This document shows, piece by piece, positions 1-64,000 of a stretch of 64,000 nt of DNA. Position 1 is the stretch's first letter. Each line of letters begins with the position of its first letter. A program made the translations under genes and the position numbers. The stretch spans positions 30,928,263 through 30,992,262 of the forward strand of contig NC_041003.1 of assembly GCF_004193775.1 (NCBI RefSeq). The letters run 5' to 3'. This DNA comes from Glycine soja (lineage: Eukaryota > Streptophyta > Magnoliopsida > Fabales > Fabaceae). Below the pieces are notes generated by a model that saw nothing but the letters and a program-made list of their open reading frames with translations, was not told the DNA's origin and ran no database searches.

Positions 1-4
1 GGGA

Positions 5-1693
5 ATGAAGACTTCTGAAAACCCTAGCCTTGCAACAAGTCCTAGGGAAGTAGACACGGAGATGGACAAAAAGATCCGCAGTATTGTGAGTAGCATTTTG
101 AAAAATGCTTCTGTCCCTGAAGCTGATGAAGATGTCCCAACATCTTCCACCCCAAATGTTTCTGTGCCTGATGCTGATAAAGATGTTCCAACATCTTCCA
201 CTCCAAATGCTGAAGCCCTCCCTTCACCCAGTGAAGAGGAATCAACAGATGAAGAAGATCAAGCCACAGAAGAGACCCCTGCACCAAGGGCACCAGAACC
301 TACTCCAGGTGACCTCATTGACCTTGAAGAAGTAGAATCTGATGAGGAACCCATTGCCAACAGGTTGGCACCTGGCATTGCAGAAAGGTTACAAAGCAGA
401 AAAGGGAAAACCCCCATTACTAGGTCTGGACAAATCAAAACTATGGCACAGAAGAAGAGCACACCAATCACTCCTACCACATCCAGATGGAGCAAAGTTG
501 CAATCCCTTCCAAGAAGAGGAAAGAAATTTCCTCATCTGATTCTGATGATGATGTCGAACTAGATGTTCTCGACATCAAGCGGGCCAAGACATCAGGGAA
601 AAAGGTGCCTGGAAATGTCCCTGATGCTCCATTGGACAACATTTCATTCCACTCCATTGGCAATGTTGAAAGGTGGAAATTTGTATATCAACGCAGACTT
701 GCTGTTGAAAGAGAACTGGGAAGAGATGCCTTGGATTGCAAGGAGATCATGGACCTCATCAAGGCTGCTGGACTGCTGAAAACAGTCACCAAGTTGGGAG
801 ATTGTTATGAAAGCCTAGTCAGGGAATTCATTGTCAACATTCCCTCTGACATAACAAACAGAAAGAGTGATGAGTATCAAAAAGTATTTGTCAGAGGAAA
901 ATGTGTTAGATTCTCCCCTGCTGTAATCAACAAATACCTGGGCAGACCAACTGAAGGAGTGGTGGATCTTGCTGTTTCTGAGCATCAAATTGCCAAGGAA
1001 ATCACTGCCAAACAAGTCCAGCATTGGCCAAAGAAAGGGAAGCTTTCTGCAGGGAAGCTGAGTGTGAAGTATGCAATTCTGCATAGGATTGGCGCTGCAA
1101 ACTGGGTACCCACCAATCATACTTCCACTGTTGCCACAGGTTTGGGTAAATTTCTGTATGCTGTTGGAACCAAGTCCAAATTTAATTTTGGAAACTATAT
1201 TTTTGATCAAACTGTTAAGCATTCAGAATCTTTTGCTGTCAAATTACCCATCGCCTTCCCTACTGTATTGTGTGGCATTATGTTGAGTCAACATCCAAAT
1301 ATTTTAAACAACATTGACTCTGTGATGAAGAGAGAATCTGCTCTGTCCCTGCATTACAAACTGTTTGAGGGGACACATGTCCCAGACATTGTCTCGACAT
1401 CAGGGAAAGCTGCTGCTTCAGGTGCTGTGTCCAAGGATGCCTTGATTGCTGAACTCAAGGACACATGCAAGGTGCTGGAAGCAACCATCAAAGCCACCAC
1501 AGAGAAGAAAATGGAGCTGGAACGCCTGATCAAAAGACTCTCAGAAAGTGGCGTTGATGATGGAGAAGCAGCTGAGGAAGAAGCTGAGGAAGAAGAAGAA
1601 GCAGCTGAGGAAGAAGAAGAAGCAGCTGAGGAAGAGGAAGATGCAGCAGAGGATACTGAATCAGATGATGATGAGTCTGAAGCCACCCCATGA
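5..1693 (+). CDS. Sirevirus env-like protein, 562 aa, intact
   Basis: This is a single open frame from ATG at 5 to TGA at 1691. Residues 1-210 are Ser/Thr/Pro/Glu-rich with two near-identical DVPTSSTPN repeats and basic patches. Residues about 220-440 are a folded-looking region (WKFVYQRRLAVERELG, later VRFSPAVINKYLGRP and SVKYAILHRIGAANWVP) that I recognise as the conserved domain of plant SIRE-type env-like ORFs, also called a putative plant transposon protein domain. A moderately hydrophobic stretch (FAVKLPIAFPTVLCGIML) lies near 405-425. A coiled-coil-like segment and a tail of repeated AAEEEEE units close the protein. Function is unknown; env is a positional label and no clear signal peptide is visible. 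An in-frame start further upstream is possible because the window cuts here. Confidence 0.8.
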   Translation: MKTSENPSLATSPREVDTEMDKKIRSIVSSILKNASVPEADEDVPTSSTPNVSVPDADKDVPTSSTPNAEALPSPSEEESTDEEDQATEETPAPRAPEPTPGDLIDLEEVESDEEPIANRLAPGIAERLQSRKGKTPITRSGQIKTMAQKKSTPITPTTSRWSKVAIPSKKRKEISSSDSDDDVELDVLDIKRAKTSGKKVPGNVPDAPLDNISFHSIGNVERWKFVYQRRLAVERELGRDALDCKEIMDLIKAAGLLKTVTKLGDCYESLVREFIVNIPSDITNRKSDEYQKVFVRGKCVRFSPAVINKYLGRPTEGVVDLAVSEHQIAKEITAKQVQHWPKKGKLSAGKLSVKYAILHRIGAANWVPTNHTSTVATGLGKFLYAVGTKSKFNFGNYIFDQTVKHSESFAVKLPIAFPTVLCGIMLSQHPNILNNIDSVMKRESALSLHYKLFEGTHVPDIVSTSGKAAASGAVSKDALIAELKDTCKVLEATIKATTEKKMELERLIKRLSESGVDDGEAAEEEAEEEEEAAEEEEEAAEEEEDAAEDTESDDDESEATP

Positions 1694-2349
1694 CCATCAG
1701 AACTTTATTTTTGCTTTTTACTAGCTATAGGGGCATGTCCCTTTGAACAATTGATTGCTATTGGTCTGTAATATTTGCATGCATTCTACTTTTGTCAAAT
1801 TCTGTCTAAAAAGGGGGAGTAATAGTATTAATAGTATTATGCATGATTTATGATTCTGAGTAGTAGGACTCTATGTATGCAATAGTAGTCATGATTCATG
1901 ATTTTGAGGGGGAGTTGTATGATACGATGTATGCATGATTCATGATTTTGAGGGGGAGACTGCTGCTGCTAATGATGACTGATGTAAGCTACTGTAACTA
2001 CGAGTAGCTGATAGAAGATGCTGCAGCTTGAGCATGGAGACAAAGGGAGAAGAAAGCTGATGTCACGTGAGATGTCTTGACATCCTGGAAAAGACTAGTA
2101 GCTGATAGAAGATGCTGCAGTGAACTGCTTCACAGCAGTAAGAGCATGGAGACAGGGGGAGCAGAAAGCTGATGTCACGTGAGATGTCTTGACATCCTGG
2201 AAACGACTTGCAACTTGCAGAATTTTGTTGTCGCCGCTACAGATACCGCTGTGCTTGATTACTCTGATAATGAAAGTTGCTGATCCCACTTGCATAACTG
2301 CTCGTACCTGCTCAGGAAGTGTCTAAGTATGTTTTAGACAAAATTTGCC
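1694..2349 (+). repeat. Sirevirus 3' spacer with multiple PPT-like tracts and a 94-bp tandem repeat
   Basis: There is no gene here. The spacer holds repeated purine tracts of the form A/G-GGGGGAG at about 1810, 1905 and 1950, a known Sirevirus feature. The block beginning GTAGCTGATAGAAGATG at 2004 recurs at 2098, so about 94 bp are duplicated. Both copies carry a CACGTGAGATGTC segment, and the second contains a roughly 20-bp insertion. The GATGTC/GACATC words seen here recur in the LTR. Confidence 0.7.
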
Positions 2350-2360
2350 AAAGGGGGAGA
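2350..2360 (+). promoter_or_regulatory. Polypurine tract (plus-strand primer) of the Sirevirus
   Basis: AAAGGGGGAGA lies one base before the TG that opens the LTR. This is the expected position of the RNase H-resistant primer for plus-strand DNA synthesis. It matches the weaker GGGGGAG tracts upstream. Confidence 0.8.
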
Positions 2361-2361
2361 T

Positions 2362-3580
2362 TGTTAGTGCTTAGCTTTACTGAGCTTTAAAAGATTGGCT
2401 AAAATTTTGTTAAAACATAAGCACTCAGACATTGAAGGAAAGCTGGAGTTGCTGCACATGATGTCCAACGCCGTGTCAAGGAATCAGATCGGGCTGCACA
2501 ATGCACAAGGCAAGTTAAAATGTCAAATGAAGAATTGAAGCTGCAGGATCCACGATGTCGGATACAATGTCCAGGACATCCTGCCCGAAAATACTGGACA
2601 CATAAATCTGTTATATCTTTAACAGATTGTGCAGGATCCACGATGTCGGATACAATGTCCAGGACATCCTGCCCAAAAATACTGGAGTTGCTGCACAATG
2701 CACAAGGCAAGATAAAAGTCAAATGAAGAATTGAAGCTGCAGGATCCACGATGTCGGATACGATGTCCAGGACATCTTGCCCGAAAATACTGGACACATA
2801 AATCTGTTATATCTTTAACAGATTAATGTGCAGTTAGCAACAGATTTGGCGATCTATCTTTAGGAACGAATTAAAAGATAATTAAAGTTCGAATTACAAA
2901 CTTGAATAGTTCGTTCAGGGATTAAAGATTAAAGATAAAAAACTAAAAGATCAAGCTTTATAGTTTAGATCTTTAAGTGCAGATTTTCAGGAAAAAGATA
3001 GATCTCATCCAGCGCAAGTAGTTGCAGCCCAGATACGCACACTGCTATTTAAACATGAAGGCTGCACGGGTTTGAGTACCAAGTCCGGGATTGAAGAGTT
3101 ATTTTGTGAGTTTTGGGACTTGAGTGTTTTGTGAGCCACCTTGATGTCACCATAACATCAAGTGTTGGACCTGAGTGTGTAGAGTTGATCTCTATAGTGT
3201 GAGGAGTTGATCTCTATTGTTCAGAGAGTAATCTCTGGTGTGTATTTGATTTAATTGTAAACACGGGAGAGTGATTGAGAGGGAGTGAGAGGGGTTCTCA
3301 TATCTAAGAGTGGCTCTTAGGTAGAGATTGCACGGGTAGTGGTTAGGTGAGAAGGTTGTAAATAGTGGCTGTTAGATCTTCGAACTAACACTATTTTAGT
3401 GGATTTCCTCCCTGGCTTGGTAGCCCCCAGATGTAGGTGACGTTGCACCGAACTGGGTTAACAATTCTCTTGTGTTATTTACTTGTTTAAACTGTTCACA
3501 CTGTCAAGTATAATCTGCATGTTCTGAAGCGTGATGTCGTGACATCCTGTACGACATCTGTCCCCTGTATCAGAATTTCA
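2362..3580 (+). repeat. 3' LTR of the Sirevirus, about 1.2 kb
   Basis: The LTR opens TGTTAGTGCTTAGC right after the PPT and ends with CA near 3580 (CAGAATTTCA) or 3572. A block beginning GCAGGATCCACGATGTCGG occurs three times (about 2543, 2631 and 2739), each followed by the inverted word GACATC. A TATA-like TATTTAAA at 3046-3053 is a plausible U3 promoter. The exact end is uncertain by about 8 bp because the partner LTR lies outside the window. Confidence 0.75.
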
Positions 3581-4098
3581 ATAACCATGTAATCGATTAC
3601 ACAAAGCATTTTATGAAAAGATGTGACTCTTCATAATTGAATTTGAATTTCAATGTTCAGATACACTGGTAATCGATTACCAATATATTGTAATCGATTA
3701 CACCATTTAAAAAACATTTGGAACGTTGCAAATTCAGTTAAAAGCTTTTGAAATCAATCTTTACCACTGGTAATCGATTACAGGTAATTGCTAATCGATT
3801 ACCAGAGAGTAAATACTCTGATAACTTAGAAAAAATTGGAAAAACTTTTCTTGTAAAATAAAATTGTGCTATGTTTGGTTTTTGAAAAATCTTTTTCAAT
3901 ACTTCCCTTGTGAAGTCTTAACTTGTTGCTTTTTGGTTTCCTCTTTTGAATCTTGAATTCATCTTCTCTTGAATCTTGATTCTTATTGATGTCTTTTCTT
4001 TAATCTTGATCTTGAACTTGTTGACTCAATCTTGACATCATTCGTTTGGGCTTTTTGTCATCATCAAAACTACTTGAATCATACTTGATTCATCATCA
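3581..4098 (-). repeat. Inverted LTR fragment of the TAATCGATTAC repeat family
   Basis: The segment contains several copies of GTAATCGATTAC with flanking ATGTGACTCTTCA and AACGTTGCAAA words. Read in reverse complement it aligns along its length with the LTR at 46569-47925, starting TGATGATG at 4098. It is the 5' half of that LTR type, cut on the left by the Sirevirus insertion. No coding sequence is present. Confidence 0.7.
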
Positions 4099-4600
4099 TG
4101 AAGCTTGCTTCTACAGTAAGGTTCAAGGAAAAAGTATATTTAGGGAATTACATGTGTATAGTAGTTGTACTTAGTACTCTAATAGTAGAATGTTCTAAGG
4201 GATCTTAGAACAATTGGATGTAGGTCCTCTTCAAGACTAAAGTAGTATAAATTCTTGTCTTTGATTCTCTCTCTCTTTAACCCTTGGTTTTGTGAATCTA
4301 TTTTGATATTGAAATTATTATATATAGGTCATAAGACTCTATTTTCTAAGGTTTTTGCATATATTGGTTTTATGTGTTGTTGATCTTTCTTCAACAAATC
4401 TTTTGAGAAAACCTTGATTTGTAAAGGGGTATTGATTTTAATTGAACCTAAGAAATAATTAGTAAAATTTCAAAGAATCTATTCAAATCCTCCCTTTCTA
4501 GATTCACAGTTGTACCAATAGTAATCAAATGCCACAATCAAATATTTCACTTGTCATACAACAATCGAGAATAGGCCGAATATATCAATCCCTCACCTGT
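4099..4600. other. No gene seen
   Basis: AT-rich sequence between two retroelement relics. The last part (around 4480-4510, TCAAATCCTCCC) resembles the junctions found next to plant LTRs, but I cannot assign it. Confidence 0.5.
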
Positions 4601-4689
4601 TAAAAAGCCAATTCGAGGAAATTGAGGCTAACTATTCTAGAGGTACATTGAGCAGATTGGCATGTTTTTTACATTAATCGCATTTTTTG

Positions 4690-5002
4690 TTTTACAAACT
4701 CCATGAAATCATTGTACAAGGTAGGCCAGAAATAGCTTGCTTGGATCACCTTGTTCTCCAATGCTTGTCCTCCAATGTGACTTCCACAGGTTCCCTCGTA
4801 AATCTCTCAAACTACTACAACAACTTGCCTTGAAGTTAGACACCTTAGTAAAGGATGCTAAACCCCCATCTATATAACTTGTTATGAGCATTATGAATCC
4901 CGCTGACTCTTTAATAAGCTTTACATCCTCGTGCTGATCCAATGGCAGATCACTATCATTCAAGTAGCGAATGATCGAACCCATCCAGGACTCATCATTC
5001 AA
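4690..5002 (-). pseudogene. Integrase N-terminal (zinc-binding) relic of the gypsy element
   Basis: The minus-strand frame begins NDESWMGSIIRYL, the typical end of the RNase H-integrase linker in plant gypsy polyproteins. A shifted frame then reads CGSHIGGQAL and ASYFWPTLYND, the zinc-finger region that precedes the integrase core. At least one frameshift separates the two. The catalytic DDE core does not follow. Confidence 0.7.
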
Positions 5003-5079
5003 GTAGCCTTAACTTCTGCAAGAGACACACTTGGATGAGAAAGTGCCTCTTGTATGTTTGATCGATTTCATTCTCCCTT

Positions 5080-5600
5080 CTTTGTACTTGCAAGCTTTTC
5101 CAATAGGTCGGCTCTAGAATTTTCCTCCCTTAGAGATCTCTAGCCTGAAAGATTCCCAACACTTGATTGATCACCAGGGTGGAATCACTCCGAGCTACTA
5201 AGGAAGTAACTCTCATATCCCATGCTAAAATCATCCTCCTCAACAATGCTTCATACTCTGCTTGATTATTGTTGACATTGAAATCAAACTTTAATGACTT
5301 CTGATCAAAACTCCATCAGGACCCTCCAAGATAATACCTCTTCCGCATATTTTCTTATTAGAAGCACCATAACTAATAACACTTATGCTGATAGTATTCG
5401 ACCTGAAGTCTTAGTTGATGATCTGGTCGTCGACATTAACTCCACCAAAAAATCAACCAACACATGCACCTTGATGGATCCTCTTGATTCATACAAGATC
5501 CCATTCTCAGAGAGCTCTACCAACCACTTCACCATTCGACTAACCAAATCTAGTTTTTGAAGAATTTGGCGAATAGGTTGATCAGTTCAAACAATGACCT
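5080..5600 (-). pseudogene. RNase H relic of the gypsy element
   Basis: The minus-strand translation contains LRQILQKLDLVSRMVKW then VELSENGILYESRGSIKVH, followed by degraded versions of the GIILEGP and NNQAEYEALL motifs of plant gypsy RNase H (here read as NNNQAEYEALL across frames at about 5260-5290). There are many stops and shifts. A small forward-strand ORF over this region is only its shadow. Confidence 0.7.
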
Positions 5601-5846
5601 GATGACTTTAGAAATAATGTCTCAGCTTCCGAATTGTTCACAAAACCACTAAGGCCTTCAGCCTTTGGTATCTGATCTTCGCTCCTTAGAGGACTCTACT
5701 TACAAAATAGATTGGCAACTAGACTTCATCCCTAACCTGAACTAAAGCTGAACTAATTGATGATCAATAACATATAAGAACAAAATAAAAGGCAAACCTA
5801 GAACGGGCTTGGTCATGATCGAATGTGAGGCCAAAAAATATTTTAG

Positions 5847-6450
5847 TCAGTAGAATGTTTCCTGACATTCTTCAGACCAAATGAAACTTTCAATCTTCCT
5901 TAAACACTGGAAAAAAGGAAAAGACTTGTCACCCGACTTTGAGAGAAAAGGAGATAAAGAAGTAACCCGACCTGTTAACTGTTGCACCTCTTTCACGTTG
6001 TTTGGGCTCTGCATGTTGAGGATTGTGGAGCACTTATCCATATTTGCCTCAATTCCCCTATGTGAGAGCATGAAACCAAGGAATTTCCCAACTTGAATGC
6101 AAAAAGAACATTTCTCTGGATTCAATTTCAACTAGTAGGTAATAATCGTATCAAAGACTCCTGAAGGTCGCGTCATGCCCACTTGCCATTGTCGATTTTA
6201 CTACTATATCATCAACATAATCTTTTACATTCTTTCTAATTATATTTAATTAAAATCTTATCCATAAGCCTTTGGTAAGTCTTTCTTGCATTTTTCAAAC
6301 CAAACAACATGAATTTATAACAATAGTTTGCTTGATCAACAATAAAGGCAATTTTATCCTTATCTTGTGGACGCATTTGGATTTGTTTATATCCCGAATA
6401 TGCATCCATGAAACTCAAAAGTTGATAAATCGATGCTTCATCCACCAAAC
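5847..6450 (-). pseudogene. Reverse transcriptase relic of the gypsy element
   Basis: There are two minus-strand pieces. The first, 6236-6448, reads LLSFMDAYSGYKQIQM and FMLFGLKNARKTYQRLM, the RT fingers/palm with the FGLKNA motif (A instead of the usual second residue). The second, 5847-6131, reads LNPEKCSFCIQVGKFLGFML, the thumb/connection. The catalytic YVDD box lies between them in degraded sequence (about 6205-6220). The product is not functional. Confidence 0.85.
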
Positions 6451-6834
6451 AATCTATATTTGGTAACGTGTATGAATCTTTGGGTCATGCTTTTGTTGAC
6501 TTTTTAATGATGTCCACGTTGGCAAGCCAGGTCAAGTATTGAATCTCCTTAATATGGCCAGCCTTCACCAATTTTTTTGGCCCCTTCCATGATCGTCTTA
6601 CTTTTTTCCTCACCAAATTTTTTCCTCTTTTGAGTGATCGACTTGACTTTAGGATCTAAAATACATAAAGTCAAGATATATACCTGGCATTTCTGTTGAT
6701 TCTACTGCCAAAGATAAAGTCAAACCGACCTTTGCAATCTTTCCCTCACCAATCATGACATCTTTCAAATCCTTCACTGAGGTTGGTCTCCATTCCACTA
6801 TTGGACCAGCGGCCTCAATAACTTAAGAGGGATA

Positions 6835-7435
6835 GGCTCATAATGTAGAAGAAGCAGCAATCAATTTAATAATATTCTTTAAACATAAAAGACAAAACTA
6901 ATTGCAACAAAATAAATGAGATAAGGGAAGAGAGAATGCAAACACAGTTTTTATACTGGTTCGACAAAGTCCGTGCCTACGTCCAGTACTCAAGCAATCC
7001 ACTTGAGATTTTCCACTCCATTTGTAAAAATCCGTTTACAAAGTCTGAACCACACAGGGACAGCCCATCCCTTGTGTTCAGGAATCCTTATAACTTAAGA
7101 GACCCTTAGTCCCTTAATCAATCTCTTTGAATGAGAAGAAAGAAAGAAGAATTCTCTCTTGAAGAGAAGGATATTACAATTGAAGTCCATGGAGAAACTC
7201 TTAATGGATTTGCAAGTGTTTGCCCAAGAGTTTCTTTTGAGAGAGCATTTGGCAATGAAGTTCTCTTGGAATATCTCTCTCATACATTTTGTGTCCCAAG
7301 TCACCTATTTATAGGCCTTTGATGACCATTCAAAAATCTCTTGAACAAATGTGACTCTCAGGAGTTATTTTCTGAAGAGTTGTGACTCTTGGGAGTTATT
7401 TTTTGAATTTCTGAATTCTTGACTTGGATCAAACT
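6835..7435. mobile_element. Probable LTR-type repeat inserted in the gypsy element
   Basis: Gypsy coding similarity (protease-RT linker) stops at about 6830 and resumes at about 7436, so about 600 bp are extra. The insert contains TTTTTATACTGGTTCGAC, CCTACGTCCAGTACTC and ACCTATTTATAGGCC words that I recognise from plant LTR/terminal-repeat elements in general. Exact ends and target duplication could not be fixed. Confidence 0.5.
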
Positions 7436-8037
7436 TGAGAAATGCTTATCTTTGGCATCATCAAAATCATGTATACATACATTCACATCCTCAAAATCCT
7501 TCCTTGGGTCTAGATCCAATAAATTCACATAGTGGTCATATTTTGAATCGTAAAACCTCATTCGACTCTCCTCATAGCACTTATGCACCAACTTATAGTC
7601 CATACGAATGGTTCCAATGAAACCCCATCATCCAATGGATACTTCACCTTCAAATAAACCATAGAAACGACTACACCCAAACGATTCAAAAGGGGTCATC
7701 CCAACATCACATTGTAAGCTGACAACGTGTTCACCACTAAATAATTCACCAATAGTCTCTTCTTCTAGTCTCCTTCACTGAAAGATGTGTATAATTTGGC
7801 ATATCCCCAAACTTCAATCTATTCCCTTGCAAAACCGACCAAGGCTCCATGGTAGGGTTGTAACAAATTCTTTGGGATGTTCAACCCTATAAAGGTATCC
7901 CAATATAGGACATTCATTGAACTTCCTCGACCTACTAAAATATGTTTTACATTAAAAGCCATCAGTACAACTGAGATCACCACTAGATCATCCTCATAAG
8001 GATGGATCATCCTCATGATTGTCATTAGAAAAAACAA
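7436..8037 (-). pseudogene. Aspartic protease and linker relic of the gypsy element
   Basis: The minus-strand 7819-8037 frame reads HPYEDDLVVISVV and KHILVGRGSSMNVLYWDTF. The second aligns with the retroviral-type protease active-site region, where the family normally has D-x-G-S. Here the catalytic Asp is replaced by Gly (GRGSS), so the protease would be dead even without the stops. The 7358-7603 frame (YVNLLDLDPRKDFEDV) is the linker to RT. Confidence 0.65.
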
Positions 8038-8099
8038 TCAGAGGAGTCTTTTGTGGCCTCACTTTTGTGCAAAAGATGTTGTGCCTTTGGCAGCAAACC

Positions 8100-9330
8100 C
8101 TTCAACATGGTATTGAAATCGCCAAAGACGACCTCCTAGTGTGTTGTTTGGGACATTCCACTACAAATGCCTCCAGGAGGTGGTCTTGTCCCCTGGTCAT
8201 TCTTATCCCCCTTTCGACTTGAATCTCCTTGATCACCCTTGTTCTAAGAAAACTTCGCCATTGGACCAGATTTAATCAGCTTCTCAATTTGCTAAATCAG
8301 GGCAAAACATGTTTTCGTATCATGGTCATGTGCTCAGTGGAACTCGCACCACTATCACAATTAGGTCTTATCTACTTAATGGTCAATACTAGATAATTTA
8401 AAAGTCTAGTGCTATTCACATCCCTTAGGATCTCCCCTGTATTTGTATTTAGAGGGATCGTCTCAATGACCTTGGTAACCACCCTTGGCCTTTCTATTCC
8501 ACCAGAATTCATCCACAATCCATCATTTCTCACATCCTTCTTTTTGTTCCAATTCGACTTCGGTCACACAAGATCAAACCTCTGCGATGGTCACAACACA
8601 TTGTCGAACCAAGCACTCCCCAAATTGTCCAGCAAGCAATCCCTTACAAAAGGTTGCAACCACCATGTGCTCATCCAAATTGAAAACCCAAACTAACACC
8701 TCATTGAACCTTACCAAGAAATATTTCAGTGATTCTCCCTGTTACTGCCTCACATCAAACAGATCAACTATTGACAGTGGTTTTTGCTTGTTCGCCACAA
8801 AATACACTATGAATTATCGCGAGAACTCCTCGAAGCCCGTGATTGATCCATCCCTCAAACCACTAACCTGCCAAGACCTATAACAATTAGGGTTATCACG
8901 AACATCTTACATTGTATTGCATCTCTTCCTCCACTGATTAGCATCTGAGCTCAAAAACTATTCACATGGTGAACAAGATTCCGAGTACCATCATAACAAG
9001 TAATCGTAGGGAGAAAATAGTTTTGTAGAATTTGCTCCACCACGATCACCACCGCAAAGGGTTGAAAATCCCTCGATTGCTTGACCACAATCTCTCCTTT
9101 CATCCTTTTCAAAGCTGCATTGGCCTCATCTGTCCTTCTTCTTAACTCCTTATTTTTTGGGCTTGCAACGCTTGATTTGCCTTAAAAACCTTGATAGTAA
9201 TTATCTTCGAATCCTCATGCTACTCCCTTATTGTTTGTAATTCCTGCATCACACCTTCCATCGTCGTTCTCATCATCTTTGTTCATCGTCTAACATAAAA
9301 ACACAAAGCAAACAAAGGGCATCAGAAACC
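8100..9330 (-). pseudogene. Gag relic of the gypsy element
   Basis: The core at about 8570-8860 on the minus strand reads FVANKQKPLSIVDLFDV, GESLKYFLVRFNEV and TFCKGLLAGQFG, the conserved pattern of the plant retrotransposon gag domain (QGESL..Y..RFN...). Stops interrupt it several times. The forward-strand ORFs over this region are shadows. Confidence 0.7.
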
Positions 9331-9341
9331 GTTTCACCAAG

Positions 9342-9358
9342 CCCCACGATGGGCGCCA
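9342..9358 (-). other. Primer-binding site of the gypsy element
   Basis: The reverse complement reads TGGCGCCCATCGTGGGG, starting four bases inside the LTR boundary. The opening TGGCGCC is shared with tRNA 3' ends used by many plant gypsy elements. The following bases match the short GC-rich leader usual for this element type. Confidence 0.6.
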
Positions 9359-9361
9359 AAA

Positions 9362-9760
9362 TGTTCAGGAAAAGGTTTCCTCATTGATGGGGCAACCTAG
9401 TCCAAAACACTCAAATGAAAATTATTGCTTAACTTGTCCTACTAGGTCAAAATGAGGACCTTTTTATCTCTGTTTAGTGTTTGTGTCCTCCATGATATTC
9501 GAGGGGTGAGCCATTATGGCGTATCAAAATGTTACACCATATCCCCAAGGATCTAGTACATAACTGTGTCCACATCAGTCTTACATAATGAGCTACTCTA
9601 AATATGATCGGATCAATCACAGTTCCATTGGAGCAAATGGATAAGAGTATGATGTGATTCGTAGAGGCATAGTTCGAGATTGTATTACAATCCGATCCAA
9701 AGGGTACAAAATCTCATTAATGAATAAATAAAATAATATGTTATTTGATCATCACCTATA
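9362..9760 (-). repeat. 5' LTR relic of the gypsy element (outer end approximate)
   Basis: On the minus strand an LTR ending CCTGAACA abuts the PBS. It is non-coding. The outer end is not determined; about 9760 is where sequence texture changes to ordinary AT-rich DNA. Confidence 0.45.
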
Positions 9761-12700
9761 TATAGAAAACATATCAAATGAGAACTATTTTTATTGTGAG
9801 AAATGAGGACTATAAATATATAATATTAAATCAAATTTAAATTATCAAAATTAAACAATATATATGCATAACTTTTAGTGTTCATGTGACCACAAACTTT
9901 TAATCTTTTTTGTTAATACTAATTTTTAATCCTAATCATCTATATATAGTTTGTTTGACTAAATTTAAAGTTTTCATTTAGAGTTTTTACTATATATGTT
10001 CCATGTGTGCGCACGCACGTCTAGAAATGCGAGTAGAAGTCAATAATTAATAATACTGCTAAGCATACGTCTAATTAGTTGCATTCACTTTGCCGCGAGT
10101 TAATATTCATTTATTAATACTTCTTTCAAGAAGAGGGGGTATATTTTTTTATCTGTTTAAATTTTGAAAATAAAGCATATATATATATATATTTAAATTC
10201 TAACCATTCGAATATGATATAATAGTCTATATTTATTATATTGCGCTTTCTGTGTGTGTGACGAACTTGGAGGGACGAGGTTAGAGAGCCACATTCTAAA
10301 ATAAATTGTCTCATCCATAAAATATTTAACTAATATTAATAATCGGCGTCTTTTGCAATAACATCATAGTTTGATCATTTAACAATGTCAACCAAAGAAG
10401 CATGGTCTGCGTAATATCCAATGCCGGAAATTCGTGATGTTCACTTCAAAATAAAGCTCAATAATCTATATATAATTTCAAGCCAAATTTGCGATCATCA
10501 TTGTAATCTCAACTTCCTCCATTTATAGATTTAGGCAAAGTGATCATTGCCCATATGGCAAGAACGCCTAAACCTAAACGGCATGGTAAAACTAAAACAT
10601 ATGTAGAGTACTTCGGTTGTTATAAAGGTCAACAGATTAGTGAAGTCAGATCAACTAAAACTACAAAGTTCAATTTCACAATTCTATTTATGTATGAGCT
10701 TCCGGCAGAAACAGTTTATGTGGCAAGGTCACGGTCTAGGATAGGATTAAAAACTTGTTCTTTCCAAAGTTGCCTCTTCTTGGACATTACCTACAATAAG
10801 GGTGTTATATTTCATCTTAGGTGTGGCTTAATTATTACAAGAGTCCACCGAATTATGTACTTATGTCCTAATGCCCATGCCTCTTGGCAAGGCTATTGGG
10901 CAAATAGCTTCTTACGGGAAAAGATCAATTTCATTCAAAATTCTGTGCATTGTCATGTATTGAATCTCAATATTTGGTACCTTATCTTATTATCTTACTA
11001 TAAGAAAGCATATTTTGCCTTGCTAAATGACTTGAGTAATTAAAGCAAGGGACATAAATGGGTGTTGTTCACTTGTTCCTCTCCTTGACTTGCTTCCAAG
11101 GAATGGAGAGAGACCCATTAAATGATATACAGCCCACAGCCACACAAATGTTGTTTCCTGTACGAAAAATTAATTTATAAGGTCTCATCTGAATCTGAAC
11201 CAAGCAATTGGGCTTATGGGATAAACTTTGGATTATACTTGGAAATATTAATTAATAAACTTTTGGAATGGGGAAAGAAAACGAGATGGAGAAAAGCGGC
11301 TATTGCTAACTTTGGGATGGCACCTTGCTCTATCCTTCATTCATTAGTTCCCTAATTTGTGGAAATCATGGGTCATCCCATTTTTCATGTTAATCAATTT
11401 ATCCAAAGTGGGGTCCATGAATCACCCTTTTTTCAGCATCCAAATATAGTAAATCTTGATCAACAGGTTGTGGGAAGCTTTTCCCAATGCTTTCAGTTTC
11501 ATGTGTCAACCATATTGAATCGAAGACTGTGTTGGCCTTGGCCTGGCTTGAACCTGAACCCAAGTTTTCTATTTCCATTGCCTTTGGCTTCCACTATGAC
11601 TGTTCTAGCTTGGCCATTTATGAACTGTGGCTTGTTTGTATTTTTCTGTTTATTTTGGTCACTTTTATTCCTTTTAGTTTATGCATTCGTGAGATTTTGA
11701 TTCTTCAACCTTTTTTTTTTAGTTAAGTATTTATTTTTAAAATGAAGTAAATTTACTTCAATAACTTATTCTCTTTCTTTTTTTTTATTCAAGTATTTGA
11801 TTTGAATGTTATAGGATAGATTTGGGATACAAAATACAGTTTAAAGTTTAAATATTAAAAATTTGGTGAAATTTTGACAAAATTTAAAAGATTTTATAAG
11901 ATGTGAGATTAGGATTGGAAGAGAGGGGATTTTTATTTTAGGTGAAATTTGTCTATTTGTTGTTTTGGTTAATAAATTTTGAATTGGAGAATCTTTAAAA
12001 CAATTTAATAAATTTAACTAATTTGTAAAAATAAGAATGTGATGGTTTTATTTAAAATAAAATTAACAAAAAAATAAATTTAGTTACTTTTAAAATTAGA
12101 GAGGCTCTATTGATTAATTATAAAGTTAAGACAAAATTATACATGATTCAAATTAAAAAGATTAGAAGCACAATTAAACCATTTTCATCAGTAGTATGAT
12201 AACCATGTCTCCTACTTCGTAACTTTGTAATTACTTTTTCAATTGTAGAGATAGACAGGAAGGGAAAACCCTAACAACCAAAAACAAGTTTTGAAAAAAA
12301 TGAGAAGTGAACAATATGTGATATCTTAGTCTTACTAAGGTCTAGTCATGGACTCACAGCAAACACGCAATCGAGTCAGGAGGTTTTTCCCGAGTTTTGA
12401 TTGGCCATTCATTCATTTGGAAACTGTAGATAAAGTTGTCACTGAAAACCGTTTCATTAATTTTCGGTAGTGCATTGACTTCTTGGGGAGGTGTTTACTC
12501 AAATAAGACGAGTTATAAAAGATAAAAATAAAACAAGTTGGGTTTGAGAGGTACTAAAAATGTAAAATAAGGTCTTTATTGAATTCAATGTAAAAAAATT
12601 TAAAAAAATCCTACATTATTGTGTATGTGTTTATATTTATGATGGATTATTTAAAATTACGTTCAATTAACATAATTTTAGATAAATATTGACATGTTTA

Positions 12701-13188
12701 TTTTTATGTTAAAAAATTTATTCTAAATTTAAAATTAGTTGAACTAAAATAATTTTAGGTGAATTTTACAGTAAATCAAAAAAATTATATTGGCTTAGTG
12801 TTTTACTCCTAAATTATTTTAAAATAAAAATATTCAAACATAAATTACTTAACCTTAAAGTCATTTTTAACTACAATTCATTTTACAAAATCAGTTTTAT
12901 AAACATTCACTCAAAAACATACACTATGAATTTCATCCATAAAAAATTAATTTAAAATTATATATAGACTAATGATATGTACATTAATTATATAAAAATA
13001 AATCATTGCTAGAAGAGTGTGTCAATGCTCTTTCTTAATGTCGTATACATTTTATTGATGATGATCTTAGCTTTTGTTACGGTGTAGATCGCGAAGTACA
13101 TAGAATATGAGATTCAAAGGAATGGATGAGAAGATTGAGAGAATTAATTTTGAGAAAGAGTATCTCTATGATTTAGTATGAAATGAGT
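9761..13188. other. AT-rich intergenic DNA, no supported gene
   Basis: A 167-codon open frame at 10540-11043 (+) shows no domain I recognise. It has low-complexity neighbours and no clear splice partners, and I do not call it a gene. Two overlapping frames at 11359-11726 are rich in Phe/Leu and look random. Short (TA) runs occur near 10180. Confidence 0.5.
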
Positions 13189-13198
13189 GTTACTTGTA

Positions 13199-13617
13199 GG
13201 CAAATTGACCAATTTAGGCTCCTTTTAGAAACTTATTCCCAAAAAATGTCTCTAAGTAGCTCAAAAATAGGATTTAAGATTAAAAAAATAGGTGGTTGAA
13301 TCTTAAATCCATTTTTTGGAAAAATAAATTGACCAAATCCCCTTCGGGAATTTGTCAGGGGATTCTTCATTCAATTTCGAGCATTTTAACATATTATGGG
13401 TCTCAAACGGACATTTCGTCATTACGAATGGCGGGACCCGTCACGTGGGCAGTGTCTTGCCATCTTCACTGTCGAGTCCATCAGGTGCTGCCACGTGTCC
13501 AACTCGCATCCTCATTGACGAGTTTCCTCCAAAAACAGCCCCCCTCTAGAAAATATTTCGAAACAATCCCCTTTTGGAAATAAATTTCTAAAAGAAGCCT
13601 AAACTGGTCAATTTGTC
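13199..13617. mobile_element. 419-bp Mutator-type MITE with perfect 10-bp TSD
   Basis: The left end GGCAAATTGACCAATTTAGG and the reverse complement of the right end (GACAAATTGACCAGTTTAGG) match for about 45 bp with a few mismatches. The element is flanked by GTTACTTGTA at 13189-13198 and again at 13618-13627. Terminal inverted repeats with a 9-11 bp duplication are the Mutator superfamily signature. It encodes no transposase; small frames inside are not genes. The interior is GC-richer than the surroundings and carries two CACGTG words (13443 and 13492). Confidence 0.88.
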
Positions 13618-13689
13618 GTTACTTGTATTCAATTACAACTCATGTATTTATAGAGCGACTAATTTGTCCTTTCTTACTATGTGTCGGAT

Positions 13690-14024
13690 TGTTGAAGATA
13701 TACTTTTGTAACTGCATAATATTTTATTTTTCAGTTTTTAAAATAGGATTTAGTAAATAAGTTGGTTTCCTATATTTTAGGAATAAGTCAGTTTTAATGG
13801 ATTAACCTAGTCAATAAGTGGTTCCTATCTTTAAGGAGCAAGTTAGTTTTAATATTCTGTTTTGTTTTGTTAATATCTTGTTATCTAATTAGTTTATCGT
13901 TTGTTATTTATTGTATCGCTGTTGAGAACAATTTGAATTAGAATAGAATAATTCTATTTCCTCCGCATACGTATTGTCTCTCTTCTCTCCTCTGTTTTTT
14001 ATAATTTCCTCCAAAAAACCAACA
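13690..14024 (+). repeat. 5' LTR of the copia element (335 bp)
   Basis: Starts TGTTGAAGATATAC and ends AAACCAACA. It is colinear with 15907-16236. It contains a TTGTTTTG expansion near 13860 absent from the other copy. Confidence 0.9.
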
Positions 14025-14025
14025 A

Positions 14026-14038
14026 TTGATATTAGAGC
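14026..14038 (+). other. Primer-binding site, initiator-tRNA-Met type, diverged
   Basis: TTGATATTAGAGC follows the 5' LTR by one base. The copia consensus in plants is TGGTATCAGAGC, so the site is recognisable with about three changes. Confidence 0.65.
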
Positions 14039-14061
14039 CTTATTCTTACGGGACCTCTACC

Positions 14062-14949
14062 ATGGAAGGTGAAGCAAGTTTTTCCCACATAACTCTTCCA
14101 ATCTTTGATGGAGAGAATTATGACCTTTGGGAAGTGAAAATGCAATCCTACATGGAGTCTTTGGATTTGTGGGATGTTGTGAAAGAGGATTATGAAATAT
14201 ATTCGCTGCCTGAAAATCTCACCATGGCCCAAATTAAAAATCACAAGGAAAGAAAGATGAAGAAGGCAAAGGCGAGGTCATGTTTGTTTACTGGTGTTTC
14301 ACAAATGATATTCATCAGAATTATGACTCTTAAATCACCCAAAGCAATTTGGGATTATCTGAAAGAGGAATACGCTGGAGATGATAGAATACGAAGCATG
14401 CAAGTGCTGAATTTAAGGAGGGAATTTGAGCTTCAAAGTATGCAAGAGTCAGAGACAATCAAAGAATACTCAAACAAATTGTTGAGTATTGCCAACAAGA
14501 TAAAGTTGTTGGGAAGTGATTTTGCTGATTCGAGAATTATAGAGAAAATTTTGGTAACGGTGCCGGAGAGGTATGAAGCATCTATAGCTTCATTGGAGAA
14601 CACAAAGGATCTGTCGAAAATCACATTGGCAGAAGTGCTACATGCCCTGCAAGCTCAAGAGCAGCGAAGGTTGATGAGGCAAGATCGTGTTATCGAAGGT
14701 GCTTTGCCCGCCAAACATCATGAAGTTGATGAAAGTAAAAAGATTTTTTTCAAGAAAAATCAGCCAGCAAGCAGCGAAAATAATGCAAGCAATCAAAACA
14801 AAGGCAAGGATAAAAAGAAAAATTATCCACCTTATCAGCATTGCGGAAAATTGGGTCACCCACCATACAAATGTTGGAAACAGCCAGACGCAAAGTGCAA
14901 CAAGTGCAATCAGCTTGGACACGAAGCTATAATATGCCCAAGTTGTTGA
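14062..14949 (+). CDS. Copia Gag (UBN2-type) with zinc knuckles, stops early
   Basis: The start is chosen at ATG 14062 (MEGEASFSHITLPIFDGENY), which fits the usual copia gag opening; codons before it are PBS. The gag core runs to about residue 200 (W-E-V-K-M-Q and W-D-Y-L-K-E-E-Y patterns). The C-terminus has two zinc knuckles. The first, QHCGKLGHPPYKC, has lost its leading Cys (Tyr present); the second, CNKCNQLGHEAIIC, is complete CX2CX4HX4C. TGA at 14947 ends this piece, but the same frame continues into the protease at 14992. Gag would coat the RNA in particles; here it belongs to a defective element. Confidence 0.8.
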   Translation: MEGEASFSHITLPIFDGENYDLWEVKMQSYMESLDLWDVVKEDYEIYSLPENLTMAQIKNHKERKMKKAKARSCLFTGVSQMIFIRIMTLKSPKAIWDYLKEEYAGDDRIRSMQVLNLRREFELQSMQESETIKEYSNKLLSIANKIKLLGSDFADSRIIEKILVTVPERYEASIASLENTKDLSKITLAEVLHALQAQEQRRLMRQDRVIEGALPAKHHEVDESKKIFFKKNQPASSENNASNQNKGKDKKKNYPPYQHCGKLGHPPYKCWKQPDAKCNKCNQLGHEAIICPSC

Positions 14950-15912
14950 GCAGAGGAAGAAAATTATATTTTTGCTGCAACATGTTATTCGATGAGGAGT
15001 AGTTCTAAATGTTGGTTGATTGATAGTGGTTGTACGAACCACATGACATATGATAAGACTCTATTCAAGGATTTGAAGCCAACTAATGTCTCAAAGGTCA
15101 GAATTGGGAATGGTGGCTATATTCCAATAAAAGGAAAAGGAACTGTTGCAATTTCAACGTGTTCAGGTACCAAATTAATATCAGATGTTCTTTATGTACC
15201 TAACATTGACCAAAACTTGCTAAGTGTAGGTCAATTGATTAAAAAGGGATTTAAAGTGTCCTTTGAATATCAACATTGCTTTATCTATGACATTGCTGGC
15301 CAGGAAGTTCTAAGGGTTAAAATGAAAGGTAAAAGCTTTTCATTTGATCCAGCAGAGGAGGAGCATACAACCTATTTCACTCAAGTCACACCCATGGAAC
15401 TCTGGCACAAGAGACTTGGTCATTGTCATCTTGAAAGAATGCTAAACATGAAAAAAAGGAAATATGCAAAAGAAAATTTGAAGAAGTTTCAAATGGAGGA
15501 ATGCAAATCTGTTAACACACCAATGAATCAAAAGGAGAAGTTCAACAAGGAACAAGGTGTTGATAACATTGATGAAGGATATTATGGGAGCTTGATTGGA
15601 TGTCTAATGTATCTCACTACAACAAGGCCAAACATTCTATTTTCTCAAAAGAACAAAACTGGAATTTTTGTTAACAATCAAGTAGTCATTGCTATTACAA
15701 ACAATCTCGTGTGTCATGGGAAGACTAAATATTTCAACATCAAGTTCTATTATTTGATAAAGATGCAGCAAAGTGAAGAAGTGAACTTAATTTACTGCAA
15801 GTTTAAAGATCAACTGGCTGACATGTTTATAAAGTCACTACCTATCAACAAACTTGAACTCTTAAGGCAAAGAATTGGAGTTTGCAGTTCTAAAAGCAAG
15901 GAGGAGTGTTGA
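14950..15912 (+). pseudogene. Copia pol remnant: protease, pre-integrase, then RT/RNase H tail fused in frame
   Basis: In the gag frame, CWLIDSGCTNHM is the copia protease active site (D-S-G intact). MELWHKRLGHCH at about 15393 is the GAG-pre-integrase motif. At about 15455-15475 the sequence jumps without loss of frame to ECKSVNTPMNQKEKF and GSLIGCLMYLTTTRP, the C-terminal end of RT and the start of RNase H. RNase H tail motifs follow (FKDQLADMFIKSLP). Integrase core and RT catalytic box are missing. The stop TGA lies in the first bases of the 3' LTR. Confidence 0.85.
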
Positions 15913-16236
15913 AGATATACTTTTGTAACTGCATAATATTTTATTTTTCAGTTTTTAAAATAGGATTTAGTAAATAAATTGGTTTCCTATATTTTAGGAG
16001 TAAGTCAGTTTTAATGTATTAACCTAGTCAATAAGTGATTCCTATATTTAAGGAGTAAGTTAGTTTTAATATTCTGTTTTGTTAATATCTTGTTATCTAA
16101 TTAATTTATCTTTTGTTATTTATTGTATCGCTGTCGAGAACAATTTGAATTAGAATAGAATAATTTTATTTATTCTGCATACGTATTGTCTCTCTTCTCT
16201 CCTCTGTTTTTTATAATTTCCACCACAAAACCAACA
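15907..16236 (+). repeat. 3' LTR of the copia element (330 bp)
   Basis: Starts TGTTGAAGATATAC directly after the purine tract and ends AAACCAACA. It is nearly identical to the 5' LTR. Confidence 0.9.
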
Positions 16237-17693
16237 CAGACTACTACTAGCGTCTGCTTGTGCTGGAGTCCCTACTCCCTAGCTACTCCCTTGGGTTGTA
16301 ATGTCGGCTTTGTCGCCTTAGGGTAACAGGCTTTAAGTCGGGTCTTACTCAGATTTTTGACTTAGGGTGATCCTTAGTGTTAAAACAAATTACTATTGGC
16401 AATGATTCCACAACGTGTAAGAATACATATTTATCTGAGTTAAAAGAAAAATACTTATCTAGAGTTAAAAGTATTTTTAACTGTACTTCATCGTTTTTTA
16501 ACCGATAATAAAGCATTTGATAAAGATATGGCGCTATTTTTATTGTTTTTTTTTTTTTTTTGCTAAATGGTGAGACTCACCTTTTGGAAATGAATCGGCT
16601 GATCAACTAAGAATAGTTGAAAAACCAATTAAATATTATCACAAAAAAATAAAAAATAAAAAAACAGACCTAGCTTTACCATTTCGGAATGGGTTCCTGG
16701 AATTTTTGTATTCTTCTCATTTTAATTGAGTTTTCGGTTAGTCTTGAAAATATACTATTTTTATGTAGATAATTTGTTTCCGCACTTTAATATTGGCCAT
16801 TTGTCTCACCTTATATGCCCTTGCGTGAATCATACGTAGTTCAAAAAAACTAGTTGACATGTTTTTAGGAAATGCAGAGAACCGTTTGAAAGATAATTGA
16901 AGAATTCCATATATGTTACCAGTTTAGACTTTTTAAACAGGTCTGGAATCTAGAAGAAAGGAAAAGAGAAAGAAACAACTTTGGAAAAAGAAAAACATTG
17001 AAATAAGAATATCTGAATGTGTCTGTGAGTCAGTGATTGTGCCATTTCTTGCATGATGATATTGATATAAAAATTCAAGTTTGACGCATTATTGGAAGTA
17101 TTCTGGTTTGAGACTTTAACTAATAGAGGTTTCCATCATTCCAATATCCACCTAATTATTCTTGTTATAGATGTTATATTAAATGTGTTTCAATAATAAT
17201 TAATTTCAGATTTCAGATAATTAATTAATTCATGAAATGATATATAAGTCTGAACTTTTATTACCAAGTGATTTTAGAGTTCCGTTTTTATTATTCAGAT
17301 AGACGATCTTGTTTGAAAAAAATAAAATGTTAGACACTAATTATAAGCATATCTTTCCAATATGATTTGAAACTTTATTCATTATGTTGTGACTTCCACT
17401 AAAACCAGGTTGGTACACCCATTCTTTTAATTAAATAAAAAAATCACTAAAAGCTAAGATGTATACAATATTCATGATTCACGTCCAAAAGGGCTTTTGC
17501 ATCATGACAAATGGCCACGTCGAAGTAAGCATAGGTTGAAGAGAAGGAAAAAGAGTAAGGATTTAACTGCATTGCAAAGAGATGAAAAAAATACATTTCG
17601 TGAATCCAAATACATGATAATTGGATTGGGTATATTCAACTCTTATGGGCCTTAGAATTTTTAGAAGTTGGGGGTGTCAATGTCCAACTCAGG
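16237..17693. other. Intergenic DNA, nothing supported
   Basis: AT-rich, with poly-T at about 16545-16561. No domain, splice structure or repeat with clear ends was recognised. Confidence 0.5.
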
Positions 17694-17748
17694 TGAGGAT
17701 TTGAGTGCTGCTAGGTGCACCTAGCAGTTTTGCTGGTGCACCCAGTAA

Positions 17749-18165
17749 TTACTGTGAAAAGGTCATAATGTCCTTCATTAATTTTAAAAAAAAAACGAAA
17801 CCTCTCTCTCTCCCTCCCCGCGTTGGCGCTTCTGCTTCTTCTTCTTTCGGATCAGCTCTCTTCTTCTTCTTCCTGCTTCTTCTTCCTGGTTCTTCCTGCG
17901 CCTTCTTCTTCATTGCTTGCGTGTCTTCTTTGTGCCTCTTCTTCTTCTTCGTTGAGGAGGTTGCCGAGGTAGCTTGCGGTGGTGCTACGAGGAAGCTTCC
18001 GTGAAGAGCAACGGTCGTTGAGGAGGTTTGCGCGTCCACCGTCGAGGTCAGCACCGTGAACCTTACCTTTTTTTGCTCCAGTGTTGCCGGCGATGGCGGA
18101 AAGCGCTGTCGGAAATCGCTGGGAGCTTTACGGATCAAGTGATCCGTAAACATTTTCCTGATCAA
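17749..18165 (-). other. Low-complexity K/E-rich open frame near the left end of the Mutator-like element
   Basis: A 138-codon minus-strand frame rich in Lys/Glu/Arg because the plus strand is TTC/CTT-rich. No domain is recognised. A similar lysine-rich stretch (50950-51055) sits at the matching place in the second element, so it may be a conserved part of the family's subterminal region. I do not claim a protein. Confidence 0.3.
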
Positions 18166-18301
18166 CTTGATCCGGAAGATGCTTACGGATCAAGTTGATC
18201 TGTAAACTACTTGTAAGTAGTTTACAGATCACCTAATCCGTAAGCATCTTCCGGATCAAGTTGATCCAGAAAATGTTTACGGATCACTTGATCCGTAAGG
18301 T
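18126..18301. repeat. Near-perfect 176-bp palindrome (two 87-bp arms, 2-bp loop)
   Basis: The left arm 18126-18212 and right arm 18215-18301 are reverse complements with only a handful of mismatches, meeting at GTAAACTACTT-GT-AAGTAGTTTAC. Each arm itself contains several GGATCAACTTGATCC-type small palindromes. It would extrude as a long hairpin in DNA or RNA. Confidence 0.88.
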
Positions 18302-18372
18302 ATGTTGAGTAGTTTACGGATCACTTGATCCGTAAAATACTCAACATACTTTACGAATCACCTGATCCGTAA
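18129..18372. repeat. Array of about eight GGATCA..TGATCC palindromes, left end of the element
   Basis: Units of form CGGATCAA(C/G)TTGATCCG, or shorter GGATCACTTGATCC, occur about every 30 bp. The same unit appears three times near the right end (22608-22675) and about seven times in the relic at 50526-50720. Subterminal repeats in DNA transposons often bind transposase; that role here is inference. Confidence 0.8.
18300..18349. repeat. Second palindrome, 50 bp (24-bp arms)
   Basis: GTATGTTGAGTAG... meets its reverse complement ...ATACTCAACATAC about a CT centre at 18324-18325, with one mismatch. It begins where the long palindrome ends. Confidence 0.88.
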
Positions 18373-18607
18373 AACTCAATTTGATTTTAATTCAAAAATT
18401 GCCAAATATTATTTGATACCTCTGAATGTATGCTAAATATTTGATAAATAGTGTCATGAATATCTACTGTTTCATACAAATTGCCATGAATGTATGCTAA
18501 TGATTGATATCCCTATAAGCTAACTTCCATGTGCTTCCATATAAGCCAACTTCCATGTACTTCCTTTAACTAAGTTATGACCAATATGATTGATGCAAAT
18601 ACTTGTG

Positions 18608-18795
18608 AGTAACAATCTACAGCTTCTTGTACCTAAATTCATACCTTAGATAACAATCTGCAGCTTCTTGTACCTAAATTAGAGGAGAACAACAATGAAT
18701 AACAATGTGCAGCTTCTTGTACCTAAATCCAAATTAGAGGAGAACAACAATGAATAACAATCTGCAGCTTCTTGTACCTAAATTCATACCTTAGA
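18608..18795. repeat. Tandem repeats CAGCTTCTTGTACCTAAAT
   Basis: AACAATCTGCAGCTTCTTG and the following ACCTAAAT occur four times at irregular 45-60 bp spacing. Between copies 3 and 4 a longer unit (GAGGAGAACAACAATGAAT) is also repeated. The rest of 18380-19815 is non-coding; it also repeats CTTTAACTAAGTTATGACC and, at 19560-19650, a TTGATTTCTTCTTTCTTTGG unit. Confidence 0.7.
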
Positions 18796-19815
18796 TAGAT
18801 GCAAATACTTGCAATTAATGGATTAAACTAGGAAATAGGAATTTGACATGATAGAACTAGGAATTTGGCATGATGGTAGTTTGCTTAGAACCTCTGAGCC
18901 TGTATGTGAAGAAATGCATTTGGAATCATGAACCAACTATCCCAAAACCTGAAGTTATTTAGAACTCTAAGCCACATGGTCGGCTATAATATAATATCAC
19001 AAATGATGAACCAACTATTCCATACAAATGGTTTTATATCAAACTTTAGAGCAATAAGCATTTTGGTCATCAATTAAGCAGCCATTCTATCACCTAATGT
19101 TAATACTAATTCAATTCCCAAAACCCTATCATAATCATCAATTAAATTTCAAAAACTGAAAACATAAAAGTAGAGAAACAAAACACAAATTCTCAATTAA
19201 TAAAAGGGACTTTAAATTTAATCACAACCTCGAGATCCTTGAATTGACTTTGGGCTACACTAAACATTATTTTATCACAACTTGCATGAGATATTAGAAT
19301 GAATCATAAAAACACTTGGTAAACTACTTAATAGTTAATATTTCAATTAATATTGCTTGGGGCTCATAGGAATGCACTTCACTGTCAATATAGGTTGAAC
19401 CAAATGAGTAGTTGTTTCCATTTCTTCCTTTAACTAAGTTATGACCATAGAGGATAGAGTATCCTTAGAAAAGAAATAGCTCATAAAGGATAGAGTATCC
19501 TTTAACTAAGTTATGACCATGTACTTCCTTTATAGGTTGAACCAAATGAATAAGCATAAGGTTGATTTCTTCTTTCTTTGGCTTTGTTCATCTAATATCA
19601 AGAAGATTGATTTCTTCTTTCTTTGGCTTTGTTTATCTAATATCAATAATATTAGGATCCATAATCAATTTCCATTCAATCATATAGTGTACTGAATAAA
19701 AACTAACCCGATAAAAGCATAAAGCGCGACTTTCAGTCAATGAAATTTGCGTTAGACCAATGAAATTTGAGTGAATGAAATGGGTGATTGAATTTGCGTC
19801 ACTCATTTGCAGATC

Positions 19816-21864
19816 ATGGTTAGGACTAGAGGATTAGGTCATGCCTTAGGTGTGGGCAGAGGAGATTGTGATGATTCTGATGATGCTCCGTAGCATCGAC
19901 GGCCTACTGCATCCGCACGGAGACAGCGAGTCACTATGACTGCGGATCACGTCGATGAGTCAGTCATCCCTGCGCCAGATGTTCAGGATGACCCGATGGA
20001 GGCACCAGCTGCTGTGGAGGACATTCCTGCGGACGCAGGCGTAGAGGCGGCTGAGGATCGGCCTCAGGGATTTCCGGGTGGTCCGAGCGACCCATCTGTG
20101 TTGACAGCATATGCGGATCGCGTTGCTTGCAGCGTATGGACGGGAGAGGTATTTATACTATTTATTTTTAGTTACTTGTAAATTATACTTTATGATTGAA
20201 ATTAGTTTTCCTTTAAATGATTATTTTAACGAATTTTGCGTTCCTTTATACTTCAATTCAGGAGTGTCCTGAATTGAAGCTATCCTCTTATGGGAGGAAG
20301 GCCCACAGTTTAGGCAGGCCTGCCCCTGCCATTGAGGGACTTATTGCTGGTACAGGACTAAGTCCTCTGATCGCGTGTTCGGTAGACACCAACGATCAGG
20401 GACTTTTGTCCGCGTTTGTGGAGCGGTGGCACCGGGAGACTTCTAGTTTCCATCTCCCGGTAGGAGAGCTCACCATCACATTGGACGACATCTCCTCTCT
20501 TCTCCATCTTCCCGTTATTGGCGACTTACACGCATTTGAGCCCTTGCACGTGGACAATGCGGTTCAGATGCTGGTGGACTTGTTGATGGTCTCTCCAGAG
20601 TCTGCTAGGGCTGAGACAGTCCAGTGTCGCGGACCGTACGTACGCCTGCAATGGGTACGTGATATATATCAGCGCCGATGCCAGGCAGGTCATTGGACAG
20701 TTGCGGGTCGCGCATATCTTCTTCACCTACTGGGTTGCACTCTGTTTGCTAACAAGAGTGCAACCAATGTCCATGTTGTCTACTTGGAGGCCCTTCGTGA
20801 CCTCAGTATGACAAAGAGGTACGCCTGGGGAGTGGCTGCTTTGGTTCATATGTACGACCAGCTGAACGATGCATCTATGAGCCACAGTCGACAGCTTGGC
20901 GGTTACATCACACTGCTGCAGGTAACAAATATGTTTTTCATTCATTCAGGCTAAACAATGTTCAACTTTAAATTTTGTTACACTTTCATTATTAATGTTT
21001 ATAATTTGAATGTTACATCTGTAGTGCTGGATTTACGAGCACTTTCCCTTGGTCGCGGAGTCCACCGCTGATCAGGACTACGACGAGGCTTCTCCGCGTG
21101 CGTGCAGGTGGATTGCGACGAAGAAGACCGTGAAGAGCATTCGCACGCCGTCGTATAGGGAGCGCCTGGACCGACTCCGGATTCCGGATGGCTATTGGAT
21201 CCCTTATGGGAAGCATCGGGAGGTCCAGGACTTCCACGTCAGATCATGCTATTCCGGTCTCTTGCGCTGGGGGCCTGTTGCTGTTTATTACCGATCGGAG
21301 AGGTTCGTGCGGCAGTTTGGCTACACGCAGACCATTCCTGATCCTCCTGTCGATTCATGGGTCTCGTATGATGATATACACAATAGGTGGATGCACTACG
21401 AGGATCATATCGTACCTGCAGGTGAGGTGTGCGTTGTGCCAGGGGCGTGTTCCAGTGATTACATCAATTGGTTCTTCCGCATCTCCCATCCTTTCATGAC
21501 ACCAGGCCACGCATTAGATCCTCTGCCTCATGGTCATGCCCCGCAGCCTCGAGTCGTCCCTCAGGAGCATCGTCGACATCTACGGAGGAGCCCAGACATG
21601 CAGTGGTAAGTAATACTAATAATTTACGTCATTTACCTCAATATTTGCATAATAATTTGTGTAATTAGTTTGTTTTGTATGTAACAGGAAGTTTGTGATG
21701 ACATTGCTGAGAGGTTGAAGCGCCATCTGAGTCTAGGGGTGGTCATGCTAGGGTCATCGACACATGAGGTGATCGAAGAATGCCTCAGATTGGCCAGGAG
21801 TGTGACACAGGACCATCTAGTATACGTTAGGTGTAGACGCAGGCGACGCACTGATCAGGCGTAG
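19816..21864 (+). pseudogene. Plant mobile domain (PMD/MAIN-like) gene, four exons, broken by a stop and a frameshift
   Basis: Exons inferred from GT-AG sites and frame are 19816-20148, 20262-20921, 21025-21605 and 21688-21864; all junctions are phase 0. The start MVRTRGLGHALG and the body (LSPLIACSVDTNDQG, FVERWHRETSSFHLPVGE, LLHLLGCTLFANKS, LGGYITLLQ-CWIYEHFP, SWVSYDDIHNRWMHYE) match the aminotransferase-like plant mobile domain of MAIN-like proteins. TAG at 19891 replaces a codon between PRO-25 and HIS (CAG to TAG is the simplest change); the next in-frame ATG is 19936. Near 21560-21570 a net frameshift moves the frame from PQEHRRH to ASSTSTEEPRHAV, which is the only frame that splices to exon 4 (EVCDDIAERL). 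Host PMD proteins act in nuclear gene and TE silencing; this copy rides a transposon and is probably dead, or starts at 19936 and lacks its native C-terminus. Confidence 0.85.
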
Positions 21865-22600
21865 TTTATGTACATATTTTATATTGATATTCCTTGTATA
21901 TACAGATATTGTACATGAACTCATTTCATGCGTATTGTTGGTTTTATTTATTTTCATTACTAATGTTAGTTTTATTTATTTTCATTGATTGTGTATTCCA
22001 TTTGTGTCTATATACACGCGTGTTATTAAAATGGTCTAGTTAACTTAGTTTACCAATTAATAAAAAATAATTTAAAATATAAATTTAAATATAATTGAAA
22101 TAAAGAAGTTGAAAAGGGTGTAAAAAAAATTAAACAAAAAATGGATATCATTCGTTATCTAAGATCTTATATAACGTACTAATATTTTTAAATTCTCTTA
22201 TAATTACTATTTTCCCACTTATACTAATGATCATGTAAAAAAATGTATTATAAAGTAGTTAGTATTTTCATTTTTTATCTAATACTAATTATTATTTTTA
22301 TATTCTTTATAATATTAATAATGATATGATTAATTCTTTATAATATTATCTTTTATGTATTTATTGATTTTTATTAATATGTATAAAATAACCTTAAACA
22401 ATAATTATAATGGGACTGAGTAAGTATTTTAATATCATCTTCTAAACCAATTTATTCTAAAAAAATATATTAAAAAATTAATTATTTATAATAAATCAAT
22501 ATTTATAAATATATTATAATTAATAAAATAAAAAATAAATTTAATTATATTATAAATAAAATATGTTGTATTTTAAAGTATATTATAATTATTTTTCCTC
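21865..22600. other. AT-rich 3' part of the Mutator-like element, no gene
   Basis: Only A/T-rich low-complexity DNA between the PMD stop and the right-hand palindromes. Confidence 0.6.
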
Positions 22601-22602
22601 TT

Positions 22603-22680
22603 TCGGATCAACTTGATCCGTAACTTCCGGATCAAGTTGATCTGTTAGTCTCTTACGGATCAAGTTGATCCGTAGGAGGA
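22603..22680. repeat. Right-end palindrome cluster of the Mutator-like element
   Basis: Three GGATCAA(C/G)TTGATC palindromes in about 75 bp, 60 bp from the right inverted repeat. They mirror the left-end array. Confidence 0.8.
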
Positions 22681-23370
22681 AAACTAAGCAAGGACAATTT
22701 TGTCATTTTTTAAGAATATTGGGTGCACCTAGCAACACTCTGAGGATTTTCATATGATTTTCCAAACCATTATGATTGAAGGTGGTATAGGAACATGGCT
22801 CGTGTTTTAGATGAGTCAAATAAGTTTAATTCATGAAAAAAATGTTTTTCTTTTCAAGGTCACTAATTGGCCTGCAAAAGTTCACAAATAAACGGTCTGG
22901 TCCGTGAATTCAAATATTAATTTGAAAAAAAAAGTGAAAAATGTATAGAATTAAAAGAAAAAATTCTGACTTCATTTTTTAAACTAAAATCTATTACACT
23001 AAAATATACCAAAATTTTAAACATAATAAAATAACAATAACAACCTAAATTAAAAATCAAAATCTTAACATAACAAATTAATAATACTTATACATTGTAA
23101 CTTCACCAACAATAAATGTATTCCAATCCAAGTATACTCTACAAAGAATCATTCAAGAAAAATAAAAAGTATGACAAAAAAAATACTCCAATGGGAAAAA
23201 AATACTCAACGGAATCATTTTGTTGTGTCAAAATTCAGACAACGACAAAATCATGATTTCATTGAGTATTTTGAAAATAAACAATAAAATAAAAAACATA
23301 AACCTATGGTTGGATGGGTCTAACCAGAGAGAAGAGAATAGGAGAAGAGGAAATAGGAAGGGAGGAAGGA

Positions 23371-23679
23371 TTGGGGGTGTTGTGAAAGAGGAAGGGAGAA
23401 GTGAGAAAGGAAGGGAGAAGGATTTGGGGTGTAGAAAAAAGGCATAAGGATAAAACGGAGAATTTGCTATGGCTGGTAGTGCTAATAGCAAATCTGGAAT
23501 GACAATAGCAATGCTGCAAATGTATTGGGGGTGTTGTGAAAGAGGAAGGGAGAAGTGAGAAAGGAAGGGAGAAGGATTTGGGGTGTAGAAAAAAGGCATA
23601 AGGATAAACGGAAAATTTGCTATGGCTGGTAGTGCTAATAGCAAATATGGAATGACAATAGCAATGCTGCAAATGTATT
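23371..23679. repeat. Two-copy 154-bp tandem duplication
   Basis: TTGGGGGTGTTGTGAAAGAGG starts at 23371 and again at 23525. The copies differ at very few positions (for example CTGG/ATGG), so the duplication is recent. Minus-strand open frames over it are rich in Ser/Pro/Phe and exist only because of the purine-rich strand. Confidence 0.85.
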
Positions 23680-23706
23680 CACGAAAACTAATTGGGCCCT
23701 AAAAAA

Positions 23707-24682
23707 ATGAGGTAATTATTATTCTAACCCTCCTTTTCATTATTCGCACGCCCCACATGTTTTGAAAAAATTATTCTTTTTTTTAATAAAAAAAATATTC
23801 TCAAAACATCCTTTTAATGGAAATATTTTTTGTTTATATAAAATATATAATGGAAGCATATTTTCATTGTAAAAGAGGGGTGCAAAAAATACATTTTCAC
23901 TTTATAAAGTATACAACAAAACATTTTTGTTGTGTATTTTTATTTTTTTTGCAATCTATCTTATGTAACAGAAATACATTTCTATTTTATTAAACTATTA
24001 TGAAAAAAATTGTAAATGTATATAAGTTACTTTTTTGCAATTAATATATAAGTTACTATTTTAAAATTGAATTAATGATGACACAAATTATCCTATTGTA
24101 ATCAAATTAATCATAATACAAATTATTATCATAATTGATTTAATCACTATTAATAAAGGTAATTCATATAATAATTAATCCAATTAATTTATAAGTGCTA
24201 AATTGTATCTAATTAATTGAATTTTAATTAAAAAAAGATCATGTATATGATATTAATTACTATTAAAAAGGTAGTTTAATCTAATTTCAATTGAAATAAA
24301 GATAATTTATATCATAATTAATTTGATTACTTCTTAAGTAAAGTAACTTATATATCTATCGTTAATTAAAAAAATGTAAAATTTAATGTAATATAAACGC
24401 ATATCTGTTTTGCAAAATGCACAATAGAATCACTTTTTTGTCATTATTTGATCAACGAAATTGTATTTTCATTGTGTAAGATGGGATAAAAAAATACACA
24501 ACAAAATCATGTTTCCTTTGTGTAGTTTTTTTTTGCATCCCTTTTACATAACGACAACGTGATTATGTTGTGTATTTGTTAGTGTAATTGTGTTTTCGTG
24601 AAAATAGTATTTTTAGAATAATTTATTTTTAAGCACAATGGGATGGAATAGTAAAAGTGGGAATGAAAATAACAATTCCCTA
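23707..24682. mobile_element. Possible degenerate inverted-repeat DNA element, about 1 kb
   Basis: The left flank GGTAATTATTATTC and the reverse complement of the right flank (GGGAATTGTTATTTTC) are similar for about 65 bp at roughly 60-65 percent identity. Inner segments rich in ACAACAAAA/TTTTGTTGTG are also inverted (23870-23960 versus 24480-24580). No reliable target duplication and no ORF were found. Confidence 0.4.
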
Positions 24683-24775
24683 AAGAGATCAACATAAGCC
24701 TAGTAAAGATTGGATGCTAACCCACATGGGTCAACCAAAGCCCATTATCTAGTAATCTGACTTTCATTGATGAAT

Positions 24776-25722
24776 AAGGGGATTTGAATCCTACACTCCC
24801 ATATATGTATCTTGCACCTCTCATTTTTGTTTGAAAATACCAAACTATCCGACCCTACCCTAACCCCATTCTCTTTGTGCGAACTACTCCCACGACGACA
24901 ACTTCTTCTCCCACAACTTCACCTTCTTCACAATAGCCTCACAACCTCCACCTCATGAGTCACGATGCCGCAAAACATCCTCCCCCCTCCTCCTTCCTTT
25001 CTGTATCGCCATTGAAGGTAAGAATGCGATCCAGAACATGGTGTTTTGTCTTTTGGAATGACAATTCTAAAATGATTTTTTTATTATTTTTAACCATTAT
25101 TCTGAAGACCGGATTTCGTTAGATATATAGAGCCTTACGAAATGACCATTACGGAACATAGATTGAGTTTTGAAATAGGCTTTTCAAAATAAATAAAATG
25201 TTTTTTATTTTATTTTTAACCATTATTTTATACTGTTATGGAACAAGCATTTCGAAAGCTATTTTTTTACTACTCTGTTCTCGAAGGTATTTTTTACTAT
25301 TATGGAACACCTATTCCAGGAGGTGGAAGTTATTTTTTATTGTTATGGAACACCTATTCTGGAAGTTATTTTTTACTATTATGGAAAACTTATTCTGAAA
25401 GGCAGAAACTATTTTTTATTATTATGGAACACCTATTATGGAGGCTATTTTTAACTATTGTGAAACATCCATTCTGAAAATGATTTTTTACTATTATGGA
25501 ACGCATATTCCGGAAGTTATTTTTTTACTATTATAGAAAACCTCTTCTAGAAAGCAAAACTATTTTTTATTATTATGAAACAGTTATTCTGAAAACTATT
25601 TTTTACTAATATGAAACATTTATTATGAAAAGGTATAATATGAAAAGGGTAATTAAGGATTTTTAAAAATTTGGAAGGTATAGAATTCAATATAGGAGGT
25701 AGAGGATTCAAATCCCCTCGGA
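24776..25722. repeat. Inverted GGGGATTTGAATCCT ends enclosing a minisatellite
   Basis: GGGGATTTGAATCCT at about 24779 and its reverse complement AGGATTCAAATCCCC at about 25708 bracket about 950 bp. The match continues loosely for about 25 bp inside. It may be a DNA-transposon relic. No target duplication is visible. Confidence 0.4.
25198..25640 (+). repeat. Degenerate minisatellite, about 40-45 bp unit
   Basis: A unit built on TATTTTTTACTATTATGGAACACCTATTCTGGAAG recurs about ten times with substitutions and small indels. Open frames running through it (for example 25198-25477) are a by-product of the period and not genes. Confidence 0.75.
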
Positions 25723-26106
25723 TGCAGCTCAAATAAAAAGTTACCTACTACATCGGCAAGAACATTTTACAGGAAATTATACGGGTGTACGAGGAAAATT
25801 TATAACCCTAATGTTTAGTAAAAATATTTTTATAATAATTTGAATTTATGTGTTTTTAAAATATGTAAATTATATATAAAACCCAGATATAACCTTTTTC
25901 TATTTTTTTATGTTGTGAATTAAAGAGGGTCGCAGAAATTCTCTTCTTAAAATATCATTCATCAACATTTATCATGCACAATCATTACTCAAAATCTTTG
26001 TAAAGAGGAAACTAAAAGAAGATAATAGAATGACAATGGATAAATATCTCCTGTTGCAATAATCTATTTAGAGAAACCAAACAAATATATAATAGAAAAT
26101 AACTAA

Positions 26107-26108
<2 letters not shown>

Positions 26109-26168
<60 letters not shown>
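26109..26168. repeat. (AAT)n microsatellite, about 20 units
   Basis: Uninterrupted ATA/AAT trinucleotide run of about 60 bp. Confidence 0.95.
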
Positions 26169-26706
26169 GAGATGCCGAGATTTTAATTTAAAAAAAAGAA
26201 TCAATGATAAAACTGGTAAGTCATCAAAATTATAGAATCATGCTCACAAAATGTGTTTTTTTTTTGTTTTAAAAATGTTAAAAAATTGAGGATTTGAATA
26301 TGGTTTTTCCAAAAAATTGTATTAAAAAGTATTATTTGGTTTTTTTTTTTTTTTTTGCTTTATTGACATGTTTGAAGCTAAATGATACCAAGTTTTAAAC
26401 TTGCATAATTCCAATCCAATAGTATATAATTGTTTAAAATAAATAAAGTTGTGGCATTAAACCCAAACTTTAAAAGTATAGGGACCAAAACCATAATAAA
26501 GGAAAATTATAGTTAAAAAATAATATTAGAATCAAACACAAATATGGCTATAAGCCTAAGACAATCCAAATACAATATTCCCTCAAATGGTTAAATATAT
26601 TCACTAAGAATGTTAGCCATATCACTATCACATTGTGAATGACTCGAACAAAATTGATTCCCAGAGATAGGGATACCTATAATTGTACAAGAAACTAAGT
26701 GACTAA

Positions 26707-26974
26707 CCATGCAATAAAAAAGATTTTGCTCTTTTGGCAGTTCTCAAATGTGACAAAATCAAAGTCAAAGACAACGTATTGGTAATCATTTTCAGGTAAG
26801 GATGCAATGAAATCATCATAGTTCTCATCAGGGCATCCGATTTTTCCAACGATAACCTTTTTCTTTTTCTCGTCATATTTTAAAAATCACATAGCAATGA
26901 ACTTTCTTCCTTTGCAATTCTAGGAACATGTTTACGCAATGCTCAACCACATCCACGTCAGAAGAGGCATTTCC
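26707..26974 (-). pseudogene. Actin-depolymerizing factor (ADF/cofilin) exon-2 relic
   Basis: The minus-strand translation reads [29 protein letters not shown], then after a one-base shift [36 protein letters not shown] and [13 protein letters not shown]. This is the central exon of plant ADF, which severs and depolymerises actin filaments. An AG precedes the first Gly codon and a GTTAGT-type donor follows TGG, matching the usual plant ADF structure in which exon 1 codes only for the start Met. A single extra base near 26880 (AAAATATGAC) breaks the frame. No third exon was found downstream, so this is a fragment. Confidence 0.85.
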
Positions 26975-27548
26975 CTAAATTGAAGCCACACATTAAATTC
27001 TAAACTCTAGTCCTTTTCAAATTCAATACTTTAACTACATTACCAATAATAATGATAATGTTCTTCCAGTAAAATGAATCTAATCAATCAGGAAAATAAA
27101 ATGTTATTTTCTTTCATTGCACAAAAACAAACTACAACAATCCAATAAGAGATACAATCACACACTCCTAACTCATGTGAGTTCCCTTACTTCACTTCAA
27201 GTCACAAGATACATATGCAGTATGTGTGTACAAAAATCTCAAAACTAACAAATGCGCTTGCTTATCATCCATTGCCCTGGATTAGAAGAAAATTTTGATA
27301 AAGGCAACCCTAAAGTTAATTGCAATTCAAAGCAACTTCATGCATGAGGAAGGAATAAAAGCCTAATAACTTTAAATAAAATATTTTGGTAGAGGCAATT
27401 TCTAGCTTCTAAGGTAAATTTGCAATTCTTTGGGAGCAACAACCAATATATACCAGAGATAAGAAAATTATTTTAAGTGCATATCTAACATTAAATCAAA
27501 ATGTAACTAAGATTCTTGTAAGATTAGCCTGGCACATAAAATACTAAA
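26975..27548. other. Intron-like/intergenic DNA, no gene
   Basis: AT-rich. The segment ACCTTAGAAGCTAG at about 27403 (minus) recurs in plus orientation at about 33195, giving a short inverted repeat across the LTR insertion. Confidence 0.4.
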
Positions 27549-28630
27549 TGTGACAACCTCTACCCCTCACATATATATTAATAAAGGAATAAAAATTCAA
27601 ATATTAATTAAAAGTATTTTTAAAACATTTTTAAATACAAGCTTTTCAAACGGGTAAAAGGCTCACATTCACTTTCTTCTACATCATATTCAAACTTGTT
27701 CAAATAAATAATAAAGTCATCTCGACTCAAAGAAGGTCATCTAAGTCTCATACAATTAATATATAACCTATATCCTAATGTCACATCCTATCAGAGCGTG
27801 GTGTTCCCGTGTCCTCTAGCATGAGGTTCTTCATAGTCAACCACCTATTCATCTGCTCCCCCGAACACAAAGTTTAAGATCATCATAGGATCCAAACACA
27901 AACAGCAAACCGGGAGTGAGTTATCACATTTCTAACTACTAGAGAGAAACAACACAACATATAGTAGCCAAATACAATTTACTTAGCATATCTCACATTA
28001 TTTCATCACTTTGTCATTCATCAATCACACTTTTCATCCATCAATCACACCTTTCAATCATCAATCACTATACACAGGAATCACACACTCTGATCAAGAC
28101 ATAATAACACATCAATTTCATAATAAACAATTAGCAAGCGTATGCGACAGTTATGCTAAGACTCAAGCCTATATGCAATGTGGTACCATGTCAGTGAAAA
28201 ACCTCGTCGGGCGCCTAGGAATACATGACAAGACAAACCACACAATAATAAGTCAAGTCACTCTCACTAGGTAATATCATAGGGAGACCAGTCAGGGTCA
28301 CAGTGCTTTGCGAGAATACTCCAACCATATGGGATCAACATCATAGTTGTCAATACCGGTGTAGCGGAGCAGAGCGGCCGACCCCAAAAGTGGGATAGCG
28401 GATAGCGGGATGACCGCTATTCTAATGTTTTTTTATATATATGTTAAATAATTAATAATATATATATATTCAAAAAAATATAAATATATATATAAGTTTT
28501 TAATATCATAAAATTATGATATTATTATATTCATTTAATATTATGTCTATATTATTTAATTATCAACATTATTATTATTATTAATATTGCTCGGCTACAA
28601 TTTAACTAGATATGTTAAACTTTAAAACCA

Positions 28631-28672
<42 letters not shown>

Positions 28673-28807
28673 TTTTTAATATTATTTCTATATTATTTAA
28701 TTATTAACATTATTATTATATATTAATATTGTTTGGCTACAATTTAACTAGATATGTTAAACTTTAAAACAAAAATATAAATAATTAATAATATATATAT
28801 GTTCAAA

Positions 28808-28851
<44 letters not shown>

Positions 28852-31501
28852 TTTTTAATATTATAAAATTATGATATTATTATATTTATTTCATATTATT
28901 TCTATATTATTTAATTATTAAAATTATTATTGTATATTAATATTGTTCAGCTATAATTTAACTAGAAATGTTAAACTTTAAAACAAAAATATAAATATAT
29001 ATATAAGTTTTTAATATTATAAAACTATGATATTATTATATTTATTTAATATTATTTCTATATTATTTAATTATTAACATTATTATTATATATTAATATT
29101 GTTTGGCTCTACATAAGCCAGCCCTAGTGGTATATATGTTTTGTTTTGCTGAATCCCCTAATGGTATATTAAAATGTGAATATACTGTATACACATGGTA
29201 GATAATTAAGGTAGGACAATTTTGAGAGAAGGGGAGATAAAGAGTTGGTGGAGCGCGCGGGTGCGAGATCTGAGATCGAGGGTTTCTTAGTAACACAGAA
29301 CATAGCAGAAGAAGCAACACAGTGCCCTCTCTCTCTCTCTCCCTCCCTCTCTCCCTCTCTCCCTCTCAGTGCCCTCCCTCTCTCTCTCCCTCCCTCTCTC
29401 CCTCTCTCTCTAGGAAGAACAAAGCAGAAAAAGCAACACAGAACAGAACCACCGAACTCACTCAAAACCACCATGCTTCGAAGTAGCAGTGCGAAAAACC
29501 GCTCCGCAACCTGCGTCGCTCTGTCACGCTCCGCCGCGACAGCGACCGCTCCAGCCGCAACCCCAAAACTGCCTCGCTACACACGTGTACGTCACGGATG
29601 GGTGCCGCTCCGCTCCACCCCACCGCTATAGCGATCGCTACGGCCGCTATTGACAACTATGATCAACATAGGCTTAAAGGAGCACTCAAACCGTGTGACC
29701 CCCAAGGCCTACACTCCGAAGAGTCCGTCAGGGCCTCTCCCTCTTGATTCAGGTCCAACCCAGAAAACATTTTAGCACACAGACTCTATCTATGAACTGT
29801 ACAAAACACACGACTCCTCAATTGTTCTCAAAATAATTTTAACTCGTCGTCCTTTAAGGGTCTTATCATTAACTCATCGCCCTTAAAGGGATTTAGCATC
29901 AACTCGTCGCCCTAAAAGGGACTTAGCATTAACTCGTTACCCTTGAAGGGACTTATGATCGTGTGATTGTACAATTCATAGTTCACAACTCAATGCACAC
30001 AACACTTCAAGGCACATATATATCTCAATCATATACATACTCAATTTATCACATACACTTAATCCCAATCACAATGGTATAATCTCAATTTAACATATTA
30101 TCACACCTCATGAATCATATACACTTTATCTATGAACTATGCAATACACACATTTACTCAATTGTTTTCAAAATCATTTTAACTCATCGAGTTCCCACAG
30201 TGGATCTCATCACAATACTCGTCACCCTTAAAGGGTCTTACAATTGTGTGATTGCACAGTTCATAGTTCACAACTCAATACACACATCTCATCTCAATAC
30301 ACATGTATTTCATCATCCGTCACATGTTCAATTTATCACATACTCACAGTTTGAATCATCATTTCATAACCTCAACATAAAAATTTATACATAAGATTTT
30401 ATCACAACATGGGATGTAAAGCCTCTAAAATAGTTTCTCACAATTGTATCAAAATCAATTAATCAAAATCATGGGTTAAACACAAAGACATCAAGAGCAC
30501 TCAAGTTTATCAATCAATTCTCATCACGACATCAATTGGTACATAGAACACAATAATATTGCATTCATAATCATAAAGAAAAATTATAATTCAATAAACA
30601 TCATAAAATAAACCCAAATTTAGTTCTCTAAGGATCCCTACACATGTTCTCACTAACCCCCAATTGTGAATAACTCATCTCTTACCTCTGAGCGGACTCA
30701 CGTGTCTTCAGCCAGCGATAGTAACATCTCTAGCGGTTTCCTGAGATTTCTTCAGTTATTCCTCCGACTGCTCCGATAGAATTCCTAAATGTCAGAGAGA
30801 CGGAGAAGAGATTGAAACCTCCATTTGTACTGTCTTCATGCAATTCCTTTTTCTCCCTTCACAAATATTATCCCAAAAATCCCAACGGTGAAAGTGTGCG
30901 CAACTGAATTTCAAACAACATATCCAAATTTCCTGAAAATCCAACGGTTAACGAAACCGAGATCATAGTTTTACCGAGACAGTTTTGGGTTTCTGCGGGA
31001 AATTAAAATTCTATAATGCGAAGGGTTTTCCTCTAAACTCGGATATGATTTTGAAATTTCCAACGGTGAGAATTTTAGAAATTGGATTGCGAATGTGGTA
31101 CTCAAATTTCACGACGATCCAACGGTGAACGAGTCCGAGATCGTTGTTTTTTGAGATAGGTTTGGTGGACTACGGAAAAAAGAAAGGGTTTTGAGAGGAT
31201 AAGGGGGAAAACGAAAATGAGGCCAAAAAGAGGCACCTGACTTAACATAACTATTTATACCAAGGGTATTCAGTCTATTATTTGTTCTATATTTATTTAT
31301 TTTATAAAAATAAACTCTATTTTATTTTCTATCAAACAAATAAATGAAATATCCTTTTTATTTTCTCTCAAATCATTATTTTAATTAATAATTATATCTC
31401 CTTATTTATTTATTTATAAAATCTCATCATTTTTCTAAAACTCTATTTATTTATAAATAACAATTCTTTTTAATCTAGATTACAAAAATTGGGATGTTAC
31501 A
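27549..31501 (-). repeat. Long gypsy-type LTR (about 2.6 kb without the insert), probable solo LTR
   Basis: On the minus strand the segment opens TGTAACATCCCAATTTTTG and closes GGTTGTCACA, giving TG...CA ends. It contains four tandem 30-bp units based on AACTCGTCGCCCTTAAAGGG (29841-29960) with a fifth at about 30219, and CCAACGGTGA words at four places (about 30880-31125). No retroviral coding sequence lies next to it. The TSD could not be matched. A 1320-bp element is inserted inside (28342-29661). Long LTRs starting TGTAACATCC are typical of some plant chromovirus/gypsy groups; the lineage is inference. Confidence 0.6.
28342..29661. mobile_element. hAT-like non-autonomous element, 1320 bp, 8-bp TSD
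   Basis: The ends CATAGTTGTCAATA and TATTGACAACTATG are perfect inverted repeats. ATCAACAT occurs at 28334-28341 and 29662-29669. An 8-bp duplication and CA..TG termini fit the hAT superfamily. Both ends are rich in GCGG/CCGC words (AGCGGATAGCGGG left, CGCTATAGCGATCGC right), a second layer of inverted similarity. The middle holds (TA)n runs and three to four copies of an about 190-bp unit (AAGTTTTTAATATTATAAAA ... GTTAAACTTTAAAAC). A CT-rich tract at 29325-29411 makes spurious frames. No transposase. Confidence 0.87.
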
Positions 31502-33779
31502 CATTTACTCCTTGAGGTGAACCCAAATAGTGTTCCTAAGTGTGAAAAAGCCTAACATTTACTCCACTGGTTATAAAAGACAATCCTAGGTGTGAACTTC
31601 ACAGTAACTCTTATCACAAACGAATACTGTAAAAAGTTACATAATATATCTTGGATTCATATTGAGATAGCTTGGACAACAGAGTAAACTAACAGATTAA
31701 TTATAGACCATGACAAGGAAAGCAATAAAGAATACAATCATCACACCCAAATAGTTAAATAGTGTTAACATTGGGTCACAAATCTAATTTGCTCAATGGA
31801 ACTTCAACCAAAAGCAATATGTTTATAGCTTGTAAGTGAAGGTCCAAAATAAAACAACAAATAGAGCTCAACAAAATCAAAAGTACCAATTCTTTGCCAT
31901 AACTTTCACTACCTATTTACGAAATTCCTCTCAAATAGTATCCATCAAATTGACTAGGAAGAAAATCTACAAAATTTGTGATTCAATATGATTGTGATTT
32001 TATGTCATATAACTATATGACTGATATGATATAATTTAGAATGGCTAAACCCCATACATATGGAGGATCCATTTTGAACAAGAAAATGTTTCTCTATAAA
32101 TTTTAAAATACCAGACTTTCTCATATATAAAAAATTGCAAGCATTATGTTAATAACAAATCAATTGGTTGCACATATGGGATACACTAGTATTATAGTAT
32201 ACCATGTTAGTTCAACCTACATAATCAACCATCGAAACAAGGCCAACTCATTCACATAGGAATAGGATCCATAGAATCATGTGTAAGATAAACTTGCAGC
32301 ACCTAGTAACCCATAAAAAGTGATTTACATAAATCCAATTGTTCAATTATAGTTGTAGTTAATCAACACATTAGAATTTACAACATCTAGTAACTTTCAC
32401 AAGGATAACTATTAGCCAAGAATTACTAAAGAATGAGACTCAAAATTGACACTATTTTATGCATTACTTACCCTAAAAGAGCTTCCTGGACCACCTCTTA
32501 GTTGATAAGACCTATTGCACAAGTCAAATGCCTAGAACCCTTTGGGGAAATCAAGAAAGCAAACACATCAATGAACTTAGGCACTAGTACTAGAGCTGAT
32601 AATTGAAGATTTAAGGTCCAATACTCCAATCACATTCAGCAGGTGCTACGCTCATCCCTAACAAAAACATCAAATTATCCTTTAATTTTTACCATTGTAA
32701 AGAGTCAATTGAAATAATAAATAACACTGCAAAATACACTCAAATTGTCTATGTTAATAAATTACTTCCAATTTTCCTCTTATGCATACATAATTTGATT
32801 CTGAATTCTTTCCCTTGTAGTGGATCTTCCAAATATTTCACATTCTCAATGATATTATACAGAGTCAATTTCAAATAAATAACAATATTCCTATAAGCAT
32901 TTATATCTACCAATACCATGTAATAGTAATATATGATCAGTTGATCACTTATCAGTTATTCAAATATACAAAATGAAAACAAACAAACATGTATGCTCAT
33001 CAATGATGTGTAGCAGAAATTAAAACTGAGCTACTAAGAAACAAAAGAAGAACAATTAGAAAAATTGGTGATGGAACTTGGAGAATTTCTTCTTAAATAC
33101 AAGATGTTGTATAACATTACAAACTTGACCTTTTCTTTATCCATAAACATTATATAAAGCTTTTAGAATATGTATAATCACAATTCAACTTTACCTTAGA
33201 AGCTAGATATTGCCTATGCCAAAATATTGAGATACATACAATATTCTCAACAAGACACTTTATAATTTTCACCTGCAAATATGAAGGGAAACAATGTAAT
33301 AAAAGTAATATGCTATATATGCCTAATAACTTTATATGCTCTCATTTTTTCCATTACTAGTCTCCTTTGTCACACTCTGGACTCATCTTCCTCATCTCTG
33401 TTGTGATGTGTTGTTTTGTGCGAGGAAGACAAGGAAGGAGCTTGATTGCAAGATGAAAGAGATAAACAACAAAGCCACCCCATATGGGTCATAGATCAAC
33501 ACCACTAGCAAAAATTAACAAAGCTAGGCTTTCTTAAATAAAACACTAAAAGAACAAGCTTTATTCAAATCAGAATTAGATCACAAAAAAAATGAACATG
33601 TAAAATGAATTATTAAAAAGATAATTGTCATGCCATTGGTTGTATAATAAAAGGCACAACCTCAAGCAACAAAAGTAAAAGGAAGCAAAAAAATACCTAT
33701 CTTTTGGCATAAACCATAGCGTCAACAAGTCGATCTAAACTCGAAACCTGAAAGTGAAGGCTTTCTATAGTGAAGCTTT
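31502..33779. other. Non-coding DNA between the LTR and the ATase pseudogene
   Basis: Moderately AT-rich, intron-like. No domain found. Its left edge continues the sequence interrupted by the long LTR. Confidence 0.45.
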
Positions 33780-34425
33780 CTTCTCATAGTCATCGTCGAT
33801 GCTGCAATAAAGGGTTGTGTTTGGAGTTGGCAATAAGGTGGAGGACAACCTCAGTGTCGGAGGTGATGTTGAAGATGGAGTCGTTGTCTTCGAGGTTGAT
33901 TCAAAGGAGGTTGTCATTGTGGGTCACACTGACGGAGCTGAAGCAGTAACTGACAACAAAGGGCTAGACATTTTTTAGCATGGATTGGCTGATGGTGGAG
34001 TAGCGGGCGTGACCGATGGAGAGGCTGTTGGGGAGATGGTCGAGTTTTGATTAATTGAAGACTTCGAAGACGAGGCCCATGTTGGTGATGGATTAGAGGA
34101 CATTGTTGTTGACAGTGACAATTTTGATGCCTTCTTGGCCGCAATGATGGAGCGCATAGAGGATAAGGTAGTAGAGGCGCGAGGCCTCAGGGTCATCATA
34201 TATGCCCACCACGGCGCACTCCTCGCATGACTTCTCATTGTCCAGCGCACCTTCTTCGGCGTGTGACAAGGTGGCACAGACAATGTCAGAAATTGGGTTT
34301 TTGGAGAAAACGAGAAGAGGGTGTTTAGTGGCAGCACGAGGGGGAGTGGGTGTTCTAGGAAAAAAGTGGGTTTGGAAAGGAAGAGAAGAGGGTTTGGAGA
34401 TGGAAAAGAAGGTTTTCTTCTTGTA
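33780..34425 (-). pseudogene. Amidophosphoribosyltransferase (GPAT/ASE, PurF-type) 5' fragment
   Basis: The minus-strand frame from about 34412 reads a Ser/Pro/Arg-rich transit-peptide-like leader (KPSSLPFQTHFFPRTP, ATKHPLLVFSKNPIS) and then SCEECAVVGIYDDPEASRL, ALHHCGQEGIKIVTVNNN. After TAA the same frame continues with GLVFEVFN, SKLDHLPNSLSIGHARYST, SQSMLKNV and, further on, NITSDTEVVLHLIANSKHNP. These are the N-terminal glutamine amidotransferase domain of chloroplast ATase, first enzyme of purine synthesis; the Cys of EEC is the expected catalytic residue. At least three nonsense codons, a deletion and later shifts kill it. The fragment ends before the PRPP-binding half and shows no introns, as in plant ASE genes. 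Confidence 0.88.
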
Positions 34426-34427
34426 GT

Positions 34428-34656
34428 GATGGTTTATGAGCCCAACGATGGTTTTAGAAGCCGATGTTGAGTGACAATTTTCACATTGATTTTTCTTTAA
34501 ATCAAAGTTGAACAGGTGTTTTCATGACGGTTTTTTGAAAAATCGTTATAGAAAAGTTTGTTTTAATTACAAAAATATCATTGCATTTTTTTCTATGACA
34601 GTTTTCCTACAACCGACATCGATTTCACGTCATAAAAAGTCTTATTTCTAATAGTG
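34428..34656 (-). mobile_element. CACTA-type transposon termini
   Basis: On the minus strand CACTATTAGAAATAAGAC starts at 34656 and CACTACAAGAAG at 34428. CACTA followed by an A-rich stretch is the terminal signature of En/Spm elements in plants. The interval carries subterminal-type repeats (CGATGGTTTT, GACGGTTTTTTG, GACAGTTTTCC). The inner terminus abuts the ATase leader by only about 5 bp. No matching opposite terminus or 3-bp duplication was confirmed. Confidence 0.5.
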
Positions 34657-34662
34657 ATCGTA

Positions 34663-35010
34663 AATATTTTTGAAAATGATGAATCATGGAACAATGATTC
34701 TTAGGAAAGAATTATCTGTTTGGTTGATTATAAATATTTTTATAAGTTTTTTGGGAATCAAGGAATGGCTTGATATTTTTACTAGTTACTTTAATTATTT
34801 ATTACATTAAATAATTTAATAAGTATAATGTGGTATTTTTATAGCAATAAAAAAAATTTAAATAGGGAAATCTAATTAAAAAATTATTTTTGAAAAAAAT
34901 TATTTCTTAAAAATATTATTTTTTAAAATAGAAATCAAACATTAAAAATCAATATTCTCGATTTAAGATTCTAAAAAAACAAAAAAAAAATTATACCAAA
35001 CACCTACTAA
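34663..35010. mobile_element. Relic of the same MITE family as at 42.0 and 43.1 kb
   Basis: TTTACTAGTTACTTTAATTATTTATTACATTAAATAATTT closely resembles 42193-42237, and its reverse complement resembles 43010-43060. Flanks (GGAATCAAGG, AATGATTCTTAGG) also resemble that family. Ends not determined. Confidence 0.5.
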
Positions 35011-38000
35011 AATTCTATTATTATGTCAAGAATTATAGTTGCAAACCACAATTAAAACCTAAATCACCTCAATTAAAATGAAGAAGTGTTATTAATACAT
35101 CTTTTAACATATTTTTACTATTAGTTTAAATTTATTAAAAATAATAAAATTTAGAATAAAACTTGTTAAATAAGAAGTGAGAATAAGAAGTGAGACGCAT
35201 AGTTTTTCATGATTTTAATAACTTTGAGCAAACTATATATTGTATTTAAAAGAATTTGATAAATAAAAAAGACAATATATAGTTAGTGTTTATGTCTTGT
35301 TATAGTTGTCATCATACGTTGTTTTACATATATTAAGAAAAATTAATAAATAAATGAAAAAGAATAATAATTTTATAAAATTAATCTTATCATCATTAAT
35401 TCATTTTTTGTTTTTCAACTCATATCATTAATATTATAAGGAATATAAATGAAACAAAATAATAAACGTTATTTTGAAAAACTAAAATCACAATTATTTT
35501 AGAATAAATTTATTCTACACAAATATTATTATGGAACTGAGAGAGTAACATTTTTCTTAAAAATATCTAATTTCTCTTGACTTCAATGCAACACAACTTT
35601 TTATGCTCTATTTTTTAAAATAAGTATCAATACATTTTTTCCCTTTATTTCTTGACCCCAAGTCTCTTACTCTCTGAAGCATATATATATGTCTCTATAC
35701 AAAAAAAATAAGCATCATGGCATGCAACTTTTGTTTACCCCATCTTTCTATGTAATTAGTAACTATGAGCAGAGCCTTAGAGAGTTGAATTTAGCACACA
35801 CAACAACACAATAGCTTGAAACAGAAAATATTACAGGCTGTAAAGCCAAAAAAGAGAGGCAAAGTGAGAAACAAATAGGTACCCATTTCTGTCTTCTGTG
35901 TTAGTTCAAACCAACCAAAGGAATACTACTATAAATCAACAAGTAATTATTTTGGACTTCTACCTACTAAAGTTTGTTGCATTTCAGCATTATCTAACAC
36001 TTTTTTTTTATTCCAAACATATTTTTTATGATTTTTCATATGTTTATTTTAAAGCAATGTGAATTTATTTATTTAATATATAAAAGATCTCATAAGTTAT
36101 ACAATATGCATGATTTTTATTTTTATTTAATTATTTATAATAAATAAATTTTAATTTAATATAATTAAATATAAAAACAAAGGTGAAATAAAAATTATTA
36201 ATATATATAAAATAATTATAAAAAAATTGTACCAAAAATAAATACTAAACATATTTATTTTTTTTGTTATTATTTTCAAATTTTAGTTTACAAAATATAT
36301 TTTGAAATAATAAAATTTATATGCATATTAATATAATTATTTTTATCATCACTTATTTTTTATTCATAAAAATATTTTAAAGAAAAAAATTAAATGGATA
36401 ATTGTATAACTTATGAAGAGTATCACATTTAATGAATATATAATTTATTTAATAAAAATATAATAAATATACTATATTGACTACATATAATATTTGATAA
36501 TATTGTATAATGTTATTCATTGCAAAAAATAATCGAATTCATAACGATATTTTTGTAATGACAATTACATTGTTGGCAAAGATAAACATTTAGCAACAAC
36601 ATTTAATAATCGTTGGGATAAGATTTATCTTTTAACAACAAAATAAGTATAGTGAGGAAAACTATATTTATACCAATGATCAAACTTGTCACTACAAATG
36701 CTGTTAAAAAAAATGTTTTTCTATATCAACGTGTTTGTTATCGTTGAAAAAGGTATAACTTAATGCCAACAACATTCAAAATCACTCACAAAAAGTTATA
36801 TTTCTATAACAATGAACATGTTGTCATTAGGAAAAAATAATTTTTTATGCCAACAATGTTGGCCGTCATTGCAAAAAGTTACTTTTTTATGCCAACACAC
36901 TTTTGTTGCAAAATGCTATTTTTTTATTTCTTTGAACCAATTCAATATATATATCCCAATAATAACTAAGAATGTGAATTAAAAGTCACTCTAGCTTAAC
37001 TAGACCAAAAAGAAAAATTATATCCTAATAATATTATTTGTTGTATGATAAGCTAAAACAAATTGATGCCAAAAATCAACTTATAATCAAGAGTTTTCTT
37101 ACACATATACGTGAAAATTAATATTTCAGTTGTTTTAGTCTATTAAATTAGCAAGTTTTTTAGTATTTTTAAATTTAAATAAAAAGTCAATTAATAATCT
37201 ATTGTATGTTTTTTATACATATATATCTATCATTAGTTTAATAGTCCGTTTTAATGTACATTTTTCTTAAATTAAATTTTAATATTTTATTATTGTTCAA
37301 ATAAAAATATTAATATGTCATTATTTAAAATTTATATTTTTTACTTCAACAGGAAAAAAAATTTAAATAAAAATTTCTCAAAAGATTCTATTTTTCATAT
37401 AGATATACTTTAAAGATTTTATTGATACTGAGTTCTGAATTTGGTGTATTGGCACAAGATATTTAACTTATTAATAAGATTTTGATGTTATGTGAAATGT
37501 TAGGGGAATTTTTCTGGTAAATATTTTAGGGGTAGTTAATTTGAATTTAATTTTTTTAATAAAAAAATTAATTTAAATGTTAATAATGATCAATTTTAAA
37601 ATTTTAATAGTTGGAAAAAAATTAGCGCTAAAAATTAAGGGAGAAATAGCTCATCAGATTTTTTTCTCCATTTGTATTACTCCACTCTTCCTATTAGCAA
37701 CGACATCAAAAATAAATATGTTATCCTTATTAGTTATTTTCATTTTTATATTCTTATTTTTCATTCATAATTTCTTAACATTTTCCTCATCATGTAAAAA
37801 ATGTTAACCAATTTTTTTTAAAATCAGTCATATGATGGAAATGAAATGTCCATATTATAAGTCATTGTTATCTTAAATTATATATTACTTTAATATGATA
37901 AATAATAATTTAATATATGAAATTATCAAATAGCGTTTAAATTTAAACAAGAATTAACGGATAAGTACTAGAAGAGTTTACACTTCAACAAAAAAATTTG

Positions 38001-38704
38001 AAGAGTTTACCTATATTTATAGATAATAATTGTATTTATTAATTTTTTTATTATAATTGTCATGTGATTTTTTATTTATTTTATATGTGTGTATTTTAAA
38101 AAAAATAAGAAAAGGAAAAAAAAAATCTCCATTGAAAGCCATAGCAATGGTGATGAAATGTTGATATTTAAAATTAGACACACATTACAAAGATTTTCAT
38201 ATATAAAAATAAAAGGAGAGAGATATGTTTACAAAATTTTTGTTTTTAGGGAGATACATTTACACTTATTGGAGATAAAATTGTGGATTCTGATTATTTA
38301 TTTTAAATGTTAATTATTTTTATTTTACAGGTTAATTTTTTTTTTAACTTATTAATTATAAATTTTTAATTGATTGTGTGTAAGGGTAATGTGTTAGGTT
38401 TGTGTCCATTCTAGAATTTCTCCCATTTTTTTAATTAAAAATCATTTAGTTAAAATTCTAACTTGATATAACAAAAATAGGATGTTGTTGGACAAAAAAA
38501 AGAAGAAGTGTAAATTCTTGTTAGTTAAGTTAAAAGATTTTATCTTCATATTCTTTTTAATAACCCTAAATTTAATTGTTAAGATTTTCAAATCAAATTG
38601 ATAATTACTAATTATTGAGCATTTTCAAATCAGATTTTTTAATAACACTATAAATCCCTAGTTGAACCATATGAATTGATATATCATAAATTTTATTTTA
38701 AAAT

Positions 38705-38746
<42 letters not shown>

Positions 38747-39012
38747 TGTGGCTATTATAATGAGTAAAAAGATTAACATTTGATTGATTTGTTAACAATT
38801 AACATAATTACATAACAGAGGTTACATGAAAAATAAAAGTTTAAAATAAAAATAATTATCCATATTAACTAGTGCTTGACACTTGCAAATAGGCATAATC
38901 AGCAAATGTGTTTTAAATAATGTTACTATGTACATTAATTAATTGAATTTATTTGAAGGGAATGAATGTAATGTTGTCACCTAGCATCATTCATGGAATC
39001 AAACCTTCTTAT
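35011..39012. other. AT-rich intergenic DNA, no gene
   Basis: Homopolymer and short-repeat rich. At 36530-36930 a degenerate repeat of TTATGCCAACAA..GTCATTGCAAAAAGTTA words occurs five or six times, like subterminal repeats of a CACTA or Mutator relic. A (TA)n run occupies 38709-38742. The open frames at 37577 and 38089 are Lys/Ile/Phe-rich and random in appearance. Confidence 0.5.
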
Positions 39013-40580
39013 ATAGAGAGAGATGTCATATCTTCTGAGAATGATGGTGAGAATGAGAATAACTAATCTCAATCGTTAGATTAAAATAAAAGGTCAAGAT
39101 TAAAATATTTTAAGCATAAATAGTCATTTTTGTCATTGAATATGTAGAGTGTTAATAAATTCATCCCCGATGAAAATTCAAATTGTATTCCCTAAAAGTA
39201 AAAAAAAAAAAGTGTGACAAATCCATGCATCCGTTAACTTCTGTCTGTCACCTTCAATGAAAGAGTCTACGTGGCACAAAGAGACAAAAATATCACAAAA
39301 ATGATTGCTTACATGGCTGTTGAATAGATTGGACCAAAATGTCAGTAAGTTACCATTAGATCAAAATGTCAGTAATTTTTTATTGAATCAAAATGTCAAG
39401 TACATTTTCCATTAAACTAATCTGTCAAACCCCAAATTCTGTTTCATTTAAGGACAAAATATAATTTAATTTTTATCTTCCCTTTTTTTTATCATTACAG
39501 TAAATACTTAAAAAATAGGGAAGCAAACATAAGTTGAAACAAACATAATAATAAGCACAATATTGATTAATAAACATAATTTGACTTTTGCTATGAAATT
39601 TTTAATGTGATAGTACTTTACCCAAAATATGAGACTTAAACAAAAATACACAACCATTAAGTTAATCCTTACAAAAAATAAAATCCAACTTGATTTTGTC
39701 ACTACCTAATGCTGTCACAATAGAAAATTTCCAAAATAAACATTCTACCAATGTACAAAAATAAACATTGTAAAATTGTATCAATCATTACAAATTTATC
39801 CAAATTATAATAATTAGTCATAATCTACTATAAACAAAAGATAAACATATCTCATATTTCACTTCTTCGAATCTTGGCAGCAGGACAACCCTGGTGTGGA
39901 TATGAAGCTCATGTAATTCAGTTAGTTCATCCTATGAGATGGTACATCTGGGAATATAATTTGAATTGGTGCTTAAGGCCTAACTAGAGGTGGTCTAAAC
40001 ACAGTTGACAGTAATAGAGATATGAAGCTTATTTCCTATAACGTTAGGAGTTGGAGCACCTCACTACATATTGACTAGTTATGAATAACATAATTTAACC
40101 ATAACTAATTAGTTATAAGTAAAAGTCACTCATAGTACTAGGAGTTGGAGCACTTTGAGTGGTAGTTGGAGTTGGAGATGAAGCATTTCCAACATTAGGA
40201 GTTGAATTACTTTCAAAATTAATTGGATGAGCAGATTAAGAGCAATTAATCTCATCCTACATATATGTAAGATGAAGGTGTCAGTGGCGACAGTGGCGAC
40301 AACAGTCATGGTTGTGGAGATAAAGGTGGTCATCACAACAATTATAGTAGTGGTAGCAGCTGTGATGGTGGTGATTATGATAACGATCTTTACGTAAATT
40401 AAACCTTTAAGATATTTGATTTTATATTTGGTAAATCTTATAGAAATTTTATGGTTAAATGTGATATTAATTTGAATTTAAAATATTTTAATCTTGACCT
40501 TTCATTTTAATCTAATGGTTGAGATTAATCGCTCATTCTAACATAAGATCGTCATTTTCATATGATACGTCATATATAGG
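39013..40580. mobile_element. Element bounded by about 100-bp inverted repeats, 1.57 kb
   Basis: The left arm (39013-39114) includes AATCTCAATCGTTAGATTAAA and the reverse complement of the right arm (40478-40580) includes AATCTCAACCATTAGATTAAA, both continuing with the same GGTCAAGATTAAAATATTTTAA. Similarity extends outward to ATGTCATATCTTCTGAGAATG at lower identity. The interior holds no transposase; a short minus-strand Ser/Thr/Pro-rich stretch near 40125-40210 is unassigned. Superfamily is unknown. Confidence 0.6.
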
Positions 40581-40595
40581 TGCATGCGTACGCAC

Positions 40596-40601
40596 ACACA
40601 C

Positions 40602-40637
<36 letters not shown>

Positions 40638-40640
40638 TAA
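40596..40640. repeat. (TG)n(TA)n compound microsatellite
   Basis: CACACACACG followed by (TG) and then (TA) repeats, about 45 bp. Confidence 0.9.
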
Positions 40641-42020
40641 CTAGTTAAATATTTTGTACCTTGCATGTGTATGAATTTTATAATTTATAACTTATAACTT
40701 TTTAATGTATTTAACTATTATATTTTGATTAATAAAAATGTATGTTAGTAGATATATATTTTAGTATGTGACACATGATAGTTATCGATAGTAACTAATA
40801 TACAATACAATTATATATTTGTAAATGTATGTCTTGAAAAGTAATTACCTTTTAAATATATTTTCTATATACGTGTAAATTAACTATATACATAATTTGT
40901 ATTAAAAAAATAGTAACAAAAAAATATTTTAAATTAATTTTGTTATTTTTAATTTCTTTAATATGCTATGAATTTGAAACAAATATCAATTTGAATGTTA
41001 AAATTATAAAAATCAAATAGTTACTCTAATTAATGAAACGGTGCATTTTAATGAATTCAAAATGGACAAAATCATTTGCATTTTGGGCTAGGTTTTTTTA
41101 ATAAAAAAATATTGTTAAGTGAAATTGGTTTTAGTTTGATCACTTGTATCCTTCATTGATAATCATTTTGTTTGAGTTTTATAGGATTACTATACTCCTC
41201 CTCTTCCTCCATGTATTTAATAAATTAGTTCTAATCTAATATTATTTTTTGTATTGTTTATGTCAATTAAAATTTAAATTTGATTAAAATTAGCAAATAT
41301 TGATTTTATTATTTTTCACAATTTTATTGTTATTTTTATTTTATTGATATGAACTTTATATTCAGTTAAATAAATATTTGAACTTTTTAATTTGAATATA
41401 ATGTATTGACCTTTGAGTATTTTTTTGGATATTATGTTATTGGTATGAAGCACCAACCTTGCCAATAATTAATCTTTGTTAGGGAACCTAAATGACAACT
41501 TTTAGTAGAATTCTTTTTCTAACCACATTTTTTACATCCACAATGTTCAAACCCAAAAAATCTTACGTAAGGAGACTAAATCTCGTATAACTCAGATCAA
41601 GACTTGTTAGTGGCTTTTGAATATAAATTAATTAGTATGCTTATTAATTAATTTGTATGATATGTTTTTATTACTATATTTGTGTTATTCATTAATTTGA
41701 ATTTGAAAATATATATTTATCAGTTATTATATTCTAATCATGATTAATACTATAATTAGAATAAAAAATATATATTAGTGTTATTAATTAATTTTAATTA
41801 TAAGATATAATTACATTATTCATTATAATCTTCTAATCATTAATGATTATGCAATTATAGTATAATGTGAATAAACATGGTAATGTCAAGTGGGTATATG
41901 TCAGTAACAAAACATTCTTTTATATAATATAGTAGATAGATAATAGATAATAGATTTTTCTTAGAAGGTGTTTGATAGGGATGAAATTTTTTGTTTACAA
42001 AGAATCATAGGTTAGTAAAC
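40641..42020. other. AT-rich intergenic DNA, no gene
   Basis: No coding signal. At about 41963-42010 a partial copy of the MITE end seen at 42024 (GTTTGATAGGGATGAAATTTTTT) is present. Confidence 0.5.
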
Positions 42021-42023
42021 TTA

Positions 42024-42875
42024 GGGAGCATTTGATAGGGAAGAAATTTTTTTATTCCCAAGAATCATGATTTCTGAGAATCATGAATCCTAAAAATCAT
42101 CCTTGGAATGAACAAAATCTGTTTGTTTAGCCATTGGAAATATATAGACAAATTTCCTGGAAAGCAAAGAGTTAATTAATTATGTGATATTTTTACCAGT
42201 TACTTTAATTATCTATTACATTAAATGATTTAATAAAATAACATGATATTTTTACTATAGTTAACAAAATTAAACTCAAAAAATTATAAGATTCTCACAT
42301 CCTTTATAGGAATGTTTTTGTGGAAAATATAACTTAAAAACATTCTTGGGAAATCTTCTTTTCCATGAATGTTATTCTTTAAGATGTATATCAGACATGG
42401 AAAACTAAGGGTGAGTTTGGTTTGCATTTTTGTTTTTTGTTTTCATTTCCTGTTTTCATTTTCTGAAAACCGTTTTCATTTTCAAAAGATTAGAATTCTG
42501 AAAACATGTTTGGTTTGACTTCTTGTTTTATGCTTTCAAATAAAAACACTGAAAATGTGTTTTCAAAAGGAAACGTATTTTTAAATTTGCTTAAAATTAC
42601 ATTCCTTGCCACCGCGTTTTCATTTTATCCAAAATGATATTTCTGGTTTCAACTGAAAACAATGAAAACGAGATTTTATTGTTTTCAGTTTTTGGTTCGT
42701 TTGAGAAAATATTTTCACTGAAAATGTTTTCAAAAATCCAACCAAACGCATTTCCATCACCATTTTCTATTTCTAGTGAAAATGAAAACAGAAAACAATC
42801 AAATCAAACACTCCCTAAGTTTCCCAACCTATGATTCCCCGTCAACAAAAAAAATTCTCTCCTATCAAAGTCCCC
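42024..42875. mobile_element. PIF/Harbinger-type MITE with TTA duplication, containing a second MITE
   Basis: The left end GGGAGCATTTGATAGGGAAG and the reverse complement of the right end (GGGGACTTTGATAGGAGAG) are inverted repeats. TTA flanks both sides (42021-42023 and 42876-42878). Without the nested element (407 bp plus 3-bp duplication) it is about 442 bp. It has no ORF. Confidence 0.72.
42409..42815. mobile_element. Nested Tourist-like MITE, 407 bp, TAA duplication
   Basis: Starts GGGTGAGTTTGGTTTG, and the right end's reverse complement starts GGGAGTGTTTGATTTG. TAA occurs at 42406-42408 and 42816-42818. A 3-bp TAA/TTA duplication is the PIF/Harbinger signature. The interior is built of TGAAAACA/TTTTCATTTTC words in both orientations, so it is hairpin-like. 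A 66-codon frame at 42634 is spurious. Confidence 0.8.
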
Positions 42876-42889
42876 TTAGTTTCTCATAA

Positions 42890-43200
42890 TATATACATGG
42901 AAAAAGAAGGTTTTAGATGAATGTTTTTTGGTTATGTTTCCCATGAAAACTTTCTCATGAGGGGAGGAGAGAATCTTACTTTTTCGAGTTTAATTTTTCT
43001 TTTACTATAATAAAAATATCATGTCACTCTTATTAAATTATTTAATATGGTAAAATATCAAGTAATTCTTTGATTCCCAAGAAATTTGTCTAAATATTTT
43101 GAATGACCAACCAAATAAATTTTATTCATTCCCAGAAAATATGATTATCAGGATTCATGCTTCACAAAAATCATGATTCTTGAATATGAAAAAGTTTATT
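42890..43200. repeat. Inverted relic of the outer MITE family
   Basis: Contains ATTTAATATGGTAAAATATCAAG and CCAACCAAATAAATTT, reverse-complement relatives of the 42.1-42.2 kb MITE body, and ends with CATGATTCTTGAATATG. It lies directly right of the nested pair in opposite orientation. Confidence 0.45.
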
Positions 43201-43959
43201 CCTTATTACATTCTTATTGTAATAAATTTTATATTGTCAACTTAAATATGAATTTAGTTCATGTATCGTTGCATTTTTTTATTTTTATCTCCAGAAATTC
43301 ATTTTTAGTCTCAATAAGTTTACATTTTTCAAATTTTAATCCCTAAAATACGACTTGCAAGAACTAAAATGAGAAAAAAAAATTGAAATCTTAAAATGAC
43401 TTAAATTAAAAAGGCACAAATTTACTGAGGCTAAAAATGCAAAAATATAAATATAGGGACCAAAATTGAGAAAGAGTAAATTTATATGAATTTGGTTTTT
43501 CTTTTATCTAAATTCTTTTAAACTTTTTCCACTAGCTAAGCCAATTTAGTTGCACCCCTTCTCTCAAAGTTAAGTTGCAGAGTGTCCTTAAATTGAGATT
43601 ACCAAGTAAATTTGAATTAAATTAATTTTGACAATAATGAAATAAAAATATATTAAACACATTTTTAAAAACAATTATAAATAATGAAATCTTTTTAATC
43701 AAAGTTGTAAATTTGATTACCTTGAATAAATCAAACAACATTTTTTTTTATGTAAAGACAATTTCCTTGCCTCCTCCAAATTACTACGCATGATTGAAAT
43801 AATTGTCTCAATTACAAACTTGTGTTGGTCAAACCTATGTAAAACAACATATATTGATGAGTTAAACCATAATGAAAATAAAAAATTCATATCATATACT
43901 AAAAAAATTACTCTCTCTTCCATTTTTAGAAGTATATAGTTTTTTCATCCATCATTATA
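43201..43959. other. AT-rich intergenic DNA, no gene
   Basis: No coding similarity recognised. The minus-strand frame at 43717-43923 has no domain. Confidence 0.45.
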
Positions 43960-44965
43960 TCCACTAACATGACTGGATGTAGAATATGGAGCTTCAATAC
44001 ATTGGATAATCATGCATATTAACGACTTGAATATGGATAGATTGAGATTGGATGGACTAAGGTAGAGGTAGAGTTTGAGATTGAGTGGACTGAATTTGAA
44101 GTTGACATTGAGTGACTTGATTAACATAAGCTTTAAGGATAGGTAATGATATTATAAATGGTATATAAGCTTGTGCACTTCTTGTTCCTCTCCATTTATT
44201 TGTTAGTTGCATTGAAGTTTTAGAATCTGACATTTATTTATCAAGTATCATAATATTATCATAAAAAATAAGAAAAAATATCATTATTATAATTCAAGTC
44301 ATTTAAACACATGCATAATAATTAATCTAGACACACACAAAGTTAGACAAAGTACATAAATTCTCTGTAAACATACAATATTTGACAATTTAAAATGTAA
44401 TATTAGAATAACATTATCCAAAGTAAGCAATTTTTAAAAAAATTATCATGTCTTTTTAATCTCCACTAACTTTAATAGTAACTTTAATAGATGAAATGTA
44501 GCTTTATTAGCAAATGGATAATCATGCATATTAATGACTTGAATAGGGATAGGCTAAGATTAGGTGGACAGAGGTGGAGGTGAAGGCTGAGTTTAAGATT
44601 GAATAGGTTAAAGTTAAGTGGATTTGGATTGGGGTTGAGTGACTTAATTAACATATATGAGCTTGTGTACATTTTTTTCCTCTTCCTTTTTTAGTTGCAT
44701 TGCTTTTTTAGAATATGATATTTATTTATCAAGTATCACAATATTATCACAAGAAATAAGAACAAAAATATCTCTACTATAATTCAAATAATCTAGACAT
44801 ATACACATCAAATAGTAATATAAATATTTTCTCTACATCAAATAGTAATTTAGACACATGCATAACAATTAATCTGGACACACAAAGTTAAGGTAATGTA
44901 CCAAAACCTTTTACAAATATACAGATAATTATTGACAATTCAAAATATAATATTAAAATAACATT
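43960..44965. repeat. Diverged tandem duplication, unit about 540 bp
   Basis: TCATGCATATTAACGACTTGAATA at about 44010 recurs at about 44524. Downstream words (ATTTATTTATCAAGTATCA, ACACATGCATAA, TTGACAATT.AAAAT) recur in the same order. Minus-strand peptides of the two units are similar (LIKSLN..., FKSLICMII), so a Ser/Gln-rich coding segment may have been duplicated. Confidence 0.6.
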
Positions 44966-44969
44966 ATCA

Positions 44970-45560
44970 TGTGTTCTTAATCTTCATCTCCCTCTTCTTT
45001 TTCCTTTTTCTTCCTATGCATGAAATGTTCTCATCCTCATTGTCAATGAAATCATTTGCTTGTATTATACCCAAGTCAACTTCTTCATCATCAATCTCAT
45101 CATCTTATAGGAGATTGATAGGAATCATCCTCAATTGTTGCATTAATTTATTACTTGGGAACTTGATAAGCAACTTTCAAAGTATGTCTATCATTAACTT
45201 CCCTTGGATTTGTCTTGATAACTACTAACCAATCAACATTGACATTTTTTGGCCAATTTAAGGTTAATAGTAAACTTGACCTACAATTTTTAGAAAAATA
45301 AAATAATAAAAATCTCATATTCACTCATTTTTTTCTACAATCTTCCATATTCTCTTTTTTGTCCTACAATCTTACATTATTTGTGTTTTTGTCCCATGGT
45401 TTGAAGGATTAAACCAATCACAATAATTTTTTTTTTTGTATTTGACTTGTTCATTCCTATTCTAGAATATCTCTTAGAATACCATGGTAAACATTTGAGA
45501 TTTTATCTCGTCCAATTTCATTAACATATATCTCACTGTTATATGGTGTCTTGCTTTTCA
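44970..45560 (-). pseudogene. CACTA (En/Spm) transposon protein relic, DUF4216-like region
   Basis: On the minus strand, fragments across frames read NEIGRDKISNVYHGILRDILE, then NYCDWFNPSNHGTKTQI, then NVDWLVVIKTNPREVND. This order (a GxLxDIxE segment, a K/N-CDWF-P segment, a DW-VV-KTKPR segment) is that of the C-terminal DUF4216 domain of plant CACTA proteins. Many stops interrupt it. An acidic, lysine-rich tail follows at about 45000. Assignment rests on motif order only. Confidence 0.45.
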
Positions 45561-46253
45561 CCCCATGGTTATTTTTGCAAAATTTCTATCCATTTACAAA
45601 ATAACTTGGTATCAACTTTGTTAATCTCAAAGTTTTTCTTACCAAACCATAAAAGTTTGGATTTTCTAACCTAAGTTGATGATTTATTTTACATACTCAT
45701 ATAATAAAAATAGTAAATGAATAATAACACAATGAAAAAGATAATGTTCAATTTATTTGTGTAAAAATAATAATGCTTACATATTCTAAAACCCATCATG
45801 GAAAATCAACTTCTAATTGTTTATTAATGACAATGCCATTGAAATTTTAATACATATTTTACAAACTTTAAACATATATACTATAAAAAAATATTATTTA
45901 AATTAGATATGACTATCAATGGATGAATTAAAAATGTCATATACATAGTGTTTGATATTTATTCAATAAATTATTTAACCTTATTACAATTCAAGAAAAA
46001 ATGCAATTGAGCAACCAACTATTTTTCATCATTAAGCCACCTTTTATTGTATTCACTAGCTATTTGGCCAAAAGGTTTAAAGATTGACAAAATTGTCTGT
46101 ATATGATCTTGATATGCTTTCTCATACAAGACAAAATAATAATAACTAAAGTAAGATGTCTCTTCCAATTAGTGTTATCAAAATCAATCTGGTCAAAATA
46201 TTAGGTCACTGATCCAACCAATGGATCACTAGTTAAATCGCATGAATTAGAAG
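45561..46253. other. No supported gene
   Basis: AT-rich. AGTGTTATCAAAATCAATCTGG at about 46170 resembles ends of common plant DNA transposons, but no partner end was identified. Confidence 0.4.
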
Positions 46254-46285
46254 ATGGAAGTTAATATAGTCTCTTTGAACAATGT

Positions 46286-46568
46286 TTATGCCACTACAGT
46301 AATGCTTTCAGCCTCCACAACCTCCTTGTCTGTCTCTTTGACAGCTCTAATCAAACCCCTCGTGATGCTCTTGAGACGCAAACCACTCTCTTTCATTTCC
46401 TCCTGTAGTTTTTCTGCCATTTCCCAATCCAAAGCCTCTAACCACAGAGACTGTATTAACTTGTCATACTCATCAACGCTTGGACAGACACCATAATCTT
46501 CCATCTCCCCACCATTTGAATAAGCGCTAGCAAGAACAGTGTAAGTGTATGTGGAAGCAAAGCTACCA
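46286..46568 (-). pseudogene. C-terminal fragment of a pentatricopeptide-repeat-type protein
   Basis: The minus-strand frame reads TYTVLASAYSNGG, GVCPSVDEYDKLIQSL, LDWEMAEKLQEEMKESGL and then ITRGLIRAVKE to a stop at 46286. The helix-turn-helix spacing with YDKLI and AEKLQEEMKESG resembles PPR motifs of organellar RNA-binding proteins. The frame runs into an LTR at 46569, so the N-terminal side is lost. The conclusion is that this is a fragment. Its exact parent is uncertain. Confidence 0.55.
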
Positions 46569-47925
46569 TGATGATTCACCAAGATGTTTTGATGATGCCA
46601 AAGTTGAGTTGTTTCAAGATTAAAGAATCAAGCATTCAAGATTCCACTCAAAGATTCAAGAATCAAATGAAGAAATCAAGAAGCATCAAGCCAAGTCAAA
46701 GTAGGTAGTAAAAAGTATTTTTCAAAAAAACATCAAATAGCACACTTTTTGTTTTAAAAAAGGATTTTCTGAAATCTTCTAAGTTACTAGAGTTTTTACT
46801 CTCTGATAATCGATTACCTTTTGGTAGTAATCGATTACCAGTGACCAAAATGGTTTTCAAACTGGTTTCAGTGCTTTGCAACGTTTCAAAATGATTTTCA
46901 AATAGTGTAATCGATTACACTATATTAGTAATTGATTACAAGTGAATCTGAACATTGGAATTCAAATCCAATTGTGAAGAGTCACAACTTTTCATAAAAT
47001 ACATTGTGTAATCGATTACACCATTATGGTAATCGATTACCAGTGAATGCTTTTGAAGAAAATGTTAAGAGTTATAACTCTTAACATGGTTTTCTCAAAA
47101 GACATCAAGGTTCTATAAATATAAGACCTTGGCACGCATTTTAAATATACAATAACACAGTAAAACATATTTTATTACATTGAACTTTCCACTGCTTTTC
47201 TCTTGCAAAACCTTTGTCAAATTCATTCTAAGTTTTTGTTCAATCTTTCCTTGAAGAAAGGAAAATTCTGCAAAAATAAAAATTGTGCTATCCTTCTATT
47301 TTTCTCTTTTTCTTCATTCCTTCTCCCTCGTGTCAAAAGAATTCAAAGAACTAACCGTCTGATAATTCTTTTGATTCCCCAAACAAAGAATTCAAAGAAC
47401 TAACCGTCTGAGAATTCTTTGCCCAAACACTGAATTCAAAGAACTAACCGTCTGAGAATTCTGTGTAAGAAGCGAGTAGCTTCTTGGTTGTAATAGTGAA
47501 CACAAGGGAGGGTACATCCTTTGTGGTTCGCTTCAAATAGAGTGTACATCTACTTGGTTGTTCAAAGAGAACAAGGGAGGGTACATCCTTTGTGGCTCTT
47601 TGCTTGTAAGTGATTTTTACAAGGAAAGGAAATCTCAAGAGGTTGCTTGAGGACTGGATGTAGGCACGGGTCGTTGACGAACCAGTATAATACTTTTGTT
47701 TGTTTTCTTCTTTCCCACGCTCTTTACTTTTCTGCTGTGTACTTTTTATTTCCACTTTACTTTTGTTTAAGTTATTGATTGTGTTCTTTAATTTCTAACA
47801 ACTTAGTAGTAAAGCCTAATTGAATCTAGTAACATTAAGAATGATAAATTTTTAATTAGTCAAGACACGTTCATAATTAATTCAACCCCCGCTTCTTAAT
47901 TATTCCGAGGCCACTTGTTCCAACA
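46569..47925 (+). repeat. LTR of the TAATCGATTAC family, 1.36 kb, apparently solo
   Basis: Opens TGATGATTCACC and closes CTTGTTCCAACA. It carries five TAATCGATTAC-like sites (46807-47043), a TATA box TATAAATATAAG at about 47115, three tandem AATTCAAAGAACTAACCGTC units (47339-47460) and a repeated AGGGAGGGTACATCC. The 5' half matches 3581-4098 in reverse. Flanking 5-mers do not match, so a solo LTR from recombination with decayed duplication, or a rearranged flank, are both possible. No coding region is attached. Confidence 0.7.
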
Positions 47926-48183
47926 GTGTACACATATGGTCTCATGGCATACATTGCTTATACCTTACCAACATAAGCAAATGAAGGGCATCGATGTTGT
48001 ATAACTTGTTTTTGAAGATTAGATGGCACTAACTGCATGATTGAGTCATTGTTTTGCCTTTACCTGAAACTCCATAAATTTTACATGATCGAAGTACTTA
48101 TAATTACCACCATCATAGTATTATAGTTTTTGGTGGTGGTTATATTGTATTTTGAATTAACTTTTTTTTTATACTCTAATCAG

Positions 48184-48979
48184 GAGTTTGAAGACACACT
48201 TGGTTACATAGCTAAGATTTTCTCCCAAGCTGAACCTTATGGCATATGTAGGATTTTCCCTCCACCTTGTTGGGTACCACCTCGCCCTCTTCAGGAGAAA
48301 GATTTATGGGAAAATGCAAAATTTCCCACTCGTATTCAGCAAATTTACATGCTTCAGAACAGGAAACCCACGAGAAAGAAAATTAGGGGAAGGAAACAAA
48401 AACGTAGAAAGAAGTCAAAGATGGGCATGGGTACGAGAACTCCCAAATCAGGTTCTGAAGCTAATGTTGCTTCTGAGCCTGAAGAGAAGTTTGGATTCCA
48501 ATTAGGGTCAGACTTCACACTTAAAGACTTTTGGCAATATGCTAATGTTTTTAAAGATTGCTACTTTGGATTGAATGATGCCAATGAATATGAAAAGTTA
48601 GTGATAGTAGTCACCAACAGAGATGGAAACCCTCTGTGGAGGAAATTGAAGGTGAATATTGGTGAATAATAGAGCAACCAATTGATGAGGTTGAGGTACT
48701 AATTGCAGTTCATTGATAATATCGTTAGTCTTACTGTCACATAATTATGCAAAAAAAATTATATATTATTCTTTTATTTTTGAAGGTGTATTATGGAGTT
48801 GACTTGGAAACTGGATCACTTGGAAGTGGTTTTCCTAAGACATCATCCTTAACTAAGAATGAGTCAGATAGATATGCCCTGTCTAGTTGGAATTTGAATA
48901 ACTTCTCGCGACTGCCAGGTTCTACCTTATGTTTTGAAGGAAGTCATATCTCAGGAGTTGTAGCAAGAAAAAAAGTTTA
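48184..48979 (+). pseudogene. JmjN/JmjC histone demethylase (JMJ14/18-type, KDM5-like) fragment
   Basis: Exon A follows an AG at 48183 and reads EFEDTLGYIAKI and AEPYGICRIFPPPCWVPP, the second half of the JmjN domain, then KDLWENAKFPTRIQQI, a basic stretch and FGFQLGSDFTLKDFWQYA, YFGLNDANEYEK. At about 48595 one base is lost; the continuing frame (SDSSHQQRWKPSVEEIEGEYW) then meets TGA at 48663. Exon A would end at 48695. Exon B (48786 onward) reads VYYGVDLETGSLGSGFP and FEGSHISGVV, the entry to the JmjC domain, and then runs into unrelated sequence and a stop. The iron-binding HxE/H residues are absent. The parent removes histone H3K4 methylation; this copy cannot. Confidence 0.85.
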
Positions 48980-49550
48980 AGGCATAACAGACGATATTAC
49001 TAATTTTCTTTTTAATATCTTTCTATATCTGTCTGTGGAGTTATAAACTTTAAGTTATTTTTCATGAAAGCTGAGTTGAAAATTTTAAAATCTATCTGTT
49101 TTATAAAAAAATGTAATTTAATTAAAGGTTCAGTGGAGAAAATAAAGGACTAGAACTAGTGTTAGACATACACTAGAATTTAGATAGGGGTCGCTACAAA
49201 CTGCAAAATTATTGCATCCTAAACATATACAATATCAAACATTATACAATACAAACCAAAAAGCCTCAAAACTAATATCAACTTCAATTCAAACCAAAAA
49301 GCCTCAAAACCAAACCAAAAAGCCTCAACATGTTCAAACATTATACAATACAAACCAAAAGGCCTCAAAACCAAATTTCAAACCAATATCAACTTCATCA
49401 AAGAATTAACGTATAATTTGAAACTTATTTCATTACTCAATCGTACTCTACTTCAGCCTAAAAGCCTCAAAACTAACCCCCAAACCCTAATAAAAATCAT
49501 TTTTCATAAATTATAACCTATTTGGCCTTTTTTTAAATTAAAATAGACAT
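48980..49550. other. Non-coding, with CAAACCAAAAAGCCTCAAAAC repeats
   Basis: At 49212-49470 the word ACCAAAAAGCCTCAAAAC occurs five times, some with TTATACAATACAA before it. It may be the interior of the palindrome-bearing Mutator relic that starts to be recognisable at 49551. No gene. Confidence 0.5.
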
Positions 49551-49591
49551 TTACGGATCAAGTTGATCCATATGAAGCACTATAGATCAAC

Positions 49592-50530
49592 TTGTAGGCC
49601 TAGGATCTTCTTCATCAATGGATTCCTTTGCTTCTTGGAAGATGAATGGCAGCGGAATGGAGAAAGGGAAAGAGAGAGGAGACGCCACTTCAAGGAGAAG
49701 ATGAGTCTAGAAGAAGCTCACCACCATAGGAGGCCATGGATAAGAGCTTGGAGGAAGAAGGAGATGAATGAAGGGAGAGGAAGAGAAGAGCACGAAATTT
49801 TGTGCTCAAAAGGAGCTCTGAAATCTGAAGTTAATATTCAAATGATCAAAGTTCAAAAAAATGCACACACATGACCTCTATTTATAGCCTAAGTGTCACA
49901 CAAAATTGGAGGGAAATTCAAATTTCACTTGAATTTGAAATTGAATTTGTGGAGCCAAACTTTGGAGCCAAAATTTCACTAATTATGATTAATGAATTTT
50001 AGTTATGGTTCAGCCCACTAATCCAAGATCAATTCCAAGATTCTCCACTAAGTGTGCTTAGGTGTCATGAGGCATGAAAAGCATGAAGGACATGCACAAA
50101 GTGTGACTATATGATGTGACAATGGGGTGTAGTAAGCAAATGCTCACCTCCCCCTCTAACATTTAATTGGATTGGGCTTCTACCAATTCAATTAAATTTA
50201 TTTCCAACCACACACATCAAATATCCACTTAGTGCATGTGAAATTACAAAACTACCCCTAATACAAAAACTAGTCTAGGTGCCCTAAAATACAAGGGCTG
50301 AAAAATCCTATATTTCTAGGGTACCCTACCTACATTATGGAGCCCTAAATACAAGGCCCAAAAATAATGAAACCTTAATCTAATATTTACAAAGATAAGT
50401 GGGCTCATACTTAGCCCATGGGCCCGAAATCTACCCTAAGGCTCATAAGAACCCTAGGGCCTTCTCTTGCATCTCTGGCCCAATCTACTTGGAGTTTTTC
50501 TATCCAATGCCCTTGCGGGGAAGGATTGCA
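49592..50530 (-). repeat. LTR-type repeat, 939 bp, inserted in a palindrome; 5-bp TSD
   Basis: TCAAC precedes (49587-49591) and follows (50531-50535) the insert; removing it restores ATCAACTTGATCC. The insert begins TTGTAGGCCTAGG and ends GGATTGCA. Its words (GGATTCCTTTGCTTCTTGG, CCTATTTATAGCC on the plus strand near 49878) are those of a very common soybean LTR, recognised from memory. Open frames inside (49563-49874) are not genes. Strand is a guess. Confidence 0.65.
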
Positions 50531-50722
50531 TCAACTTGATCCGTAAGAAGCACTATGGATCAAGTTTTTCTCACGGATCAACTTCATCCATAGGATGCTT
50601 ATGGATCAACTTGATCCATATGCGTCCTATGAATCAACTTGATCCGTGAGAAGCATACAGATCAACTTGATCCATATGTTTCTCACGGATCAAGTTGATT
50701 CGCATGCTTGTTACGAATCAAA
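50526..50722. repeat. Palindrome array of the second Mutator-like relic
   Basis: About seven to eight GGATCAACTTGATCC-like units at roughly 27-bp spacing, joined by GTGAGAAGCAT/ATGCTTCTCAC spacers that are themselves inverted between neighbours. Confidence 0.8.
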
Positions 50723-50747
50723 ACACATTATGGATCATCTAAATCCT

Positions 50748-51060
50748 AACCTATGTCTATTGCGGATGGCCTAAATCCCAATGGGGATCAACTAAATCCC
50801 TACAAACTACACTACACCAGCAAAAATGGAAGTAGAAACGCAAACAACACAACAAAAGGGAGAAGAGGCTTACCTCGACGTCAATGGAGCAGTGCAATGC
50901 ACATCCTCAATGTCGAAAGAGAAGAACCTCCAAAGCACCACAAACACGCCGGTAATAATGTTGAAGAAGAACGCGCAGAAGAAGAACAGGCTCAAGAAGA
51001 AGACTCGCAGTCGCAGAAGGAAGAAGAAGAGGCTGGGTGTACAAATGTTTTTTAAAAAAA
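50748..51060 (+). other. Low-complexity K/E-rich frames, subterminal region
   Basis: Two overlapping frames rich in Glu/Lys/Gln caused by GAAGAA runs. They mirror the K/E-rich minus-strand frame at 17749-18165 in the other element. No domain seen. Confidence 0.3.
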
Positions 51061-51135
51061 GGACAGGGGTATTTTAGACTTTTACCATTAAGTGACGGGT
51101 GCACTAGCAATAATTCTGGGTGCACCTAGCATTAC

Positions 51136-52141
51136 CCATAATATGGTGGGTGACTCACTAATGGATCTAGGATACGTTTTGATATCATCTTAGGATGTGA
51201 GTTTGAGCTTAACTCAACCTCAAAAGCTAACTCATAAAATGAAAGTTACCCTTCATTTATATACTCTATTTTTACTATCTCTAGCTAACTGATGCAGGAC
51301 TTGGACTTTTTTTTTTCCAATATTAGTATATTTTTATTTGAGTTTATATTTTAGAGAGTATTTTTTAGATAATTTTGGTTGGAGCTCACAAAATTTATTT
51401 ATTTAGAACTATTCATGCACATTTACACTTGTGGAATATTTAAATAACTTTACCTGGAACAATTAAAATTATTTTTTACAAAAAATATTAGAATAGATAA
51501 AAATTAAAATAAAGGTGTCTATTAAAAAAAATTAAACTATTTTTTTTATTTTTGTAAAAGTATCCATGGTACCCACAAATATGCGTGGATATTATAAAAA
51601 TCCATAGGTATTAGCTAAATGGATACCACATGGGTAATATATATATACACACACCCATGTACACACACGGGGGAAGAATCAAGTTAAGAGAGTTACTATC
51701 TATTTGAAACGGAATGAAATAAACAGATTTACATTAATGAGTCATAAATAATTTAACTCATGTTTATGTCTCTTCTCCTCACTTATATGGTATTCAACTT
51801 TTTCATTTTTATGTGTAACTTCACCTCATATCATTTTCTCTAAATTCAATAGTTATAACAAGTAGTTAATCTTGATCGTTAAATTTCAAAAAAATAAATG
51901 ATAATAAAAAACCACTATGAGAGTAACTTCATCCCTCCTTTTATATATATATAGAGAGAGCAAAATACACCATTTTAATAATCCTTTATAATCATCAAAA
52001 TACATATAAGAGATTTGGACGCGTAATACGTCTTTAATTCCAACATAATTTTTTTCTTCAAATTCTGACATAGCAATAATAGAATGCCCTGTCTTTCAAT
52101 TGCAATAAAATATATCTTCATTGATTCAAACCAATGATCTT
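51136..52141. other. AT-rich intergenic DNA, no gene
   Basis: A short (TA)(CA) run lies at about 51640-51668. Nothing else recognised. Confidence 0.5.
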
Positions 52142-52217
52142 AATCTTCAAATACTATATTTGCTTAATTTTCAGTCATTATAAAGTCCTTGAAGATGCTC
52201 TGATAGGATTTGGTTCC

Positions 52218-53540
52218 ATGGGCAAAAGGGGTGTTGGCCGACCGAAGAAACTGGCAGAGACACGCTGAAATGGGGTGGAAAGGATGATAATAACAAAAAC
52301 GAATGTTGAATTGGAAGAATCAGTTTCGGAAATTGAAGGAGTGACTGTTGAATTTGAGGAATCTATTTCGGAAATTGGAGGAGCTTCTATATTGTCGGAG
52401 GAAAAGTGCAATAGTGAGGTATTGGAGGCTCCGGTGATGAAAATTGTTGAAGAACTGAAGTTGACGGTGAGGGAAGGGGAATCCCAACCTAAACCGTGGG
52501 TAGAGGTAATTCAGGGTAATAGAAGCTTGAATCGTGGAATGACGGTTGATTTTGTAGCTCCAACATTTGTGAATGGTAAAGCTAAAATTACGATTGATGA
52601 ATCTGATGTATCTGGGGAACTTGAATTTTGGGAAAATTCGATTATTCTCTTTGCACTAGGTGAGTCTCTTTCTATGAATGTTGTGAAGAAGTTTATGGAG
52701 AAGACCTGGAATTTCATTTCACAACCAGAATTATCTTACAATGATGATGGTTACTTTATTGTGAAATGCAAGAATAGGGAAGACATGGAGCTGGTTATGG
52801 AACAAGGTCCCTATTTCATTTACGGTAAATCATTATTCCTCCGCAAGTGGACATCTGATTTTGAGATGAAGGAAGATCTATTGCGAGTTCTCCCAATCTG
52901 GATAACTTTACCTCAATTTCCTCTGCATCTGTGGGGAGAAAGGAGTATTTCGAAAATTGCTAGTATGGTTGGTAAACCTATAACAACAGATGAATGTACT
53001 GCGAAGAAACTACGAATCTCGTATGCGAGGGTTCTGGTTGAAGTGGATGTTACTCAAAAACCTATTGAAAATGTTGACATCATGGATCACAAAGGGAAAC
53101 TCGTGTAGCAGAAAATAGAATATGAATGGAGACCAATGTATTGTCAATCATGCTTGAAGATTGGACATGATTGTGCCATTAAGAAAGGTCCTGGGAAAAA
53201 ACTTATACAAGAAAAGGTGTGGAAACCTACCAAGCAAAATGAGGCGACACAGAATGAAGAGAAGCCTATGAATGTTGTCATTAAGAGTGCAAAACAGCAA
53301 GAAGAACCACAAAAGAAGCAAGAAGAACCACAAAAGAAACAGGAAGAACCACAAAGAGAGCAAGATGAGCCACATAAAGAGACACAAATTGAATGGACAG
53401 TTGTTACATCAGGAAAAGTGGATAGAGGTAAAAGAGCTATGATCCATACTTCTAAAAGTTCATTTGGGCCTTATCAGAACTCAAACATTTTCACCCCACT
53501 TAGGATTGGAGATTGTCCTAAGGGGAACAACACAACTTGA
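52218..53540 (+). pseudogene. LINE ORF1: AT-hook-like start, DUF4283, zinc knuckle; two in-frame stops
   Basis: ATG 52218 gives MGKRGVGRPKKLAETR, where GRPKK resembles an AT-hook, and then TGA at 52266. The frame continues to DUF4283 (ELEFWENSIILFALGESLS through RISYARVLVEVDV), is cut by TAG at 53106, and continues through YEWRPMYCQSCLKIGHDC, a CCHC-type knuckle. Repeated EEPQKKQ units follow, and TGA at 53538 ends it. DUF4283 plus a zinc knuckle is the usual ORF1 of plant L1 elements, an RNA-binding chaperone. ORF2 starts three bases after the stop in the same frame, so reinitiation is plausible. Confidence 0.85.
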
Positions 53541-53543
53541 CAA

Positions 53544-56500
53544 ATGATGGTGAGTTGGAATGTGAGGGGCATTAACAAGGTAGCTAGGAATAAAGAGGTT
53601 AGCTCCTACCTCCATTCTTTTAATGTTCCTATAGTGGCTTTACTAGAGACTAGAGTTAAAATGCATAATGCTAAGAAAGTAAGGAATAAAATAGGTGGCA
53701 GTTGGAATTATATGGACAATTATGATAGACATGAGAATGGGAGAATCTGGTTGTTATGGGACCACAGGGAAGTGAATCTGAAACTTATTCAAATTGATGA
53801 GCAATTCATTCATGTGGAAATATACTCCTTGGATCAATCTCTTAAGTTTGTAGCTTTGGTGATTTATGCTTTTAATCAATTGGATAGAAGGAAGGAGCTG
53901 TGGAACAAAATTGAGGACATTGGTAGAAATCTGAATGGGCCTTGGATTGTGATTGGTGATTTTAATAATGTTCTGAATAGTCAGGACATAATTGGTGGTA
54001 ATAATGTTGTTGAGACTGAAGTTAGGGACCTTAAAACCATGATGTCAAATATGGGATTGTTTGAAGCTGATATGAAAGGGAACCATTACACTTGGTCGAA
54101 TAAGCATGTTATTGATGTGATTTACTCTCGGATTGACAGAGTTATTGGTAATGTTGATTGGTTTCAGAAGTATCAAGATGCCTCTTATGAAGTTCTGGAT
54201 CCTAATATTTCAGACCACTCTCCTATCAAAATTGGCCTGCAGATACAAAAGCCTAGAAAAGTTTACTTGTTTAGATTTATCAACTGTATCAGTAAGGATC
54301 CATCTTTTATGCAGTTGGTTGCTAGTAGCTGGCATGTGGAATCTAGAGGGACTTCTATGGAAAAACTTTGGTACAAGCTTAAAAGGCTCCAAAGTGTTTT
54401 AAGACCTCTGTCTAAACAGTTCACCAATATGCAAAATCAAATCGAGCAAGTTAGGCAAGAGTTACATCAGGTCCAAAATTTACTGCAACATAATCCTTTT
54501 GATAATTTGCTGTTGAAGGAAGTGAAGCAGAAGAATGAGAAAATTATTCAGCTGGCCCAAATGGAAGAAGACATTCTGATGCAAAAATCTAAAGTCAATT
54601 GGCTTAAGCTTGGTGACAGCAATAATGCTTATTTCCATGCAACTGTGAAGGAAAAAAATAAGAATAAAGGCATCTATACTTTGACAGATTTAGATGGAAA
54701 TTTGTTGTGCACACAAGAGAGTATTGAAAAAGAGATTGTGAGCTTTTACAAAAAGTTGGTAGGTACTAAAGAAACTGATTAGAAAGGAATTGATATCCCT
54801 GTTTTGAGAGATGGTAAAACTTTGTCTAGAGATCTTGCTCAGCAGCTCATTAGACCTATTGACCTAAAAGAAATTTGGAATGCTTTAGTGAATATTGGTG
54901 AGACCAAAGCTCCTGGTTTAGATGGATTCACTTCACATTTTTTCAAAGCAACCTGGCCCATTGTTAAATATGATGTGCAAAATGCTATTCTGGAATTTTT
55001 TAATACTAGTAAGTTGTACAAAACTGTAAATTGCTCTATTGTTTCTCTGATCCCTAAGTCCCCGAAGGCAAAAACCATCAAAGACATGAGACCAATATCC
55101 TGTTGTAGTACAATATATAAGGTGATCTCGAAGATATTGACTAGTAGACTGAGTGCAGTGATAAACAGTGTGGTGGAAGACACTCAATCAGCATTTATTC
55201 CTGGTAGGAATATCCAGGACAATATTCTTCTCGCTCAGGAGCTGGTGAGAGGATATGGTAGGAAAAATGTGTCTCCTAGATGCTTGGTGCAAATGGATAT
55301 TCAAAAGGCTTATGATATGGTTGAGTGGCAAGCATTGCAACATATTATGGTGGAGTTGGGATTTCCTCAGAAGTTTATAGGCTGGGTGATGGCTTGTGTT
55401 AATTCTGTTTCCTACAGATTCTCCCTTAATGGTGCTCCAACGGGTATTTTAAAAGCTCAAAGAGGGTTGAGGCAAGGTGATCCAATTTCTCCTCTCCTCT
55501 TTGTTCTTGTTATGGAATACCTCCATAGAGTGCTTCATGGCCTTGGTTCAAGCCATAACTTCAATTACCACCCTAAGTGTGAGAAGTTGAAAATTATTAA
55601 TTTGTGTTTTACGGACGATATTCTGATTTTCTTAAGAGGGGATCGTGGATCAATGAAGCTGATGATGAACAAAATGAAAGAGTTTTCAGAAGCAATAGGT
55701 CTTCAGATAAGTCATTCCAAGAGTAAAATCTATTTTGGAGGAGTGGATGAGGATACTCAAGTTAGATTGCAGCAGGAATCTGGTTTTTTGGTTGGTAAAA
55801 TGCCTTTTAAGTACCTTGGTGTTCCTCTTGACAACAAAAAGCTCACTATTAGTAATTGTCAACCTTTGATCGATAAGATGTTGAAAAGAGTTCAACATTG
55901 GAGCTCCAAACTACTATCATATGCTAGCAGAGTGCAATTAATTAACAGCGTGTTATTTGCCATCGCAAATTATTGGCTCCAAATCTTTCCTTTTCCTAAG
56001 AAAGTGGTGAAGCATATTGAAGGGATTTGTAGAAGTTTTCTTTGGACAGGTAAGAGCAGTAACAATAGGAAAGCCCCTATTTCTTGGGATCATATTTATG
56101 ATCCAAAAAATGCAGGTGGACTGAATCTGATTGGTCTTGAGGATTGGAATAAAGCTACAATTGGTAAACTTCTTTGGAATATTTGGGAGAAAAAGGATAA
56201 GTTGTGGATTCATTGGATACACATTTATTATATGAAAAATAATAATGCAGATAACTTCTAGTCGGGGCAAAATTGTTCTTGGACGTTGAAAGCTATTTTC
56301 AAGTATAAAAATTTACTTACGCAATCTGCGGTTTGGAAGGAGATGTGTGATGCTGGAAAGTATAATACGAGGAAAATGTACCAAGTGATTAGAGGTATTA
56401 AACCGCAGGTGGAATGGAGAAAAATTATTATAGGTAACCATGCTAGACCTCATGCAATTTTCACTCTGTGGTTGGCTTGTAATAAGCGGTTGTTAACAAA

Positions 56501-56891
56501 AGAGAGAATGATCAGGTTTGGCATGCCCACTGATGGTTTGTGTGTTTTCTGTAAGATGGCTGAAACTTGCCAACATCTGTTTTTTAGTTGCTGTGAAATC
56601 AAACTAGTTTGGGAGAAGATTCTGCGTTGGATTGGGTATGTTCACACTCCTACTATGTGGGATGATGAGCTTGGTTGGATTGTGGAAAATACTAAAGGCA
56701 AAGGTTGTAAAAGAAGTTTGATGAAGCTGGCTGTGGCTAATACTGTTTATAGGGTTTGGTTTGTGAGAAATCGGATCATATTTCAAGGTGGTAGGAAAGA
56801 AGAGCTTCATTGGGAGACCATAAAAAATGTGATTCTTAGAAGAGTTGAAAACAATAGGAAACTTATGATGTATTGCAATAGGAATCTCTAG
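53544..56891 (+). pseudogene. LINE ORF2: endonuclease and reverse transcriptase; two TAG stops
   Basis: This frame spans 1115 codons. Endonuclease motifs: SWNVRG (residues 4-9), LLETRV (about 32), VIGDFNN (about 136), SRIDRVIGN, and SDHSPI (about 223). RT motifs: AFIPGRNIQDNI, QMDIQKAYDMVEW, GLRQGDPISPLLF and the catalytic box read as FTDD (about 689-692). The C-terminus has the zf-RVT region (LWLACNKRLLTKERM, CVFCKMAETCQHLFFSC). TAG at 54779 lies in the linker and TAG at 56259 lies between RT and zf-RVT (TGG to TAG is the simplest origin). Otherwise it is intact. The enzyme nicks target DNA and primes reverse transcription there. Confidence 0.92.
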
Positions 56892-57004
56892 TCTTTTTGG
56901 GTTTTCTTGTCAGTTTGGGCCTGGATCTTTGATCAGCGGGTTTTGTATTGATCAGTTTTTGGCAATAAAATATTCTTTATTCCAAAAAAAAATCTTCAAA
57001 TACT

Positions 57005-58140
57005 TGTAATAGGAAATGGTTTAAATAGCCTAATAGTTGATATTTGGTTGAATAATGTTTTTTAAAGGAATACTTTCATTCTTTTTATATTTTCGGAGAG
57101 CTTAAATAAGTAAGGGCTATATAAGTTTTAAATCTCTCAATTATTTTTAATTTCGATTTTAGTTTCTCTTATTTTTTTTCATTTTTAGTTATCAATTTTT
57201 AGATGATTAATTTTAGTCTTTTTAAGATTTTTTTGTCTATTTTTAATTTCTTATTTAGTTTTATTATTCAAAGTTATTTTATGTGGTGTTGAATTTTTGT
57301 GTTTTTTTTGTTCATTTTTAAATTCTTCAAGGGACTAATTTGTCAAGTCACAAGTTAAAATAATGTGAAATTCAATTTTAACAAATCAAAATTTGAAGTT
57401 TTGTATTTTTTGAAGAAATACTATTATTAACTTAGCAAAAATAGAACTTACAAGTTACAACACATAATTAAATTTTCACGATGTGATATGTTAAAATTAA
57501 ATCACTACAAAACATCTCAATGTTTTTTATCCATTTCTAAGAAACAAAAATCAAATTTACATTCACAATTAGGTCTACAAAAAAAATTAATCTTCCACAA
57601 TGTGTAGTTGACTCAAGGTTTGAATATCGGGTACATATTCATATTTAATGTCTTACTATGTCTCAAATATAATTACTTGGGTTGAAAAAAATTACCTTTA
57701 CAATACACTACATTAGACTACTAAATTAAAAAGGAAGGAATTAAATTAAATCGCTGTAACTTGAATAATTATTACACAATTCTATAACTTTTAATTGAAT
57801 AATATTTTCTTAAAACTTACAATTGGACTGAAAGTTTCTTTCACATTCATCACATATACAAAAGATCATGTTAATTTAAAATCATCTGTTATCTAGTTCA
57901 TATAAATTAAAATCGACATAATATAAATTTATTAAAATATAAATAATTTGATTATTTTATTATTGTTCAATTTTGACACAAATAATCTTACTAATATATA
58001 AATATAATTCAACCATTAAATTAATAAAAATTATATTTTATATGAAATTATAAAAATAATATAATAATTATGAAATTACATTATTATAATTCGATCTTCC
58101 TCTAATTAAAATTAAAATTTTATTACCAAGCCAGTTGAAG
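57005..58140. other. AT-rich intergenic DNA upstream of the C53 gene
   Basis: No gene. The last part should hold the promoter, but no convincing TATA box at a fixed distance was identified. A G/C rise begins at about 58130 with the 5' UTR. Confidence 0.5.
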
Positions 58141-58268
58141 CTGCGAGTCGCGTGCTGTGTGTGATATCGTAGCGGAGCGTTTCTGCAAAATCGAAAAACT
58201 CGAATTCTCAACAACGAAGTTCCCTATCGAATTGCCATCTATTCATTCTTTCATTCAATTCTTTCGCA

Positions 58269-61200
58269 ATGCAAACTCCCGATGACGTTCGCAACCTTCC
58301 CATCGACATCACTTTCTCTCGTCTGGGAGGTCCCAATTTCCTTTCTTTCTCTTTCTCACCAATTTCTTTCGTCTTTTTTTTTTTCTCGGTTTTTGAATTT
58401 TAATTCGAATTTGCGACCTTTGCAGAATGGTTGGTGGATCGCAAGCGAGTGCCCGCGGATTGGCGCAAGCGCGTGGCGGCGATCAGGGCCCGAATTTCCA
58501 AGGAGTTCCCCTCTCTCCCTAAGGACTCTGACCCCTTTTTCCAAACCCTAGACCCCGAAGGTTTAAAATTTATGTGTATTTTAAATTTAAGTAAATGTTT
58601 GTTATTTGTTCTGTGTTGACCAAAATGTGATAATGTTATTTGTTTACTGATTATGAATTGTGAATATATATTTTGGTTTGTTAAATTAGATAATTTTAAT
58701 GATCAATAAAGTGGCAATGCTATTTTCAGGGATTGGTTATTTGGAGGCTAAACAGATATATGATGATCTCTTAAAGTCTACCTCGGAGAGCAGGAACATA
58801 TTTGGTCGCTTATCAGGTGCTGCGGTAAGATATGCTCTTCAAAATCAGTAAAGCAAAATGTGCACTATAGTCATTCATACTATGCATACTATTATTACTG
58901 AATGCATGGATCAACTGGTACAGGGTTGTTCTAGTTTAACAAGTGATCTCAAGTTTGAGACCTGAGTATGCATATCTTTTGGAAGGAGAATTTTGCACCT
59001 ATATTAGTTTTAAAGGATACTCTTGAAAATATGTAAAACAAAGGAAAAAGTTATACACAATTTGATAGGTACTTTTGGTGTTGTTCACCAAGTAGAATTG
59101 GAGTTTTGCCTCGTTAATATTTGTTGACTTTTAATGTAAACCTTTGTTTTGCAGATTACCCAGGTAAAACTTTGATTCTGATTTGAGAACAATACTAAAA
59201 CTGCATAAGGAACTGTATATAAGCTTTTTTCTTGAAACAAAATGTGCACTATAATCATTCATAGTCATCTTATAGTATATATACCATTGACCTTTTACTG
59301 TTAACTGTGGCTATTATTATTTGGGTAGGGTGCGTGGGAAGCAATTGTGCGGTCCTTTGAGAAGGATCATGTTTTCCTTGGTGAGGCTGCGCAGATTCTG
59401 ATTCAAAATGTGAGCTATGAAATGTGAGCATTGTGATCTTATGGTTTTCATCAAGAGAAACATGTGGTGTTCTATTTGTTTAAAGGCTTTTGTTATTTTG
59501 TTGCTGAGTATTTGTTTCCATTGTGAAGCCCTTATCAGAGGAAACAGGTGCAGAAGATTCAGCAGCATCTGTTAGAGCTAGATCGCAAGGAGGCTGATAT
59601 AAAAAGAAGTGCTGCGCTTTCGGCCACCAAATATGCTGAAGCTTGTCAGGAGCTTGGCTTACAGGTTGGCATTTTTGGGGTGTTTTTGTTGAGTAGGAAA
59701 CAATTTTTGTAGCTGTGTTATAACTTATAAGGGATCTTGTGATGAATAATATCCTTGAGAAAGCAAGTTAGCGTTGTCTGCTCTATGTAGCTGACCTACC
59801 TAATGGGATATGACTTTGTTGTTGTGTCATGTAGAAAACAATTTATTTTTCTGTTACAAGTGGGTTGTGATTTTATTGTTTTGCAGGGGAAAAATGTCAG
59901 AGTAGAACTCTTGGAGACAGCACTATTACTTCCGAGCACGTTTAGCAAAATTCTGGATGTTGTAAACAGTGACAACTTGTCAAGGGCAATTGAGTATTAT
60001 TCCAATTTTGTCAGGGATGCTCACATTGAAAAGGATGTAAGGCAAAACTAGAATTCTTATTCATTGTATAATTCTCATTAATGCTTGATGCATTGTTCTT
60101 GCAACTCTTTTGCATGACCTTCCTGCAAGGAAGGGATTAAGATTGACATGGTTCAGTATATATTTTATTTAAGATGAAAATCATTACTACAGAGATCTTT
60201 GGGAGACGTACTACAAAACTTGAAGAATATGCGCGAAAATCCCCCATCTTTAAATGTTGCTGTTGACTCTGAGATTATTAATGATGTTAATGTTCATTCA
60301 AGCAAAAATGGATTGGATCCTGCAATAGCCAATACTGAAATTGCTGTGCCTGACATTGACTGGGATATTTCTGTGGATAGTTCACAACTTGATTGGGACA
60401 TTGGAACTGTAGAAGAAACAGAGGATAATGGTAATGGATTGGGTCCATATGAAATCATTAATGCCTCTGACATCGGATCTGATCTAACAATATCAAACCA
60501 AGAAATAGGATCACCTGCAGATATATCTTGGGATATTAGTGTGGATACTCCTCAGGTTGATGTCATTGATGATGATAATGCCCCAACTGTAGTGCTGGAG
60601 AATCAGACTTCTCTTCCTGATTCCCTATCTCAATTGACAGGAAACAAGGAAGAAAGGAGCCAGCTTTTAGATACGGAGTACAGAAATAAAATTCTTGATG
60701 ATCTGTATGAGGTATATAATATTTATGCCAATTTACTGTCTTTACTCATTAAGTTTTTGATTTTGATAATGCAATTCCAAATTTCATATTACATCCCTAG
60801 ATAGGGAAAGAAACATAGCTCTAGCAAATTTTGTTTACATCTTATGTTGTATTACTTACTAGTAAACAGTTATCTCCCCTGTATGAATTTATTATTTTGA
60901 TGTCATTATTATTTTCAGATTAAACCTTAAATTTTGTAATGATTTTATATGCCATCAGATGAAATCCTTTTTAAATCAACGGTTGGCTGAATTGAGGAAT
61001 GAGGAAACTTTGTCCCTGCAACATCAAGTCCAGGCAGTTGCACCCTTTGTACTACAGCAGTATGCTGCTGATGCCATTGAAACAATGCAAAGTGATATTT
61101 CTTTGGCAATTTCATTGCTGACAAATAGGAAGACAAGGGATCTGATTATGATTCTCAACTCCAAAAGGTACTGCTTGATATTTTATACCTAAAATTTCAT

Positions 61201-62052
61201 GCTTAGGAGATGCACATTCACTGTGTATCCCGTTGTGTCAGATATTTTCTCAGTTTTGGATTTCTATGATGACTAAATGTAGTTGAAATTTACTTTTGAA
61301 AATGGCAACTAATATTCACAATTGCAAGTTTATGCACTGAATTACATATTATTAACAGGAAATGATAGTTGGAACCTTGAAGAACAAGTGATTTATGTTT
61401 CAAACAAAATCCAGACAAAATGATTTAGGTTGAGCCATAGACCCACTGTTGGATTTGATATAGTTTATTTTGATGTTTGTAATTTTTGTCTTGCATAACA
61501 AAAGAGTTGAAGACTTTAGTAATTGGTTTATCATGTAATATAGTAAGATGATGATTTTTTGGTGAATTTCAACTTGTCTATTTCTGTATTACTGTGTAAC
61601 TTCAAATGCTCACGTTTAGGATGGCATGTTGAAGCATGCTTTTCTCTTTTCTTCATCTTTTAAAATGCTAAAATATTTGGACTTGCAGTTTTACTCACCC
61701 AATCCACATTAAGTATACTAACATTAACAGCCTTTATCATGTCAAATGCTTTATTTGGCTCTTTTTTCTTTAGCAGTATTCCTGTTGTATCTGATCTGTG
61801 TTAATTGATTGTGGTGTTGGGCCAAATTTCAGATTTCTAGATAGACTAGTCAATTCATTAGAAGAAAAGAAACATCATGAAGTCAAGTTGAAAGAGGGGT
61901 TGAAGGACTTGGCTGCTAAACGTATGGAACTGCAAAATTCTTTATCTTCGTCATGGTCAAAGCAAGTAAGTTCTACCTTTATGTGCTTCCTATTCTTGAG
62001 GGGAGAGAAGTTGTAGTGTTTAACTGATTTTCAAATTTGTAGGATCTTCCCT

Positions 62053-62102
<50 letters not shown>

Positions 62103-63404
62103 CTTCCCCTTTGTCCCTGTAGTTTGTGTTGCCAAAAGTGACATTTGATTCCTACACTAGTTTTAACTATTACTAGATGCACTTTATTCTGGTAAATAGT
62201 AACAAGTTCATAATTCTATTTTGACAACCTGGTTGTGTTAAGGGTAATCAAATTACTGTTCTAATGAGTTTTTTTGTCTCTTAATTTTTATCTAAAATGT
62301 GTATAGAGGAAAATTTAAGTTTATAATATATGGAAAATGTGATGTCAAAGCATGGCAACATGCAGGTCCTGAAAAAGAAAATAATAAAAAAAAAGAGAAT
62401 GGAAAAATCTGATAATGGTTTCTGTCTTCAGTCAGGAGTCTCAGGATCTACCATTTGTTCATATTGTGTGTTAAGTTTATTTTAAAGAAATCACAACAAC
62501 AACAACAACAACAACGCCTTATCCCACTAGATGGGGTCGGCTACATGGATCAACTTCCGCCATAATGTTCTATCAAGTACCATACTTTTATCCAAACCAT
62601 TAATTTCGAGATCCTTTTTTATAACCTCTCTTATAGTCTTTTTGGGTCTTCCTCTGCCTCGAATTGTTTGTCTTCTCTCCATCTGGTCTACTCTCCTCAC
62701 TACAGAATCTACCGGTCTTCTCTCCACATAATAATCACTTTATTTTATCAACTTCCTGAGATAATTTTTGTAAAGAAAATCTGTTTCTCCCGAAAAAAGC
62801 ACCATCAAACATGCAAGTTCTCTATTGGGATTTTCTTTTTGGAGTACTTAAATCTTGCTTGGCAGATAGCAGTTAGCTGACGTATTGCGGTGAGAGTGGG
62901 CATAATTATCCACATGCAAAATAGTCTTGTAGCATCATTGATTTACCCTTATTTCTTTATTAAGACAATTATGAGTCAGGATGAGATGTGTTTTTTTTTA
63001 CAAGAACAGAACAATGTCACTTCATTTTCATTTTCACTGTTAGTTTTGCCTACACTAGGAGATAGAGATCAGTTTATGTATATTGCTTTAGTCCTTCCAT
63101 CTTTCTCTCCATTCCCCTTATTCTCAATTGTTTGCTACCCAGTACCCATGCGGGCAAAAGTCTATGTTCTATATGTATATCTGTGACAACTCAACTTTAC
63201 ATGTTACCCCCTCTCCCTAATCTGCCCCCTGTTCTTGTAGAAGAGACAAATTAACTCTTGAGTGAATTGCAGGATGCGGCTGTGGCAAAAACAAAAGAGC
63301 TGAAAAAACTATGTGAGAGTACACTTTCATCCATGTTTGATGGGAGACCAGTTAATATAATTGGAGAGATCAATGCTATTTTGACTAGTGGACTTGGAGC
63401 ATGA
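58269..63404 (+). CDS. CDK5RAP3: CDK5RAP3/C53-like protein (UFMylation and ER-phagy factor), intact, spliced
   Basis: Coding exons from GT-AG sites and frame: 58269-58329, 58426-58560, 58730-58824, 59329-59423, 59529-59664, 59887-60036, 60193-60711, 60959-61167, 61833-61965, 63273-63404. They total 1665 bp, or 554 aa, close to the family's 500-560. The start [14 protein letters not shown] and the sequences [62 protein letters not shown] and [16 protein letters not shown] are family-conserved. The protein is helical with coiled coils and an acidic linker (exon 7 here, residues about 225-397) bearing three W-D-I motifs. Known role: partner of the UFL1-DDRGK1 UFM1 ligase at the ER and ATG8-binding ER-phagy receptor. 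A 9-nt exon at 59155-59163 may add I-T-Q. No disruption seen. Confidence 0.93.
59155..59163 (+). other. CDK5RAP3: Possible 9-nt microexon of the C53 gene
   Basis: ATTACCCAG is preceded by a pyrimidine tract and GCAG and followed by GTAAAA. Inclusion is in frame (adds Ile-Thr-Gln between the exons ending GCTGCG and starting GGTGCG). Without transcript data it may be a cryptic site. Confidence 0.35.
60352..60537 (+). other. CDK5RAP3: Three shuffled ATG8-interacting motifs in the C53 linker
   Basis: IDWDI (residues about 279-283), LDWDI (about 290-294) and ISWDI (about 335-339) lie in the acidic, probably disordered region. In characterised C53 proteins, IDWG/IDWD-type motifs bind ATG8 and UFM1. 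The motifs are seen; binding by this protein is inferred. Confidence 0.75.
62054..62098. repeat. (CT)n microsatellite in the last C53 intron
   Basis: About 20 CT units with two interruptions, 90 bp after the exon ending at 61965. Confidence 0.9.
62488..62733 (-). mobile_element. 3' end of an RTE-type LINE in the last intron of C53
   Basis: The minus-strand frame 62527-62727 reads [49 protein letters not shown], the C-terminus of plant RTE ORFs. After the stop come TAGCCGACCCC, AGTGGGATAAGGCG and a (GTT)n tail (plus strand ACAACAACAAC at 62493-62514), the usual RTE 3' end. The copy is strongly 5'-truncated and antisense to the host gene. It sits inside the intron and should be spliced out. 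Confidence 0.85.
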
Positions 63405-64000
63405 GGAAGAGAAATTTCCTCCGATGATGATCAAGCCTTTAGGTGGATAGTGGCTGCCAAAATAGCTTAAGATAAATTTCTTTTAGTTCTTATTTTTTAT
63501 ATTACCTGTTCATTTCTGACAAACAGTGCTTTGACAATGCCAAGGGTACATGCGCTGATAATTCTCACTGAATGAAGTAACTTTTGGTACTTGGTCATTC
63601 TGCTGTTGTGTCCTTGTTGGTTTTACAAGCCGAGGATACCACTGGATACAATTTTTTTGGCTTATTATTTGTATTATTTTTTAATTCCAAGTAAGGATGT
63701 AGAGCCTAGGCAATAAGTGCATGTTTCCCACGGCACGAGAGCCAAGTCATCTGACCGAGTTGCTATAAGTCTAGGTGTCCACTAAAAAGTTTGAATAATA
63801 TTACGAAACATCAGATTCACTATTATCAAAAAATGAATATCAGTTCATGTTGGGCCATGTCATTGAATGTGGCATATACATCTCATCGAATAATTTGATT
63901 GCAAGGAATATGAATGAAGCTAAGAAATTAAAGCAACTAGCACAGGGCAACAGATAAAGGGTATCTATCTGCTTGATTTATGCAATCATCCATTCATAGT
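63405..64000 (+). other. 3' UTR and downstream DNA of the C53 gene, no further gene
   Basis: The 3' UTR probably runs to about 63.65-63.7 kb; no single poly(A) signal stands out. The rest shows no coding signal. Confidence 0.5.

What the first reader, a model, noticed from the sequence alone, without database searches (positions are those of the whole stretch)
18126..18349. Fractal palindromes inside a Mutator-like element: 176-bp hairpin built from 15-bp palindromes
Two 87-bp arms meet at a 2-bp loop with few mismatches, followed at once by a 50-bp palindrome. Each arm consists of GGATCAACTTGATCC-type units that are themselves palindromes. Long inverted repeats are unstable, so keeping one suggests recent origin or use, for example as transposase-binding array, replication or recombination product, or hairpin RNA source. 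The palindromes are seen; function is inference.
Basis: partly seen in the sequence, partly recalled or inferred. Interest (0 to 1): 0.78.

Follow-up and report, generated by a model that had tools for sequence, protein, structure and literature searches.

The report
Palindromic site arrays in Mutator-like transposons
The long hairpin is one expanded array of a short mirror-image DNA site that a plant Mutator-like transposon family carries just inside its ends, most likely as docking sites for a protein that controls or moves the element.

Summary
The hairpin is real: arms 18126-18212/18215-18301 agree in 81 of 88 aligned columns; best inverted-repeat score 60 against at most 13 in 100 shuffles. 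It lies in a 5,038-bp Mutator-like element (17703-22740; shared end GAGTGYTGCTAGGTGCACC; 9-bp duplication TGAGGATTT) with a plant-mobile-domain gene. The constant feature is not the hairpin but the dyad TTACGGATCA-N2/3-TGATCCGTAA: 854 exact sites, reversed-pattern control 0. All 20 sampled exact 23-mer sites lie beside the family end, shuffles 0 of 20; 21 of 45 listed exact ends have an exact 23-mer within 800 bp inside, 0 outside. Transposase-bearing relatives and miniature copies carry it too. Arrays range from 1 to 12 units. Half-sites change 0.40 times as fast as spacers (95% 0.21-0.93; three of nine groups point the other way). Best reading: binding sites for a dimeric, probably element-encoded protein; the hairpin follows from mirror-image units multiplying, mostly inverted. 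It works like VANC-target arrays or CACTA subterminal repeats, but with palindromic units. Binding itself is untested.

The parts
17694..17702 (.). target-site duplication, left, TGAGGATTT
   Evidence: identical 9 bp outside both ends
17703..17721 (+). left terminal inverted repeat core GAGTGCTGCTAGGTGCACC
   Evidence: 0 mismatches; 253 forward + 263 reverse exact copies of GAGTGYTGCTAGGTGCACC in the genome, reversed control 0
18132..18368 (.). left array of eight palindromic units (18132-18145, 18159-18173, 18187-18201, 18226-18239, 18253-18267, 18281-18294, 18318-18331, 18355-18368)
   Evidence: 7 at <=1 mismatch; 8 at <=2
18126..18301 (.). 176-bp inverted repeat: a trimer of units followed by its inverted copy
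   Evidence: 81 of 88 columns; trimer 2 fits trimer 1 better inverted (0.929) than direct (0.800)
18276..18373 (.). second, overlapping 98-bp inverted repeat
   Evidence: 48-nt arms, 90%
20217..20954 (+). open frame with plant mobile domain, first part (PF10536)
   Evidence: E 3e-37
21049..21609 (+). open frame with plant mobile domain, second part (PF10536)
   Evidence: E 3.7e-10
22605..22671 (.). right array of three units (22605-22619, 22629-22643, 22657-22671)
   Evidence: unit limits read
22722..22740 (-). right terminal inverted repeat core GAGTGTTGCTAGGTGCACC
   Evidence: 0 mismatches
22741..22749 (.). target-site duplication, right, TGAGGATTT

Best explanation
The 22/23-bp dyad TTACGGATCA-N2/3-TGATCCGTAA is a cis-acting site of one Mutator-like family, kept just inside its ends. 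Shown: its location, its presence in full-length, transposase-bearing and miniature members, the variation in array size, and on average slower change of half-sites than spacers. Inferred: a dimeric DNA-binding protein binds the dyads and so marks family members for transposition, transcription or relief from silencing. The likeliest binder is the family's transposase, whose N-terminus matches DNA-binding domains (AFT over its Pfam cut-off, FAR1 below it). Inferred too: arrays grow and shrink by exchange or template switching between mirror-image units. Each unit is nearly its own mirror image and trimers are mostly copied inverted, so a large array is bound to be a long hairpin. The hairpin is then a consequence of the array, not the feature selected.
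For: 854 exact sites, reversed control 0. 20 of 20 sampled exact 23-mer sites have the family end (<=4 mismatches of 19) in the same 1,501 bp, shuffles 0 of 20. 21 of 45 listed exact ends on C1 and part of C2 have an exact 23-mer within 800 bp inside, 0 of 45 outside. Of 11 paired elements with PMD sequence, 11 have an array near one end and 10 have at least one unit near the other. An element with the same ends, a transposase frame and no PMD match has one unit near each end (L051). A 12,980-bp element with both genes has 3 and 10 units. Ten of ten short copies examined hold units. 15 of 33 listed PF10551 hits lie within 14 kb of an inward-facing exact end; 2,000 random placements gave mean 0.26, maximum 3. 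Non-CpG change: half-site 42/1145, flanking TTAC 20/693, spacer 82/878, centre 46/243. Of three single-unit copies (L029, L039, L041) two units are intact and one has one change. AFT match 23.1 and 26.3 bits, cut-off 21.6.
Against: No binding data. Three of nine groups point the other way (window/L009 6/162 half-site against 4/140 spacer; L033/L034/L037/L045 8/120 against 3/136; the tiny L029/L039/L041 group 1/28 against 0/12), one is level (L038/L047), and the bootstrap interval reaches 0.93. The window's own pair is thus among the dissenters. FAR1 match 24.1 bits, below its cut-off of 28.1. 24 of 45 exact ends have no exact 23-mer within 800 bp inside (only the strict form was counted). L025 has no unit near its second end; L046 keeps half a unit and L048 none convincing. 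Arms are more alike within copies (0.914) than between (0.871), as pairing selection or template switching would also give.
Confidence: 0.58

Rival explanations
1. The array has no function: mirror-image units multiply by replication template switching, which also mends arm mismatches, and they ride along with the transposon.
For: Successive trimers fit better inverted in 16, direct in 6, tied in 2 of 24 comparisons; within-copy arms 0.914 against 0.871 between copies. Matching spacer changes on both arms in L018 and L026, by eye. Array size varies from 1 to 12 units. Three of nine groups show no slower half-sites. Template switching is reported to create hairpins and possibly maintain them (PMC8794818, passages).
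Against: Pooled, half-sites and TTAC change more slowly than spacers, which lie in the same hairpin. Single units persist where there is no array, and near both ends of a transposase element.
Confidence: 0.22
2. The array is a hairpin-RNA source: transcripts from the element's end cross it and feed small RNAs that silence the family, as proposed for Mu killer and MuDR.
For: Predicted RNA fold of 18126-18377 is -171.5 kcal/mol. The array lies between the left end and the PMD frames. Mu killer is proposed to act through a hairpin RNA (PMC3440606, abstract start in search listing). 21 of 68 half-site differences are at CpG, as expected of methylated DNA.
Against: Copies with 1-3 units cannot form a long hairpin. 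Centre bases, which mostly also lie in the long duplex, change fastest, 46/243. Rfam matches to miRNA precursors are all below gathering score; in the six alignments shown I see shared shape rather than sequence. No small-RNA reads were available.
Confidence: 0.12
3. The dyad is the site of a host transcription factor, captured by the family to drive its genes.
For: Units lie between the ends and the coding frames at both sides of the two-gene element.
Against: All 20 sampled exact 23-mer sites were in this family; only the long exact form was sampled, so shorter host sites would be missed.
Confidence: 0.08

Closest known systems
VANDAL21 / VANC21 target arrays, Arabidopsis Mutator-like elements (PMC5735166 and PMC10398659, passages)
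   Same: Short motif at high density in noncoding parts of one family, in introns and upstream of genes; arrays gain and lose repeats between copies; the high density is reported as unique to that family.
   Different: The VANC21 motif YAGTATTAY is arrayed in one orientation; here each unit is a 22/23-bp dyad and trimers are mostly inverted. No VANC-type protein was searched for; the second gene seen here is PMD.
Subterminal repeats of soybean CACTA elements Tgm1 and Tgmt* (PMC2613891, passages)
   Same: Asymmetric arrays of stem-loop-forming motifs near both ends, proposed as sites of an element-encoded protein.
   Different: CACTA ends, 3-bp duplication and other motifs (TTGGCAG, AATCTTACAG); here 9-bp duplications and a MULE transposase.
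MuDR of maize (PMC9168764 and PMC3310237, passages; 9-bp duplications of Mu from the abstract start of PMC2774946 in the listing)
   Same: 9-bp duplications and two convergent genes, as in the 12,980-bp relative.
   Different: MURA binds a ~32-bp motif within the long terminal repeats; here the shared end is short and the units lie inside it. The second gene is PMD, not mudrB.
PMD-carrying MULEs (PMC5418596, passages)
   Same: PMD genes captured by MULEs are on record, with a suggested anti-silencing use.
   Different: There PMD-C occurs fused to the transposase in grasses and Amborella; here PMD is a separate convergent gene. No tree was made, so the PMD clade is unknown.
Galileo long terminal repeats with multiple THAP sites (PMC3688188, abstract)
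   Same: Repeated transposase sites inside foldback-like ends.
   Different: P-superfamily element of Drosophila; binding was measured there, not here.

Membership tests
Mutator-like element (MULE) | target-site duplication of about 9 bp | tested here: met
   10 of the 11 element pairs taken up (window and ten fetched loci) have an exact 9- or 10-bp duplication; L026 could not be tested because its end lies 6 bases from the edge of the fetched stretch; two poor pairs (L021, and a second pairing in L016) gave none. 12,980-bp element TTGGTGTAT; 10 of 10 short copies exact, one of them 8 bp; L051 first element exact, L051 transposase element only 8 bp with one mismatch
Mutator-like element (MULE) | terminal inverted repeats shared by the family | tested here: met
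   exact core at both window ends; 516 exact cores in the genome
Mutator-like element (MULE) | MULE transposase (PF10551) in relatives with the same ends | tested here: met
   L051 E 4.6e-25, L050 E 1.8e-25; no transposase match in the window element itself by blastn or tblastx with the L051 frame
VANDAL/VANC system | motif arrays in noncoding DNA that vary in size between copies | tested here: met
VANDAL/VANC system | motifs in one orientation | tested here: not met
   units are dyads; trimers mostly inverted
VANDAL/VANC system | VANC protein that binds the motif and removes methylation | not tested
   no VANC search was run; Pfam scans of 11 chosen frames gave PMD, MULE, ZSWIM1-3_RNaseH-like, FAR1 and AFT, and three frames without a match
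CACTA (Tgm) | CACTA ends and 3-bp duplication | tested here: not met
   ends GAGTGYTGCTAGG, 9-bp duplications
microRNA or hairpin-RNA locus | small RNAs from the hairpin | not testable with these tools
   no reads; Rfam matches all below gathering score

The most novel reading that the evidence does not exclude
A second, separately evolved sequence-specific anti-silencing or activation system of Mutator-like elements: an element-encoded protein, possibly the PMD product acting in trans, recognises palindromic dyads as a dimer, and arrays before both genes define which copies it frees from silencing. Because the sites are palindromic, the same array is also a potential hairpin-RNA source, so activation and silencing would compete on one sequence.
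Probability: 0.17. Interest if true: 0.75.

Novelty: new variant of a known kind. Interest (0 to 1): 0.5.

Why it matters
It offers a large natural series (854 exact dyads; arrays of 1 to 12 units in full-length, two-gene and miniature copies) for asking how short sites in transposon ends are recognised, multiplied and kept. If an element protein binds them, the VANC idea of family-specific site arrays would extend to dyad sites and to a PMD-carrying family; an anti-silencing use of PMD captured by MULEs has been suggested (PMC5418596, passages).

Tried and rejected
Unique recent hairpin: rejected, many copies. Simple tandem duplication of a palindrome: not sufficient, since 16 of 24 successive trimers fit better inverted, 6 direct, 2 tied. 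miRNA gene: Rfam matches all below gathering score. Literature on the unit: three letter searches gave six papers in all, none on plants or transposons by title; topic searches were made, and none of the listed titles or passages read describes this array. Repbase and soybean transposon catalogues were not searched, so the family may already have a name there. A sample chosen by end pairs could not be fetched as planned.

Limits of the counts: one search scored 40 of 690 candidates, one search scored 40 of 107, one search scored 150 of 3,089. The 20 loci were one search hits that were NOT among the hairpin copies listed, so they lean towards short arrays; at least one further such hit (C11:16352) and the weakest hits were left out. 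The script counts a unit at <=2 mismatches in 20 of 20; by eye 18 hold a whole unit in the expected place (some with a mismatch), L046 half of one, L048 none, and four of the script's counts (L032, L035, L036, L043) include one spurious unit; my notebook entry says 19 and is superseded. and one search left out L032, L035, L036 and L046, and L048 was outside their range; copies with no equal partner also drop out. The 20 sites are the first clusters in the list, passing over four sites in or near copies already seen; they are not a random draw.

Changes made on checking: duplication counts, the number of dissenting groups (three, not two), largest array (12 in one run), AFT match over its cut-off; confidence in the best explanation lowered from 0.60 to 0.58 and the no-function rival raised from 0.20 to 0.22 for the third dissenting group.

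Full report
OBSERVATION. The hairpin exists as described and is far beyond chance: 81 of 88 aligned columns, score 60 against at most 13 in 100 shuffles. It runs past the given end as a second inverted repeat, 18276-18373. Eight units at <=2 mismatches occupy 18132-18368.

ELEMENT. Matching ends at 17703 and 22740 and the 9-bp duplication TGAGGATTT define a 5,038-bp element. Two frames match the plant mobile domain; a stretch I took for a first exon (19810-20166) has a stop in the frame tried. No transposase match is found in this copy. The genome has 1.01 Gb in 1,119 contigs; soybean or a close relative is my inference from its size and some twenty large contigs, and no tool named it.

FAMILY. 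Twenty other copies found by the hairpin hold arrays of 5 to 10 units at <=1 mismatch. Since those were chosen by the hairpin, I looked at 20 loci found by neighbouring sequence (window 18420-19300) and absent from the hairpin list: they hold 1 to 4 units, in most between the same bordering sequences. By eye 18 of the 20 hold a whole unit, L046 half of one, L048 none. That sample leans towards short arrays. The long hairpin is therefore a variable state, and the unit is the more constant feature.

GENOME-WIDE. The exact 23-mer with AASTT at its centre occurs 549 times and the form with 2 or 3 free centre bases 854 times; the reversed control is 0 for both. All of 20 sampled 23-mer sites lie with the family end, shuffles 0 of 20. 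Nine miniature copies of 285-484 bp and one of 890 bp have exact 8- or 9-bp duplications, and all ten hold units. 21 of 45 listed exact ends have an exact 23-mer within 800 bp inside and none outside.

PARTNER. In L051 a 4,141-bp element with the same ends carries a 421-aa transposase frame (PF10551), one unit near each end and no PMD match; its duplication is weak, 8 bp with one mismatch. A neighbouring element in L051 carries PMD. A 12,980-bp element (L050 with L027) holds transposase and PMD in convergent orientation, with 3 and 10 units and an exact 9-bp duplication. L049 has transposase sequence 97% identical to that of L051, a 5-unit array, and no PMD match in its 8 kb. On C1 to C4 (part), 15 of 33 listed transposase hits face an exact end within 14 kb, random mean 0.26. 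Aligned PMD codons of 17 copies give pooled pN/pS 0.33 (median of 136 pairs 0.33, range 0.16-0.79), although 14 of the 17 have stops in the aligned frame. So the gene was probably under constraint before most copies decayed; exon limits were set by eye and no tree was used.

WHAT IS CONSERVED. In nine groups of equally built arrays, outside CpG, half-sites differ at 42/1145, TTAC flanks 20/693, spacers 82/878, centres 46/243. The half-to-spacer ratio is 0.40, 95% 0.21-0.93, and at or above 1 in 1.85% of bootstraps over groups. Three groups point the other way, among them window/L009. A pairwise version gave 0.041 against 0.108; downstream flank 0.099, upstream 0.236, the last inflated by ungapped comparison. 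Half-sites and spacers lie in the same hairpin, so pairing alone does not predict the difference. Units had to match within 2 mismatches to be found, which favours half-sites; at these rates I judge the effect small, but it is not zero.

HOW THE HAIRPIN ARISES. Arrays are built of trimers; successive trimers fit better inverted in 16, direct in 6 and tied in 2 comparisons. Within-copy arms are more alike (0.914, 17 copies) than between copies (0.871), yet in 15 of 17 copies another copy's first trimer is as close or closer than the copy's own partner, so arm matching is mostly not recent in each copy.

MECHANISM. Taken together: a dyad site for a dimeric protein, kept near both ends and multiplied by copying between mirror-image units. 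Which protein binds is unknown. The transposase N-terminus matches AFT above and FAR1 below the Pfam cut-off. Units in a transposase element without PMD and in miniature copies speak against a role restricted to PMD-carrying copies, but not against PMD acting on them in trans.

COMPARISON. The closest working analogue is the VANC target arrays; soybean CACTA subterminal repeats are a second. The element is a MULE by tested features. It is not filed as VANDAL: its motifs are not in one orientation and no VANC protein was sought.

Noticed in passing
14026-15909: Copia-type retrotransposon remains: gag (PF14223) and Pol_BBD/gag_pre-integrase matches in two frames, with similar sequence at about 13690-14010 and 15910-16235 that looks like a pair of long terminal repeats by eye.
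   Followed up: partly
53544-56891: Three successive frames with endonuclease/exonuclease/phosphatase, RVT_1 and zf-RVT matches: a LINE-like element.
   Followed up: partly
5-1693: 562-aa frame matching Transposase_32, a putative plant transposon protein.
   Followed up: no
48130-48669 and 60199-60804: Frames matching JmjN and CDK5RAP3: possible exons of host genes.
   Followed up: no
L063 648-1000; L060 658-1456: Largest arrays seen: 12 units in one run in L063; 13 units at <=1 mismatch in L060, split by a gap of about 300 bp.
   Followed up: no
L050 4289-4954; L049 878-1411: Frames of 222 and 178 aa with matching letters by eye in two transposase-bearing elements and no Pfam match: a third product or a transposase exon.
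   Followed up: no
L052-L071 arrays: Unit start-to-start distances are often 28 or 38 bp, about one helical turn apart (read, not counted).
   Followed up: no
L014 and window arrays: The centre base of the 15-bp unit is G in L014 and C in the window within similar spacers, as if the centre had flipped.
   Followed up: no
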